A stretch of 64,000 nt of DNA, taken from NCBI RefSeq assembly GCF_014803725.1, contig NZ_JAAVBE010000021.1, forward strand, positions 35,466-99,465. Reading direction: 5' to 3'. Below, in pieces: positions 1 through 64,000 of this stretch (position 1 is the first letter of the stretch; each line of letters opens with the position of its first letter). The DNA comes from Desulfovibrio sp. (GTDB taxonomy: Bacteria; Desulfobacterota; Desulfovibrionia; Desulfovibrionales; Desulfovibrionaceae). The position numbers were made by a program, and so were the translations under genes. The notes under the pieces were generated by a model, which did not search any database, was not told the DNA's origin, and saw nothing but the letters and a program-made list of their open reading frames with translations.

Positions 1-1707
<1,707 letters not shown>

Positions 1708-1721
<14 letters not shown>

Positions 1722-3444
1722 GGCCGTTCTCCAAGGTTTCCTTAAGAGCTCGAAGATATTCCAAATCTGCCGCAAAGTCACTCTTTCCCGTATTCTCGCG
1801 TAACGCTGCGGAAATAGAGGATTTTTTTGTCCGCTCGTAATAGGTTTCAAGGTCGCGGCGCAGGCATTCCAACTCCCAGTCGGCGGTCTCCAGGGGGGCC
1901 TTGCCCGGCCCGCGCTGCTCAAACCAGAATTTTTTCTGGCGCTCGTCGAGGTGATAGGGGGTCTCTTCCGCGCCCCATTCCTCAATGATGTCCCAAAAGC
2001 GGCGTGCAGCGGCCGAGCGCAGGGCGAGGTCCGCGCCGAGCTCGCGCAGGTCGGCCAGGCGCTCCGGGTAGCGCACGGCATAGATCATGATCTGCACGTC
2101 GCGCATGTTCTGGCGCGCGCGGCTGGCCGAAACGGCGGAGGCGCCCGCAGCGCCGCGCCTGGCATCGAGCCGCACGGCCGCGCCCCTGCGCAGCTCCTCC
2201 TCCGAGATCTGGAGGTGCCGCGCAAGCGTCGAGGCATAGGGGCTCACCAGCTCCGGCACTTCCACATGCCCGAGAAAGTCCCGCGCCCACTCCACGCTCT
2301 CGCGCGGAGCGAGCGCGCGCAGGGCGTCCACACAAAAGCGCAGGCCCTCCTGCGCGTGGGCCTGCAACGCCTCGAAGGCCTCCTTGCCCGGGCCGCGCAA
2401 AAGACTGTCGATGTCCTCTCCTTCGGGCATGAGCACCACACGGCAGGAGAGACCGCGCGTGAGCAGCATCTCGCAGGAGCGCAGCGCCGCCTTGCGGCCC
2501 GCCCGGTCGCCGTCGAAGAGCAGGAGCAGCCGCGAGGCGAAGCCCGAAAGCCGCTTGACCTGATCCGGCGTGAGCGCCGTGCCCAGCACGCCCACGGCAT
2601 TGGTGTAGCCGAACTGGTGCAGGGTGAGCACATCCATGTACCCTTCGGTGAGCATGGCCTCGCCGCTCGCCGCGATGGCGCGTCTTGCCTGGGCCAGGCC
2701 GTAGAGATGCTCGCCCTTTTTATAGATGGGCGTGTCCGCGCTGTTGATGTATTTGGCTTCGTCCTCCCCGCCGATGATGCGGCCGCCAAAGGCGATGACC
2801 TGGTTGGACAGGCTGCGGATGGGGAAAATGAGCCGCCCCCGGAAGCGGTCATAGGCGCGCCCGCTCGACGAGGTGCCGAGAAGGCCGGCCTGCGCCGCCT
2901 GGGCCGCGCCAAAACCGGCGCGCCTCAGGGTGTCGGCGAGGGACTGCCACCCGCGCCCGGCCCAGCCGAGGCCGAAGCGTTCCACAATTTCCTCGCTCAG
3001 GCCGCGCTTTTCGATATAGGCGCGGCACTCCTCGCCGTCGTGCGCGCGGAGGGCCTCGGCGAAGTGGGCCGCCGCGAGCTCGTGCATCCGCAGCATGGCC
3101 TGCCGCTCGGACTGGCGCTGGCGTTGCCGGGCCTCGCCCCCGGAGGGGCGGCCACCGCGCTCGATCTCGATGCCGAGCTCCGCGGCGAGTTGTTCCAGCG
3201 TGTCCCGGAAGTCCAGGCCGTTGATGCGGCCGTAAAAGTCAAAAAGGTCGCCGGAGGCTTGGCAGCCGAAACAGTAGAAGAGGCCCTTTTCCTCATTGAC
3301 GGAAAAGGAGGGCTTGGTCTCCTGGTGGAAAGGGCAGGGCGCCACCCAGCGCGGGCCGTTGCGCTTGAGCTCCACATAGCGGCGCACCACGTCCACGATA
3401 TTCAGCCGTTCCTTGATGAGCCGGATGGCATCCCTTGACTGCAT
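1708..3444 (-). CDS. dnaG: DNA primase DnaG
   Basis: N-terminal zinc-finger [25 protein letters not shown] and TOPRIM core ([13 protein letters not shown]...[13 protein letters not shown]). Overlaps rpoD start by 14 nt. Confidence 0.97.
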
Positions 3445-3493
3445 GCCTGCCTCGGCGCGCGTTGTGACAGAAAAAGCGGCGCGGCAGCCCGGC

Positions 3494-5920
3494 CTACCGC
3501 AACACCACGATGGTCATGCCGTCGCCGCCCCGGTCCTCGGGCGCGAGTGTCGCGCTGGCGACAGCGGGATGGGCGCGCAGAAACTCCTGCAATTCGCGGC
3601 GCAAGGCCCCGGTGCCGCGGCCGTGCACGATCTCCAGCTCGGAAAAGCCCGCGCGCAGGGCCTTGTCCAGGAAGCGCTCCGTGGCAGCGATGGCATCGGG
3701 CGCGCGCTGCCCGCGCACATCGAGGCGCATGGTCGCTGTCTCTCCCTGCGCGGGAGCGGCCTTGCGGGGTGACGTCGACGGCGCCCGCACCGGCCCCGCT
3801 GCGGCCTTGCCGGCGCCCGGGGCCGCAGCCTCGCGCAGGTCGCGCCGCTCGGCCCAGAGGATGACGCCGTTCATGTCCAGGCGCACGCGGCCCCGCCGTT
3901 CGTCCACATCTGTCACGACGCCGCGCTTGTTGAAGACCGTGTGGAACACCTCCTGGCCCACGCTGAGCGCCTGCGCCTCGGGGAGCACCGAATCCGCGGG
4001 CGCGTCACCGGCGGGCGCCAGCGAGGCGCGCAGGCGCGACATCTCCTTGAGGGACTGCTTGGCCGTGGCGCGGCCCTCCTTCCAGGCGCGCATGAGCTCG
4101 GCCGCGTGGCGCCGCGTCTCGTCGTGCAGGCGGGTGCGCTCCTTTTCCAGGCGCTCCCTGGCCTGCGCGGCGGCGTTGTGGGCGGCCTCGCGCTCCTTCT
4201 TGAGGGCGCCAAGCTCCGCCTCGCGCTGTGCTGCGAGCTCGTTGAGGCGCGCAAGAAGGGCGGTGGTGTCCTGCCCGTCCTGCAAAAGATAGTGCTCGGC
4301 CCGGCGCAGGATGTCTTCGGGCAGGCCGTGCTCGCGGGCGGCGTCCAGCGCCTGGCTGGCGCCCACCTGGTCATAGGCGAGAGCATAGAGCGGCCTGCGC
4401 GTGGCCGGGTCAAAGAGCATGGAAGCCGCGCGCACGCCCTCGCGCGTGAGCGCGTAGGACTTGAGTGCCGGAAAATGCGTGGCTGAGAGCGCGAAACAGC
4501 GCTTGTCCAAAAGCCCGTCGAGCACGGCCTGGGCCAGCGCCGCGCCCTGTGCCGGGTCGGTGCCGGCGCCGAACTCGTCGAGCAGCACGAGGCCCTGCGC
4601 GTCCAGATGCTTCCAGGCTTTGGCAAGATGGTCGATCTGCGCGGTGAAGGTGGAGACATTGCCGTCCAGGCTCTGCTCGTCACCGATGAAGGCGTCCATG
4701 CGCTCGAACCACGGCAGGTGCGAACCGCTGGCGGCCGGGGCCGGCAGGCCGCTCATGGTCATGGCGGCGATGAGGCCCAGCGTCTTCAGGCAGACGGTCT
4801 TACCGCCGGCATTGGCGCCCGTGATGACGAGCACGCGCTCGCCGGGCCGGAGGATGATGTCCAGCGGGCGCACAGGCTCCACAGGCCGGGAACTTTTGCC
4901 TGATTGGGAGGCGCCCTCCCGCGCTTCCAACCCCTGCCGGGCGAGCACCAGCAGCGGGTGGCGCGCCCCCGCGAGGGCGATGCCTTCCTCCGCCGGCGTC
5001 AGCGGCACCGGGCGGGCGTCCAGCGCCTCGGCGAGGCGGCGCTTGGCCTGGAGGAGGTCCAGCTTTGCGAGCAGCGCGAGCGCGCCCTCAGCACCCGGAA
5101 GCTCGCTCACGAGCAGGTCTCGCAGGTAGGCGAGCACCTTGCGCTCCTCCTCGCGCTCCTCATGCTTGAGTTCCTGAAGGCGGTTGTTGATCTCGACGAG
5201 GAACAGGGGCTCGAAATAGCAGGTCTCGCCCGTCTGCGACCAGTCATGGATGATGCCCTGCACGCGTCCCTTGAAATTGGCTTTCAGCGGCAGGACATAC
5301 CTGTCGGAGGAAAGCGTCATGAAATCATCTTGCAGATAGGGCACGAGATTGTATTGCCGCGCGAAATCCTTGACCTTCCTGAGGCAGCTCTGGTGCAGCC
5401 GGCGCACTTCGCTGCGCAGGCGGTAGAGCTCGGGCGAGCTTTCATCCTTCAGGAGGGCGTCGTCGGAGATGCAGCGGTTGAGGGCTGCCGTGAGCTGGGC
5501 CGGGAGGGGCCGCTCTTCGGCAAGCTCCAGAAGCAGCGGCCACTTGCGGGCGGCGTCGGGCACGGTGATGGAGGTGTGGGCCTTCGTTGCCGCGCGCAAA
5601 AGCTCGCGCAGGGCCCAGAAGGCTTCGGTATCGGGGAGGGCACGGTGGGGAGCTGCGGTGCCCCCTTGGGCTGCCTGGAGCAGGCCCGAAACATCCGGGA
5701 AGCCAGCGAGAGCGAAGGGCCTGCCGCTGGCCGGCTCAGGCGTGGCCGCCCACAGGGCGGCTTCCTCATAAATCTTGAGCGCCTTGTGCGCTGCCGCGGC
5801 ATCGGGCAGGGGCTTCAGCGCCTCGGCGAGCGCGCGCCCCGGCGCCGAGATGCAGCGCTGCGCCAGCGCGGCGATGATCTTGTCGAATTCAAGAGCCTGA
5901 AGGGTGCGGGGATGTATCAT
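3494..5920 (-). CDS. mutS2: Endonuclease MutS2 (MutS-type ATPase with C-terminal Smr domain)
   Basis: Walker A ITGANAGGKTVCLKTLGL, Walker B LVLLDEFGAGTDPAQGAAL, C-terminal Smr LDVRGQRAPDAI...LEIVHGRGTGALR. Confidence 0.95.
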   Translation of the reverse strand: MIHPRTLQALEFDKIIAALAQRCISAPGRALAEALKPLPDAAAAHKALKIYEEAALWAATPEPASGRPFALAGFPDVSGLLQAAQGGTAAPHRALPDTEAFWALRELLRAATKAHTSITVPDAARKWPLLLELAEERPLPAQLTAALNRCISDDALLKDESSPELYRLRSEVRRLHQSCLRKVKDFARQYNLVPYLQDDFMTLSSDRYVLPLKANFKGRVQGIIHDWSQTGETCYFEPLFLVEINNRLQELKHEEREEERKVLAYLRDLLVSELPGAEGALALLAKLDLLQAKRRLAEALDARPVPLTPAEEGIALAGARHPLLVLARQGLEAREGASQSGKSSRPVEPVRPLDIILRPGERVLVITGANAGGKTVCLKTLGLIAAMTMSGLPAPAASGSHLPWFERMDAFIGDEQSLDGNVSTFTAQIDHLAKAWKHLDAQGLVLLDEFGAGTDPAQGAALAQAVLDGLLDKRCFALSATHFPALKSYALTREGVRAASMLFDPATRRPLYALAYDQVGASQALDAAREHGLPEDILRRAEHYLLQDGQDTTALLARLNELAAQREAELGALKKEREAAHNAAAQARERLEKERTRLHDETRRHAAELMRAWKEGRATAKQSLKEMSRLRASLAPAGDAPADSVLPEAQALSVGQEVFHTVFNKRGVVTDVDERRGRVRLDMNGVILWAERRDLREAAAPGAGKAAAGPVRAPSTSPRKAAPAQGETATMRLDVRGQRAPDAIAATERFLDKALRAGFSELEIVHGRGTGALRRELQEFLRAHPAVASATLAPEDRGGDGMTIVVLR

Positions 5921-6047
5921 GATCCTGCATCACGGTTGGGTGGTGATGCCGCACAAGATAAGGCCGGCCCCCGGTCTGGCAATGGCACACCGATAGAAAA
6001 AACCGCGGACGCGGCAAGGGCGCGGGCGCGTTGGCGGTCGCCTTTAC

Positions 6048-6500
6048 TTAGGAAAGGCGCTTCTTGACGGCGGCGGCCACTTCCTTGCCGTCGGCGCGGC
6101 CCTTGAAGGCGGTCATGATGGCGGAAATGACCCGCCCCATGTCGCGCGGGCCGGTGGCGCCAAGATCGTCCACGGCGGCATTGACCGCGGCGTCCAGTTC
6201 TTCCGGGGAGAGCTTTTTCGGCAGATAGTGCGTGAGGATGGCCAATTCCTGCGCCTCTTTTTCGGCGAGGTCGGGGCGATTGGCGGCCGTGTACTGCTCG
6301 ATGGAGTCCTGCCGCTGCTTGGCCTCCTTGATGAACACGTCCAGCAATTCGTCATCGTCCAGCGTGCCCCCCGGGCGGCGCAGTTCCACAAGGCGGTTTT
6401 TTGCGGCGGTCTTGACCATGCGCAGCACGCTCACGCGGAGCGCGTCCTTGGCCTTGTAGGCCTGTACATAGTCATTTTCGATTTGTTCCGTCAGGCTCAT
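6048..6500 (-). CDS. GatB/YqeY domain-containing protein
   Basis: MSLTEQIENDYVQAYKAKDALRVSVLRMVKTAAKN...ILTHYLPKKLSPEELDAAV...DMGRVISAIMTAFKGRADGKEVA; YqeY family pattern. Confidence 0.93.
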   Translation of the reverse strand: MSLTEQIENDYVQAYKAKDALRVSVLRMVKTAAKNRLVELRRPGGTLDDDELLDVFIKEAKQRQDSIEQYTAANRPDLAEKEAQELAILTHYLPKKLSPEELDAAVNAAVDDLGATGPRDMGRVISAIMTAFKGRADGKEVAAAVKKRLS

Positions 6501-6548
6501 GACTTCCTCTCGCAGGAATAGGGAGATGGTTGCAGCTGAAGACGCAAA

Positions 6549-6580
6549 CGCTGCGGGAAACCCGAGGATCTCCCGCAGCG
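6549..6580 (-). terminator. Hairpin between rpsU and yqeY, candidate terminator/attenuator
   Basis: 10-bp perfect inverted repeat CGCTGCGGGA/TCCCGCAGCG, followed on the minus strand by TTTG. Confidence 0.6.
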
Positions 6581-6604
6581 CTTAAGCAGTATGTGTGGCG
6601 GAGC

Positions 6605-6808
6605 TTAAGCCATGTTCATCTTGCGCATTTTCTTCATCAGCCGCTTGCGGGCGGCGGCCTTCTTCTTCTTGCGCATGACGCTGGGTTTTTCGTAGTGCTG
6701 GCGCTTCTTCATTTCAGAAAGAATGCCGGCCTTCTCCACCTGCTTCTTGAAACGGCGCAGGGCAATGTCGAAGTTATATTCGTCATCATTCAGAAAAACT
6801 CCGGGCAC
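6605..6808 (-). CDS. rpsU: 30S ribosomal protein S21
   Basis: (GTG)[62 protein letters not shown] start preceded by GGGGGTGA. The track ORF starts too far upstream. Confidence 0.93.
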
Positions 6809-6969
6809 GAACATCACCCCCTTTGGGCGCCTTTGCGGCGCAAAAATGCGAAAGGCATCCATACTCCATCCGGAGCGGAAGTTCAAGCAAAAATATCGGC
6901 GCGAATGCAAAAAAAGGCGCCCCGTGCACAAGCGGCCGGGGCTTGAGCGAGGGAGCACGGGGGACCGGG

Positions 6970-7007
6970 CCGCGGCAGCCGCACCACAGGTGCCAGGGCT
7001 GCCGCGG
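6970..7007 (-). terminator. Hairpin downstream of the HU gene
   Basis: 11-bp stem CCGCGGCAGCC/GGCTGCCGCGG; no clear T-tract. Confidence 0.4.
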
Positions 7008-7021
7008 CGCGGGAAAAGTGG

Positions 7022-7294
7022 TCAGTTAAGCGCGTCCTTGAGGGTCTTCCCGGCGCGGAAGCGCACCATCTTGCAGGCCGGAATGGTCAGGGTCTCGCCG
7101 GTGCGCGGATTGCGCCCCTGGCGTTCCTTGCGGTTCTCAACGGCAAAGGTGCCGAAACCGGTGAGCGTCACCTTGGAATCCTTGCACAGGGCCTCTTCCA
7201 CGGCGGAAAGAAAGGCGTTGAGCGCCCTTTCGGCACCAGCCTTGGTGAGATTGCCCCTGGCTGCGATTTTTTCGACAAGTTCGGCCTTGGTCAT
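7022..7294 (-). CDS. HU family DNA-binding protein
   Basis: [90 protein letters not shown]. Confidence 0.96.
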
Positions 7295-7539
7295 CAGCGT
7301 TTCCTCCTGATAGATGGCGTGACGGCAACCGCGTATCGATTCCCCACTCGACGGCCAGCGCCGTGGCGGCAACGTCGTACACATGGAACTCAAACGCTTT
7401 TGGGCCGGCTTGTCAAGGGCGGATGCCCCGAAACGCCCATCGGACTCCCCCCTGCGCCCTTGCGAAGGGCGGGGCGGAAGGTTAACTTCTCCCAGCATGC
7501 GGGGCGCGGTTCGAGCGCGCCCGCGCGCAAGGAGCAGGC

Positions 7540-8832
7540 GTGAAAGCGGAAATCATCTCGGTGGGTACGGAACTTTTGCTCGGGCATACCGTCAATTCGG
7601 ACGCGGCCCATGTGGCGCGGGAGCTCGCGGCCTTCGGCATCGACCTTGAGCATGTGCAGACCGTGGGCGACAATGCCGCGCGTCTTGAAGCCGCCTTGCG
7701 CGAAGCGCTCTCACGCAGCTCGCTCGTGGTCTGCACCGGCGGCCTCGGGCCCACGGACGACGACCTCACCAAGGAGACCGTCGCCCGCGTGGCCGGGCTG
7801 CCGCTGGTGGAAGACGCGGCAAGCCTCGCCAGACTGCGGGAATATTTCGGCACGCGTCCCATGGGCGAAAACCAGCTCAAGCAGGCGCTCCTGCCCGCCG
7901 GGGCCGAGGCCTTCCCCAACAGCGTGGGGACGGCGCCGGGCTGCGCCGTGCCCGTGGGCGCGGACAAGTTCGTTCTGCTGCTGCCGGGGCCGCCGTCCGA
8001 GCTTTTACCCATGCTGGCGGGGAGCGTCCGCCCCTTCCTCGAGCGGCGCACAGGCGAAGTCATCGTTTCCACCATGATCCGCACTTTCGGCATCGGCGAG
8101 GGCGCCGCGGCCGAGCGCATCAGCGACCTCATGCAGGGCAGCAACCCCACAGCGGCCACCTATGCCACGGACGGCGAGATGTTCGTGCGCGTCACGGCCA
8201 AGGGCGCCAGCGAGGCTGAAGCGCGTGCTCTTGCGGCGCCGCTTGTGGGCGCGGTATGCGAGCGCCTGGGCGATGTGGTCTACGGCGTGGATGTACCGAG
8301 CCTGGAGGCGGTCGTTGTGGCCGGCCTGACCGATGCGGGGCTGCATCTCGTCACGGCCGAGTCCTGCACCGGGGGGCTGCTCGCCAAGCGCATCACCGAC
8401 CAGCCCGGGGCCTCCGCCGTGTTCGAGACCGGCCTCGTCACCTATGCCAACAGCACCAAGACGCGCCTGCTCGGAGTGCCCGAAGAGGTGCTCGCCGCCC
8501 ATGGCGCCGTGAGCCCGCAGACGGCCTCATGGATGGCCGACGGCGCGCGCCTGCGCCAGGGCGGCGACCTCGGCATCGGCATCACCGGCATCGCCGGGCC
8601 GGACGGCGGTACGCCGGAAAAGCCCGTGGGCCTTGTCTATATTGCCCTCAGCGCGCCGGACGGCATCTGGCTGCGCGTCATGCGGCCGCAGGGGCGTTAC
8701 CTCGGCCGCAACTGGACGCGCCAGCGCGCGGCGAGCCACGCTCTTGACCTTGTGCGCCGCCGGCTGGCCGCCCTCCCCATGGAAGCGGAACGGCGGGAGA
8801 ATATCGGCGCGCGGGCACCCGACGGCGCATGA
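7540..8832 (+). CDS. cinA: CinA family protein (competence/damage-inducible protein, nicotinamide-nucleotide amidase)
   Basis: [30 protein letters not shown]...[14 protein letters not shown]... and C-terminal [21 protein letters not shown]...[24 protein letters not shown]. Confidence 0.95.
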
Positions 8833-8934
8833 GGCCAGCGGCTTGGCCGCTGGTACGGTATCTGCATCGAAAAAGGAAAAACCGCCGGCGGGAAATTTGC
8901 GCCCGCCCGGTCGCCCTTTGCCCGGAGAAACGCC

Positions 8935-10104
8935 ATGACCGAAGCCCTGACCCTTGAACTCCCCACCGCGAAGAGCAGCGGCCGCTGGCCCCTGCGCCGT
9001 CTTCTGATGCTGCTTATCGCCGTGCTCGTGCTGGCGGGCGCGGCCCTCGCCTGGTGGATGTATTCCGGCCGCGTGACCAGCGTTGCCGCTCGTCTTGACG
9101 GCATGGTGCATGTGGTGGCGCCCCGCTTTTCCGGCCATGTGGCGAGCCTCGACGTGAAGGAAGGGGACACTGTGGCGCAGGGGCAGCCCGTGGGCAGCAT
9201 GGAGGCCGGGACCTATGACCGCCACCTCGCTCAGGCTGCCGCAGAGGCCGCCAGCTTGCGGCCAGCCCAGGGGCCGGACATGGTGGAGAGCGCGGGCCGT
9301 CTGCGCCAGGCGCAGGAGGCGGAACGCGATTTCGCCGTGCGCATGGCCCAGGCTCGCAATGAGGAAGACCGGCTGCGCCTCTTGCGCGAAGAACGCGTGA
9401 CCGAGCATGTGCGCGCGCAACTGGCCCTGCGCGGGCTGGACAGCCAGGGCGGCGAACGCACGGCCGGCAAGGAGAAGTATGCCGCAGCGCGCGAGGCCGA
9501 AGCCATGGCGCGCAGCCGCAAGGAGGCGGCTGCGGCGGACTTTGAGCGCGCGAGCCTCATGCGCGCGGCGCTGGAGCAGGAGCTGGAGCGCATCCGCCAG
9601 GAGGTCATGGCGGCGCGCAACCACGCCTCGCAGCAGCGCCAGAATGCCACCCGGAGCGCGCTGCCCGAGCAGCTTTCCGCCGACGGTACCCTCTATGCGC
9701 CGGTGGGCGGCACGGTGCTGCGCCGGATGGCAGAACCCGGGCAACTGCTCCAGGCTGGGGAACCGGCGCTCTTCATCGCGCCCGCGGGCGCGGCCGCACG
9801 TGACGCCTTCTGGGTGGATGCCTGGTTCCCGGCCGGGGATGCCAACAGCATCCGCGCCGGCCAGCGGTGCAGTATCCGCATCGGGCAGGCCAGCGTGTCG
9901 GGCAGCGTGCGAGAGGTGCTGCCTCCGCAGCCGCTCCCCGAAGGGCTGGGTGCCGCGCCTCAGGAGGACGGCAGCGCTGCCTCCATGCGCCGGCCTGTGG
10001 CCTACATCCCGGTACGCATCGCCCTCAGCGGCGAGCTCCCGCGGGGCATCAGCCCCGGTTCTCCCGCGGAATGCACGGTCATGACCCACGGGCTGTCCTT
10101 TTAA
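8935..10104 (+). CDS. HlyD/EmrA-type membrane fusion protein
   Basis: One N-terminal TM, then VAPRFSGHVASLDVKEGDTVAQGQPVG biotinyl-lipoyl-like hairpin, coiled coil, beta-barrel (LYAPVGGTVLRRMAEPGQLLQAGEPALFIAP). Confidence 0.85.
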   Translation: MTEALTLELPTAKSSGRWPLRRLLMLLIAVLVLAGAALAWWMYSGRVTSVAARLDGMVHVVAPRFSGHVASLDVKEGDTVAQGQPVGSMEAGTYDRHLAQAAAEAASLRPAQGPDMVESAGRLRQAQEAERDFAVRMAQARNEEDRLRLLREERVTEHVRAQLALRGLDSQGGERTAGKEKYAAAREAEAMARSRKEAAAADFERASLMRAALEQELERIRQEVMAARNHASQQRQNATRSALPEQLSADGTLYAPVGGTVLRRMAEPGQLLQAGEPALFIAPAGAAARDAFWVDAWFPAGDANSIRAGQRCSIRIGQASVSGSVREVLPPQPLPEGLGAAPQEDGSAASMRRPVAYIPVRIALSGELPRGISPGSPAECTVMTHGLSF

Positions 10105-10168
10105 TAGGATTAATAGGACGACAGCGGGCGCCGGCAAATTTGTGCGCGAAAGAGCGGGCGCTCTTCTT

Positions 10169-10187
10169 GACAATGAAATTCATTTTC
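10169..10187. promoter_or_regulatory. Candidate Fur box upstream of DUF2325 gene
   Basis: GACAATGAAATTCATTTTC matches 15/19 to the E. coli Fur consensus GATAATGATAATCATTATC; core AATGAA-A-TTCATT is palindromic; overlaps TTGACA at 10167. Confidence 0.75.
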
Positions 10188-10248
10188 AATTAGTGTCTCT
10201 CCAACACGGGAAAAATTGCCGGCTGCGCCCGGCAGGGAGGAGAGACCC

Positions 10249-10521
10249 ATGAGCGTGACGCTTATCGGCGGCATGGACCGCCTGAAGCCCGAGTACATTT
10301 CCACGGCAGAGGCCCTTGGCCACGACCTCAAGTGCATCAGCCGCAATGAGCGCAACTTCGTTGCCAAGATCGGGAACCCCGATGCGCTCATCGTCTTTAC
10401 CAACAAGATCTCGCATGAGGCCAAGCGCAAGGCGCAGCAGGCCGCGCGCTCGCGCAACATTCCCATCCGCTTCGTCCATTCCTGCGGCGTTTCGACCCTG
10501 CGGGAATGTCTGCTCGGGTAG
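10249..10521 (+). CDS. DUF2325 domain-containing protein
   Basis: MSVTLIGGMDRLKPEYISTAEALGHDLKCISRNERNFVAKIGNPDALIVFTNKISHEAKRKAQQAARSRNIPIRFVHSCGVSTLRECLLG; RBS GGAGGAGA upstream. Confidence 0.8.
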   Translation: MSVTLIGGMDRLKPEYISTAEALGHDLKCISRNERNFVAKIGNPDALIVFTNKISHEAKRKAQQAARSRNIPIRFVHSCGVSTLRECLLG

Positions 10522-10556
10522 CCGCTTGACAAGGCTCGAGGCAGCCGTTATTTCGG

Positions 10557-10571
10557 AAATGAATTTCATTT
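10557..10571. promoter_or_regulatory. Second candidate Fur box, directly upstream of feoB
   Basis: Perfect interrupted palindrome AAATGAA-T-TTCATTT; surrounding 19-mer matches 12/19 to Fur consensus. Confidence 0.65.
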
Positions 10572-10618
10572 TGCCTATCCTTTCCTAAGGATGCGTGAGC
10601 ACGGGGCATGGAGGAAGA

Positions 10619-12838
10619 ATGAACGAAGGGACGGAAAAACAGACGGATCACGCCGCCGGCGCGCCTTTGCGCATCGCGCTGGCGGGCAACCCCAACTGCG
10701 GCAAGACAACGGTGTTCAACGCCTACACCGGCGCGCGGCAGCATGTGGGGAATTACCCCGGCGTGACCGTGGACCGGAAAGAGGGCACTCTTGATGTCGA
10801 CGGGCGCCACATCACCCTGGTGGACCTGCCGGGAACCTACAGCCTCACCGCTTTTTCGCAGGAAGAGCTGGTGGCGCGCGGCGAGCTTTCCGCCGGGCAT
10901 GTGCAGGCTGTCATCGACGTGGCCGACGCCTCAGCCCTTGAGCGCAACCTGTTGCTCACCGTGCAGCTGCTCGAAATGGGCATGCCCGTTGTCCTCGCGT
11001 GCAACATGATGGACGAGGCCCGTGAGGCGGGCATCCACATCGACATGGAGCGCCTTGGCAAACTCTTGCACACACCTGTCTTGCCTATGATCGCCCGCGA
11101 GGGCGAGGGCCTGCGCGAGACCATGCAGGAAGCCATCAAACTGGCCGATGGCGGCCCGCGCGAGCCCCTGCGCCTCTCCTACGGGCCGGACATCGACACG
11201 GCCCTTCTCGAGATGGAGCGCATCATCGAGTCCTCCGGCCTCCTGAAAGACGTGTATGCGCCGCGCTGGCTGGCGCTCAAGCTGCTGGAAAATGATGAGG
11301 TCATCATGCGCGAGGCCCGAGCCTGCGACGCCGCCGCCACCGAGCGCCTGGAGACCATCTGCCGCAAAACAGCCGCCCATATCCATGACACCTTCAACGC
11401 CAGCACCGAGTCCATCATCACGGACCACCGCTATGGCTTCATCCACAGCATCCTGCGTGACGGCGTGCTGGACAGGGACCCGGGGCGGGACCGGCTTGCG
11501 CTGTCCGACAAGATCGATCGCGTGCTCACCAACGCCTTTTTCGGGCCGCTCATCATGCTGGGCGTGCTCTACCTCATGTACCAGATCACCTTCGAGCTCG
11601 GCGCCTATCCGCAGGAATGGGTGGAGGACGGCTTCGATTTGCTGGGTGACTTCCTTACCGACATCCTGCCCGAGGGCCTTGTGCAGTCGCTCCTCGTGGA
11701 CGGCATCATCGCCGGCGTGGGCGGCGTGCTGAGCTTCGTGCCGCTCATCATGATTATGTTCGCGCTCATCTCCTTTCTGGAAGACAGCGGCTACATGGCG
11801 CGCATGGCCTACATGATGGACCGCGTGTTCCGCTTCTTCGGGCTGCACGGCGCCTCGGTGATGCCCTATGTCATCTCCGGGGGCATCGCGGGCGGCTGCG
11901 CCATTCCGGGCGCCATGGCCACGCGTACCCTGCGCAGCCCCAAGGAAAAGCTGGCCACCCTGCTGACGTTGCCCTACATGACGTGCGGCGCCAAGCTGCC
12001 GGTGTTTTTGCTGCTGGCCGGGGCCTTCTTCCCCGAAAATGCGGCCACGGTCATGTTCTGCATCATGCTGGCCGGCTGGTTTTTCGCCCTTCTGGTGGCG
12101 CGCTTCCTGCGTTCGTCCCTCGTCAAGGGCGAGGCCACGCCCTTTGTCATGGAGCTGCCCCCCTACCGCATGCCCACGCTTTTGAGCGTGCTTTTGCACT
12201 GCTGGGAGCGGGCCTGGATGTATATCAAGAAGGCCGGCACCGTGCTCTTGGCCATTTCCGTGGTCATCTGGGCGGCCATGACCTTCCCCATGCTGCCGGA
12301 TGAGGCCGCGGCCCCGCATGAGGCGCGCATCGCCTCCCTTGAGGAACGCCTGGAGGCGCTCCCCAAGGACGCGGAGGAGCGGGAAGCGGTGCAGGAGGAG
12401 CTTTCCGAGGCGAACAACACCTTCGAGGAGGAAAAGCTCGCTTATTCTGTGGCCGGGCGCCTCGGCAAGTGGGTGGAGCCATTCACGCGCCCCGCCGGCT
12501 TTGACTGGCGCACGGACATCGCCCTCATTGCCGGCGTGGCCGCCAAGGAGGCCGTGGTCTCCACCATGGGCACGGCCTGGGCCCTGGGCGAGCAGGACCC
12601 GGACGAGCCTGAGTCCCTTGCCGAGCGCCTGGCGAGCGACCCGGGCTGGTCCAAGGCCACCGCGCTCGCGCTCATGCTCTTCGTGCTCCTGTATTCGCCG
12701 TGCTTCGTGGCGCTGGTGGTCATCCGCCAGGAGGCCGGGAGCTGGGGCTGGATGGTGTTCAGCATCGTGTTCAATACCGCGCTCGCCTATGCGGTGGCGG
12801 TCATCGTGTACCAGTCGGGCCGCGCCCTCTGGGGCTGA
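10619..12838 (+). CDS. feoB: Ferrous iron transport protein B
   Basis: G-domain ALAGNPNCGKTTVFNAYTGARQHVGNYPGVTVDRKEG...LVDLPGTYSL; Gate domains; start ATG 10619 after GGAGGAAG (track start 10595 GTG is less likely). Confidence 0.95.
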   Translation: MNEGTEKQTDHAAGAPLRIALAGNPNCGKTTVFNAYTGARQHVGNYPGVTVDRKEGTLDVDGRHITLVDLPGTYSLTAFSQEELVARGELSAGHVQAVIDVADASALERNLLLTVQLLEMGMPVVLACNMMDEAREAGIHIDMERLGKLLHTPVLPMIAREGEGLRETMQEAIKLADGGPREPLRLSYGPDIDTALLEMERIIESSGLLKDVYAPRWLALKLLENDEVIMREARACDAAATERLETICRKTAAHIHDTFNASTESIITDHRYGFIHSILRDGVLDRDPGRDRLALSDKIDRVLTNAFFGPLIMLGVLYLMYQITFELGAYPQEWVEDGFDLLGDFLTDILPEGLVQSLLVDGIIAGVGGVLSFVPLIMIMFALISFLEDSGYMARMAYMMDRVFRFFGLHGASVMPYVISGGIAGGCAIPGAMATRTLRSPKEKLATLLTLPYMTCGAKLPVFLLLAGAFFPENAATVMFCIMLAGWFFALLVARFLRSSLVKGEATPFVMELPPYRMPTLLSVLLHCWERAWMYIKKAGTVLLAISVVIWAAMTFPMLPDEAAAPHEARIASLEERLEALPKDAEEREAVQEELSEANNTFEEEKLAYSVAGRLGKWVEPFTRPAGFDWRTDIALIAGVAAKEAVVSTMGTAWALGEQDPDEPESLAERLASDPGWSKATALALMLFVLLYSPCFVALVVIRQEAGSWGWMVFSIVFNTALAYAVAVIVYQSGRALWG

Positions 12839-12972
12839 CGACGCCCCGCCGCGCCTATCCCCGTGCCCGTCTTTCCCCGGCTTGACAAGGCCGGGGAGGG
12901 GCGGGCATCTTCATATCCTGCGGCCGGCGGGGCTTCGCCCGCAAGGCAGAATTCCTTAAGGCAGGAGGGGCC

Positions 12973-13518
12973 ATGCGCTTGGCTTTTTTTGCGGCCCTGG
13001 TGGCCGCATTCCTGATGGCGGATACGGCCCTCGCCTGGGAGGCCTTCACCCCGCGCAAGACCACGGCCTATGTGGTCGAGGTGGAGGAGGGCAACCTCAT
13101 CGCCGTTGCCAGCCGCTGGGGCAAGAAGAGCGCGGATTATACCATCAGCCTCTACGGCATCGGCATGCCGACCGAAGACCAGCCCTTCGGCAAGGAAGCG
13201 CGGCAAACGTTGCTCAGCCTCCTGCCGCGTGGGGAGCGTGTCATCGTCAGCATCGTCGGCGAAGGGGCCGGCGTTGTCCATGCGCTCGTGCAGGCGCAGG
13301 GACGCTCGATCAACAATCTTCTGGTGGACGAGGGCCTCGCCTGGGTGGATCGCGCCACCTGCAAGGCCATGCTCTGCCGCCGCTGGCATATCGAGGAGCA
13401 CAGCGCCATCAAGGACAGGCGCGGCATCTGGAGCCTCAACATGACAAGCCCGCCCTGGCAGTGGGGCGGCAAGACGGGCACGCCGGCACAGGCCGCGCCC
13501 CGGGGGATGCAGCCATGA
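12973..13518 (+). CDS. Exported staphylococcal-nuclease-fold (SNase-like) protein, catalytic motifs degenerate
   Basis: Signal peptide MRLAFFAALVAAFLMADTALA; SNase-like ISLYGIGMPTEDQPFGKEARQTLLSLL...INNLLVDEGLAWVDRATCKAMLCRRWHIEEHSAIKDRRGIW. Confidence 0.7.
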   Translation: MRLAFFAALVAAFLMADTALAWEAFTPRKTTAYVVEVEEGNLIAVASRWGKKSADYTISLYGIGMPTEDQPFGKEARQTLLSLLPRGERVIVSIVGEGAGVVHALVQAQGRSINNLLVDEGLAWVDRATCKAMLCRRWHIEEHSAIKDRRGIWSLNMTSPPWQWGGKTGTPAQAAPRGMQP

Positions 13519-13934
13519 ACGGATCTGTCGCAGAGGAAGTGAAGCAGTTTGAGGCCGGCTGGAAGGAAGACCCGCTCCATGTGAAGCCGGCCTTTGAGGC
13601 CTGGGAGCAGTTTCTGGCGGGCCTTGCGGACGTGAGCCTGGATTTCAAGGCCCGGCCCGGCATCAGCTATTCTTTGAGGGCGCGCCACGCAGCCCAGAAA
13701 GGGCGCGAGCTCTTTGTGCTGGTGGACGTGGTGGACGACGAGCCCGAAAGCCGCTGGCTCTCGGTGTGTTTTTACGCCGACCTGGTCACGGACCCGGACG
13801 AGCAGGGCGATTTCGTGCCGCAGGGGCTCATGGGCGAGGACGCCCTGTGCTTCAACCTCGACGAGGACTCGCCGGAAATGCGCGACTATATCACGGCGCG
13901 CCTCGCTGAAGCGGCCGGTAATGCCGCACGCTGA
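13515..13934 (+). CDS. Conserved hypothetical protein
   Basis: MNGSVAEEVKQFEAGWKEDPLHVKPAFEAWEQFLAGL...; 4-nt ATGA-type coupling with upstream gene. Confidence 0.7.
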   Translation: MNGSVAEEVKQFEAGWKEDPLHVKPAFEAWEQFLAGLADVSLDFKARPGISYSLRARHAAQKGRELFVLVDVVDDEPESRWLSVCFYADLVTDPDEQGDFVPQGLMGEDALCFNLDEDSPEMRDYITARLAEAAGNAAR

Positions 13935-14481
13935 AGACCCCGCGGGGGCTGTGCCCTGCGCTGAAGGCGCCTGCGTCGCCATCGACTTCGAGACCTCCGG
14001 CCGGCCGGCGCACTATGCCTGCGCCGTGGGTCTCGTGCGCATCGAGGGGGGCCGGGTGACGGCGCGCTTTGAAAGCCTGCTTCGGCCGCCCTCCCCGCGT
14101 GTATGGTTCACCCATATCCACGGCCTGCGCTGGAGCGACCTCAAAGACCAGCCCACCTTTGCCCAGGTCTGGCCCGAGGCCTCGCGGATATTGCGCGGCG
14201 CCCGCTGCCTGCTCGCCCACAGCGCGCAGTTCGACAGGCGCGTGCTCTATGCCTGCTGCCGTGTGGCCGGCCTCGAGCCCCCGGCCCAGCCCTTTCTCTG
14301 CACCCTGCGGGGGGCGCGGCGGGCGCCGCTCGACCTGCCCTCGCGCAGCCTCAACCATGTGTGCGCGCATTTCGGCATCCCGCTCAACCACCACAATGCC
14401 GCCTCCGATGCCGAAGGCTGCGCCCTCATTTACGTGCGCCTGCGCGAACTCGGGGTGAGTGACGCCCTCATGCGCATCTGA
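13921..14481 (+). CDS. DEDD-type 3'-5' exonuclease (DNA polymerase III epsilon-like)
   Basis: VAIDFETSG (ExoI), LLAHSAQFDRRVL (ExoII), HNAASDAEGCALIY (ExoIII, H-x(4)-D). Confidence 0.88.
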   Translation: MPHAEDPAGAVPCAEGACVAIDFETSGRPAHYACAVGLVRIEGGRVTARFESLLRPPSPRVWFTHIHGLRWSDLKDQPTFAQVWPEASRILRGARCLLAHSAQFDRRVLYACCRVAGLEPPAQPFLCTLRGARRAPLDLPSRSLNHVCAHFGIPLNHHNAASDAEGCALIYVRLRELGVSDALMRI

Positions 14482-14555
14482 GCGCATGGGCCCGGGGCAC
14501 TCTTGGTTTGCAGCATATGCTGTGTTAGAAACGCAGTCAGGAGGTGGATCGTTCC

Positions 14556-15656
14556 ATGGCGCATACGCTTCTGATCACCGGGGGCGCCGGCTTTATCGGC
14601 TCGACGGCCGTGCGCGCGGCTCTGGCCCGTGATGACTGGCGCGTTGTCAACATCGACAAGCTTACGTATTCCGGCAATCTCGAGTCGCTTGCCGAGGTGG
14701 AGGAGCATCCGCGCTACAGCTTCATTCAGGCGGACATTGCCGACCCAGCCGCCATGCGCGCGGCCTTCGAGGTGTTCGAGCCCGATGCGGTCATGCACCT
14801 CGCGGCCGAAAGCCATGTGGACCGCTCCATTGACAGCCCGGCCCCCTTTCTGGACACCAATGTGCGCGGCACCTTTGTCCTGCTGGAGGAGGCGCGCCGC
14901 TACTGGCAGGATCTTCTCGCCAAAAATCCGAAAAAAGGCGCGGACTTCCGCTTTCTCCATATCTCCACTGACGAAGTCTTCGGCGACCTCGCCGACAGCG
15001 ATATGGACGCGCGCTTCAGCGAAACCACCCCCTACGCGCCGAGCTCCCCCTATTCGGCGAGCAAGGCCGCGAGCGACCATCTGGTGCGCGCCTGGCAGCG
15101 CACCTACGGGCTCCCCACGCTCATCACCAACTGTTCCAACAATTACGGGCCCCGGCAATTCCCGGAAAAGCTCATCCCGCTGACCATCATCAATGCCCTG
15201 GCCGGCCGGTCGCTGCCTGTCTATGGCACGGGCGCGCAGATCCGCGACTGGCTCCATGTGGAGGATCACGTCCGCGCCCTCATGACGGTGCTCGCCCGCG
15301 GCCGCGTCGGCGAGACCTACACCGTGGGCGGCAGCAACGAGCAGAAGAATATCGACGTCGTCCGCGCCATCTGCGGCCACCTTGAAACGCTGGCCCCCGT
15401 CAAGCCCAAGGGCGTGACCCGCTACGAAGACCTCATCACTTTTGTGACCGACAGGCCCGGCCACGACGGCCGATATGCCATCGACGCCGGCAAGATTCGG
15501 CGCGAGCTCGGCTGGCAGCCGCGCGTGGCCTTTGACGAGGGGCTGCGCGGCACGGTGGCCTGGTATCTGGAAAACGGCCCGTGGTGGCGTAACATCCTTG
15601 ACGGCACCTACCGCTGCGAACGACTGGGCCTCGGCACGCGCATGGAGGGCAAATGA
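14556..15656 (+). CDS. rfbB: dTDP-glucose 4,6-dehydratase
   Basis: [16 protein letters not shown]...[16 protein letters not shown]...[10 protein letters not shown]...[15 protein letters not shown]...[17 protein letters not shown]. Confidence 0.96.
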
Positions 15657-16552
15657 GCGCCTACAAGGGCATCGTTCTCGCCGGGGGCAGCGGTACGCGC
15701 CTCTACCCCATCACCCTGGGCGTGTCCAAGCAGCTCCTGCCGGTCTATGACAAGCCCATGATCTATTATCCGCTGTCGGTGCTCATGCTCGGCGGCATCC
15801 GGGAGATCCTGGTCATTTCTACCCCGGCGGACATGCCCCAGTACCAGCGCCTCCTCGGGGACGGCTCGCGCTTCGGGGTCAAGTTCAGCTATGCCGTGCA
15901 GCCGGAGCCCGCCGGCATCGCCCAGGCCTTCCTCATCGGTGAGGACTTTCTCGCCGGCTCGCCCGTGTGCCTCATTCTGGGCGACAATGTTTTCCATGGC
16001 GAGCACTTCACGGAAAAGCTGAACCGCGCCGTGGCGCGCACCAGGGGCGCCACCATTTTCGGCTATCAGGTGCGCGACCCCGAGCGCTTCGGCGTGGTGG
16101 AGTTCGACGCCGCGGGCAATGCCATCGGCATCGAGGAGAAGCCCGCGCGGCCGCGCTCCCGTTTTGCGGTGACGGGCCTCTATTTTTATGACGCCACCGT
16201 GGTGGACATCGCGCGCGGCCTCAAGCCCTCGGCCCGGGGGGAGCTGGAGATAACGAGCGTCAACCAGGCCTATCTCGACCGCGGCGATCTCCATGTGGTG
16301 CGCCTCGGCCGCGGCTTCGCCTGGCTGGATACGGGAACGCACTCGAGCCTGCTCGAGGCGTCCTCCTATGTGCAGACCATCGAGGCGCGCCAGGGCCTCA
16401 AGGTGGCCTGCCTTGAGGAGATCGCCTGGCAGAACGGGTGGATAAGCGATGCCGAGATGCGTCGCGCCGGTGAATTTTTCGGCAAGACGGAATATGGGCA
16501 ATACCTGCTGCGGCTGCTGGATTCGGCGCGGCGGACAGGAGACGACGCATAG
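15653..16552 (+). CDS. rfbA: Glucose-1-phosphate thymidylyltransferase
   Basis: [51 protein letters not shown]... Confidence 0.97.
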
Positions 16553-16608
16553 GGATTGGGCCCGGTGGGCCGCGGCCCCGGTGAGCGACAAAGGGAGACT
16601 CAGGGCAA

Positions 16609-17154
16609 ATGGAATTTCAGACTCTCGCCCCCGGCGGCCCGGTGGTGATGACGCCGATCCTTCACGGCGATGCGCGGGGCTCCTTCATGGAGACCTTCCG
16701 GCAGAACGACTTTGCGCGCCACTGCGGCGAGCATGTCTTCGTGCAGGACAATCAGAGCCGTTCGCGCGGGCGCGTCTTGCGCGGGCTGCATTACCAGTTG
16801 CGGCAGCCGCAGGGCAAGCTTCTGCGGGTCATCAGCGGAAGGGTGTTCGACGTGGCCGTTGACCTGCGTCGCTCCTCCCCCCATTTCGGCAAGAGCTATT
16901 CCATGGTGCTGGATACGGAAGAACACCGCATGTTCTGGGTTCCCCCGGGCTTTGCGCACGGCTTTCTCGTGCTCGGCGACGGCGCGGAATTCGTCTACAA
17001 GTGCACCACCTACTATGCGCCTGACGATGAATGCTGCCTTAGGTGGGATGACCCGGCGCTTGGCATCGACTGGCCCATGCCCGAAGGCGGCCCCATCCTC
17101 TCCGAGAAGGATGCGCGCGGGCTGCCGCTTTCGGAGTGCCCCACCTTCGCCTGA
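16609..17154 (+). CDS. rfbC: dTDP-4-dehydrorhamnose 3,5-epimerase
   Basis: DARGSFMETFRQNDFARHCGEHVFVQDNQSRSRGRVLRGLHYQLRQPQGKLLRVISGRVFDVAVDLRRSSPHFGK. Confidence 0.96.
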   Translation: MEFQTLAPGGPVVMTPILHGDARGSFMETFRQNDFARHCGEHVFVQDNQSRSRGRVLRGLHYQLRQPQGKLLRVISGRVFDVAVDLRRSSPHFGKSYSMVLDTEEHRMFWVPPGFAHGFLVLGDGAEFVYKCTTYYAPDDECCLRWDDPALGIDWPMPEGGPILSEKDARGLPLSECPTFA

Positions 17155-17163
17155 GCGCGGGGG

Positions 17164-18207
17164 TCAGGCGGGCTTGCGTGCGCTGCGCTCAAGCCAGGCC
17201 ATATAGTCGGGGAAGTGTTTTGCGAGCAGTGCGCGCGCATTGTCTTCCGCCATGGTGTAGCGGCTGGCGGACATTTTGCCCGTGCCCACCCAGTGGCGCA
17301 GATAGCGCTTGTAATCAAAGTGCCTTGCGCGGAAGCCCAGGGCGTGCATGGCCCGGAACCAGGGCACTGCCGTATCCAGATTGTAGCGGCCGCATGCGCC
17401 GAAGGCCCCCGGGGGCAGCGCCGGGCCAAAGGGCACGCAGTGCGGCCGCGTCCTTTCCAGGTCCAGCAGGCAAAACCACTCGTTGACGCGGCACTCCGGC
17501 AGGGGCCACGGCTGCCGGTCAAAAAACTCGGTAAAACATTCCTCATAGGGGCGCACCGGCACGCCCAGTTCTCGCGCGTGGGCATACAGCCGGCGCAACT
17601 CGGCCGCATCCGGCCGGAATTCCTCATAACGCTCCGAGCTGCACGGGGGGCGGTCCATGACATCCTTCACCACCCGGGCCGCATGGGCCGGGCAGCGCCA
17701 GCATTGCCCAAGCTGGCCGATGGCGAAGGCGTCCCCCATGGCCGCCAGCATCTCCCCCAGCGCATCCCCGAACACATAAATATCGTTGTGCATGAGCAGC
17801 AGCTTGCGGCTCTCGCTGTGCTCAAAGGCACTCTGGTAGCGTATGGAGAGCCGGTAGGCAGCATCGTCAAGGCGCGCCATATCCGGGGCCTCGAGCGCCA
17901 GCCAGTGCTCCGGCTGGGAGACGCGGCACGGCCAGTGAAGCACCTCCGTGAGATACCTCGCGACCACATAGGGGCTCACGCGGTCATAGCGGGAACCCTT
18001 GGGTTCGTACTGGAGCCAGATCGTCCCCACATGCGCGCCGCTCTGCTTCAGCAGCGACAGCACGGAGAGCGCCGTCTGGTAGGGTTTGGCGAAGATGTTG
18101 ACGGCCACGTCCACCCGCTCTGCGGGGGCTTCCGGGGATGCCTGCGGAGGCGCTGCCGCACGCTCTTGCTTCGGGGCCGCTGCGGCGCCAGTTTCGCCCG
18201 GGGCCAT
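17164..18207 (-). CDS. Glycosyltransferase-like protein of uncertain function
   Basis: VDVAVNIFAKPYQTALSVLSLLKQSGAHVGTIWLQYEPKG...LLLMHNDIYVFGDALGEML; GT-A-like N-terminus; start ATG overlaps glgB TGA stop. Confidence 0.5.
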   Translation of the reverse strand: MAPGETGAAAAPKQERAAAPPQASPEAPAERVDVAVNIFAKPYQTALSVLSLLKQSGAHVGTIWLQYEPKGSRYDRVSPYVVARYLTEVLHWPCRVSQPEHWLALEAPDMARLDDAAYRLSIRYQSAFEHSESRKLLLMHNDIYVFGDALGEMLAAMGDAFAIGQLGQCWRCPAHAARVVKDVMDRPPCSSERYEEFRPDAAELRRLYAHARELGVPVRPYEECFTEFFDRQPWPLPECRVNEWFCLLDLERTRPHCVPFGPALPPGAFGACGRYNLDTAVPWFRAMHALGFRARHFDYKRYLRHWVGTGKMSASRYTMAEDNARALLAKHFPDYMAWLERSARKPA

Positions 18208-20246
18208 CAATCCTCCCGATGGAGCACCAGCGCCACCATGGGCGGCAGGTAGAGCTCAATGTCCTGCTCCGGCCGGTCGGCGAGGGGCCGCGTGAAGTGC
18301 TCCAGCGGCGGCTTCGTTATATCGAGGTTGCCGTGGCCGCCGAAGCGCGGTTCATCAGACGACAGCAATTCCACATACTTGCCCGGCGTGACCGCAAAGA
18401 GCAGGCCCTCGCGGGCGCTGGTTTCGCTGAAGTTGAAGGCGAAGAGCAGGCGCCCGCGCTCGAAGGCCAGCAGCCTGTCCTCTTCGTGGATGTAACGGAA
18501 GAGGGGAGGCTTGCAAAAATCCTTCAGGTGCTCGCCCACGAGACCCACGAGCTGGGCCTTGTCCCAGGCGGCGAGGCCCGAATACTTGAGGTCGGGCTGG
18601 TCGGCGAGGTGCCACTGCCGGTGGGCATGCTCTTCCGCGTCCAGCCATTCCGGGTGACCGAACTCGTTCCCCATGAAGTTGAGATAGCCCGCGTCGGCCG
18701 TCGCGAGCGTGATGAGCCGCATGAGGCGGTAAAAGGCCAGCCCGCGCGAGATGTTCCAGCTTTCCGAGTCCTTGCCCATGCCGCTGTACATGGCATCGCC
18801 GAGCAGGCGCCAGATCATGGCGTCGTCGCCGTTGATGCACTGGTCGTGGCATTCCACATAGCTGATGGTGCGGTCATAGGGGCGGTGATTGGTCATTTCG
18901 TACCAGAGGCTCCCCATGTCGCGCGGGTTTTCCACGGCCTTGGCCCAATAGTCGGGGATGCCCATGGCAAAGCGGTAATCAAAGCCCAGGCCTCCCTCTG
19001 ACGGCGGGCAGGTGAGGCCCGGCATGCCCGAGAATTCCTCGGCGATGGTCACGCCGTGGGGCACCTCCTCATGGACGAGCGCATTGGCGAGGCAGAGATA
19101 CAGCTCGCCCGCGGCGTCCTCGCGCGGCTCGCCGTCCTTGCCGAAGAAGCAGCGCCCCACATGGGAGAAGTCGTCGTCGCGCCCGTGGTCGATATAGAGC
19201 ATGTTGCCCACGGCGTCGAAGCGGAAGCCGTCGAGCCGGTATTCTTCGAGCCAGTAGCGGCAATTGGAGAGCAGGAAACGCCGGGTCATCTCCTGACTGT
19301 AGTCGAAGGAGGGCGTGCCCCACTGGTTGACCTTGCTGCTGAAGAAGTAGTGACTGCCGTCATAGGCGGCGAGGCCCTGCTCGGTATTGGAGGCTGCGTG
19401 GCTGTGGGTGATGTCGAGGATGACGGCGAGCCCGAGCCCATGGGCCGCATCCACCAGGGCCTTGAAGCCGTCCGGCGTGCCGTAGCGGGAGCTCGGCGCG
19501 AAATAGCTGCTCACCTGGTAGCCGAAGGAGCGGTAGAGCGGGTGCTCGAGGATGCCCATGAGCTGTACGGCGGTATAGCCGTCCGCCTTGACGCGCGGCA
19601 GGACCGAGCTGATGAAGTAGTCATAGGTGCCCACGCTGTCGCCCTTGTGGTCAAGGGAAGATTGCGCCATGCCCACATGCGCCTCGTAGATGCGCGGGAA
19701 GACCAGGGGCCCGGGGCGCCGGTGCCGGAACTGGTAGGGCTCGGCCGGGCACCAGACGCGCGCGCACCACTGCTCGGGCACGGCCTTGTCCTGCTCCACC
19801 CAGTTGGCGAAGGCGGGCACGCGCCGGAGGGGCGGCGGCGTCTTGCCGAGGCCGGCCGCCATGCTCCCCCTGGGCTGGACGCGCAATTCCACATATTCGC
19901 CGTGCTCCAGCGCGTCGCGGGGCAAGATCAGCTCAAAGACGCCGCCCTCCTTGCGCTCGAAGCGGTGGCTCGCGCGCCGCTGGAAGTTGAGACGGCTCGT
20001 GGTCAGCCACACATCTTCGGCGTGGGGCATGTATTCGCGCCAGCGCCAATGGCTTGCGCCGTCAGCATCGTGGATGAGGTGCAGCCCGAAGGTCTTGTAA
20101 AGGTCCGCATAGGCGCGCAACGAGCCGTACGTCGCAGTGATGCGCTCCATTTCTGCGGTGAAATCGCGGCTGCGCCGGACAAGAAAGTCATGGTAGGGCG
20201 CAAGCGCCGGATCTTCCAGAGGATTTTGGGGCGGCGTGTACGACAT
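18207..20246 (-). CDS. glgB: 1,4-alpha-glucan branching enzyme / GH13 alpha-amylase family
   Basis: VILDITHSHAASNTEQGLAAYDGS...LDGFRFDAVGNMLYIDHG...TIAEEFSGMPGLTCP...YVECHDQCINGDDA...FMGNEFGHPEWLD. Confidence 0.9.
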   Translation of the reverse strand: MSYTPPQNPLEDPALAPYHDFLVRRSRDFTAEMERITATYGSLRAYADLYKTFGLHLIHDADGASHWRWREYMPHAEDVWLTTSRLNFQRRASHRFERKEGGVFELILPRDALEHGEYVELRVQPRGSMAAGLGKTPPPLRRVPAFANWVEQDKAVPEQWCARVWCPAEPYQFRHRRPGPLVFPRIYEAHVGMAQSSLDHKGDSVGTYDYFISSVLPRVKADGYTAVQLMGILEHPLYRSFGYQVSSYFAPSSRYGTPDGFKALVDAAHGLGLAVILDITHSHAASNTEQGLAAYDGSHYFFSSKVNQWGTPSFDYSQEMTRRFLLSNCRYWLEEYRLDGFRFDAVGNMLYIDHGRDDDFSHVGRCFFGKDGEPREDAAGELYLCLANALVHEEVPHGVTIAEEFSGMPGLTCPPSEGGLGFDYRFAMGIPDYWAKAVENPRDMGSLWYEMTNHRPYDRTISYVECHDQCINGDDAMIWRLLGDAMYSGMGKDSESWNISRGLAFYRLMRLITLATADAGYLNFMGNEFGHPEWLDAEEHAHRQWHLADQPDLKYSGLAAWDKAQLVGLVGEHLKDFCKPPLFRYIHEEDRLLAFERGRLLFAFNFSETSAREGLLFAVTPGKYVELLSSDEPRFGGHGNLDITKPPLEHFTRPLADRPEQDIELYLPPMVALVLHRED

Positions 20247-20319
20247 GGCGAGTTCTCCCGCACACGGCGGTCATGCCGCGCGTCGTAAGCCGCGCACAAT
20301 GCGCGTCCGGGCGCAGCGT

Positions 20320-21243
20320 TCAGGGCTGCCCGCGCCACTCCTTGCCGGAGAGGTGGGCCAGGCAGCGGATGAGGGCTTGGGTGCCGTCCTGTCCGTGGCC
20401 CCTGGCCTGCATCATCCGATAAAATTCCTCGGCCAGGGTGGCGCCGGGAAGCACCAGCTTCATGCGGCGGCATTCCTCGAGGCAGAGGCCGAGATCCTTG
20501 ATGAAATGGTCAATGAAGAAACCGGGCGCATAGTCGCGCTTGAGCAGGCGCCGGCCCAGGGTGTTCATGGCCGTGCTGCCGCCGGCCCCGGGCACCACGA
20601 GCTCAAGCCACTCGGCCACGTCGAGGCCGGCCTCCTGCGCGAAAAGCATGGACTCACACACGCTGAACATGACGCCGGCCACGGCGATCTGGTTGGCGAG
20701 CTTGGCCTGCTGGCCCGTGCCCGGTCCTCCGCAGTGCATGATCCGCTTGCCCATGGCCTCGAAGCAGGGGCGCAGCTTCGCAAGCGCTGCGGCGTCGCCG
20801 CCCACGAAGATGGACAGCGTGGCCTCGCGCGCGCCCACATCGCCGCCGGTCACCGGCGCGTCGAGGCTGGAGCAGCCCTTCGCCGCGGCCTCGGCGGCGA
20901 TGCGCCGGGCGAGCTCCGGGCTCGAGGTGGTCATGTCGCAGAGGATGCCGCCCGCCCCAAGGCCGCCGAGGGCGCCGGTCGGTCCGAGCATGACGGCCTC
21001 CACATCGGCCGGATAGCCCACGATGGAAAAGACCGCATCAGAAGCGGCCGCCACGGCTGCCGGGCTGTCGGCCCAGGCGGCGCCGCGCGCGATGAGCGGC
21101 TCGGCCTTGCCCTTGCTGCGGGTATAGACGGTGAGCGGCCAGCCCGCGTCCAGCAGATGGCCGGCCATGGAATGCCCCATGACGCCGGTGCCGATCCAGC
21201 CGATGCGCATCTGCTTCGTTCCCTGCGTGCCTTCTGCCGTCAT
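20320..21243 (-). CDS. NAD(P)-dependent oxidoreductase, beta-hydroxyacid dehydrogenase family
   Basis: MRIGWIGTGVMGHSMAGHLLDAGWPLTVYTRSKGKAEPLIARGA...LDAPVTGGDVGAREATLSIFVGG...GPGTGQQAKLANQI. Confidence 0.93.
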   Translation of the reverse strand: MTAEGTQGTKQMRIGWIGTGVMGHSMAGHLLDAGWPLTVYTRSKGKAEPLIARGAAWADSPAAVAAASDAVFSIVGYPADVEAVMLGPTGALGGLGAGGILCDMTTSSPELARRIAAEAAAKGCSSLDAPVTGGDVGAREATLSIFVGGDAAALAKLRPCFEAMGKRIMHCGGPGTGQQAKLANQIAVAGVMFSVCESMLFAQEAGLDVAEWLELVVPGAGGSTAMNTLGRRLLKRDYAPGFFIDHFIKDLGLCLEECRRMKLVLPGATLAEEFYRMMQARGHGQDGTQALIRCLAHLSGKEWRGQP

Positions 21244-21327
21244 GCCCTGCTCCCTTGTGCCTCGGGCGGGTGCGCCCCGCCGGTTTCTCCATGTGTGGGC
21301 CAAGTATTTCGCACCTGGCATTTTTTT

Positions 21328-22071
21328 TCAAGACCTGGGCTTTTCCTCTTCCTCATAAGTGGGTTCGCCGTCCGGGTCGGTGCGCGGAAAGAGGGAAAAG
21401 GACGGTTCATCCGCTGCCTCCCCCGCATCGGCGGCCGCCGTGGGCGTAGGCGGCACCGCGGGCGTGCGCATGGCGCCGTGCCACAGGGCCACGCCGGCCC
21501 CGAGCCAGCCCGCGAGCAGGAGAACGCCCATGAGCGCGCAGCCGAGGCGCTTCTTGTGCGGGGAGTCAGCTTCGCTCTCCGGCGCTGCCGCCACGCCGGA
21601 AGGGAGGCCTGCATCGTCGCCGCCGAGAACTTCGGGCGTGGGCTCCACGCCTTCGTCGATGGCGTTTTCCACGTCAGGGGCTGGAATGTCCGGCCCCGTG
21701 GGCGTGAATCCGGGTACGGGTGGCGGCGTCACGCCCACGGGCTCGCCGCCGATGATGTGCGACTGGTCGAGCCACTCAAGCATGAGGGCGCACGAGCCGG
21801 CGCCCGGGATGGTGAGCGTGTAGTCGTCGCCCGGGTCGAGGTCGTCCACGATGCCGGGGCCGAGCATGAGGCGCTGGACGCCCTCCCCGCTGTCCCAGCC
21901 GTCGGGCGTGAGCGAGGTCTCTTCCTTGCCCCAGCCGGAGCCGGAAAGCCACGCGCCGTCGGACGCGCGCCGGAGGAGGATGACGGGGGATTCCAGCGGG
22001 GGCGCCCCGTGGAGCTCGATGACGGAGTAGCCGGGGCCTTGGTGCGGATCGGGGAGAAGTGCGGCGCGCAT
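21328..22071 (-). CDS. Hypothetical protein with one predicted C-terminal-half TM helix
   Basis: MRAALLPDPHQGPGYSVIELHGAPPLESPVILLRRASDGAWLSGSGWGKEETSLTPDGWD...KKRLGCALMGVLLLAGWLGAGVALWHG... Confidence 0.65.
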   Translation of the reverse strand: MRAALLPDPHQGPGYSVIELHGAPPLESPVILLRRASDGAWLSGSGWGKEETSLTPDGWDSGEGVQRLMLGPGIVDDLDPGDDYTLTIPGAGSCALMLEWLDQSHIIGGEPVGVTPPPVPGFTPTGPDIPAPDVENAIDEGVEPTPEVLGGDDAGLPSGVAAAPESEADSPHKKRLGCALMGVLLLAGWLGAGVALWHGAMRTPAVPPTPTAAADAGEAADEPSFSLFPRTDPDGEPTYEEEEKPRS

Positions 22072-22286
22072 GGCAGTTCCAGGAAATGTGTCAAAAGATG
22101 CTGCCCAAGTGTAGCAGCAGGCGGGGCGCCTCTTCAAGGGTTTTGCGGGCGGCGCCGGGGTGCGGAAGCCATTTGCCAAAGGCGGCATTCTGCGCTATAG
22201 AGGCGGCTTCCCATAAATGTTCCTCCTGTGCGCGGCCGGCCTGCGCGCATCCGGCGGGAAAATCATTTTTTTAAGGAGCAGCGCTG

Positions 22287-23240
22287 ATGAAAAAAATCAT
22301 GGGCCTTCTTCTCGCTGGCGCCCTCATCCTTGCCGCGGGCGCGGCGTCCGCGGCCGACGGCAAGCGGCTCACCCTGGCCACGGGTGGCACGTCCGGCGTG
22401 TATTATCCCCTGGGCGGCGCCATCGGCCAGGTGCTGAGCAACAAGAGCGACGGCGCGCTTTCCGTCACGGCCCAGGCCACGGGCGCCTCCGGCGAGAACA
22501 TGCGCCTTGTGGAAGCAGGTGACGTGGACTTCGCCATCGTCCAGAACGATGTGGCCGACGCGGCCTTCAACGGCAATGCCCCCTTCAAGGGCAAGCTCGG
22601 CGACGTGCGCGCCATCGCCCGCCTCTATCCCGAATACATCCACGTGGTCGCCAGCAAGGACAGCGGCGTGAAGAACCTTGAGGACTTTAAGGGCAAGAAG
22701 ATCTCCGTGGGCGCCCGCGGCAGCGGCAACGAGGTGAACTGCCGCCAGATCTTCGACTTCTACGGGCTGGACTACAAGAACCTGGAACCCATCTTCCTGC
22801 CCTATGGCGAGACGGCCGACCAGTTCAAGGACCGCCAGGTGGACGGCTTCGTCTTCTCCATCGGCACGCCGAGCCCGGCCATCCAGGACATCACCACCAC
22901 CCAGGATGTCGTCTTCGTGCCGCTTGAAGGCGCCAAGGCGGACGAGGTCATCGCCAAGTTCCCCTATCTCGTCAAGGACGCCATCCCGGCCAAGACCTAC
23001 AAGGGCCAGGAAAACGATGTGCCGACCCTCTCCGTCCAGGCCATCCTCGTGGCCAACAAGGACATGCCCGATGACGTGGCTTACAACCTCACCAAGACGC
23101 TCTTCGAGAATCTTGGCGACGTGGCCAAGGGGCACAACAAGGGCTCGGAGATCCTGCTCGAAAAGGCTGCCGACGGCGTGACCATCCCCTTCCATCCGGG
23201 TGCGGAAAAGTACCTCAAGGAAAAGGGCATCCTGAAGTAA
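22287..23240 (+). CDS. TAXI family TRAP transporter solute-binding subunit
   Basis: Signal peptide; LTLATGGTSGVYYPLGGAIGQVLSNK...VEAGDVDFAIVQNDVADAAFNG...ISVGARGSGNEVNCRQIFDFYGLD. Confidence 0.95.
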   Translation: MKKIMGLLLAGALILAAGAASAADGKRLTLATGGTSGVYYPLGGAIGQVLSNKSDGALSVTAQATGASGENMRLVEAGDVDFAIVQNDVADAAFNGNAPFKGKLGDVRAIARLYPEYIHVVASKDSGVKNLEDFKGKKISVGARGSGNEVNCRQIFDFYGLDYKNLEPIFLPYGETADQFKDRQVDGFVFSIGTPSPAIQDITTTQDVVFVPLEGAKADEVIAKFPYLVKDAIPAKTYKGQENDVPTLSVQAILVANKDMPDDVAYNLTKTLFENLGDVAKGHNKGSEILLEKAADGVTIPFHPGAEKYLKEKGILK

Positions 23241-23243
23241 GCC

Positions 23244-23864
23244 TTGAAGCGTTCTGTTGAACCAATGCAGCATTGCGACGGCCGGGCGGGCTCTGTTCCC
23301 GCCCGGCGCGGTTTTTCGCAGCGCCGGGCACGCGCCGCGCGCCCACTCGCCGCGCTCGGCCTGTGCCTTTTGCTGCTGGCGCCGGCCGCGGCCTTCGCCG
23401 CGCAAGGGGCCTCCGGCGAGCTTTGCGTCCGCGATGCCGGGGGCGCGCTCGTGGGGGCGTGGCCGCTCGGGGAGGGGGAGGGCTTTGCCATCCGCTACAC
23501 CCACTCCGTGGCGCTGACGCCGGTGGAAGACCATTTCATCATCAGGGACGGCGTCATCAATCTGGACAAGACGGTGTATCAGGATTTCGGCGCCGGCCTT
23601 CCCTCGGCGCCCGAACCGGGCCAGCAGATGAGCGCCGGCAATGGCCGCATCGTCATGAGCGGCTACGCGCGGCCCCTCAAGACCTTTGACGTGCGCGTGG
23701 GGCGCGTGGCCGGGCATGCCCTGCTGCTGCCCGCAAGCGCCGGGGGTGGGGAAGTGCCCTTCACCAGGCTCGCCCCGTCCGGGAGCGCCCTTACCTTTAC
23801 CTATGCCCCGCAGGGATGCGGTGCCTGGGCACAGCCCCAGGAGCCATTGCAGAGGCAGCCATGA
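23244..23864 (+). CDS. DUF1850 domain-containing protein
   Basis: GEGFAIRYTHSVALTPVEDHFIIRDGVINLDKTVYQDFGAGLPSAPEPGQQM, located between TAXI SBP and TRAP permease. Confidence 0.85.
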   Translation: MKRSVEPMQHCDGRAGSVPARRGFSQRRARAARPLAALGLCLLLLAPAAAFAAQGASGELCVRDAGGALVGAWPLGEGEGFAIRYTHSVALTPVEDHFIIRDGVINLDKTVYQDFGAGLPSAPEPGQQMSAGNGRIVMSGYARPLKTFDVRVGRVAGHALLLPASAGGGEVPFTRLAPSGSALTFTYAPQGCGAWAQPQEPLQRQP

Positions 23865-25984
23865 GTCACAAAGAGCGGATGCAGGTCATCGGGCAGGAAG
23901 GTTCCGGCGGGTTCGCCCTTGAGGAGGGGAGCCGGCTGGATTCCGACGCCGCCGAAAAAATACAGGACACGCTGGACGTTTCGGAAATCGTCGCCAAGTA
24001 TGACAAGGAGGCGACCTTCCGCACCTTCCGGGGCTGGCTCAAGATTTTCATCAGCTGCGTCTGTATCGTCTTTTCCGGCTTCCAGCTCTTCACGGCGGCC
24101 ACCGGCCTCTACCCCCCGCAGATCCAGCGCTCCATCCATCTCGGCTTTGTGCTCGTGCTCATCTACCTGCTCTATCCGGCCAAGGCCGATGGCAACAAGC
24201 ACCGGCTCAACTGGTATGACGTGCTGCTGGCCGCTGCCGGCGCCGCGGTGTGCGGCTACATCATCTGGAACTACGACACCATCGTGCTGGACGCCGGGCC
24301 GCCCACCGAGCTGGATTTCATCTTCGGCTGCGCGTCCATCCTGCTGGTGCTTGAGGCGACCCGGCGCATCGTGGGCCTGCCCATCACCATCGTGGCCATC
24401 GTCTTTTTGCTCTACGCCAAGTTCGGGAACCTCATCCCTGGCATGCTCGGGCATCCCGGCTTTTCGCTCAAGCGCATCGTGGGCCACATGTACCTGACCA
24501 CCGAGGGCCTGTTCGGCATGCCGCTCGGCGTGGCCGCGTCCTTCGTGTTCCTCTTCATCCTCTTCGGCGCCTTTTTGCACAGCACGGGTCTCGGCAAGTT
24601 CTTCATCGACCTCGCCCTCGGCGCGGCCGGCCGGTTCGTGGGCGGCCCGGCCAAGGTGGCCGTGCTCGCCAGCGGCTTCTTTGGCACCATCTCCGGCTCC
24701 TCGGTGGCAAATACCGTCTCCACCGGCACCTTCACCATCCCGCTCATGAAGAGCGTGGGCTATCGCGGCGCCTTCGCCGGCGCCGTTGAGGCCGCCTCGT
24801 CCACGGGCGGCCAGATCATGCCGCCCATCATGGGCGCCGCCGCCTTCATCATGGCGCAGTTTTTGGGCGTGGGCTATGTGGAGATCGCCAAGGCGGCGCT
24901 CATCCCGGCGCTGCTCTATTATCTCGCCGTGGGCTTCATGGTGCACATGGAGGCCAAGCGCCTCGGCCTCAAGGGCATCCCCAGGGACCGCCTCCCCAAG
25001 CCCCTGCATGTGCTCAGGCACGGCGGCTACCTGCTCATTCCCATCATCGTGCTCGTCTACTTGCTCATGCAGGGGTATACGCCGCTCAAGTCGGCCTATT
25101 ACTGTATCGTGACGACGGTGGTCATCTCCCTGGTGGCCAACAACTGGAAGGCATGGGCCGGCGCGGGCCCGAGCGGCATGACCGTGCGGAGCAGCCTCGC
25201 CCAGTGCAACCGCATGGCCCTGAAAGACGTGCTCATGGCCATGGAGAACGGCGGCCGCCTCGCGCTCGGCGTTTCCGCGGCCTGCGCCTGTACGGGCTTT
25301 GTCATCGGCGTGGTGACGCTCACCGGCGTGGGCCTCAAGCTCGCCAACGCCATCCTCGCGCTTTCGGCGGGCAGCTTCGCGCTCACCCTGGTGCTGACCA
25401 TGTTCTCGTCCATCATCCTGGGCATGGGCCTTCCCACCACGGCCAAGTACATCGTGCTCGCCACCATCGCCGCGCCGGCCATCCAGAGCTTCGGCGTGCC
25501 CCAGCTGGCCGCGCATCTTTTCATCATGTATTTCGGCATCCTGGCCGACCTGACGCCCCCGGTGGCGCTCGCCGCCTATGCGGCAGCGGGCATCGCCCGG
25601 GCCGAGCCCAATGCCACGGGCTTCATGGCGGTGAAGCTCGCTTTCGCGGGCTTCCTCATCCCCTATATCTTCTGTTACAACCCGGCCCTTCTGATGATCG
25701 GCGCGGATACGTGGGAGATCGTCTTCATCGTCTGCACGGCCGCGGTGGGCATCGCCGCGCTGTCCTTCGCGAGCGTGGGCTACTGGCTCAGAAACCTCTA
25801 TTTCTGGGAGCGGCTCATCCTCGTGGCCGCGGCCATCACGCTCATCACCCCGGGTCTCAAGACCGACCTCATCGGCCTTGGGCTCATGGCCGGGGTCTAT
25901 GTGCTCCAGCGGGTCTTCAAGGAAGGCCCGGGCCAGCCCCTCATACAAGGGGGGAAGGGCAGCGAGGCCGCTCCTGCCGGCTAG
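23861..25984 (+). CDS. TRAP transporter permease, fused 4TM/12TM
   Basis: Multiple TM; GFFGTISGSSVANTVSTGTFTIPLMKSVGYRGAFAGAVEAASSTGGQIMPPIMGAAAFIMAQFLGVGYVEI; MFSSIILGMGLPTTAKYI. Confidence 0.96.
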   Translation: MSHKERMQVIGQEGSGGFALEEGSRLDSDAAEKIQDTLDVSEIVAKYDKEATFRTFRGWLKIFISCVCIVFSGFQLFTAATGLYPPQIQRSIHLGFVLVLIYLLYPAKADGNKHRLNWYDVLLAAAGAAVCGYIIWNYDTIVLDAGPPTELDFIFGCASILLVLEATRRIVGLPITIVAIVFLLYAKFGNLIPGMLGHPGFSLKRIVGHMYLTTEGLFGMPLGVAASFVFLFILFGAFLHSTGLGKFFIDLALGAAGRFVGGPAKVAVLASGFFGTISGSSVANTVSTGTFTIPLMKSVGYRGAFAGAVEAASSTGGQIMPPIMGAAAFIMAQFLGVGYVEIAKAALIPALLYYLAVGFMVHMEAKRLGLKGIPRDRLPKPLHVLRHGGYLLIPIIVLVYLLMQGYTPLKSAYYCIVTTVVISLVANNWKAWAGAGPSGMTVRSSLAQCNRMALKDVLMAMENGGRLALGVSAACACTGFVIGVVTLTGVGLKLANAILALSAGSFALTLVLTMFSSIILGMGLPTTAKYIVLATIAAPAIQSFGVPQLAAHLFIMYFGILADLTPPVALAAYAAAGIARAEPNATGFMAVKLAFAGFLIPYIFCYNPALLMIGADTWEIVFIVCTAAVGIAALSFASVGYWLRNLYFWERLILVAAAITLITPGLKTDLIGLGLMAGVYVLQRVFKEGPGQPLIQGGKGSEAAPAG

Positions 25985-26112
25985 ACTTTTCGCTTCAGGC
26001 CATATTTGCTGAACATACAGGGGCTTCCCGCAAGGGCGCCCCTTTTCAATCTGTGATTTAATGAAGGCGAGGAACGGACAATAAAATAGGAAAAAAATCA
26101 GTGTGAGACTGA

Positions 26113-26154
26113 AAAACAACTTGTCATGTATTTTTCTTCGTGCTAGGTTGTTTT
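26113..26154. promoter_or_regulatory. Inverted repeat AAAACAAC-N26-GTTGTTTT upstream of CI-like repressor
   Basis: 8-bp inverted half-sites flanking a weak promoter-like TTGTCA-N17-TAGGTT. Confidence 0.35.
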
Positions 26155-26223
26155 CGGGTTCCGAACTGCCTTAGCCTGCCTGTTCCGCACACGCCCCGAT
26201 GGGCCCCATCTTGTGAGGATGCC

Positions 26224-26934
26224 ATGGTACCGCTGCCCGCCTCCCCCCGTACCAGCGATGAAGCCGCCCAGTGTCTTTCCCGCCTCATGCGCGCGCTTGA
26301 CGTGACCACGGATGCCGAGCTCGCCCGCGCCCTGGGCATCACGCCGCAGTCCGTCAACGGTGCGCGCAAGCGCCGTGAGGTGCCCCCGGCCTGGATCCAG
26401 GCCTGTGCGGCGCAGACGGGCGTCAATGCCCACTGGCTTTTTTTCGGGCGGGGGCCCGAGCGCCTGCCCGAAGCCGGCGAGGGGGAACTGCCCGCCGCCC
26501 CTGCCGACTGCGAGACCGACCTTGTGACCATCCCCCTCGCCGAGGCGCGGCTTTCCGCGGGCACAGGCAGCCTTGAGGTCAGCGGCGCCCAGGAGGGGGG
26601 CTATGCCTTCCGCAGCGATTTTCTGCGCCGCAAGGGCAATCCGCGTCGCATGGTGCTCATGCGCGTTTCGGGCGACAGCATGGTGCCGGAAATCTTTGAC
26701 AACGATGTGGTCCTGCTGGATCAGGGCCAGACGGACATCACGCCCGGCCGGCTCTACGCCGTGGGCTTTGAGGACGCCATCTATATCAAGCGGGTGGACA
26801 AGCTCCCCGGGAAGGTCGTCCTGCATAGCGCCAACCCCGCCTATCCGCCCCTGAGCCTTGACTTGCGCGGCGACGGCGCGGACCAGTTCCGCGTCATCGG
26901 GCGCGTGCTCTGGTCCGGGCGCGAATATCGTTGA
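26224..26934 (+). CDS. Phage CI-like repressor: N-terminal HTH plus S24/LexA-type peptidase domain
   Basis: ELARALGITPQSVNGARKRREVPPAWIQACAAQTGVNAHWLFFG; VSGDSMVPEIFDNDVVLLDQGQ...LYAVGFEDAIYIKRVDKLPG. Confidence 0.88.
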   Translation: MVPLPASPRTSDEAAQCLSRLMRALDVTTDAELARALGITPQSVNGARKRREVPPAWIQACAAQTGVNAHWLFFGRGPERLPEAGEGELPAAPADCETDLVTIPLAEARLSAGTGSLEVSGAQEGGYAFRSDFLRRKGNPRRMVLMRVSGDSMVPEIFDNDVVLLDQGQTDITPGRLYAVGFEDAIYIKRVDKLPGKVVLHSANPAYPPLSLDLRGDGADQFRVIGRVLWSGREYR

Positions 26935-26979
26935 CGCGGCTCCGCGGGGATTGCAGGAGACCGGTGCGGAGATAAACGC

Positions 26980-27873
26980 CTACGCCGTCCGCACATGCAC
27001 CGTGGACTTGCGCAGGAAGTCCGCGGGGAGGTAGGTCATCTTGGCCTGGCGCAAGCCTTCCTCGTCGAGGTCCTGCGCGCGGTTGATCCATTTCAGGCCC
27101 GCGCCCGCGTGACGCGCGAATTCGCAGTTCATGGCCTGGTAGACGCCCTTGTAGCCGTTGAGCCCCTTCTCGAAGTGGACGCCCAAGGTCTCGCTGTCCA
27201 GCTTTTCTCCCACGCTGAAGGCGATCATGCGGCCATCCACATAGAGCGAGCCCCCGGTGAGCCCCCGGAAGGCGTCCCAATGGGTGAGCACGCGGTTGAT
27301 GGCCTCGTTTTCGGCGAGCAGCGAGGGCGAGCCCTCGCATTCGTGCCACTGGCACCAGTCGTCCTGCACGCCGAGCACATCTTCCACCATGGCGTCGGTG
27401 ACGCCGCGGTAATCCGGCTCGCCATAGGCCTTGACGTAGCTGTTGTAGTGATTGCGCTTTTTGTGGAAGCGGTTGCCGGCGAGCGTCGCCAGCTCTTCCT
27501 GCTTATAGAGATATTCCCACTGGCCGCGCTCCTCGCGGACCTCCAAAAGCTGCGGGCAGGCCTTTTGCCAGAGGTGGACAAGCTCCTCCGGCACGCGGAT
27601 GAAGTCGCGCCCGGTCTTGCCCGCCACGCAGGGGAGCACGGCGCCCCAGTCCACGGCGTTCCAGTCGCCGATAGGCGCCCAGGGGCGCACTTCGGGCCGC
27701 GTCTGCCGTATCCAGCACAGGCGCCCGTCAAAATACCATTCAAGGCCGTAATATTCCTGCCAGCCCCACAGGTTCGCCAGCGTGTAGTCCAGCGAACGGC
27801 GCGGCGTCGCCTCCCAAAGGGCGTAGTAGGCGGGGCTTTCCTTGAGGCTCACGGGCATGAAGTGCGCGTCCAT
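26980..27873 (-). CDS. DUF2156 domain-containing (GNAT-fold) protein
   Basis: YTLANLWGWQEYYGLEWYFDGRLCWIRQT...NRFHKKRNHYNSYVKAYG...INRVLTHWDAFRGLTGGSLYVDGRMIAFSVGEKL. Confidence 0.8.
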   Translation of the reverse strand: MDAHFMPVSLKESPAYYALWEATPRRSLDYTLANLWGWQEYYGLEWYFDGRLCWIRQTRPEVRPWAPIGDWNAVDWGAVLPCVAGKTGRDFIRVPEELVHLWQKACPQLLEVREERGQWEYLYKQEELATLAGNRFHKKRNHYNSYVKAYGEPDYRGVTDAMVEDVLGVQDDWCQWHECEGSPSLLAENEAINRVLTHWDAFRGLTGGSLYVDGRMIAFSVGEKLDSETLGVHFEKGLNGYKGVYQAMNCEFARHAGAGLKWINRAQDLDEEGLRQAKMTYLPADFLRKSTVHVRTA

Positions 27874-27923
27874 ATTCTTTCTCCTTCGGTCGCGGAGCCA
27901 GCGGCCCCGGTCGGGAACAGGGT

Positions 27924-29294
27924 TCAGCGGGGGCGGCGCTGGCGGTTCATGGCAAAGCGCGCCCAGTCGCAGCGAAGGACCACATAGAGCATGATCAGGG
28001 CTTGCAGGCACTGCGAAACCAGCATGGCGGCGAACACGCCCGAGGCGGTGCCCCAGAGCCGGTGGCCCAGCAGCCAGCCGAGCGGCAGGCGCACGATCCA
28101 GAAAGTGCCGCCATAGACCATCAGGTTGTACTGCGTGGCGCCCGCGCCCACCATGATGCCGCCCATGACGGTGCTCGCGATGGAAAAGGGCGTGGACACG
28201 AGATTATAGGAGAGATAGCTCACGATCTGCGCCCGGGTGGCCGCCTCCTGCGAGAGCAGGGCGGCGATGTCCGCCCTGAAGGGCCAGATGATGATGGCGA
28301 CCACGCTCATGGCGGCTGCCGCCAGTCCCACGAGGGAGAGCGCCACACGCTTCGCCTGGTCGGGGCGCCCCTCGCCCAGGCTGTTGCCCACGAGCACGGC
28401 GACGGTCATGTTGAAGGCCATGCCGGGAAGGAAGAGCAGGGCTTCGGCCCTAAGACCCGCGGTGAGCCCTGCGAGCGCGTGCACACTGTCCACGGGGAGC
28501 GACGCCACGAGCACAAAAAGCGTGAGATACCCGGACTGCCACACGATTTGCGCCGCCGCCGCGGGCAGCGCCACACGCACCAGATAGGGCAGGCCCACCC
28601 TGAGCCAGCGCAGGGAGGGGATGGCGCGCCGGCGCAAATAGCCGGAGCGCACGAGAAGCAGCGTATTGCAGACAGCGCCGAGGCACTGGGCACCGAAATT
28701 GCTCCACGCGAGGCCCATGTAGCCGCAGTCCGGCAGGCCGAACCAGCCGAGCCCGAACCCCAGGCAGCCCGCAAGATTGGCCGCGCACACGAGCGCCGCC
28801 ACCCAGAGCGGCGGCAAAACGAGCCGCGTCGCGCGAAAGATGACCCCTGTGGCGGAATACACGTATTGCGCGGGCAGCATGAGCATGAAGACCTGCCAGA
28901 GCTTGCCCGCCAGCGGCCGGATAGGCTCGGGCACCATGATGAGCCTGAGGATCGCGTCGCCAAAGCACCAGCCGAAGAGGGCCATGAGGAGCCCGAGCCC
29001 GAGGCTGCCGAGGACGGTCGTGGCCACATAGCGCTCGGCGCGGCGCACGCGGAAGGCCCCGAGGGACTGGCTTACGGACGCAGTGGCGCCGCTCGAGAGC
29101 GCCATGATGACCACCATGAGGAAGAGCGAGCACTGCGTCACCATGCCGAGCGCCGCCTGGACATTGGCGCTGATCTGGCCGCCCACCCACACGCTCGTGA
29201 GGCCCATGAAGAACACGATGTACATCATGAGCAACTGGGGCCAGGTCAGGCTCCAGATGGCGCGGGGTGATGTTCCGAGTTCGGGCTTGGGCAT
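27924..29294 (-). CDS. MATE family efflux transporter
   Basis: 12-TM protein; ALSSGATASVSQSLGAFRVRRAERYV...; GLRAEALLFLPGMAFNMTVAVLVGNSLGEGRPDQAKRVA; start could also be TTG 29324. Confidence 0.9.
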   Translation of the reverse strand: MPKPELGTSPRAIWSLTWPQLLMMYIVFFMGLTSVWVGGQISANVQAALGMVTQCSLFLMVVIMALSSGATASVSQSLGAFRVRRAERYVATTVLGSLGLGLLMALFGWCFGDAILRLIMVPEPIRPLAGKLWQVFMLMLPAQYVYSATGVIFRATRLVLPPLWVAALVCAANLAGCLGFGLGWFGLPDCGYMGLAWSNFGAQCLGAVCNTLLLVRSGYLRRRAIPSLRWLRVGLPYLVRVALPAAAAQIVWQSGYLTLFVLVASLPVDSVHALAGLTAGLRAEALLFLPGMAFNMTVAVLVGNSLGEGRPDQAKRVALSLVGLAAAAMSVVAIIIWPFRADIAALLSQEAATRAQIVSYLSYNLVSTPFSIASTVMGGIMVGAGATQYNLMVYGGTFWIVRLPLGWLLGHRLWGTASGVFAAMLVSQCLQALIMLYVVLRCDWARFAMNRQRRPR

Positions 29295-29330
29295 GCGGAG
29301 CGGCGCTCCTGTGGCTTTTTTCAAGGCAGG

Positions 29331-29363
29331 CTCCCGGAGCGGCGGCCGCGTCCGCTCCGGGAG
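29331..29363. repeat. Strong hairpin CTCCCGGAGCGG/CCGCTCCGGGAG between lysA and MATE gene
   Basis: 12-bp perfect inverted repeat; no T-tract on either side. Confidence 0.5.
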
Positions 29364-29462
29364 GTGTGCTTCATGGCAAGTATCGTCGCGGCACTTCGGC
29401 GCCGCAGCGTTGCGCCCGGTCGGGGCTGGCGCAGGCCACCGCGCGGGCGGAAGCGCTGCGGG

Positions 29463-30746
29463 CTAGTCCCCGTCCAGTCCCTTGAGGCAGCGGGTGAGGT
29501 CGTCGGCAGTCTCCCTGCGGCGGATGAGGCGCGGCGTGCCGTCGGCCTGGATGAGCACCTCGGCGGGAAGGTAACGCTGGTTATAGGTGGAGGCCATGCT
29601 GAAGCCATAGGCGCCGGCGTCCAGCACGCCGAGCACGTCGCCTTCGCGCAAGGGGGGCAGCAGGCGGTCTTTGGCGAGGATGTCGCCGCTTTCGCAGATA
29701 TTGCCGACCACCGTCTGGGGCACAGGTTCGCCGCCGTCCTTCCCGTCGCCGCGGTAGGCTTCGAGGTCGTGGAAGGAATCATACATCACCGGCCGCATGA
29801 GCACATTGAAGCCGATGTCCGTGCCCACATAGCGCGTGCCCGCGTTTTCCTTGGTGGCTGTGACGCGCCCGAGCAGGATGCCGCATTCCGCCACCACATA
29901 GCGGCCAGGCTCCACCAGGAAGCGGCCCGCGTAGCCGGTGGCCGCGGCCCATTCGCTGATGAGGGAGTGCAGGCCCTGGCCCAGGGCCGCGAGGTCGAGC
30001 CGGGGCTCGTCGTCATATTTATGGTAGGGGATGCCGAAACCGCCCCCGAAGTCGATGATTTCGAGCGTTTTCAGTATATCGGCGGGCAGGCTCTCGGCGA
30101 GCGCGAGCAGAACTTTCGCGGCCTCGAGATAGCCCTTGGGTTCCATGAACAGCGAGCCTATATGCTGGTTGATGCCGGCGAGGGTGAGCTCATGCGTGCG
30201 CAAGAGGGCGAAGACCTCATCCATTTTGTCCGGCGAAATGCCGAACTTGGTGGCCTTGCCCGCGGTAATGACCTTGGCGTGGTGGCCCGCGCCGATACCG
30301 GGGTTGAAACGGGCCATGACGCGGCCGCCGCGATTGATGCCGCCCAACATGTCGAGCTGGGAGAGCGAATCCACGCTGATGAGCACGCCATGAGCAAGGG
30401 CCGTGAGCATTTCTTCCGGGGTATTGTTGTTGGAAATATAGAGGATTTCTTCCGGCGCAAAACCGCCGAGCGCGTCCATGACGAGCTCGCCCGGGCTCAT
30501 GGCGTCGGCGACCAGCCCTTCCTCATGGATGATGCGGAGCAGGGAAGGATTGGCATTGGCCTTGACCGAATAATTGACGCCAAAACCGTCCCGATCCGAG
30601 AGGCCCATGAGTTCGCGGCAGCGCTCGCGCAGGATGCGCTCGCTGTAGACATAGAGCGGCGTGCCGAAACGGTCGGCCAGCTCGCGTGGGGTGGCGTCGC
30701 CGTAAAAGCGGAGCCTGTCGGTATAGGTTGAACGCAGGTCGGACAT
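29463..30746 (-). CDS. lysA: Diaminopimelate decarboxylase
   Basis: FGTPLYVYSERILRERCRE...NYSVKANANPSLLRIIHEEGLVADAMSPGELVMDALGG...GGGFGIPYHKYDDEP...VEPGRYVVAECGILLGRV...ICESGDILAKDRLLPPL. Confidence 0.96.
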   Translation of the reverse strand: MSDLRSTYTDRLRFYGDATPRELADRFGTPLYVYSERILRERCRELMGLSDRDGFGVNYSVKANANPSLLRIIHEEGLVADAMSPGELVMDALGGFAPEEILYISNNNTPEEMLTALAHGVLISVDSLSQLDMLGGINRGGRVMARFNPGIGAGHHAKVITAGKATKFGISPDKMDEVFALLRTHELTLAGINQHIGSLFMEPKGYLEAAKVLLALAESLPADILKTLEIIDFGGGFGIPYHKYDDEPRLDLAALGQGLHSLISEWAAATGYAGRFLVEPGRYVVAECGILLGRVTATKENAGTRYVGTDIGFNVLMRPVMYDSFHDLEAYRGDGKDGGEPVPQTVVGNICESGDILAKDRLLPPLREGDVLGVLDAGAYGFSMASTYNQRYLPAEVLIQADGTPRLIRRRETADDLTRCLKGLDGD

Positions 30747-31138
30747 AGATACCTCGGATTGAAGGGCTTTTTTCCGGGCGCGGCGCCTGGATGTGGGTGC
30801 GCCCGGCTTCGGGGCGCTGAACGGGGCGCATGCCGGCTTGCGAGTATCCCGGGCATGGGGGAGCCTGTCAAGCGCGGGGGCGGATACCGGGCCACGCGCC
30901 GGGAGAGATTCGTGCAGCCGTTGCGCCAAAGCGTCCTGAATGCGCTTTTTTTCTCTTGCCCTCGGCGCTTTTTTGGCCGAAGATAGCCACAGGATGTGTC
31001 GCACCGGGCCTGCATTGCGCAGGCGCATTTCGCTCTCTGCTTTTTCGGGGCGCGGCACGGTCTCCGGCAGTGCGGCCGGGCGCCGCGCGCTCCATGTTGC
31101 GGCCGGTGTTTCGTCATTTCAGAGAGAGGGAGACAGCC

Positions 31139-32011
31139 ATGAAAGAGATTCGCAAGGTGATCATTCCCGTGGCCGGTTGGGGCACCCGTTCGCTCCCGGC
31201 AACCAAGAACATCCCCAAGGAAATGCTCCCCATCTACAACAAGCCCGTCATCCAGTATGTGGTGGAGGAAGCCATCCGCGCCCATATCCGGGACGTTATC
31301 TTCGTCACCAACCGTGACAAGAGCGTCATCGAGGACCACTTCGACTACAACCTCCAGCTGGAGGGCGTGCTCGAGCGCGCGGGCAAGCTGGACAAGCTCC
31401 AGGCGGTGCGCGAAGTGGCCGAAATGGTCAACATCATGTCCGTGCGCCAGAAGAAGCAGCTCGGCCTCGGCCATGCCATCATGTGCGCGCGCGAGCTCGT
31501 GCGCGGCGACCCCTTCGCCATCATGGTGGGCGATGACCTCATGTTCGGCGGCGTGCCCGGCATCGGCCAGCTCATCGAGGTGGCCATGGCCGAAAAGATG
31601 CCCGTTGTCGGCGTCATGGAAGTGCCGTGGGAGAAGGTCCACAAGTACGGCATCATCGACGGCGAGGAAGTGGCGCCCGGCGTCTATCGCGTGCGCGACA
31701 TGGTGGAAAAGCCCAAGCGCGAGGACGCGCCCTCAAGGCTCGCCATCGTGGGCCGCTATGTGCTCACGCCCGATATTTTTGACTATCTCGAAAAGGTGAA
31801 GCCCGGCCAGGGCGGCGAGATCCAGCTCACCGACGCCCTGCAGGCCCTTGCCAAGGACCGCGGCATGATGGCCGTGCGCATGTCGGGCATGCGCTTTGAC
31901 GCGGGCGACTGGGCGGAATACCTCACCGCCAATATCTACTTCGCCCTGCAGGACGAGGAATTGCGCTACGAGCTTCTGGGCCTGTTGAAGAATTTCGTTC
32001 AGTTCCAGTAG
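31139..32011 (+). CDS. galU: UTP-glucose-1-phosphate uridylyltransferase
   Basis: MKEIRKVIIPVAGWGTRSLPATKNIPKEMLPIYNKPVIQYVVEEAIRAHIRDVIFVTNR... Confidence 0.97.
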   Translation: MKEIRKVIIPVAGWGTRSLPATKNIPKEMLPIYNKPVIQYVVEEAIRAHIRDVIFVTNRDKSVIEDHFDYNLQLEGVLERAGKLDKLQAVREVAEMVNIMSVRQKKQLGLGHAIMCARELVRGDPFAIMVGDDLMFGGVPGIGQLIEVAMAEKMPVVGVMEVPWEKVHKYGIIDGEEVAPGVYRVRDMVEKPKREDAPSRLAIVGRYVLTPDIFDYLEKVKPGQGGEIQLTDALQALAKDRGMMAVRMSGMRFDAGDWAEYLTANIYFALQDEELRYELLGLLKNFVQFQ

Positions 32012-32159
32012 GTCGGCGACATTTCAGCCAAAAATCCACCCGCGCGGGGGCGCCTCAGCCTCCGCGCGGCGCCTTTTTTCGTTCATGTATCGTGTGAGGC
32101 GTCGCTTGCCTCTTGGCAGGCGGCGCTCTCCGTGCCACCTTTGTCTGCTTTTTCCTTGC

Positions 32160-34556
32160 ATGCCCTACGCCCGCGTCGCCCTGCTGAGCCCCCCTTACGC
32201 CACGCTGACCTATAGCCTGCCATCCTTTTTCGCCCCGGATCTCTGGCGTCCGGGGCTGCGTGTGGCCGTGCCCCTCGGCCGGGGGGAGCGCGGCGCCCTG
32301 CGCGCCGGCATCGTGCTCGAAGTGACGGCAAGCGCCGACGTGCCGGAGGGCGTGATCTGCAAGGAGGTCTTCTGGCCGCTGGAAACAGAGCCGTTGCTCG
32401 CGCCCGGCCTCTTTGACCTCCTGCGTGATCTCGCGTTGCGGCAGGGAGTGGAGCCGGGCCATGTGGCCGGCCATGTGCTTCCGCAGGGGCTACGCAGTAC
32501 CGGAGTGCGGCTGCGCCGCCTCGGTGCCCGCGCGGAAACACTGACCCTGCGTGAGCTCAGGCAGGCGGACGCCGTCACGCGTGCCACGCTTGCGCAGGAA
32601 CTGTGTTCGGGCGCCGCCCGTCTCTTGCCCCGAAGCGCGGATGCCGCCAGCGAGGAATTTTGCCACCTGCGTGTGGAACCTCCCTGGCCCGTGCGTCCCG
32701 CAGCCACCCGGCAGGTCGCGGTGCTGGAATTTCTGCATGCGCAGGGGCCGGTGAGCCGGCGACGGCTGCTGCGCGAAGTGAAGGACGCCGCTCCGGCGCT
32801 GGCCGCACTGGTACGGGCCGGCCATGTGGCGCTCGTCCATGATGGCGCGGAAGAGGAGGAACCGGGCGCGGCCCTCCTTGCGCCTGCGCCCGAGCGCGTC
32901 ACCCTCAATGCGGACCAGGCCGCCGCGCTTGCGTGCCTCACCGTCGCGCTGGAGGCGGAAAGCCCGCAAAACCGCCTGCTCTACGGCGTCACCGGCAGCG
33001 GCAAGACGGCCGTATATCTGGAACTCGCCGAACGCGCCCTCGCCCGGGGGCGCAGCGTCCTTTTGCTCGCGCCCGAAGTGGCCCTGGCGCTCAAGCTGCG
33101 GCGGGATGCGGCCCGCGCCCTGCCGGACGCGCCGCTTATTCTCTACCACGGCTACCAGTCGCCGGGGCGGCGCGAAGCCACGTTTCGGGCGCTGGCGGAA
33201 AGCCGGGGCCCCTGCCTCGTGGTGGGCACGCGCTCGGCCCTCTTTTTGCCCATTCCGTCGCTTGGCTGCATCATCCTCGACGAGGAACATGACGCCTCCT
33301 TCAAGCAGGAGGACGGCCTGGCCTACCAGGCGCGGGAGGTGGCGTGGGCGCGCATGCGGCGCGAGCGCGGCCTGCTAGTCCTCGGCTCGGCCACGCCCGA
33401 CCTCAAGACATTTCACGCAGCCAGCGAGGGGCGCCTGCCGATCCTGCGGTTGCCCAGGCGCGTGGGGGGGCGGCCGCTCCCACCTGTGGAGCTCGTGGAC
33501 ATCAGCGCGAACCCCCGCCTCTTCCCCGCGGCCCGGGACGGCGCGAACGCTGAGGGGGAGGCGGCAGCCGCCGGCATCCTCGCGCCCCAGTGCGAGGACG
33601 CCCTGCGCGAGACGCTGGCCCGGGGTGAACAGGCCGTCGTCCTGCTCAACCGGCGCGGCTATGCGCCGCTCATGTATTGCCTCTCCTGCGGGCGGACGCA
33701 ACGCTGCCCGCACTGCGACATCGGCCTCACCTACCACAAGGGGCTGGAGCGCCTCGTCTGTCATTATTGCGGCTATTCCCGGCCCTTCCCCTCGCCCTGC
33801 GACCATTGCGGGGGCATGGAGTTCCTGCCGCTGGGGGAGGGCACCGAGCGCCTTGCGGAGCGGCTTTCCCTCCTTGCGGGGCAGCCCGTCCTCCGGCTCG
33901 ACCGCGACAGCACCCGGCGCCCCGGCCGCATGGAAGAGATACTGGAGGCCTTCGCCCGGCGTGAGTCGCCCATCCTCGTGGGCACACAAATGCTCTCCAA
34001 GGGGCACCATTTCCCGCGGGTGACGCTCGCCATCGTGGCCGACGGCGACCTCGGCCTCAACCTGCCCGATTATCGCGCGGCAGAGCGTACCTTCCAGCTG
34101 CTCGTCCAGTCCGCCGGGCGCGCCGGCCGCGGCGAGCGCCCGGGCCGCGTGCTCATCCAGACGCGCGCCACGGAGCATTATTGCTGGCAGTTTGTACGCA
34201 GCGCTGATTATGAGGGGTTTTACGAGACTGAGCTCGCCCTGCGCAAGAAGCGCGGCTACCCGCCCTTTGTCCGGCTCGGGCTGCTCAGGATCTCCTACGC
34301 AGCCGACGAGGCAGGCGGGGCCCCGGCCCTCTCGGAGCTGGCCACCGCCCTGCGCGGCGAGGCGGCGCGACTCGGCGTCACCATGCTCGGGCCCGCGCCG
34401 GCCCCCCTGGGCCTCTTGCGCGGGCGGCGCCGCTTCCAGTGCCTGCTCAAGGCCCCGGCGTGGCCGCCCTTGCGCGAACTCTATTTTTTTGCCCGCAGCC
34501 GCATGCCCGCCATTTTGCGCCTTGGTCTTGACCTCGATCCCGTTAATATGCTGTGA
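32160..34556 (+). CDS. priA: Primosomal protein N' (PriA helicase)
   Basis: LLYGVTGSGKTAVYLELAERAL...IILDEEHDASFKQEDGLAYQARE...VLLNRRGYAPLMYCLSCGRTQRCPHCDIGLTYHKG. Confidence 0.95.
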   Translation: MPYARVALLSPPYATLTYSLPSFFAPDLWRPGLRVAVPLGRGERGALRAGIVLEVTASADVPEGVICKEVFWPLETEPLLAPGLFDLLRDLALRQGVEPGHVAGHVLPQGLRSTGVRLRRLGARAETLTLRELRQADAVTRATLAQELCSGAARLLPRSADAASEEFCHLRVEPPWPVRPAATRQVAVLEFLHAQGPVSRRRLLREVKDAAPALAALVRAGHVALVHDGAEEEEPGAALLAPAPERVTLNADQAAALACLTVALEAESPQNRLLYGVTGSGKTAVYLELAERALARGRSVLLLAPEVALALKLRRDAARALPDAPLILYHGYQSPGRREATFRALAESRGPCLVVGTRSALFLPIPSLGCIILDEEHDASFKQEDGLAYQAREVAWARMRRERGLLVLGSATPDLKTFHAASEGRLPILRLPRRVGGRPLPPVELVDISANPRLFPAARDGANAEGEAAAAGILAPQCEDALRETLARGEQAVVLLNRRGYAPLMYCLSCGRTQRCPHCDIGLTYHKGLERLVCHYCGYSRPFPSPCDHCGGMEFLPLGEGTERLAERLSLLAGQPVLRLDRDSTRRPGRMEEILEAFARRESPILVGTQMLSKGHHFPRVTLAIVADGDLGLNLPDYRAAERTFQLLVQSAGRAGRGERPGRVLIQTRATEHYCWQFVRSADYEGFYETELALRKKRGYPPFVRLGLLRISYAADEAGGAPALSELATALRGEAARLGVTMLGPAPAPLGLLRGRRRFQCLLKAPAWPPLRELYFFARSRMPAILRLGLDLDPVNML

Positions 34557-34618
34557 TGCCGAGTTCTCGCTCATCTGTGGCGCGGGCCTTCCCCGCGGCA
34601 TCTTTTTTAGGAGGGATC

Positions 34619-35923
34619 ATGAGATTCGTTCGCGGCCTGTGCTGTACGTGCGCGCTCTTGCTGGCTCTTAGCGGTGTGGCGCGGGCCGAGGGCTTTGCTC
34701 TCAATGAGTGGAGCGCCAGGGGCGTTTCCCTGGCGGGCGGCCTCGTGGGGCGGGCGGATGACGTTTCGGCCCTGGCCTACAATGCCGCAGGCATCACCCA
34801 GCTCCCGGGCACGCAGCTCATGGCCGGCCTCGCCTTCATCGCGCCCATGGGCACCATCGACGCCGACCTTCTCGGCGGCCGCAAGCACGATACCACCACC
34901 AAGCCCGCCACCTTCCTGGCCCCGCACGGCTTCGTGAGCCACCAGCTCAACGACGACTTCTGGCTCGGGCTCGGGATCTTCTCGCGTTTCGGCGTGGGCA
35001 ACAGCTACGCGCAGGACTGGGTGGGCCGCTACAATGTCTATGACGTGGGGCTTCAGACCATCTCCTTCGTGCCCACCGTGGCCTGGAAGATCAACGACAT
35101 CTTTTCCGTTTCCGCCGGGGTGGAAGTTCTCTATGCCGGTTTTTACATGGGCAACAAGATCCCGACTATGCAGCTCACGGCCGCCGGCCCGAGCCAGGGC
35201 TCGGACAATGACCTCCAGTTGCAGGGCGACGGCTGGGGCGTTGGCGCCCAGTTCGGGCTCCACATGCGTTTCAATGAGCAATGGTCCGTGGGCCTCGCCT
35301 ACAAAAGCCAAGTGACCCTGAACATCGACGGCGAGGTGGAGTTCGGGCGCCAGGGCGAGCCCAATCTCCTCGCCACCATGGGGCGCGTGCCCGAGGCGCG
35401 CAACTGCGGCGCCAACGCCACCGTTCAGCTCCCCGATTCCCTGGCCCTGGGCGTGGCTTACAGGCCCCTCGACGAACTGAGCTTCGAGGTGGGCGCCGTC
35501 TGGACGCGCTGGTCCACCTACAATGCGCTCAACATCTATATGGACAGCGGTTACGCCTCACTCAACGACAAGGCGGCACGCGACGGCCTGAACCTGAACG
35601 CGAGCGTGGAATACTGGCCCCTCGACTGGTGGGCGCTCCGGGCCGGCGTGTCCTATGAGACGCCGGTGCTCAACGAAAAGCACGCCGACTTCCTCATGCC
35701 CACCTATGGCCGCACTACCCTCGGCCTCGGCACGGGCGTGAAATGGAATGAGCTGACCCTTGATTTCGCCTACGCCCACCTGTGGATCCATTCCATGGAT
35801 TACGGGCAGACCGACGCCTCGGGCCTGCTCGCCGGGCCCGGCTCCCCCTCCCGCATCACCGATGCACACTCGAAGAACGTGGTCGCCAACATCTACATGT
35901 TCTCCGTGGGCTATTCCTTCTGA
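34619..35923 (+). CDS. FadL/OMPP1/TodX family outer membrane protein
   Basis: Signal peptide; EGFALNEWSARGVSLAGGLVGRADDVSALAYNAAGITQLPGTQLMAGLAFIAP. Confidence 0.92.
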   Translation: MRFVRGLCCTCALLLALSGVARAEGFALNEWSARGVSLAGGLVGRADDVSALAYNAAGITQLPGTQLMAGLAFIAPMGTIDADLLGGRKHDTTTKPATFLAPHGFVSHQLNDDFWLGLGIFSRFGVGNSYAQDWVGRYNVYDVGLQTISFVPTVAWKINDIFSVSAGVEVLYAGFYMGNKIPTMQLTAAGPSQGSDNDLQLQGDGWGVGAQFGLHMRFNEQWSVGLAYKSQVTLNIDGEVEFGRQGEPNLLATMGRVPEARNCGANATVQLPDSLALGVAYRPLDELSFEVGAVWTRWSTYNALNIYMDSGYASLNDKAARDGLNLNASVEYWPLDWWALRAGVSYETPVLNEKHADFLMPTYGRTTLGLGTGVKWNELTLDFAYAHLWIHSMDYGQTDASGLLAGPGSPSRITDAHSKNVVANIYMFSVGYSF

Positions 35924-36090
35924 ATATCCCTCCTCAGCCTGTCCCCGGGTGCCCCGCGCTTTCCTGCGGGGTGCCGGGGGCATAAAGTATTTCCCCAAAA
36001 CTGCCGAAACAGCGGGCAGAATATGTGAACGCCCCGGAAGGGGAGGGCCGTTCCCGTGGCTGGTGGGGACAGTTTTTTAGAAACTCTGTT

Positions 36091-36110
36091 GACAATTTCC
36101 AGAAATTGTC
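36091..36110. promoter_or_regulatory. Palindrome GACAATTT-CCAG-AAATTGTC overlapping a consensus TTGACA
   Basis: 8-bp perfect arms; TTGACA at 36089-36094, about 45 nt upstream of the 36155 start codon. Confidence 0.55.
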
Positions 36111-36154
36111 CAACATTCCGCTTCCCGGACAAGGAAGTTTGCGAGGAGGATGTC

Positions 36155-36832
36155 ATGAAACGGATTCTCGTCATTGCGGCGCTGGTTCTCTCCCTGGCCC
36201 TGCCCGGACTTGCTGCCGCCGAAGGCACGGGGATGTACATTGCGCCGAAATTCCTCATGTCCATCCAGGACACCGGGACTGTTTCGCGCTCCAGTGCCCT
36301 TGCCGGGTCGGGCATTGACGATTACAGCCAGTTCACCCTCGGCGGCGCGCTCGCCGTGGGCTACGATTTCTGGACACAGCAGATGATCCCGCTGCGCTTC
36401 GAGGTCGAGTTCGCTATGCGCGGCAACAGCGAAAAAAGCTGGAGCGACAACGGGGTGAACGTGGACAAGATCAAGGGCACCTGGAACAACTCCACCCTGT
36501 TCGCCAACCTTTTCTGGGACTTCCACAACGACACCGCCTTCACGCCCTATATCGGCGCCGGTCTTGGCCTCGCCTTCAACTACACGGGTTTTGACATCAC
36601 CGCCAACAATGGCGACAAATTCTCGGTGGATGACCGCTTCACCAACTTCGCCTGGAACGCGGGCGCCGGTGTTTCCTACAACTTCAACGACAACTTCGCC
36701 GTGGACGCCTCCTATCGTTTCGTGGGCCTTGGCTACAACGAAGTGAGCACCACCTATAACGGCCAGAAGTACGAGATCGGCAGCGACCCGTACAACAACG
36801 AGTTCATGCTCGGCCTGCGTTTCGCCTTCTAG
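36155..36832 (+). CDS. Outer-membrane beta-barrel (OmpX/Opa-like) protein
   Basis: Signal peptide MKRILVIAALVLSLALPGLAAA; barrel ending ...EFMLGLRFAF (terminal aromatic). Confidence 0.85.
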   Translation: MKRILVIAALVLSLALPGLAAAEGTGMYIAPKFLMSIQDTGTVSRSSALAGSGIDDYSQFTLGGALAVGYDFWTQQMIPLRFEVEFAMRGNSEKSWSDNGVNVDKIKGTWNNSTLFANLFWDFHNDTAFTPYIGAGLGLAFNYTGFDITANNGDKFSVDDRFTNFAWNAGAGVSYNFNDNFAVDASYRFVGLGYNEVSTTYNGQKYEIGSDPYNNEFMLGLRFAF

Positions 36833-36872
36833 GCGCGTAGAGACCGATAGGCGCGGCCATGGGCCGGGCCGT

Positions 36873-36911
36873 CAGCAGGGGGCGATGCCAGGGAAGGCGC
36901 GCCCCCTGCTG
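36873..36911 (+). terminator. Hairpin downstream of the OmpX-like gene
   Basis: 12-bp stem CAGCAGGGGGCG/CGCCCCCTGCTG. Confidence 0.5.
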
Positions 36912-37273
36912 CGTATGGGCCTTTTGCAGCGCGCCCGCCGGGGAGAGGAACGGCGGGCAGCGCAACATGGGCATGAATGCCGTTTCGCGATTTTGAGAAA
37001 GAATCAAAGGAATATTGCGATATGTCGAGATAACAAAAAAGAGGATTGTGGAAAACTTTTTTTTAAATATGTGCATATCCCGCTTGCCAATGGGGAAACC
37101 GTTGCCCAGCAAGCGTTTTTCCGGCACCTTCCAGAGCCTTGGCTTAAAAAAAGAATATTTTATTTCAAAGAGTTATTTGTTCAATTCTTTGGGGATAGCA
37201 AAAGGCCGCCGCCCCGGGCACAGGGGGTGGCGCCCCTTTGCCTGACGGTGCGGCGCGGGCTATATGCTTGTCC

Positions 37274-38710
37274 ATGCAAGGCACATGGGCGGATATTTCT
37301 GCAAATCTCAAGAAAATGCTGGATTCCGGCATTTTCAGGGTCTGGATAGCTCCGTTGCGCGCCGTCGTTGACGGCACGGAACTGCGCCTGACCGTGCCCA
37401 GTGCCTTCATGGCCGAATGGCTTGAGCGCCATCTTTTGAAGACACTCCGCGAGGCGGCGGCGCCCGTGCTCGGCGTTGCCGCGGATGCCGTGCGCGTGCG
37501 CCTGCTGACAGCGCAGGACGGAGGGGAGGCCCCCAAGGCCGCGGCATCGGCCAGCTCCGCCGAGCTCGTTGCCGGCGTTTTGCCGCGGTTCGGGCGATGC
37601 GCCAGGGCAGAAGCGGCCGCGCAGATGCCCCTGCCTGAAGCCCTGCCCCGGCTCGTTGACCCGGCGCAACGCCCCCTTGCCCGCTGGCGGCACAGTTTCG
37701 AGGATTTCATCATCGGCCCGAGCAACAGCATGGCTGTCGCCGCCGCGCGGGATATTTGCCAAAGGGGCGGCCAGGTGCGCACGCTCTTCGTCACCGGGGC
37801 TTCCGGGCTGGGCAAGACGCATCTCACCCAGTCCGCGGGCCACGCCATCAGTGGTGACGGCGCAAGCCCACGCATCGCCTATCTCACGGCCGAGGAATTC
37901 GCCTCGCGTTTTGTGCAGGCCCTCAAGTGCAAGGATGTGGAGGGCTTCAAGAGCCGTCTGCGCGAGCTCGATGTGCTGCTTCTTGAGGATGTGCATTTTC
38001 TCCAGCGCAAGAAGGCCATGCAGGAGCTGGCGCTCGCCGTCATCAAGGGCCTGCAGGACCGCGGCGGCCGCGTCATCCTGACCTCCTCCTTTGCGCCGCG
38101 CGAACTTCGGGACATGGACCCGCAGCTCGTCTCGCATTTCTGTTCCGGCATCCTCACGAGCATCGGCCGCCCGGACAGGGAAATGCGCAGCCGCATCCTC
38201 ACGCACAAGGCCAGGACCTTCCAGGTGCTCCTGCCTGACGAGGTGCGCGACCTTCTGGCCTCGCGGCTGCACGGCGATGTGCGCCAGCTGGAATCCTGCC
38301 TCAACAGCCTCATCTTCAAGGCGCGCCTGCTCAATTGCGGCCTCAATGTGGACCTCGCCATGGAAGTGGTGGGCCAATATGCGGGCGAGGCACAGGGCCT
38401 TGACATGGAGGCCATCATCCGCCTTGTCTGCGAAAGCTATGGCCTGAGCGAGGCGCAGTTGCGCTCGCGCTCGCGCCGGCAGGAGTGCGTGCAGGGGCGC
38501 AACACCGTGTTCTATCTCGCGCGCAAACATACCGAGCTCTCGCTGGAAGACATCGGCAGCGCCTTCAACCGCCGCCATTCCACGGTGCTTCGCAGCATCA
38601 CCGCCGTTGAGCGCGAGCTCGCCAAGGAGTCCCGCCTCGGGCGCCAGATCGCCCGCGCCGTGAGCCTCATCGAGCGCAGCGCCGGCTGCGGCGTGCCCGA
38701 CGGGATGTAG
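37274..38710 (+). CDS. DnaA-like AAA+ protein (paralog-type chromosomal replication initiator)
   Basis: DnaA domain I; FEDFIIGPSNSMAVAAARDI; Walker A TGASGLGKTHLTQSAGHAI; Walker B LDVLLLEDVHFL; HTH signature NRRHSTVLRSITAVER. Substitutions at conserved box VII (see findings). Confidence 0.9.
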   Translation: MQGTWADISANLKKMLDSGIFRVWIAPLRAVVDGTELRLTVPSAFMAEWLERHLLKTLREAAAPVLGVAADAVRVRLLTAQDGGEAPKAAASASSAELVAGVLPRFGRCARAEAAAQMPLPEALPRLVDPAQRPLARWRHSFEDFIIGPSNSMAVAAARDICQRGGQVRTLFVTGASGLGKTHLTQSAGHAISGDGASPRIAYLTAEEFASRFVQALKCKDVEGFKSRLRELDVLLLEDVHFLQRKKAMQELALAVIKGLQDRGGRVILTSSFAPRELRDMDPQLVSHFCSGILTSIGRPDREMRSRILTHKARTFQVLLPDEVRDLLASRLHGDVRQLESCLNSLIFKARLLNCGLNVDLAMEVVGQYAGEAQGLDMEAIIRLVCESYGLSEAQLRSRSRRQECVQGRNTVFYLARKHTELSLEDIGSAFNRRHSTVLRSITAVERELAKESRLGRQIARAVSLIERSAGCGVPDGM

Positions 38711-38835
38711 GCTCCGGGCTTTTTTGTTCCCCCGCCTCTCCGCAAAACGCACAGAAAAAAGGACGCACCCCGACAGAGCCGGGCGGTCTCCATATGCGCC
38801 TGTAAGGTTCCCCTGCCAGCTGCGCCCTAGCAGAC

Positions 38836-38857
38836 GCAGATGCGATCTGACATCTGC
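38836..38857. repeat. Hairpin GCAGATG-N8-CATCTGC near the right side of the IS200 relic
   Basis: 7-bp inverted repeat followed by ATTTTTG. Confidence 0.45.
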
Positions 38858-38859
38858 AT

Positions 38860-39319
38860 TTTTGTTACTTGCCGCCCGTAACGGGCTTCCATGGTCCGGG
38901 ATACTTAACTGGTCTCCGAGCTTATCCTGAGCTACTTGACCCTTAATGTACTCCTGAATTTTTTTGTATTTTTTCCTACCCTATCCACATAGTAGCCGCT
39001 GCACCAAAATTCCAGATTGCGGTATTTGGATTTCAGGTCGCAAATTATTCGACAATCATCAGGCTGCTCTTGTCCTTGAGATACACAATAAAAACTGGAA
39101 ACACTTATCTTCTGTGGTATCTCCAGCAACATGTGGATATGGTCAGGGCAACACTCGGCTTCGAGAAGATTTACCGCCTTCCATTCACAGAGTTTTCGTA
39201 AAATCTCTCCTATTGCCCGTTTTTTTCCCATAGAATACCTATCGGCGATATTTAGGGGCGAATACGATGTGATATTTACACTTCCATTTCGAGTGCGCTA
39301 AACTCTTTGTGTCGCCCAT
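38860..39319 (-). pseudogene. IS200/IS605-family TnpA (Y1 HUH transposase) relic
   Basis: Reconstructed across frames: MGDTKSLAHSKWKCKYHIVFAPKYRR*VFYGK/KRAIGEILRKLCEWKAVNLLEAECCPDHIHMLLEIPQKISVSSF/IVYLKDKSSLMI/...SKYRNLEFWCSGYYVDRVGKN/KIQEYIKGQ; one nonsense codon and about four frameshifts. Confidence 0.88.
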
Positions 39320-39466
39320 TGTGGCCTCCTTTTAATTTGTTTGCAGAGTGCAGTTGCCAGACCGCATCTCCATTGTGACAAATCAGAAGGAGTTTTCATA
39401 ACATACTTATAGCTATAAACTTTTTTGAATCTCGCGCCTGACGGGAGGTTTTCTTCATACAAAAAG

Positions 39467-39491
39467 GAAGGGGCCGCGCGGCCCCCTCCGT
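39467..39491 (-). terminator. Rho-independent terminator for the DJ-1-like gene
   Basis: Minus strand GGAGGGGGCCGCGCGGCCCCTTCCTTTTTG. Confidence 0.75.
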
Positions 39492-39524
39492 ATTGTGGAC
39501 TCTCTCGGTGCCGCACTTCCGCGC

Positions 39525-40202
39525 CTAGCCTTTCTGGAGCAGTTCCACCAGCTTCTTGCCGAGGCTCAGGGCCGACATGGGGTTCTGCCCCGTGACGAGG
39601 CGGCCGTCCACCACCACCGTGTCGGACCAGGGCTTGCCGCCCTTAAAGATGCCGCCGTGTCCTTCCAGCGCGGTCTGGAGCAGGAAGGGCACGATATGCT
39701 GGGTGCCGTTCAGTGCCTCTTCCTCGTTGGTGAAGCAGGTGAAGTTCTTGCCGTCGATCAGGTAGTTTCCATCTTCGCGCTTAAGGTTCACGAGGCCGGC
39801 CGGCCCGTGGCATACAGCGGCCACGATGCCGCCATTGCGGTAGATGGTCTCGGCGATGGTCGCGAGCCCCTTGTTGTCCGGGAAGTCCCACATGGCACCG
39901 TGGCCGCCAGCATAGAAGATGGCCGCATACGCGGACGCGTCCACCTCTGCCGGGGTGAGCGTGTGGTCCATCTTCTGCTGCCAGGCCGGGTCGTCCCAGT
40001 ATTTCTTGTTGATGGGGTCCTTGAGGTCAAAGCCGTCCACCGGCGGCTTGCCGCCCTTGGGGCTCACCACGTCGATCTCAAAGAATTTCGAGACCACGCT
40101 CCACGGGTGCGTCACCTCTGAAAGATAATAGCCAGTGGGCTTGCCGGTATCACCGAGCTCGCCATGACTCGTCACCGTAAACAGCACTTTTTTGGACATC
40201 AT
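39525..40202 (-). CDS. DJ-1/PfpI family (Hsp31/glyoxalase III-like) protein
   Basis: KKVLFTVTSHGELGDTGKPTGYYLSEVTHPW...IFYAGGHGAMWDFPDN...GGIVAAVCHGPAGLVNLK. Confidence 0.93.
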   Translation of the reverse strand: MMSKKVLFTVTSHGELGDTGKPTGYYLSEVTHPWSVVSKFFEIDVVSPKGGKPPVDGFDLKDPINKKYWDDPAWQQKMDHTLTPAEVDASAYAAIFYAGGHGAMWDFPDNKGLATIAETIYRNGGIVAAVCHGPAGLVNLKREDGNYLIDGKNFTCFTNEEEALNGTQHIVPFLLQTALEGHGGIFKGGKPWSDTVVVDGRLVTGQNPMSALSLGKKLVELLQKG

Positions 40203-40292
40203 GGGCCTCCTGTCCAGTTTTCCCGCAGGAACAGCAACAAGATTTGTGATGGAGAACAAAAAACGGTGTCGCGCAGGCACTGGCCTGCGCCG

Positions 40293-40807
40293 TCAGGCCT
40301 GTTTTCTCACAAACTGCACGATGCCGTCCAGCCACGCCTGTGCCCGTTGATCATGGGGTTGGGGAGCTGCTTCGCCAGTTCCCGGGCCGGTTTGCCGATT
40401 TGGGATTCCTGCGTGAGGATGCGCGTACGGTTTTCGGGCAGGGATTCGATGAGCCACGCATGCACGACATCGAGGCGGTGATCCTTGTCGCCTTCGGCCC
40501 AGCCATGCCAGGCGAGGCGCCCCACGCGGCCGTCGCCCGGCTCCTCGAACTGGATGACTTCGGCATCGATGGGGAAGCCAAAGGTCTTGAAGCGGAAGAC
40601 ACAACCCATATGGAGCATGTTGCCCGTTTCACCGGCCGGAAGCTCGATGTCGGACGAATTGGCGTAATAGTCGGGCCAGAGCAGGGGATGGATCAGCGCG
40701 TCCCACACGGCCCTGACGGGCAGATCCTGCACGATGACCTCATTGGAACAAAAATTGTCAGTAGTGCCGGGAAGATACTCGTGGGGCCAGTCAATGCTTG
40801 CAAGCAT
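40293..40807 (-). CDS. SRPBCC (START/Bet v1-like) family protein; C-terminus apparently frameshifted by 1 nt near 40340
   Basis: MLASIDWPHEYLPGTTDNFCSNEVIVQDLPVRAVWDALIHPLLWPDYYANSSDIEL...; in-frame ORF stops at 40307 (NGHRRGWTASCSL), restored frame gives ...AWLDGIVQFVRKQA ending 40293. Confidence 0.8.
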
Positions 40808-40935
40808 TTCGGTCTCCTTGCCCAGGGCGCTTCAGGCGCGATGAGGGGGGATACAAAGATTGCGGCAAACCGCACGGCAACGGCCGGCGCGGCTGGTTCA
40901 TGGCGAACCCGCGACAAGGCTTAGCTTTTGCAGCC

Positions 40936-40956
40936 TTTTTTATCAAACATAAAAAA
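40936..40956. promoter_or_regulatory. AT-rich inverted repeat TTTTTTAT-CAAAC-ATAAAAAA in divergent SRPBCC/TetR intergenic region
   Basis: 8-bp perfect arms. Confidence 0.4.
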
Positions 40957-41042
40957 AGTATCTCCCTTGCATCCTCGGCCCCCGGTGCATAGAATAGCCA
41001 AGCTTCAACCCGTGACGGCCAGGGGAGCGCAGGAAAAGCGGA

Positions 41043-41696
41043 ATGAAGATGACGAAAGAGGAATCAAAAAACATCGCGCACGGGCGCCCGCGTACCTTTG
41101 ACCGCGACGCCGCGTTGCGCACCGCCCTCAATGTCTTCTGGCGGCACGGCTATGAGCAGACGACCATGGCGCAACTGAGCGCCGCCATGGGCATCGCCTC
41201 CCCAAGCATTTATTGCGCCTATGGCAACAAGTCTGCCCTGTTTCTTGAGGCCCTGACCTATTACCAGCAGACCTATTGGGACCCGCTTTACGCGAAGTAC
41301 CGTGCGGCCCCGGATATTTACGCGGCAACGGAGGCTTTTTTCACGGAGGCGGCGCACATCCTCCTCGCGCCGAATGCCCCGTGCGGCTGCCTTATCGTCA
41401 TGGGCTTCCTCAATCTGCCGGAAGACGAACCCCAACTCCTGCGCGCGGTGAGCGAAAGGCGCGAACTGACGCGCGCCATGTTCCGCACCAAGCTGAAAGA
41501 CGCCGTGAATACCGGGCAGATCCCGGCAGACAGCGACATCCCGGCCATTTCCGGCGCGTTGCATAATTTTTTTGAAGGGCTGTCGATCCAGGCAAGGGGC
41601 GACATCTGCCTGTCAGAACTCCTCGCCATCGCGCAGAGGGGTACGCAACTCCTGCCGCCGCGCGGTTCGGGCGTTTGCCACCGGCGAGAGGCCTGA
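41043..41696 (+). CDS. TetR/AcrR family transcriptional regulator
   Basis: GRPRTFDRDAALRTALNVFWRHGYEQTTMAQLSAAMGIASPSIYCAYGNKSALFLEAL. Confidence 0.95.
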   Translation: MKMTKEESKNIAHGRPRTFDRDAALRTALNVFWRHGYEQTTMAQLSAAMGIASPSIYCAYGNKSALFLEALTYYQQTYWDPLYAKYRAAPDIYAATEAFFTEAAHILLAPNAPCGCLIVMGFLNLPEDEPQLLRAVSERRELTRAMFRTKLKDAVNTGQIPADSDIPAISGALHNFFEGLSIQARGDICLSELLAIAQRGTQLLPPRGSGVCHRREA

Positions 41697-41895
41697 AATA
41701 TCACTCGCGTCTTGTATTTTCTTCTCTTCACTCCGCCTGCATCATCAAAACGAGCGCCTTGGCAGCAGAAACCATGAAATCGCCTCGCGGCGTCCCATGT
41801 GACGAGGAGAATTTTCAGCGCCGCTCCATGATGAACTTGTTTATCAGATAAAACAAAATATCCGGTAAATTCCCCCCACGCATCGGCTGGCCCAA

Positions 41896-42357
41896 TCAGA
41901 GCCGGTGGATCACATGACTCACCACGCCCCAGATGTGGGCGTATTCCCTTTCGGTGATGTCAAATTCGGGATAGTCCGGGTTCGCCGGCTGCAGGAGCAC
42001 GCGGCCGTCCCTGCGGCAGAGCTTCTTGACCAGCAGCTCGCCGTCCAAGGCCGCGATGACGACCCGGTTGTGCGAAGCCTCGAGCGAGCGGTCCACCACG
42101 AGCAGGTCGCCGTCGTGGATGCCCACGCCGAGCATGGAATCCCCGGCGGCCCGGAGAAAGAATGTCGCCGAGGGATGACGGACGATGAGCTCGTGCAGGT
42201 TGAGCTGCCCGTCGATATAGTCCTCGGCGGCGGAGGGCCAGCCGGCATTGACGGGCGCGAGGAAGAGCGGGCAGGTGGCGGCCGTGTCCGCGCTGGCGTC
42301 GGCCATGCCGACCACGGTCAGGGGCGCCGGAGGAAGTGGAGTGGAGGATTTTTTCAT
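41896..42357 (-). CDS. UmuD-like S24 (LexA-family) autoprotease
   Basis: NAGWPSAAEDYIDGQLNLHELIVRHPSATFFLRAAGDSMLGVGIHDGDLLVVDRSLEASHNRVVIAALDGELLVKKL. Confidence 0.92.
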   Translation of the reverse strand: MKKSSTPLPPAPLTVVGMADASADTAATCPLFLAPVNAGWPSAAEDYIDGQLNLHELIVRHPSATFFLRAAGDSMLGVGIHDGDLLVVDRSLEASHNRVVIAALDGELLVKKLCRRDGRVLLQPANPDYPEFDITEREYAHIWGVVSHVIHRL

Positions 42358-42487
42358 GCCGTGCCGCTCATGGAGCCTCGGGAAAGAGCAGGGCGCGCTT
42401 GCGCGTGTATCCAGTCCGATTCCTGGCGTAGGCCCCGTGGGGAAAAGCGCTGAGGCACCGGGCCCGGGTTCGGAGCCGATTCTATCG

Positions 42488-42515
42488 GGGGCGCCGCTTC
42501 GGGAGCGGGCGCCCC
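42488..42515. terminator. Hairpin GGGGCGCC/GGCGCCCC in the convergent or tandem gap between SSS and UmuD-like genes
   Basis: 8-bp stem, short T-run (TTT) only on plus strand. Confidence 0.35.
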
Positions 42516-42519
42516 TTTA

Positions 42520-43965
42520 TCAATTATACATCTCCTTGCGGAAGGGATGCTCGGAGTGGCGATTGCGTGCCAGGTACCAGCCCACCGCCCAGCCGAGCAG
42601 CGAAAAGGCGAAGCCCGCGAAGAAGGGCGGGATGATGGCCGCTTTTTCCCAGAAGAGCGGCAGGATGCTGAAGCTCTTGTTGGCCGTGAGATACCAGAAC
42701 ATGCACACCGTGAAGCCCGCCGTGCAGCTCAGCCACGCCGCCACCGGGCAGCGCTTGCCGAAGCGCACGAGCGCCACATAGGGCACGAGCACGGTGGCGC
42801 CCACGATGCTCCAGCTCGTGGTGCAGAGCAGCGCGATGAGCTGGCCCTTGATCTGCGCGCAGCCCCCGGAAAGCAGGACGCAAAAGACGATACCGGCCAG
42901 CCACGCTCCGCGCGAGGCCTTGCGGCCGGGCAGATCTTCTGCGAGCGCCGACACGGCGATATGGAAGATGGCCGTGGCCGTGGAGAGCGACGCAGACACG
43001 ATGGCGAGCACAAAGAGCTGGAGCCCGGCATTGGGCAGCAGCATGCGCACGAGCATGGGCATCACTTCGTCCGGCGAGCTCACTTCGGGCAAAATGAGCC
43101 GGGAGAGCGAGGCGGCGAAATAGGCGCCCCCCACGAGCAGGGTGAGCACCAGCATGGCGAGCGGGGTGATGCGGTCCACCTGCCGCGGGGAGGCGAGCGC
43201 GAAGTGCCTCTGGATCATCTGGGGCTGCGCCCACACCGCCACGGAAGTCACGATGACGAGCGAAATGATGAACCAGCCCTGCTCGCCGCCGGAAAGGCCC
43301 GTAAAACCGTTGTTGACTGCGGGCGTGGGCGGGAGCGCGGCCAGCTTTTCGATGCCCGCGGCGGGGCCGCCCACATTCACGAACACGGCGCCCACCAGCA
43401 TGCAGATGCCTACCAGCATCACAAAGCCCTGCATGGCCTCGGTATAGAGCACGCCGCGCAGGCCGCCCACAAAAACGGCGAAGCCCACCAGCATGGCCAC
43501 CGCCCAGATGAGTATCCACACGGGCACGGGCACGATCTGCGCGAGCAACAGCGCCGCGCCCTTGATGACGGCCGAGGCGTACACACCGAGAAAGACGGCG
43601 AACAGCACGGCCAGCGCCTTGCCGAGCGCCCGGCTCTCATGGCCCTTGGCGATCAGCTGGGTGGGCGTGCGCGCGCCGAGGGCCCGCTGGCAGACACGGG
43701 TGGGCCACGCCATGAAGCGGTAAACCATCCAGGTGCCCAGCCACACGTTGCCGGCGGCCACGAGGAGCATTTGCAGGCCATAGGCATAGGCGAGGCCACC
43801 GAAGCCCACGAGGGCCACAGCGGAAATATAGGTTGCCACATAGGCGAAGGCCTGGATGCCGAAGCCCACGCGGCCGGCGGTGAGCGCGTCATGGCCGCGC
43901 CCCTTGCGCGCGAGCCACACAAAGACCGCGATATAGCCGGCCCAGATGCAGATATTGAACAGCAT
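42520..43965 (-). CDS. Sodium:solute symporter family (SSS) transporter
   Basis: MLFNICIWAGYIAVFVWLARKGRGHDALTAGRVGFGIQAFAYVATYISAVALVGFGGLAYAYGLQMLLVAAGN...; start ATG 43965. Confidence 0.9.
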   Translation of the reverse strand: MLFNICIWAGYIAVFVWLARKGRGHDALTAGRVGFGIQAFAYVATYISAVALVGFGGLAYAYGLQMLLVAAGNVWLGTWMVYRFMAWPTRVCQRALGARTPTQLIAKGHESRALGKALAVLFAVFLGVYASAVIKGAALLLAQIVPVPVWILIWAVAMLVGFAVFVGGLRGVLYTEAMQGFVMLVGICMLVGAVFVNVGGPAAGIEKLAALPPTPAVNNGFTGLSGGEQGWFIISLVIVTSVAVWAQPQMIQRHFALASPRQVDRITPLAMLVLTLLVGGAYFAASLSRLILPEVSSPDEVMPMLVRMLLPNAGLQLFVLAIVSASLSTATAIFHIAVSALAEDLPGRKASRGAWLAGIVFCVLLSGGCAQIKGQLIALLCTTSWSIVGATVLVPYVALVRFGKRCPVAAWLSCTAGFTVCMFWYLTANKSFSILPLFWEKAAIIPPFFAGFAFSLLGWAVGWYLARNRHSEHPFRKEMYN

Positions 43966-44099
43966 CAGTTGCGCCCGGCCCGGTGTTTGCGGGCGACCGT
44001 CGCGAGATTGTACACCGCCAGCACCAGCGCGCCCGCAAGGGAGAGCACGGCGATCCTGACCGCCATGTCGGTGAGCATGAGCGCCTTGAAGAATTCCAT
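43965..44099 (-). CDS. 44-aa single-TM small protein translationally coupled to the SSS transporter
   Basis: Own translation: MEFFKALMLTDMAVRIAVLSLAGALVLAVYNLATVARKHRAGRN*; TGATG overlap with the transporter start; below the track length cut-off. Confidence 0.7.
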   Translation of the reverse strand: MEFFKALMLTDMAVRIAVLSLAGALVLAVYNLATVARKHRAGRN

Positions 44100-44153
44100 G
44101 CGTTCTCCTGAAGCCGTTTTTTCCGGGACGGCCACGAGGGGCCGGCAATCAGT

Positions 44154-44768
44154 TCACGGGTTCGCCCCCGCCGTCTCTCCGCAGGCGCGGCTCTTGATGG
44201 AGCGGGAAACAAAGGCCAGCGTTTCTTCATACAGGCCCTGCGGGGCGTAGGGCGTGAGCACCCGCGTTCTGTTGGCGCCCACGAGGAGCGAAATGACCAC
44301 CTGCGCCGTGCCGTCCGCGTCCAGCTGCACGAGGCTCCCGTCCTCCACGCCGCGCACGAGCAGCCCGGCGAGCAGTTCATGGATGCGGGCGAAGCGCGAA
44401 TCCATGAGGTCGCGGTCGGTCTTGGTCTTCATGTCGCTGTAAGGGGAGCAGCGCACGAGCACGAGCCAGTTGGAGTGCGGGTCGATGGAAAAATCAAGAT
44501 AGGCGCGGCAAAAGCGCATCACCGCGTCATAGCCCGTGGGCGCGCCGGCTACCGCCGCCTTGAGGTGCGCGAGGAACTGCTCGAGCACGTCCAGCCCCGA
44601 GGCGAGGAAGAGCTTTTCCTTGTTGCCGTAGTGGTGCGTCAAAAGGCCCAGGGCCACGCCGGCGCGGTCGGAGATCTTCTTGAAGGTGGTCTCCGCGTAG
44701 CCGTATTCGCCGAAAAGCTCCTTGGCGGCCTGGAGCAGGGCGGCTTTCTTGCTCGGGTTCCTGTTCAT
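44154..44768 (-). CDS. TetR/AcrR family transcriptional regulator
   Basis: KKAALLQAAKELFGEYGYAETTFKKISDRAGVALGLLTHHYGNKEKLFLASGLDVLEQFL. Confidence 0.95.
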   Translation of the reverse strand: MNRNPSKKAALLQAAKELFGEYGYAETTFKKISDRAGVALGLLTHHYGNKEKLFLASGLDVLEQFLAHLKAAVAGAPTGYDAVMRFCRAYLDFSIDPHSNWLVLVRCSPYSDMKTKTDRDLMDSRFARIHELLAGLLVRGVEDGSLVQLDADGTAQVVISLLVGANRTRVLTPYAPQGLYEETLAFVSRSIKSRACGETAGANP

Positions 44769-44786
44769 GCGGGGCCTCGCGCGGGC

Positions 44787-47219
44787 TCAGTTGCCGCGGC
44801 TGCGCCGAAAGGCGGTCTGGGCGTAGCAGCCAAGGCGCTCGAGGCGCCGGTCCACAAGGTCATAGAGGCTCCCGGGGGTGAAGCGGCCATTGGCGCGGCG
44901 CCTGCCCGCAGGAAGGCCGCTCAGGAGCATCAGGGCCTCTTCCATGCGGCGCACGGGGTAGATGGCGAAGCGGCCGGCCTCCACGGCTTCGAGCACTTCG
45001 GGCGAGAGCATGAGGTGGTCCACATTGTCGTGGGGGATGATGACCCCCTGCGAGCCCGTGAGCCCGTGCCGCCCGCAGACCTTGAAAAAGCCCTCCACCT
45101 TGCGCGTGGCGCCGCCCACGGCCATGATCTGCCCTGAATGGCTCACCGCGCCGGTAAAGGCGAGGTCGAGGCGCATGGGCACCTCTGCCAGCGCAGAGAG
45201 CAGGGCGGCGAGCTCCGCGCCGGAGGCCGAGTCGCCCTCGATGCCGGCATAGCTCTGTTCGAAGTAGAGCGAGGCCGAGAGCATGAGGGGCTTGGTGCGA
45301 GCGAAGAGGTCGGTGAGGTAGCTCTTGAGGATCATCATGGCCTTGGTGTGGATGGGGCCGCCGAGGTCGGCCTCGCGCTCCAGGTCGATGATGCCGTCCT
45401 GCCCCACTCCCACGGTGCAGGAGATGCGGTGCGGCAGCCCGAACTCGTAATTGCCGTGCCAGGTGACGGAAAGGCCGTTCACCTGGCCCACGGCCGAGCC
45501 CGAGGTCTGCACCTTGATGATCTCGCGGTCATATTCCTCCATGAAGGCTTCTTCATCGAGGTTGGCGCGGTAGGTGCGGGCGGCGTAGGCGTCCTCGAGA
45601 GTGGCGGCGTTGACGCTGTCAAGCCCGCGCAATTGCGCGAGCGCGGCGGCCTCGATCATGAGCTCGCGCAGGAGCGGGAAGCGCAGCGAGAGCCGGCGCT
45701 GGTCCTCGCAAAGATGCGAGCCCAGATCCACGAGCCACGCCAGCGCGTCGCGCCCGAAGGGCGGCAGCTCAGCCTCGGCGGCGATGCGCGCGATATGCCC
45801 GAGATAGGCGCGCACATTGGGCGCCGTGCGCTCGGCCACGTCGGTCATGTGGGCCTTGATGCGGAAGAGCTTGGGAAAGCGCTCGTCGGCCATGAGCAGG
45901 CTTTCGTACAGGTCCTCGTCGCCGATGAGCACCACCTTGAGGTCAAGGGGGAGCGCTTCCGGCAGGATGCCCTTGGTGCGCATGGCCGTCTCGGGCACCT
46001 CGCCGCCGTCCTCGATGCGGGCCTGGTTGGCACGCAAGGCGCGGAGCAGCCCCTCCCAGGCGCCGGGATGCTGGAGGATGTCCTCCATGTGCAGCACGAG
46101 GAAGCCGCCGTTGGCCTTGTGCAGGCTGCCCGCGCGGATGAGGGTGAAATCGGTGACGAGGGCGCCCATTTCCGATTCGCGCTCCACGCAGCCGAGCAGG
46201 TTCACGGTCGTGGGATTGTCTTCCACCACGATGGGCGCGCCGGCGAGCTCGCCGTTGTCCACAAACAGGTTGACTTCATAGCGGTAAAAGCAGTCGTCCG
46301 CAGGGGGCTGGCCGTGGTCTCCCTGGCCTGCGCCCGCGTCGCGCGGCAAAAAGGCCTCGGTGCTGCGCAGGATGTCCTCGCGCAGGCCGTCAAAATAGGC
46401 CCGCATGGCCGGCGTGGGCGAGATCTTGAGCATGCGGTCGCGCACCGGCGTGAGCTCGGCGTCGAGCACCTGCTGCATGGCCTGAAGCTCCAGCTCGCGC
46501 TCGTCGTCACGGAAGGATTCTTCCGCCTTGTTCATCTGGCGCAAAAAGCCGGCCATCTTGCCGGCGAGGCTGTCACCACGCCGCTTGAGGTCAAGGCGCA
46601 TGGCATTGTCGAGGCGGCCGAATTCCTCCTCGGAGAGGCGCTTGCCCTTGACGAGCGGCGAGAGGGTGAGGCCGCCGTTTTCGTCCACATCCAGGTTGAA
46701 GCCGCGGTGGGAGGCCACGTCGTTCATCTTGTGGATGAGCCCGGTGCGCACTTTCTGGAAGCGCTCCATGAGCCGGTCCCGCTGGCGCGCATAGGCCGGC
46801 GTTTCAAAGCGGCGCGCCAGCTCGCGGCCGATGGTGTCTATGACATCCTTCAAGGAGTCCTTGAACTTTTTGCCCTGCCCGGCAGGCAGGGAAAGCAGCA
46901 CCGGCCGGTCCGGATCCGCAAAATTCTGCACATAGACGAGATCCGGCGGCGTGGGCTTGTGCCGGGCGCGTGGCCTCAGGTAGTTGAGCAGCATGTAGCT
47001 GCGGCCGAGGTCAGCCTCGCCGGAAAGGTAGACATTGTAGCCCGTGGCCCGGATCTGGAGGGCGAGGTCAAGGGCCTGCATGGCCCTCGGCTGGAAAGGA
47101 TCAGAGCGCGAGGCGCCCTTGCGCGGCGCAGGAACGGCCGAGCTGTTCGCCCAGGGGATGCGGGCCGGGTCATAGGTGGCGTGCAGGCGCGAGGCCGGGA
47201 GGGGAGCGATGCGTGCCAT
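44787..47219 (-). CDS. Lon-related (YcbZ/LonB-like) protease with AAA domain
   Basis: Lon catalytic Ser region GDSASGAELAALLSALAEVPMRLDLAFTGAVSHSGQIMAVGGATRKVEGFF; N-terminal LSGEADLGRSYMLLNYL. Confidence 0.93.
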   Translation of the reverse strand: MARIAPLPASRLHATYDPARIPWANSSAVPAPRKGASRSDPFQPRAMQALDLALQIRATGYNVYLSGEADLGRSYMLLNYLRPRARHKPTPPDLVYVQNFADPDRPVLLSLPAGQGKKFKDSLKDVIDTIGRELARRFETPAYARQRDRLMERFQKVRTGLIHKMNDVASHRGFNLDVDENGGLTLSPLVKGKRLSEEEFGRLDNAMRLDLKRRGDSLAGKMAGFLRQMNKAEESFRDDERELELQAMQQVLDAELTPVRDRMLKISPTPAMRAYFDGLREDILRSTEAFLPRDAGAGQGDHGQPPADDCFYRYEVNLFVDNGELAGAPIVVEDNPTTVNLLGCVERESEMGALVTDFTLIRAGSLHKANGGFLVLHMEDILQHPGAWEGLLRALRANQARIEDGGEVPETAMRTKGILPEALPLDLKVVLIGDEDLYESLLMADERFPKLFRIKAHMTDVAERTAPNVRAYLGHIARIAAEAELPPFGRDALAWLVDLGSHLCEDQRRLSLRFPLLRELMIEAAALAQLRGLDSVNAATLEDAYAARTYRANLDEEAFMEEYDREIIKVQTSGSAVGQVNGLSVTWHGNYEFGLPHRISCTVGVGQDGIIDLEREADLGGPIHTKAMMILKSYLTDLFARTKPLMLSASLYFEQSYAGIEGDSASGAELAALLSALAEVPMRLDLAFTGAVSHSGQIMAVGGATRKVEGFFKVCGRHGLTGSQGVIIPHDNVDHLMLSPEVLEAVEAGRFAIYPVRRMEEALMLLSGLPAGRRRANGRFTPGSLYDLVDRRLERLGCYAQTAFRRSRGN

Positions 47220-47228
47220 GCTGTAAAC

Positions 47229-48161
47229 TTAATGTTCTGGATAAAGTTTTTGCAGGATGTTCCTGGCGCCGCCGTCCAGCAGTTCCTGCGCCAGCGCCTC
47301 GCCTATCTGGCGGGAATCAACGGCGTCGCCGCGCCTTTCGCCGCGCAGGATGAGGCTGCCATCCACTTCGGCGACGAGGCCCTCGAGGACGAGGTTCTCC
47401 TCATCCACAAAACGCGCGTGGCCGGCGATGGGCACCTGGCAGCCGCCGTCCAGCCCGGCGAGGAAGGCGCGCTCCGCGTCCACGCAGACGCGGGTATCCC
47501 TGTCCTCCAGGCTGGCGAGCAGGACGAGCAGGTCATAATCGTCTTCGCGGCACTCGATGCCGAGCGCCCCCTGGCCCACGGCGGGGAGCAGGCGCTCAGG
47601 GTCCAGCGGGAACATGTAGGGCGCGCGCAGGCCGAGACGCTGGAGGCCCGCGGTGGCGAGCACGATGGCGTCAAAAGCGCCTTCCTCCAGCTTGCGCAGG
47701 CGCGTATCCACATTGCCGCGCAGGCTCGTGATGCGAAGGTCGGGCCGGATGGCGAGCAACTGGGCCTGGCGGCGCAGGCTGCTCGTGCCCACATGGGCGC
47801 CCCTGGGCAGCGCCTCGAGATTGGGGTACTTGCAGGAGAGCAGGCAATCCGTGGCGGTTTCGCGCGGCGGCACGCAGCCGAGGAGCAGCCCTTCCGGGAG
47901 CTCCATGGGCACGTCCTTGATACTGTGCACGGCGAGGTCGGCCCGGCCCTCGAGCAGGGCCTCCTCTATCTCCTTGACGAACAGGCCCTTGCCGCCAACC
48001 TTCGCCAGCGGCACGTCAAGGATAACGTCGCCGCGCGTCTTGATGACGTTGAGCGAGATGGAAAGGGCCGGGTCGAGCTCTTCGAGAAGGTGCTTGACGT
48101 GGGCCGCCTGCCAGAGTGCCAGCCTGCTGCCGCGCGTGGCGATGACAAGGTGCTTGCGCAT
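47229..48161 (-). CDS. hemC: Hydroxymethylbilane synthase (porphobilinogen deaminase)
   Basis: VIATRGSRLALWQAAHVKHLLEEL...GLFVKEIEEALLEGRADLAVHSIKDVPMELPEGL...VGTSSLRRQAQLLAIRPDL...LDGGCQVPIAGHA. Confidence 0.97.
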   Translation of the reverse strand: MRKHLVIATRGSRLALWQAAHVKHLLEELDPALSISLNVIKTRGDVILDVPLAKVGGKGLFVKEIEEALLEGRADLAVHSIKDVPMELPEGLLLGCVPPRETATDCLLSCKYPNLEALPRGAHVGTSSLRRQAQLLAIRPDLRITSLRGNVDTRLRKLEEGAFDAIVLATAGLQRLGLRAPYMFPLDPERLLPAVGQGALGIECREDDYDLLVLLASLEDRDTRVCVDAERAFLAGLDGGCQVPIAGHARFVDEENLVLEGLVAEVDGSLILRGERRGDAVDSRQIGEALAQELLDGGARNILQKLYPEH

Positions 48162-48243
48162 GCGTACCGCCCTGGCGGCTTTGCCGCCGCCGCCGGGACC
48201 GGCGGGGATGGTTGCGGAAAGATGGGCCGATATGCGGGGCCGG

Positions 48244-48477
48244 CTAGCGGCCGCAGCTCGCGCAGTTGCCGCCGGAACAGCCGGCGCAGCCGCCCCCGGA
48301 GGAGGGGGGCGCCATGTCAAAGGACATGCCGCCGTCGCTCCTGCATCGTGCGCAGCGCGACATGAGCTTGTGTGTTTCCGTGGAGCCGCAATAGGGGCAT
48401 GCGGGCATCTCGTCGCCGAACACCAGGTCCTCAAAGTCGCGGCCGCATTTTTCGCAGCCGTATTCATAGATGGGCAT
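48244..48477 (-). CDS. FmdB-type zinc ribbon protein
   Basis: MPIYEYGCEKCGRDFEDLVFGDEMPACPYCGSTETHKLMSR...GGGCAGCSGGNCASCGR. Confidence 0.92.
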   Translation of the reverse strand: MPIYEYGCEKCGRDFEDLVFGDEMPACPYCGSTETHKLMSRCARCRSDGGMSFDMAPPSSGGGCAGCSGGNCASCGR

Positions 48478-48479
48478 GG

Positions 48480-49112
48480 TCAGTCCTTCAGCTTACGGCG
48501 CGCTTCCAGCAGGGGGGCGAGCGCAGCCGCGTTCTCGAAAAGATAGTGGTCCGCCAGCTGGCAGAAAAGATGGCCAGCGGCGATGTGCAGCTCCTGCACG
48601 AGGGGCGTGCAGGCGGCCGGCGTTTCCAGCAGGAGGCGGCAGAGCCCGCGCATCCTGCCGCCGCCAGCGCCCGAAAGGCCCACGGTGAAGAGCCCGCCCC
48701 GGCCCGCGGCCTCCAGCGCCCGCAGCACATTGGGGCTGTTGCCGGAGGTGGAGATGGCCACCAGCATGTCGCCCGGGCGCCCCAGGGCCTCCACCTGCCG
48801 CGCGAACACTTCGTCATAGCCCATGTCGTTGCCGATGGCCGTGAGCGCCGAGGTGTCCGTGGTCAGGGCGATGGCGGGGAGCGCGGGCCGGTCCATGAGG
48901 AAGCGGTTGACGAACTCGGCCGCGAGGTGCTGCGCGTCCGCGGCGCTGCCGCCATTGCCGCAGAAAAGGAGCTTGCCCCCGCCGGCTATGGCCGCCGCGG
49001 CCTCCAGTGCCGCCTCGCGCAGGGCCTCCCCGCGCAGGCGGAAAAATTCTTCGCGCAGGCGCGCGCCCTCGGCCGCGTGCCGGGCAATGATCTCCAGAGC
49101 GGCGTCGCTCAT
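48480..49112 (-). CDS. gmhA: SIS-domain phosphoheptose isomerase-like protein
   Basis: [90 protein letters not shown]. Confidence 0.93.
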
Positions 49113-49247
49113 CGCGTGGACCTCATTAAAAGGAGCACCTGCCATTTCCTGACGGAACGCCATTTGTATGCCAAAGCGCCGGCGCTGACAAGAGCGGGAG
49201 CCCGCGCCGGGCTTGCGGTCGGGCTCCTGATGACGTAATCAAGCCGC

Positions 49248-50126
49248 ATGTGTGTTGGGGAACAGCCCGATGTGCTCGTGGTCTTCAAGGCGCGCCATGC
49301 TAAGGCGCGCGCCCTTGGCCGCGAGGTGGTCGCCTGGCTCGAGGCCAGGGGCCTCGTCGCGCGCCTGTGTGAGTCCGGCGGCGCCCGGTGCGAGGCCGGA
49401 GCGGATCTCGCGGATGATAGGCTGCCGCGCCCGGGCCGCTGCGTCATCGTGCTCGGCGGCGACGGCACCATCCTTGGTGTGGCGCGCCATTTCGCCTTCA
49501 GCGGTATCCCGCTTTTCGGCATCAATTTCGGGCGCGTGGGTTTTCTCACCACTGCCGACCCGGCCAACTGGCAGGAACGCCTCGAAATGGCGCTGGCGCC
49601 CGGGACGCCCGCGCACAGTTGCCTTGCCCTGCGCTGGGAAGTAATGCGCGATGGCAGGCAGTTCAGCACTGGGGTCGCCGTCAACGATGTGGTCGTGGGC
49701 CGTGGCGCGCTCGCCAGGCTCATGGGCCTTGGCGTGACGGTCGATGGCCGCCCCATGGGCGTGCTCCGCTGCGACGGCCTTGTATGCTCCAGCCCGGTGG
49801 GGAGCTCCGGCTACAGCGCTTCCGCGGGGGGCCCCATCATCTTCCCCGGTATGGACGCCATAGGGCTGACGCCCATCTGCCCCTGCGCGGGAGGGGTGGC
49901 GCCCCTGATGCTCCCGGGGGCCACCGTGTGCCGGGTGTCCGTCGGCGCAGCCACCGAGGCGTGGCTCACGGTGGACGGGCAGGAGGGGCTGCTGCTTCAG
50001 GGCGGTGACGAGGTGCTCGTTTCGGGGGCGCCTGACGGAGTGCGCTTTCTGGGCGGCGTGCGCTTTTTTGAAAAATTACGCGTCCGGGGTTTCGCCCTTG
50101 ACGCTGATGTATGCCAAGGGGAATGA
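49248..50126 (+). CDS. nadK: NAD kinase
   Basis: CVIVLGGDGTILGVARHFAFSGIPLFGINFGRVGFLT...VCSSPVGSSGYSASAGGPIIFPGMDAIGLTPICP. Confidence 0.95.
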   Translation: MCVGEQPDVLVVFKARHAKARALGREVVAWLEARGLVARLCESGGARCEAGADLADDRLPRPGRCVIVLGGDGTILGVARHFAFSGIPLFGINFGRVGFLTTADPANWQERLEMALAPGTPAHSCLALRWEVMRDGRQFSTGVAVNDVVVGRGALARLMGLGVTVDGRPMGVLRCDGLVCSSPVGSSGYSASAGGPIIFPGMDAIGLTPICPCAGGVAPLMLPGATVCRVSVGAATEAWLTVDGQEGLLLQGGDEVLVSGAPDGVRFLGGVRFFEKLRVRGFALDADVCQGE

Positions 50127-50129
50127 CGC

Positions 50130-51575
50130 ATGGGTGCGTACGAGGCGGTCATCGGGCTGGAGGTGCATGTCCAGCTCGCCACGGATTCCAAGCTCTTCTG
50201 CTCCTGCCCGAACAAGTTCGGCGAAGCGCCCAATACCAATGTCTGCGAGGTCTGCGCGGGCATGCCCGGGGCGCTGCCCTCGCCCAACCGGCGCGCCATC
50301 GAATATGCCGCCACCGTGGGCCTTGCCGTCAACTGCACCATCAACCGCAGTTCGCGCTTTGCCCGCAAGAACTATTTTTATCCCGACCTCCCGGCCGGCT
50401 ACCAAATCTCGCAGTTCGAGCTGCCCATCTGCGAGCACGGCTGGCTCGAGGTGGAGGCCGGCGACGGCCCGAAGCGCATCGGCATCACGCGCATCCACAT
50501 GGAGAACGACGCCGGCAAGAACATCCACGCCCCGACCGAGAACGTGAGCTATGTGGACCTGAACCGAGCCGGCACGCCCCTTGTGGAGATCGTCTCCGAG
50601 CCGGACATGCGGTCGGCGGCCGAGGCCGTGGCCTATCTCAAGGCCCTGCACGGCATCGTCACCTATCTCGGCGTGAGCGACGGCAACATGGAGGAGGGGA
50701 GCTTCCGCTGCGACGCCAATGTGTCCATCAGGCCCGTGGGCGAGGCGCGGCTCGGCACGCGCACCGAGCTCAAGAACCTCAATTCCTTCCGCAACGTGCA
50801 GCGGGCCATCGAGTTCGAGATCGCTCGGCAGGAGGACATCCTTGAGGACGGGGGCACGGTGGTGCAGGAGACGCGGCTCTATGACGCGGTGAAAAACGTC
50901 ACCCTCGCCATGCGCGGCAAGGAGGAGGCCCAGGATTACCGCTACTTCCCCGACCCGGACCTTTTACCCGTGGTCATTGCCGAAGAGGAGCTTTCGGCCT
51001 GGAAGGCAGCGCTCCCCGAGCTCCCGCGGGAGCGGGCGCGCCGCTTCGTGGAGCTGACGGGCCTGCCCGGCGCGGAAGTGGAGGTGCTTGTCCAGAGCAA
51101 GGGGCTCGCCGACTTTTTTGAGGCGGCCTGCGGCGGCGCCGAACCGCGCAAGGTGGCCGGCCTCATCCTCGGGCCGCTGTTGCGCGAATGCAATGCCCGC
51201 GGCCTTGAGCCGTCGCCCGAAAAATGCCCGGATGTGTGGAAGATGACGCCGGAAGGGCTCGCGGCCCTCGCGCGCGTCATCGACGAGGGGCTCATCAGCG
51301 CCAAGATCGGCGCGGACATCTTTGGCGAGCTCTTTACGAGCGGCGTCATGGCGGACGCCTATGTGAAGGAAAAGGGGCTCGCGCAGATCTCGGACACGGG
51401 CGAGCTCGAGGCGGCGGTGGATGGCGTCATCGCTGCCAACCCGGCCGAGGTTGAGGCCTACCGCGGCGGCAAGACCAAGCTCATGAGCTTCTTTGTGGGG
51501 CAGGTGATGCGCGCGACGAAAGGCAAGGCCAACCCGGCGCTCGTCAACCAGCTGCTCGCCAAGAAGCTCTCCTGA
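50130..51575 (+). CDS. gatB: Asp-tRNA(Asn)/Glu-tRNA(Gln) amidotransferase subunit B
   Basis: [50 protein letters not shown]...; ends with YqeY-like [24 protein letters not shown]. Confidence 0.98.
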
Positions 51576-51587
51576 GCCGGGGCGCCC

Positions 51588-52817
51588 CTAGACGCTGAGG
51601 TTGAGCCCGGAGAGCACGGAGAGATTGCCCCCCGAATAGGCGCCGAAATAGGAGCTCGCGCTGCCGGAATCCGCCCACCAGGAGGCCATGGACTCGATCT
51701 GGATGCGCTTGCGCATGTCGGAGGGCGCGAGCTGCATGGCCTTGCGGGCGTCGTCGATGCCGGAAAGCGTCTCGATCTGGCGGTATTTTTTGACGAGCTC
51801 CGGGTTTTCGTCAAAAAAGCGCTGCACCTTGTCGCGGTCCGGGTGGTCGCTGACCACGGTGAGGCTGCCGTCGTCGCCGATCTGGATGGAAAAATTGATA
51901 TTGGGGTCGATGCCCAGGCTGTCGAGGCCGGTGGCGAGCTTCTTGCCGGCGGCGCTGTTCTGGTCGAGCACGGCCTGGATATCGTTGACGGCCGCATTGC
52001 TCACGCTGACCTGAAGGCTGCCTTCCGCGCCCAGGCGCAGACTCACGGCAGAGGTGTCCACATTCCGCTTTTCCAGCTCGGCCTTCAGAGCGTCGGCCAG
52101 CTCGGGATTGTCCTCCAGCCACTGATTGATGGAGGCGCCGGCATCCGGGCTGCCCTTCACCGCGAGCTTGCCCTCCTCGTCAAAGCCGAATTCAAGCGGC
52201 GTATCGAGCGACACGCCGAGCTTGGAAAGCCCCGCGCGCAGGTCTTTCGTCAGGTCCGCCTTGCCGTCCAGCGCGGACTGGATGCTCGCGGCCGTGGTGT
52301 TGATGGCGGTCATGCGGCCTGTGGAGCTCAGGCGGAATTGCACGGGTGTTTCCGCGTCCACGCCGGCCTCCCCAAGTGCGGCGCGCAGGTCCTTGCCAAG
52401 GCCCGGGTTGGCGTCGAGCCACGCCTGCGCGGCCTTGCGGTCCTGGGCGTTGGCGCCCACGGCCGAGAGATTGCCGTCCTTGTCGAGCTCAAAGCTGAGG
52501 CCCGAGAGGTCGCTGATGCCCGACTGGGCGAGGCCGTCCTTGACAGCCTGGCTGAACTCGCTCTGGAGCTGCTCCCGGTAGCGCGTGATCTGGCTGAAGG
52601 TCACGCGGCTGTTGGAGCTGACGCCCATGGCATCCATGGCATACTTGGTGAGTTCCACCATGCTCGAGATCTGGCTCGTCATGGACGAGCCGCTGAACAG
52701 GGAGCTCAGGCTGTTGGCCGCGGAGCTCTTGGCCGTTTCAGAGCCCGTGCTTTTCAATTGCTGGCCCTGCCATTGGAACAGAACGTCGCGGTAATTGCTG
52801 ATGCCGGAAATGCTCAT
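51588..52817 (-). CDS. Hypothetical protein with five tandem ~50-aa internal repeats
   Basis: MSISGISNYRDVLFQWQGQQLKSTGS...; repeats listed in findings; RBS GGAG upstream of ATG 52817. Confidence 0.8.
   Translation of the reverse strand: MSISGISNYRDVLFQWQGQQLKSTGSETAKSSAANSLSSLFSGSSMTSQISSMVELTKYAMDAMGVSSNSRVTFSQITRYREQLQSEFSQAVKDGLAQSGISDLSGLSFELDKDGNLSAVGANAQDRKAAQAWLDANPGLGKDLRAALGEAGVDAETPVQFRLSSTGRMTAINTTAASIQSALDGKADLTKDLRAGLSKLGVSLDTPLEFGFDEEGKLAVKGSPDAGASINQWLEDNPELADALKAELEKRNVDTSAVSLRLGAEGSLQVSVSNAAVNDIQAVLDQNSAAGKKLATGLDSLGIDPNINFSIQIGDDGSLTVVSDHPDRDKVQRFFDENPELVKKYRQIETLSGIDDARKAMQLAPSDMRKRIQIESMASWWADSGSASSYFGAYSGGNLSVLSGLNLSV
51795..52556 (-). repeat. Region encoding five diverged ~50-aa tandem protein repeats
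   Basis: Manual alignment of repeats A-E (aa 88-341 of the hypothetical protein). Confidence 0.75.
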
Positions 52818-53002
52818 GGGGACTCCAGGAAATATTTGCCGCCGCAGGGCCGGACGGAGGCGAAAAACCCGTTCCGGCGGCGCGTGCGGGGATTCGCCTG
52901 GATTTATGCACATTTCATGCCATGGCCTCACATCGGCGTCGCGCCCATGCCGCGTGAGGCCAATGATGGACAGAAGGGCGGAAATAGGCTACATCCCGTC
53001 AC

Positions 53003-54001
53003 ATGCCTGAGTGTCCCTCTGTGCCGGAGCTCGTGGAATTTGACGATCCCGCGCTCGCCAACCTGCTGTTCGGGCCGCGCAACGCGCATCTCGACATGCT
53101 GGCAAAAACCAGCGGCGCGCACATCACGAGCCGCGGCGCCAGCGTGCTTGTGGAGAGCGACGACCCCGACGTGCGCCGCGCCCTCTGCCAGGTCTTCGTC
53201 CAGCTCTATGCCCTCCTGCGCGGGGGCCTCGTGCTGGGCGAGCAGGACATCACGCGCGCCTATGCCATGGTCCGCAACGACCCGGGCCTCAATCTCGGCG
53301 CCGTATTCCGCGACGCCGTCTTTGTCAGCACCCCCCGCAAGACCGTCACGGCCCGCAATGTGGCGCAGAAGGCCTATCTCGAGGCCCTGCGCACCAACGA
53401 ACTCGTTTTTGCCGTGGGGCCTGCCGGCACCGGCAAGACCTATCTCGCCGTCGCCATGGCCCTTTCCATGCTCCAGCGGCACCGCGTCAAGCGCATCGTG
53501 CTGACGAGGCCCGCGGTGGAAGCCGGCGAACGGCTCGGCTTTTTGCCCGGCGACCTGGCGGAAAAGGTCAATCCCTATCTCAGGCCGCTCTATGACGCGC
53601 TGTACGACATGACGCCGCAGCCCAAGGTGGCGGCCATGCTCGAAAGCGGCGTCATCGAGATCGCCCCGCTGGCCTTCATGCGCGGGCGCACCCTCAACGA
53701 CGCCTTCATCATCCTTGACGAGGCCCAGAACACCACCCGCGAACAGATGAAGATGTTTCTCACGCGCATGGGCTTCGGCTCGCGCATGGTGGTCACGGGC
53801 GACGCCACCCAGATAGACCTTCCCGCACAGCCCGGCGCGGACAGGCCGCGTTCGGGCCTCGTGCACGCCCTGGGCCTTCTGCAGCAAGTCCCCGGCCTTG
53901 CCATCCACCGTTTCAGCAAGGCGGACGTGGTGCGTCATCCTCTAGTCGGAGCCATTGTCAGCGCCTATGACGAAGCAGAAAAAGCAGCCCCGGCCGTCTA
54001 G
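53003..54001 (+). CDS. phoH: PhoH family protein
   Basis: [26 protein letters not shown]...[37 protein letters not shown]...[39 protein letters not shown]. Confidence 0.96.
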
Positions 54002-56336
54002 CACACTGGCGCTCATCCGCACGCTCAAGGCGCGCCATAAGTGCGGCTGGGGCATCTGGGCCCTCATCGGCTGCCTGCTCTTCCTCTCGCTCCTTGCGGG
54101 CGCCAATTTCGAGACCTCGCACCGGCTTTACGTGGCCGGGCAGGTGGCGGAAAGCGATGTCATCGCCGACCGCGACCTGCTGGTGGAAGACAGCCAGGCC
54201 ACCAAGGCCCGCCGCAAGCAGGTGCTCTCGCTCCAGCCGCCGGTCTATGACCTGAGCATGGAGCCGTATACCCAGTTCCAGAACCGCATCCTCGACATCT
54301 TGAGGGCGCTCAACAGCGGCCCCGACCATCGCACTTCGCCGGAGCTCCAGCGCCTCATCGAGGAAGTGACCGCGCCCGTGGCCGACGAGGTGCTGCCCGA
54401 GCTCTCGCGCCGGGACGTGCAGACCTATCTTCTGAAAAAACTCCTTCCCCAGATCCGCGAGCAGCTCGCCGAAGGACTCGTGTGGGACATCCGCGCGGCC
54501 CGTGTGGGGCATTCGGGCATCATCCTCCGCAACCTGGACGCAAATACCGAGGCCCTTAGGCCCGATGTGCGCTCGCTCCCGGATGCGCAGTCCTTCCTCG
54601 CCGAGATCTCGGCCCAGCTTCGGGAAGTGCCAGAGCTCAACCCGCAGTCGCGCCGGGCCATCAATATCCTCCTCTCGGCCACCATGCCGGCTTCGCTCAC
54701 GCTCAACCGCGAGGCCACGCAAAAGCGCGGTGCGGACGTGGTGGCCTCGGTGGCGCCCGTCTATTACCAGATCCAGAAGGGCGAGCTCGTCATGCGCCGG
54801 GGGGAGCGTGCGAGCCGCGAGCAGCAGATCAAGATGCAGGCGCTCTACAATTCCGCGGCCGACCCCATGCGCTGGGAGACCGCGGGGGGCGCCTTCCTGT
54901 GCTCGCTTTTGCTCGCCGTGGGCTTTTTCGTGGCGCCGAGCGGCCGCCCGGGCACGCCGCTGCGCAAGAAGGACATGCTGCTCATTTCGCTCGTGCTCCT
55001 GCTCTTCGGGGTGGGCGCCAAGTGCGTCTGGCTGCTCGGGCTGCGCCTCGACAGCCCGAGTCTGCTCAACGCCTTTGCGCTCGCCTATCCCGTGGCAGGG
55101 GCCGTGGGCCTCGTGGCCATGGTCTTCGCGGCGCGCCGTTACTGCACCATGGGGCTGTTGCTCGCGTTCTTCTGCATGCTCATGTTCCAGGAGAGCATTG
55201 CGTTTTTCCTCTATTATTTCCTGGGCGGCATGCTCGCCACCTGGCTCGTGACCAGCGCCCAGAACCGCCAGGACGTGGTCTGGAGCGTGGTGCCGCTCTC
55301 GCTCGGGCTGCTCATCGTCTGGGCCGGCATGGCCCTGCTTGCGCAGACGGCGCCCGTCCAGATGCCCGTGCAGATGATCGCCGTGCTCATAAGCTCGCTG
55401 CTCTCGCTCATCCTGCTCTTTGCCGTGAGCCCGGTGCTGGAGCTCGCCTTCGGCTACAGCACGCGCTTCCGCCTCATGGAGCTCATGAGCCTCGAGCAGC
55501 CGCTCATGCAGGAGATCATGGTCACCATCCCGGGCACTTACCACCACTCCCTGGTGGTGGCCAACATGGTGGAGGCCGGGGCCAAGGCCATCGGCGCCAA
55601 CAGCCTGCTGTGCAAGGTGGCCGCGCTGTATCACGACGCGGGTAAGCTCACCTATCCCGACTACTTCATCGAAAACCAGTTCGGCGCGCCCAACAAGCAC
55701 GACAAGCTGGCGCCTTCCATGAGCGCGCTCGTCCTGCTTTCGCATGTCAAGAAGGGCACCGAGCTTGCGGAGCGCTACAATCTCGGCCTCGAGATCTGCG
55801 ACATCATCCGCCAGCACCACGGCACGCGCCTCATGCGCTATTTTTACCAGAAGGCCCTTGACCTCGGCGAAAAGCCGCAGGAAGCGGATTTCAGCTATCC
55901 GGGGCCGCGCCCGCAGACCAAGGAAGCCGCCATCCTCATGCTGGCGGACTCCGTGGAAGCGAGCAGCCGCACCCTCACCGACCCGACCCCGGCCCGCATC
56001 AAGAGCCATATCGACGCCATCATCAAGGGCATCTTCGCCGAGGGGCAGCTGGACGAATCCGAGCTCACTTTCAAGGATCTCCACTACCTGAGCGAGAATT
56101 TCCAGCGCATCCTTACAGGCATCTTCCATCAGCGCATCACCTACCCGGACGCCAAGAAGCCCGCGCAGGACGGCGCCCGCAAGCAGGAAGCGCCCAAGGA
56201 GGGCAAGCACGCCCCGGCCGGGGAGGGCGCCCGCCCCGCCAATGGCCGCGAGAGCCAGAAACAGCCGGAAGCGGCGGCGCCGACGCCTCCGCGCGAGGCG
56301 CCGTCCATGATCGGGGACGAGCCCATTGCGCTCTGA
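53967..56336 (+). CDS. 7TM-HD family phosphohydrolase (PgpH-like)
   Basis: 7TM region followed by HD motifs VAALYHDAGKLTYPDYFIENQFG...CDIIRQHHGTRLMRYFYQKAL; overlaps phoH 3' end. Confidence 0.93.
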   Translation: MTKQKKQPRPSSTLALIRTLKARHKCGWGIWALIGCLLFLSLLAGANFETSHRLYVAGQVAESDVIADRDLLVEDSQATKARRKQVLSLQPPVYDLSMEPYTQFQNRILDILRALNSGPDHRTSPELQRLIEEVTAPVADEVLPELSRRDVQTYLLKKLLPQIREQLAEGLVWDIRAARVGHSGIILRNLDANTEALRPDVRSLPDAQSFLAEISAQLREVPELNPQSRRAINILLSATMPASLTLNREATQKRGADVVASVAPVYYQIQKGELVMRRGERASREQQIKMQALYNSAADPMRWETAGGAFLCSLLLAVGFFVAPSGRPGTPLRKKDMLLISLVLLLFGVGAKCVWLLGLRLDSPSLLNAFALAYPVAGAVGLVAMVFAARRYCTMGLLLAFFCMLMFQESIAFFLYYFLGGMLATWLVTSAQNRQDVVWSVVPLSLGLLIVWAGMALLAQTAPVQMPVQMIAVLISSLLSLILLFAVSPVLELAFGYSTRFRLMELMSLEQPLMQEIMVTIPGTYHHSLVVANMVEAGAKAIGANSLLCKVAALYHDAGKLTYPDYFIENQFGAPNKHDKLAPSMSALVLLSHVKKGTELAERYNLGLEICDIIRQHHGTRLMRYFYQKALDLGEKPQEADFSYPGPRPQTKEAAILMLADSVEASSRTLTDPTPARIKSHIDAIIKGIFAEGQLDESELTFKDLHYLSENFQRILTGIFHQRITYPDAKKPAQDGARKQEAPKEGKHAPAGEGARPANGRESQKQPEAAAPTPPREAPSMIGDEPIAL

Positions 56337-56805
56337 TCCCGGGGCGCTTGCGGAAGACCGCAGACGCGCCCAAGCCCGTCAGCCCGCGGTTTTCTGCCGG
56401 CATGGCGCAGCCATCTGGCACTCGCCGCTGGACAGGCTCGAGTTGCGGGGGGCGCTTTCGGCCATGTGCGCCGCTGCGGCTGCCCACGGGCGCCCGCTTG
56501 CGGGCGTCGAGCTCTATCTCGTCACCGATGCGGCGATTGCCCGCGCCAATGTGGAGCACATGATGTGCACAGGGCCGACCAATGTGCTGTCCTTCCCCGG
56601 GGGCGGCGGCATGGCCGGGACGCTCCTGCTTTCGCTGAACACCCTTGACCGGGAATGCCTGCTCTACGGGCAGGAGCCCCGCGAACATCTCTTGCGCCTG
56701 CTGGCGCACGGCATGGGCCATCTTGCCGGGCTCGACCACGGGGGCGAGATGGACGCGTTCTGTACCGACCTGCAGGAGGCGGCGGAAGCCGTGCTTGCGC
56801 CATGA
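56326..56805 (+). CDS. ybeY: YbeY-like rRNA maturation RNase
   Basis: TNVLSFPGGGG...LLAHGMGHLAGLDHGGEMDAF (HxxxHxxxxDH); in phoH-pgpH-ybeY order. Confidence 0.85.
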   Translation: MRSDPGALAEDRRRAQARQPAVFCRHGAAIWHSPLDRLELRGALSAMCAAAAAHGRPLAGVELYLVTDAAIARANVEHMMCTGPTNVLSFPGGGGMAGTLLLSLNTLDRECLLYGQEPREHLLRLLAHGMGHLAGLDHGGEMDAFCTDLQEAAEAVLAP

Positions 56806-57566
56806 ACGGGACGGAACAGCCCGGCGCGAAAGGCCAACTCCGCCCGGAAATCTTTACCTTTGCCGAGGTATCGTCCGCGCTCGACACGGCCTTTGAACTG
56901 GCAGCCGGTGGAAGGCTCCATATCTGGGACAGTGTGCTCGCCGCCAGCCAGACATCCGGCCGCGGCCAGTTGCGGCGCCACTGGGCTTCGCCGCCGGGGA
57001 ATATCTACGCGACCCTGCGCCTTCCGCTCTCGCCGCCCTTCGACGGCGGCGCGGCCGCGGCTGCCATGGGGCTGCTCGCGGCGGAAGCCTTAGCGGCGCT
57101 CGGCTGGCAGGTACGCATCAAGTGGCCCAATGATCTGGTTCTCATCAGCGGGGACACACCGCGCAAGGTGGCCGGCATCCTGCTGGAGGAGCGGGGCGGC
57201 GTCCTTTTGGCGGGCATCGGCGTCAATGTGGTGTCGCATCCGCCGGCGGAAGCCCTGCGGGCCGAGGCCGCGCTTGAGGCCACGTCGCTTGCCGAAAGCG
57301 GCAAGGGCGGGGCGCCGGCGCCCGAGCTGTGGGCGCGCCTTGTAAGTCGCATGCTTTCCGCGTACAATAACGCGCGCATTTTTGCCCGCACCTGGCGCGG
57401 GCGCGCCGAGGCGCTCCTCCTCTGGCGCGGGAGATCGGTGACAGTCACGGACGGGAAAACCGTCCTGCAAGGACGGCTGGCCGGGCTTTGGCCCTCGGGA
57501 GCCTTACGTCTGGAGACGGAGCAGGGCGCGATGGAATGTACGGGCGGCAGTCTGCGGCCCGCGTGA
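56802..57566 (+). CDS. birA: Biotin-[acetyl-CoA-carboxylase] ligase (no N-terminal HTH)
   Basis: SQTSGRGQLRRHWASPPGNIYATLRLPL...WQVRIKWPNDLVLISGDTPRKVAGILLE...LAGIGVNVVSHP. Confidence 0.93.
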   Translation: MNGTEQPGAKGQLRPEIFTFAEVSSALDTAFELAAGGRLHIWDSVLAASQTSGRGQLRRHWASPPGNIYATLRLPLSPPFDGGAAAAAMGLLAAEALAALGWQVRIKWPNDLVLISGDTPRKVAGILLEERGGVLLAGIGVNVVSHPPAEALRAEAALEATSLAESGKGGAPAPELWARLVSRMLSAYNNARIFARTWRGRAEALLLWRGRSVTVTDGKTVLQGRLAGLWPSGALRLETEQGAMECTGGSLRPA

Positions 57567-57626
57567 GCGCGGCGCAGCCGGCCCAAATCACGGGCGGACG
57601 GCACGCAAGGAAACAGAGGGAAAGGG

Positions 57627-60600
57627 ATGGGCAGAAAAACATTCGCCGATGTGCAGGAATTTCTCAAGGGCAAGGTCATACTCGTGGCAAACCGGGGCAT
57701 CCCGGCCCGGCGTATCTGCCGCTCCATCCGCGAACGTTTTGACGCCGTTGCCGCCATGACAGCCACCGACGTGGACAAGACCGCGCCGGCGGCCGCCACC
57801 GCGCAGGAGCTCATCCTTCTCGGGGACGAGCCCCGCGCCTACCTCGATATCGACGCCATCATCGACAAGGCCAAGCGCCGCGGCGTGGTGGGCATCCACC
57901 CGGGCTGGGGCTTCGCCTCCGAGGACACGCGCTTTCCCCAGCGCTGCAAGGAGGCCGGCATCACCTTCATAGGCGCCACCGCCGAGGCCATGAACCTTTT
58001 GGGCAACAAGGTGCAGGCCCGCGCCGTGGCGCGCAAGCTGGGCATCCCCGTGGTCCCGGGCTCGGACGGCGCGGTGGACATCGCCACGGCCCGCCAGCTC
58101 ATCAAGGAGATCGGGCTGCCCATCATGCTCAAAGCCGAGGGCGGCGGGGGCGGCCGCGGCATCTTCGCCATCCACAACGAGGCCGAGCTGGAGGACGCCT
58201 TTTTCAAGGCCTCCTCCATGGCCCAGGCCTCCTTCGGCAATCCGCGCCTCTTTGTGGAAAAATTTCTCGCAGACGTTCGCCATATCGAGATCCAGGTCAT
58301 CGCCGACATGTACGGCAATGTCTTCGCCTTTGACGAACGCGACTGCACGGTGCAGCGCAACCACCAGAAGCTCATCGAGATCACGCCCTCGCCCTGGCCG
58401 GGGGTGACGCCGGAATTGCGCGAACGCCTGAAGGACTACGCCCGCCGCCTGGTGCGCGATGTGGGCTACCATTCGCTCGCCACGGTGGAATTTCTCATCA
58501 CGCCTGACGGCGAACCCTACCTCATCGAGGTCAACACGCGCCTTCAGGTGGAACACGGCATCACCGAGTGCCGCTACGGCATCGACCTCGTGGAGGAGCA
58601 GATCGCCGTGGCCTTCGGCGCCGAGCTGCGCTACCGCGAGTCCGAGCTTCTGCCCACCTACAGCGCCATGCAGGTGCGCATCAACTGCGAGAACCCGCAG
58701 GACAATTTCGCGCCCAACTCGGGCCTCATTTCGCGCTATGTCTCTCCCGGCGGCCCGGGCGTGCGGCTCGACTCCAACATCAGCGCGGGTTACGAGTTCC
58801 CGGCCAACTACGATTCCGCGGGCTCGTTGCTCATCGCCTTTTCCCATGACTGGGAAAAGACGCTCGGCATCATGGACCGCGCCCTCAGCGAATATGTCAT
58901 CGGTGGCATCAAGACGACCATCCCCTTCTTCCGCAAGGTCATCAAGCAGCCCGAGTTCCGCCGCGGGCAGATCAACACCAATTTCATCGCCGACCACCCC
59001 GAGCTCATGCTCTATACCGACCTCGCGCCGGAAGGGGAACGTCTCGCCAGGCTCGTGGCCGAGATCTCGGCCAGGGGCTACAACCCCTATGTCCAGCTCG
59101 GCGAATACCGCTCCATCACCACGCCGGCACTCGGGCCCTTCGCGCCGGTGCTGCCGCCCATCAGCCCCTCGGTGCGCCGCCGGCCCTCGCCCTATCCGCA
59201 CGGGGACAGGCTCGCCACCCTCGACTATATCCGCGACTCGGATTACATCCACTTCACGGACACCACGCCGCGCGACTTCACGCAGTCCAATTCCGGCAAC
59301 CGCTTCCGCCTGGCCGAAGACCGGCTCATCGGCCCCTATCTCGACAACGTGGGCTATTTCTCCATCGAGAATGGCGGCGGCGCGCACTTCCACGTGGCCA
59401 TGCTCGGCAACATGACCTACCCCTTCACGGAAGCGCGGGAGTGGAACCAGTTCGCACCCAAGACCTTCAAGCAGCTCCTCGTGCGCTCCACCAACGTGCT
59501 CGGCTACACGCCGCAGCCGCGCAACCTCATGCGCGCCACCGGCGAGATGATCTGCGACTGTTACCAGGTGGTGCGCTGTTTCGACTTCCTCAACCATGTG
59601 GAGAACATGCGGCCGCTCGCCGAGGTGGTGCTCTCGCGCAAGGATGTCATCTTCGAGCCGGCCATCTCCCTCTCGTGGACCAAGGGCTTCGACGTGCCCC
59701 ATTATCTCGATGTGGCGCGCGCCATGATCGCCATGTCGGCCGACATCATGGGCGTGGATGAGAAGGCGGCGTCGCGCAACATCATCCTCGGCCTCAAGGA
59801 CATGGCCGGGGTGTGCCCGCCGAGGTTCATGACCGAGCTTGTTACGGCCCTGCGCAAGGAATGGCCCGACCTCGTGCTGCATTACCACCGCCACTATACA
59901 GACGGCCTCTTCGTGCCGGCCGTGGGCGCCGCGGCCAAGGCGGGCGCGCATATCCTCGACGTGGGCTTGGGCGCGGCCGTGCGCTCCTACGGGCAGGGGG
60001 ACGTGCTGTCCACCATGGCCTATCTTGAGGACGAACTGGGCCTCAAGTGCCACCTGAACAAGGAGGCCATCCGCGACGCCAACTTCGTCTGCAAGCAGAT
60101 CATGCCCTATTATGACCGCTATTGCGCGCCGTACTTCCAGGGGATCGACCATGACGTGACCCTGCACGGCATGCCGGGGGGCGCCACCTCCTCCTCGCAG
60201 GAGGGCGCCATGAAGCAGGGCTACATCCACCTCTTGCCCTACATGCTCAAGTTTCTGGAGGGCAGCCGCCAGATCGTGCGCTATCACGATGTGACGCCGG
60301 GCTCGCAGATCACGTGGAACACGGCCTTCCTGGCCGTGACCGGCGCCTGGAAGCGCGGCGGCGAGGAGGAAGTGCGCTACCTTCTTGAAGTGCTCGGCGA
60401 GGTGACGCGCACGCCAGAGGACGAGCTCTCGCCGGAGATGCGGCGGGCGCGCCTCTCCATCTATCAGGACTGCAACGACGCCTTCCGCAACCTGCTTTTG
60501 GGCAAGTTTGGCAAGCTCCCCCTGGGCTTCCCCGCGGACTGGGTCTATGAAAGCGCCTTCGGCGCGGATTGGAAGGCCGCCATCGCCGCAAGGACGGAAG

Positions 60601-61346
60601 CCTCGCCGCTGGAGTCGCTGGAAGACACCAATCTCGCCGCCGAGGAGCGCGCCTGCGCCGAGATCCTCAAGCGGCCGCCCAATGCGGAAGAGTTCATCCT
60701 TTACTTGAACCATCCCGCGGATGCGCTCAAGACCATCCAGTTCCGCGCCAAGTATGGCGACCCCAACAATTTGCCGCTGGATGTCTGGTTCGAGGGCATG
60801 AAGGTGGGGCAGGACCTCAACTTCACGGATACGAGCGGCAAGCCCCACCATCTGCTTTTGCTCAGCATTTCGCGGCCCAATGACGCGGGCATGGCCATCT
60901 GCCGCTATGTGCTCGACTCGGAATTCATGAGCTGCGAGGTGCAGGTGGCCGAGCCTGCCGCCCAGAAGGGGCAGGGCGTACCCATGGCCGACCCCAACGA
61001 CCCCTATGAGGTGGCTTCGCCGAGCAACGGCGATTTGTGGGTCATGTATGTCCACCCGGGCGATGTGGTGAAGGCCGGCGAAGAGCTCTTCAATGTCTCC
61101 ATCATGAAGCAGGAGAAGGCGGTGCTCGCGCCGGTGGACGGCATCGTGAAGCGCGTGCTCAAGACGGCGGACTTCAAGGAGAGCAAGCAGATGGTCTCGG
61201 TGCACGAGGGCGAGCTCATCGTGGAGCTCGGCCCCGTGCCGCGCCTCTGCCCCAATGAGGCCTGCGGCCAGCCCATCCCGGCGGAGTCCATGCGTTTCTG
61301 CCCGTCCTGCGGCACGCCGCTCGCCACAGACGAGGCCGTGAATTGA
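57627..61346 (+). CDS. pyc: Pyruvate carboxylase-like protein (BC + carboxyltransferase + biotinyl domain + zinc ribbon tail)
   Basis: BC domain KAEGGGGGRGIFAI...RDCTVQRNHQKLIEITPSP...IEVNTRLQVEHGITE; CT domain FTDTTPRDFTQS, GLKDMAG; biotinyl NVSIMKQEKAVLAPVDG; CPNEACGQPI...FCPSCGTPL. Confidence 0.92.
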   Translation: MGRKTFADVQEFLKGKVILVANRGIPARRICRSIRERFDAVAAMTATDVDKTAPAAATAQELILLGDEPRAYLDIDAIIDKAKRRGVVGIHPGWGFASEDTRFPQRCKEAGITFIGATAEAMNLLGNKVQARAVARKLGIPVVPGSDGAVDIATARQLIKEIGLPIMLKAEGGGGGRGIFAIHNEAELEDAFFKASSMAQASFGNPRLFVEKFLADVRHIEIQVIADMYGNVFAFDERDCTVQRNHQKLIEITPSPWPGVTPELRERLKDYARRLVRDVGYHSLATVEFLITPDGEPYLIEVNTRLQVEHGITECRYGIDLVEEQIAVAFGAELRYRESELLPTYSAMQVRINCENPQDNFAPNSGLISRYVSPGGPGVRLDSNISAGYEFPANYDSAGSLLIAFSHDWEKTLGIMDRALSEYVIGGIKTTIPFFRKVIKQPEFRRGQINTNFIADHPELMLYTDLAPEGERLARLVAEISARGYNPYVQLGEYRSITTPALGPFAPVLPPISPSVRRRPSPYPHGDRLATLDYIRDSDYIHFTDTTPRDFTQSNSGNRFRLAEDRLIGPYLDNVGYFSIENGGGAHFHVAMLGNMTYPFTEAREWNQFAPKTFKQLLVRSTNVLGYTPQPRNLMRATGEMICDCYQVVRCFDFLNHVENMRPLAEVVLSRKDVIFEPAISLSWTKGFDVPHYLDVARAMIAMSADIMGVDEKAASRNIILGLKDMAGVCPPRFMTELVTALRKEWPDLVLHYHRHYTDGLFVPAVGAAAKAGAHILDVGLGAAVRSYGQGDVLSTMAYLEDELGLKCHLNKEAIRDANFVCKQIMPYYDRYCAPYFQGIDHDVTLHGMPGGATSSSQEGAMKQGYIHLLPYMLKFLEGSRQIVRYHDVTPGSQITWNTAFLAVTGAWKRGGEEEVRYLLEVLGEVTRTPEDELSPEMRRARLSIYQDCNDAFRNLLLGKFGKLPLGFPADWVYESAFGADWKAAIAARTEASPLESLEDTNLAAEERACAEILKRPPNAEEFILYLNHPADALKTIQFRAKYGDPNNLPLDVWFEGMKVGQDLNFTDTSGKPHHLLLLSISRPNDAGMAICRYVLDSEFMSCEVQVAEPAAQKGQGVPMADPNDPYEVASPSNGDLWVMYVHPGDVVKAGEELFNVSIMKQEKAVLAPVDGIVKRVLKTADFKESKQMVSVHEGELIVELGPVPRLCPNEACGQPIPAESMRFCPSCGTPLATDEAVN

Positions 61347-61355
61347 ACATGAAGG

Positions 61356-61381
61356 CGCCCGCCCCAAAAGGCGGGCGTTTT
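61356..61381 (+). terminator. Rho-independent terminator after pyc
   Basis: CGCCCGCC-CCAAAA-GGCGGGCG-TTTT. Confidence 0.85.
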
Positions 61382-61493
61382 CAGCAGAAGCACCGGGAAA
61401 GCCCGGGGCAAGCCCGGGTTTTTGTGGACAGTGCGCCCATGGGCGTATATCCTTGGTTCCATCTCCAGCGCGTTTTCCAACACGGAGGAAGTC

Positions 61494-64000
61494 ATGGCCA
61501 AGACTGCCAAAGCCACGCATTCCAAGTCCAAAACCAGTTCCAACGAAACGGTTGAAAAAAAGCTCGTCCTCACCGGCGCCGACATCGTTGGGCTCGGCCC
61601 GGATGCTGAACTCCTTGTTGGCGGCAAAAACTACAATACGGCCCTCATCAGCCAGATCGAGGGCATCCAGGCGCCGCATTTCCGCGCCATCTCGTCCTTG
61701 GCCTTCCATCGCCTGCTCGACGAGACCAAGGTGAACGGCCGCATCGTCCGCGCCGTGGTGGACAAGGAATACGGCCGCATCGACTGGATGGACCCGGAGA
61801 TCAATGGCGACCCCGATTTTCTGCAGAAATTCGTGCGTCAGCTCGGCAAACAGGCCCATGACGCGGCCAAGGCCTCCGGCGAGGAGGCGCACACCAAGCT
61901 GCGCACCTTCATCAACAATATCGTCGAGGGATTCGCAACCTCGCCTGAAGGCATCGACCAGCTCCGCAAGCGCTCCGTGCTCGTGCAGGCGGCCATCCTT
62001 TCCGTGGATCTGCCGCAGGAGGTCGACGAGGCCGTGCGCGGCGCCTACAAGGCCATCTGTGAGGAAAACGGCGACGACATGACGCCGGTCGCCGTGCGCT
62101 CCTCCGCCGCCGGCGAGGACTCGCGCAAGAAAGCCTTTGCCGGCCTTCAGGACACCTATCTCAACATGGTGGGCCCGGACCATGTGGTTGAGGCCTACCA
62201 CTGGGACTGCGCCTCGGCCTATAATCTCCGCTCCATGACCTACCGCCGCGAGGCCATCCTGGACGCTCTCGCCAAGGCCGAGGAAACGGGCGACGATTCC
62301 ATCGCCGAGACGGCCAAGAAAGAGTGGGCCATCGAAAACACGTCCCTCTCCGTCTGCATGATGCAGATGATCAACCCGGTCATCTCCGGCACGGCCTTCT
62401 CCGCGGATACGGCCACCGGCTGCCGCGGCACCAACCGCAAGGACCTCGTCAGCATCGACGCGAGCTACGGCCTCGGCGAGGCGGTCGTAGGCGGCAAGGT
62501 GACGCCCGACAAGCTCTATGTCTTCCAGCGGGACGACGGCAGCGAGGTGGTCATCCGCCAGATGGGCTGCAAGGACATGAAGATCGTCTATGACGAGAAG
62601 GGCGGCACCCGCGAGGTGCCCGTGCCGGAGCTGGAGGCCCTGCGCTGGGCGCTGTCGCTGAGCCAGGCCGAGCGCGTGGCCAAGGGCGTGCGCGCCGTGA
62701 GCCGCGCCTACGGCGGCATGATCATGGACACGGAATTCTGCATCGACGCCAACGACAAGCTCTGGTTCGTGCAGGCGCGCCCCGAGACCCGCTGGAACGA
62801 GGAGCTTGAGCTGCACCCCACCACCATCTTCATGCGCCGCATGGAGGTCGACCCCAAGGCCGCGGCGCAGGCCGAGATCCTGGTGGAGGGCAACGGCGCC
62901 TCCCGCGGCGCCGGCCAGGGCACGGTGCGCTTTTTGCGTTCCGCCCTTGAGCTCAACAAGGTCAACAAGGGCGACGTGCTCGCCGCCGAGCGCACCGACC
63001 CCGACATGGTGCCTGGCATGCGCGTGGCCTCGGCCATCATGGCCGACGTGGGCGGCGACACGAGCCACGCGGCCATCACCTCCCGCGAGCTTGGCATAGC
63101 GGCTGTCATCGGCATCCAGCGGGTGGAGGTGCTCCGCGCGCTGGACGGCTCGGAAGTGACCGTGGACGGCACGCGCGGCCGCGTCTACCGCGGGCTTCTG
63201 CCCCTGCACCAGGTGGGCGGCGAGATGGACATCGCGCTTCTGCCCGTCACCAAGACCAAGGTGGGCCTTGTGCTCGCCGACGTGGGGCAGGCGCTCTTCC
63301 TCTCGCGGCTGCGCGACTATCCGCAATTCGAGGTCGGCCTTTTGCGCGCCGAATTCATGCTGGGCAATATCGGCATCCACCCGCAGGCGCTGGAGGCCTT
63401 TGACAACGGCGAGCTCGACGTGGTGGTCACCGCCAAGCTCAAGGAGCTGGAAAACCGCCTCTCCAAGATCCTGCGCGAGCAGATGGCCGCCGGGCTCATC
63501 GTCTTCAATTTCAACCTCCGCGAATATGTGGGCGAGATCACGGGCCTTTCCGCCCAGCTCAACGCCCTTGCCGAGACGGACAAGAACCTCACCCCGGACG
63601 AGATCCTGCTCCAGCACCGCAAGATGCGCGAGCTCGACCACAAGCTCGACCAGCATATGGAAATGGCCTCGCGCCGCATCGAGGTGCTCAAGACTTCGGC
63701 CAACCTGGCCGACCATGTGCGCATCATCATGGGTTATGACGACGAGCTGGCCCTGCTTTCGCCCTCCGACCCGGAGGCGCCCAAGCGCGCCGCCGAGATC
63801 GAGGCCAGCGTGGAGGCGCATATCGAGCGCGTCAAGGAGCTCCCGAGCGTCGTCCGCGTGCTTGAGAATATCCGCCACCTGCGCGAGGAGGTGAGCCTCC
63901 GCTCCGGCCTCAAGAAGGAGATGGACGACATCCGCAACCTGCCCGAAAAGATCCGCGCCATCATCAAGTCGCGCGGCTTCCGCACTGGCAAGGAGCACTA
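61494..64000 (+). CDS. PEP synthase / PEP-pyruvate-binding domain protein, 3' end outside window
   Basis: Own translation MAKTAKATHSKSKTSSNETVEKKLVLTG...VAVRSSAAGEDSRKKAFAGLQDTYLN...TAFSADTATGC...VQARPETRWN...GGDTSHAAITSRELGIAAVIG...GLLRAEFMLGNIGIHPQALEAFD; not in ORF track because no stop lies in window. Confidence 0.9.
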   Translation, partial: MAKTAKATHSKSKTSSNETVEKKLVLTGADIVGLGPDAELLVGGKNYNTALISQIEGIQAPHFRAISSLAFHRLLDETKVNGRIVRAVVDKEYGRIDWMDPEINGDPDFLQKFVRQLGKQAHDAAKASGEEAHTKLRTFINNIVEGFATSPEGIDQLRKRSVLVQAAILSVDLPQEVDEAVRGAYKAICEENGDDMTPVAVRSSAAGEDSRKKAFAGLQDTYLNMVGPDHVVEAYHWDCASAYNLRSMTYRREAILDALAKAEETGDDSIAETAKKEWAIENTSLSVCMMQMINPVISGTAFSADTATGCRGTNRKDLVSIDASYGLGEAVVGGKVTPDKLYVFQRDDGSEVVIRQMGCKDMKIVYDEKGGTREVPVPELEALRWALSLSQAERVAKGVRAVSRAYGGMIMDTEFCIDANDKLWFVQARPETRWNEELELHPTTIFMRRMEVDPKAAAQAEILVEGNGASRGAGQGTVRFLRSALELNKVNKGDVLAAERTDPDMVPGMRVASAIMADVGGDTSHAAITSRELGIAAVIGIQRVEVLRALDGSEVTVDGTRGRVYRGLLPLHQVGGEMDIALLPVTKTKVGLVLADVGQALFLSRLRDYPQFEVGLLRAEFMLGNIGIHPQALEAFDNGELDVVVTAKLKELENRLSKILREQMAAGLIVFNFNLREYVGEITGLSAQLNALAETDKNLTPDEILLQHRKMRELDHKLDQHMEMASRRIEVLKTSANLADHVRIIMGYDDELALLSPSDPEAPKRAAEIEASVEAHIERVKELPSVVRVLENIRHLREEVSLRSGLKKEMDDIRNLPEKIRAIIKSRGFRTGKEH

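Follow-up and report, generated by a model that had tools for sequence, protein, structure and literature searches.

The order Desulfovibrionales carries two lineages of the replication initiator DnaA: one (A1) sits at the replication origin, and the other (A2) lies away from it, has various residues at the arginine-finger position and in some genomes is the only DnaA detected. The explanation that we favor for A2, which we hold to be about as likely as not, is that A2 is an initiator-type DnaA of ancient lineage which is independent of the R281 and R285 contacts known from E. coli, probably binds ATP and DNA, is coupled to A1, and serves alone where A1 has been lost. The A2 gene studied here lies in the window, by which we mean the whole 64,000-nucleotide stretch of Desulfovibrio sp. 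DNA that was analyzed.

The A2 protein compared with known DnaA proteins

A2 (37274..38710, + strand; 478 aa, ATG start) has orthologs throughout the order and possesses the full canonical architecture of DnaA_N, Bac_DnaA and Bac_DnaA_C domains (Pfam). The AAA+ domain (Bac_DnaA) scores about 141.6–144 bits, versus 45.8 bits for A1 of the same genome. This domain appears normal in an AlphaFold model built from 16 sequences (mean pLDDT 82), which Foldseek superimposes on domain III of B. subtilis DnaA (8bv3) with an rmsd of 1.2 over 227 columns. The ATP site has the features given in a preliminary description of this DNA: a Walker A motif, GASGLGKT (37796..37819, + strand), a Walker B motif of the LLLED type, VLLLEDVHFL (37973..38002, + strand), and the sensor II arginine, R337 (codon 38282..38284, + strand). 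The Walker A lysine K181, the E-D pair of Walker B (D-D in canonical DnaA) and the sensor II arginine are each invariant in 81/81 A2 orthologs, suggesting that A2 probably binds ATP.

In box VII, the A2 segment MDPQLVSHF aligns on VEDRLKSRF, both in phmmer alignments to the B. subtilis (8btg) and T. maritima (2z4r) proteins and in a MAFFT alignment with E. coli DnaA. Glutamine Q284 (codon cag, 38123..38125, + strand) is thereby placed at the R281 position and histidine H288 (codon cat, 38135..38137, + strand) at that of the arginine finger, R285. Both replacements had been read from the window alone, and realignment left the finger position at H288. The histidine is not a sequencing error, because H and Y stand at this position in the two closest orthologs (95% and 87% identical), with dN/dS values of about 0.09 and about 0.15, respectively; among near A2 pairs dN/dS is 0.09–0.18, which indicates that A2 is under purifying selection. 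The recognition loop of domain IV, FNRRHSTV (38564..38587, + strand), is one residue shorter than FGG[RK]DHSTV; A2 reads FNRRHST and does not match the signature GG[RK]DH[ST], and the D433 position is occupied by R or K in 76/81 A2 orthologs. Upstream of A2, the window encodes PriA, a replication restart helicase, and FadL-type and beta-barrel outer-membrane proteins (32085-36832), in an order (PriA-FadL-OMP-A2) common to this genome and G113. Just downstream lies a truncated IS200-type Y1 transposase gene (Pfam Y1_Tnp; 38932-39231, − strand), in agreement with the earlier report that A2 is flanked by an outer-membrane protein gene and an IS relic.

Like the canonical DnaA proteins of E. coli, B. 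subtilis, T. maritima and A. aeolicus, A2 has domains I, III and IV, a Walker A motif and the sensor II arginine. It differs from them in lacking R281 and R285, in having E-D for D-D in Walker B and a shortened loop with R or K at D433, in its location away from dnaN, and in falling below the TIGR00362 equivalog cut-off (319.8 versus 343.9 bits). Hda (HdaA) shares the DnaA-like AAA+ fold (Foldseek 3bos) but has no domains I and IV, and A2 scores 77.5 against its cut-off of 194.8. Chlamydiae possess paired DnaA proteins. The likeness to this order consists in two DnaA genes per genome, as in Waddlia, whereas A2 reaches 168 with PRK12422, which we take to be the chlamydial-type DnaA model and whose cut-off is 657, and no close relation was seen.

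A1, the replication origin and the ancestry of A2

The other DnaA of the window genome, A1, is located directly before the sole dnaN (G000:C18:56232-57617; L002 985-2373, − strand) and has S in place of the sensor II arginine. Its presence next to dnaN rejects the possibility that this genome has a single DnaA and bears out the proposal that the gene in the window represents a second DnaA, one located apart from dnaN. At least two DnaA-like matches were present in 94 of the 99 Desulfovibrionaceae genomes searched, and the gene order A1-dnaN-gyrB-gyrA recurs in relatives. Cumulative GC skew, sampled as 20 stretches of 20 kb per genome, reaches its minimum at A1-dnaN in each of three complete relatives (G113, G154 and G122), with A2 0.8–1.6 Mb distant; A2 is rejected as the origin gene by GC skew in these three genomes. 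Contig C1 starts with A2 in G115, G110, G130, G122, G154, G126, G068, G095, G029 and G044, although skew puts the origin of G154 and G122 at A1-dnaN. Several complete assemblies begin at A2, apparently as the stronger DnaA match, so that base 1 in them lies far from the origin defined by skew, a point of practical consequence.

A1 and A2 have the same domain order, but A1, at the skew minimum, keeps R285 (64/65) and, nearly always, the FGG[RK]DHST loop, while its AAA+ domain has diverged much further. Among the 253 pairs that 23 genomes form, 249 show higher conservation of A2 than of A1, with a median identity of 48% versus 34%, and by overall similarity A1 is the strongly diverged, faster-changing copy of the two. 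In the A1 of G154 (L062 7893-9482) box VII is replaced by unrelated sequence and domain IV is still canonical.

In a DnaA tree of 88 rows, obtained by a quick search with E. coli as the outgroup, the A2 proteins of Desulfovibrionales cluster together (SH-aLRT 100) as part of a second lineage of 50 rows (SH-aLRT 99), to which many further families of the phylum Desulfobacterota also contribute DnaA proteins. The grouping of A2 is firm in this tree; the precise position of A1 is uncertain because the search was quick and the A1 branches are long. Common to the second lineage are an LLLE[DE] Walker B motif (with few exceptions), a recognition loop shorter by one residue and the lack of a neighboring dnaN, all of which are seen in A2; dnaN-adjacent DnaA copies bear FGG[RK]DH, again with few exceptions. 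Judged by tree and motifs together, A2 is an order-wide clade within an older, phylum-wide second DnaA lineage. Its sister proteins from other Desulfobacterota resemble it in having LLLE[DE]VHF, an FN[R]-x-H loop, no dnaN neighbor and usually no R281, but differ in that R285 is kept in all members seen. In several of these families a second-lineage protein is the sole DnaA: it is the only full DnaA found, away from dnaN and with R285 kept, in G335, G283, G247, G267, G325, G343, G301, G326, G350, G328, G303, G333 and G348. The genome of D. vulgaris Hildenborough is presumably annotated with both dnaA-1 and dnaA-2. No published account of a second DnaA, whether for Desulfovibrio or for Desulfobacterota, was found, and the main text of the D. 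vulgaris transposon-library paper makes no mention of the A1 and A2 genes.

Box VII arginines and genomes with one DnaA or none

The two arginine replacements noted in the window differ in their conservation across the order. R281 is gone in 73 of 81 A2 orthologs and kept in 8, while the R285 position drifts among R (34), H (26), Y (10), Q (9), L (1) and C (1). Arginine occupies both positions in 73/73 DnaA proteins of other bacteria, among the matches listed in a named-genome scan from which Desulfovibrionales and one Desulfobulbus were left out, which puts the replacements in A2 well beyond chance. Named A2 genes were few among the matches listed in a genome-wide scan. When the box VII columns are omitted, the A2 tree requires six switches between R and non-R at the R285 position. 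The groups without R285 are family f5, which has Q; f3 with f6, which have Y and L; G005, which has C; and the genus with G215, which have H and Y, although two R285-bearing rows are nested within the genus. An association between the R285 state of A2 and the presence of A1 was looked for and none was found. To judge from these alignments, R285 is labile in A2 and is no fixed trait of a dedicated regulator.

A2 is the sole full-length DnaA, as recognized by the domain IV profile, in seven f5 genomes (G004, G010, G015, G020, G025, G030 and G035), six f2 genomes, G091 and G215, the absence of A1 being read from assemblies that are mostly drafts. The R285 position of this sole DnaA is Q in f5, H in G215, and R in f2 and G091. 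An A1 profile run on all of these genomes but G030 matched the A2 gene alone, plus weak AAA+ matches, and wherever an intact dnaN was found and read (again setting G030 aside) it had gyrB after it and no A1 before it. In G010, a single-contig f5 genome from which A1 is gone, the skew minimum still lies near dnaN, in a noisier profile. Upstream of dnaN, no canonical box cluster was seen in A2-only genomes and no repeated 9-11-mer in most of them. A2 is dispensable too, because A1-only genomes exist (G200, G206 and G223). As far as these assemblies can be trusted, the finding that each copy can be lost is most easily understood if A1 and A2 are both initiator-type proteins. Frames of ~335-365 aa with a Bac_DnaA_C domain occur beyond two full DnaA genes at G014:C2:144058, G029:C1:3517389, G024:C14:209462 and G061:C3:12956.

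The preliminary description had proposed that A2 is a DnaA-fold regulator, and in its fuller form (a transcription factor, titrator or brake of A1 that binds ATP and DNA without forming canonical ATP-DnaA filaments, with A1 as sole initiator) we regard this reading as unlikely. It agrees with the location of A1 beside dnaN at the skew minimum and the retention by A1 of R285 and the canonical GG[RK]DH loop, with the loss of R281 almost everywhere in A2 and the altered recognition loop, and with the A1-only genomes, which show that A2 can be lost. What stands of the proposal is a second DnaA with a conserved loss of R281. A purely modulatory role does not account for an A2 without R285 as the only DnaA detected in the seven f5 genomes and G215, and this occurrence argues against a mere regulator; A2 is also the only DnaA detected in G091 and part of f2. 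In addition, A1 changes faster than A2, and a dedicated regulator with a permanently lost finger does not predict the history of R285, because the state changes six times with no link to A1.

A second alternative, which we consider improbable, is that dependence on DnaA has been relaxed in these bacteria, with a drift toward DnaA-independent initiation as in cyanobacteria (the loss of cyanobacterial dnaA is discussed in PMC7198777), and that the finger site is simply free of selection by now. Six residues alternate at R285, box VII has been destroyed in the A1 of G154, and in two congeneric genomes, G098 (99% complete) and G170 (98% complete), four different searches found no DnaA of either type, where PF00308, PF08299 and profile searches may miss very diverged copies. 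In both genomes dnaN and gyrB are in place (L318, G098:C2:106000-125000; L319, G170:C72:22000-41000), making these members of the genus Desulfovibrio candidate DnaA-less bacteria. Relaxed dependence is opposed by the strong purifying selection on A2 with its invariant ATP site, and by the regular GC skew, whose minimum lies at dnaN.

The element upstream of A2 and the role proposed for A2

A DnaA-box-like nonamer, TTTTCCACA (TGTGGAAAA on the + strand), is located between genes 227 bp upstream of A2 (37047..37055, − strand), at a position conserved across the order. It is followed ~22 bp downstream by a second, degenerate site, TGTGCATAT (TGTGGATAT in the 95% identical ortholog; 37070..37078, − strand), and near −83 by a third box-like site, TGGGGATAG (TTATCCCCA in several congeners; 37190..37198, − strand). 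An A-rich stretch adjoins the first box (37010..37046, + strand), with the relatives' consensus TGAGAAAA..GAGAAAA, and local A+T beside the box near −230 is 73%. Upstream of A2, 64 TTATCCACA-like sites (at most one mismatch) were found in 71 loci versus 7.8 expected, and downstream 14 versus 9.9 expected. The box sites cluster near −230 in reverse orientation (46/49 sites there share one orientation) and are mostly TTTTCCACA. An exact box variant is present near −230 in 37 of the 53 A2 loci outside A2-only genomes versus 0.4 expected, a count over four spellings that were picked after inspection of the data, which leaves the enrichment of TTATCCACA by itself as the cleaner figure; local shuffles give an exact match in 0.8%. 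Across the window genome, canonical TTATCCACA occurs at 6 sites versus 15 for a reversed-pattern control, none of them near A1 or A2.

The box near −230 is found in 0/14 A2-only genomes, and on the tree its presence can be compared with that of A1 in six independent pairs, of which about five are concordant and none is against (p about 0.06). We suggest that A1 probably binds this box, which would tie the supply of A2 to the activity of A1. Such coupling is weakened by the small number of pairs, by the 16 of 52 genomes with both A1 and A2 that are missing an exact box, and by a genus of f20, whose lone second-lineage DnaA keeps TTATCAACA at −281, so that A1 is unproven as the reader of the box. 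That the element is instead a second or conditional origin fired by A1 and/or A2, with A2 traveling along, is very improbable: its box by an A-rich stretch, in many cases accompanied by a second box ~22 bp on, is the same across families despite different neighbors and recalls the box-plus-AT-rich module of oriC, but the element is not at the GC-skew minimum, no skew reversal occurs at A2 in G113, G154 and G122, a dnaA promoter with DnaA boxes accounts for it equally well, and it is absent from A2-only genomes.

In the explanation that we favor, A2 belongs to the ancient second lineage and would have been kept as an initiator-type protein without the canonical R281/R285 contacts, binding ATP and contacting DNA through its altered domain IV. 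Assembly may proceed without a finger or, in Desulfovibrio, beside A1, which still supplies one; there A2 probably acts jointly with A1, the diverged DnaA at the origin that keeps R285 and the canonical box-reading loop, and upon loss of A1 it would be left as the only DnaA. Several observations count against this explanation. In E. coli, R285 contacts the ATP of the neighboring subunit and is reported to be essential for ATP-dependent activation at oriC, while R281 stabilizes oligomers and helicase loading (PMC5742627), and arginine-finger mutants of DnaA from three Gram-negative species (S. elongatus, H. pylori and D. radiodurans) fail to unwind although ADP suffices (PMC8287927). Furthermore, A1 and not A2 is at the origin, A1-only genomes exist, and A2-only genomes have no canonical box cluster before dnaN.

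The arginine finger is regarded as a general switch for the assembly of ATP-DnaA on origins, and in this order it has been lost repeatedly, in the course of evolution, from a DnaA that is under purifying selection and that in some genomes is not accompanied by any other DnaA. It is possible, though we hold it only tentatively, that a DnaA without both box VII arginines is the sole initiator throughout one family of sulfate reducers and again in a separate species; if true, origin firing by DnaA would not be universally dependent on the finger. By supplying natural knock-outs of A1 or A2, the order makes the roles of a co-existing DnaA pair directly testable.
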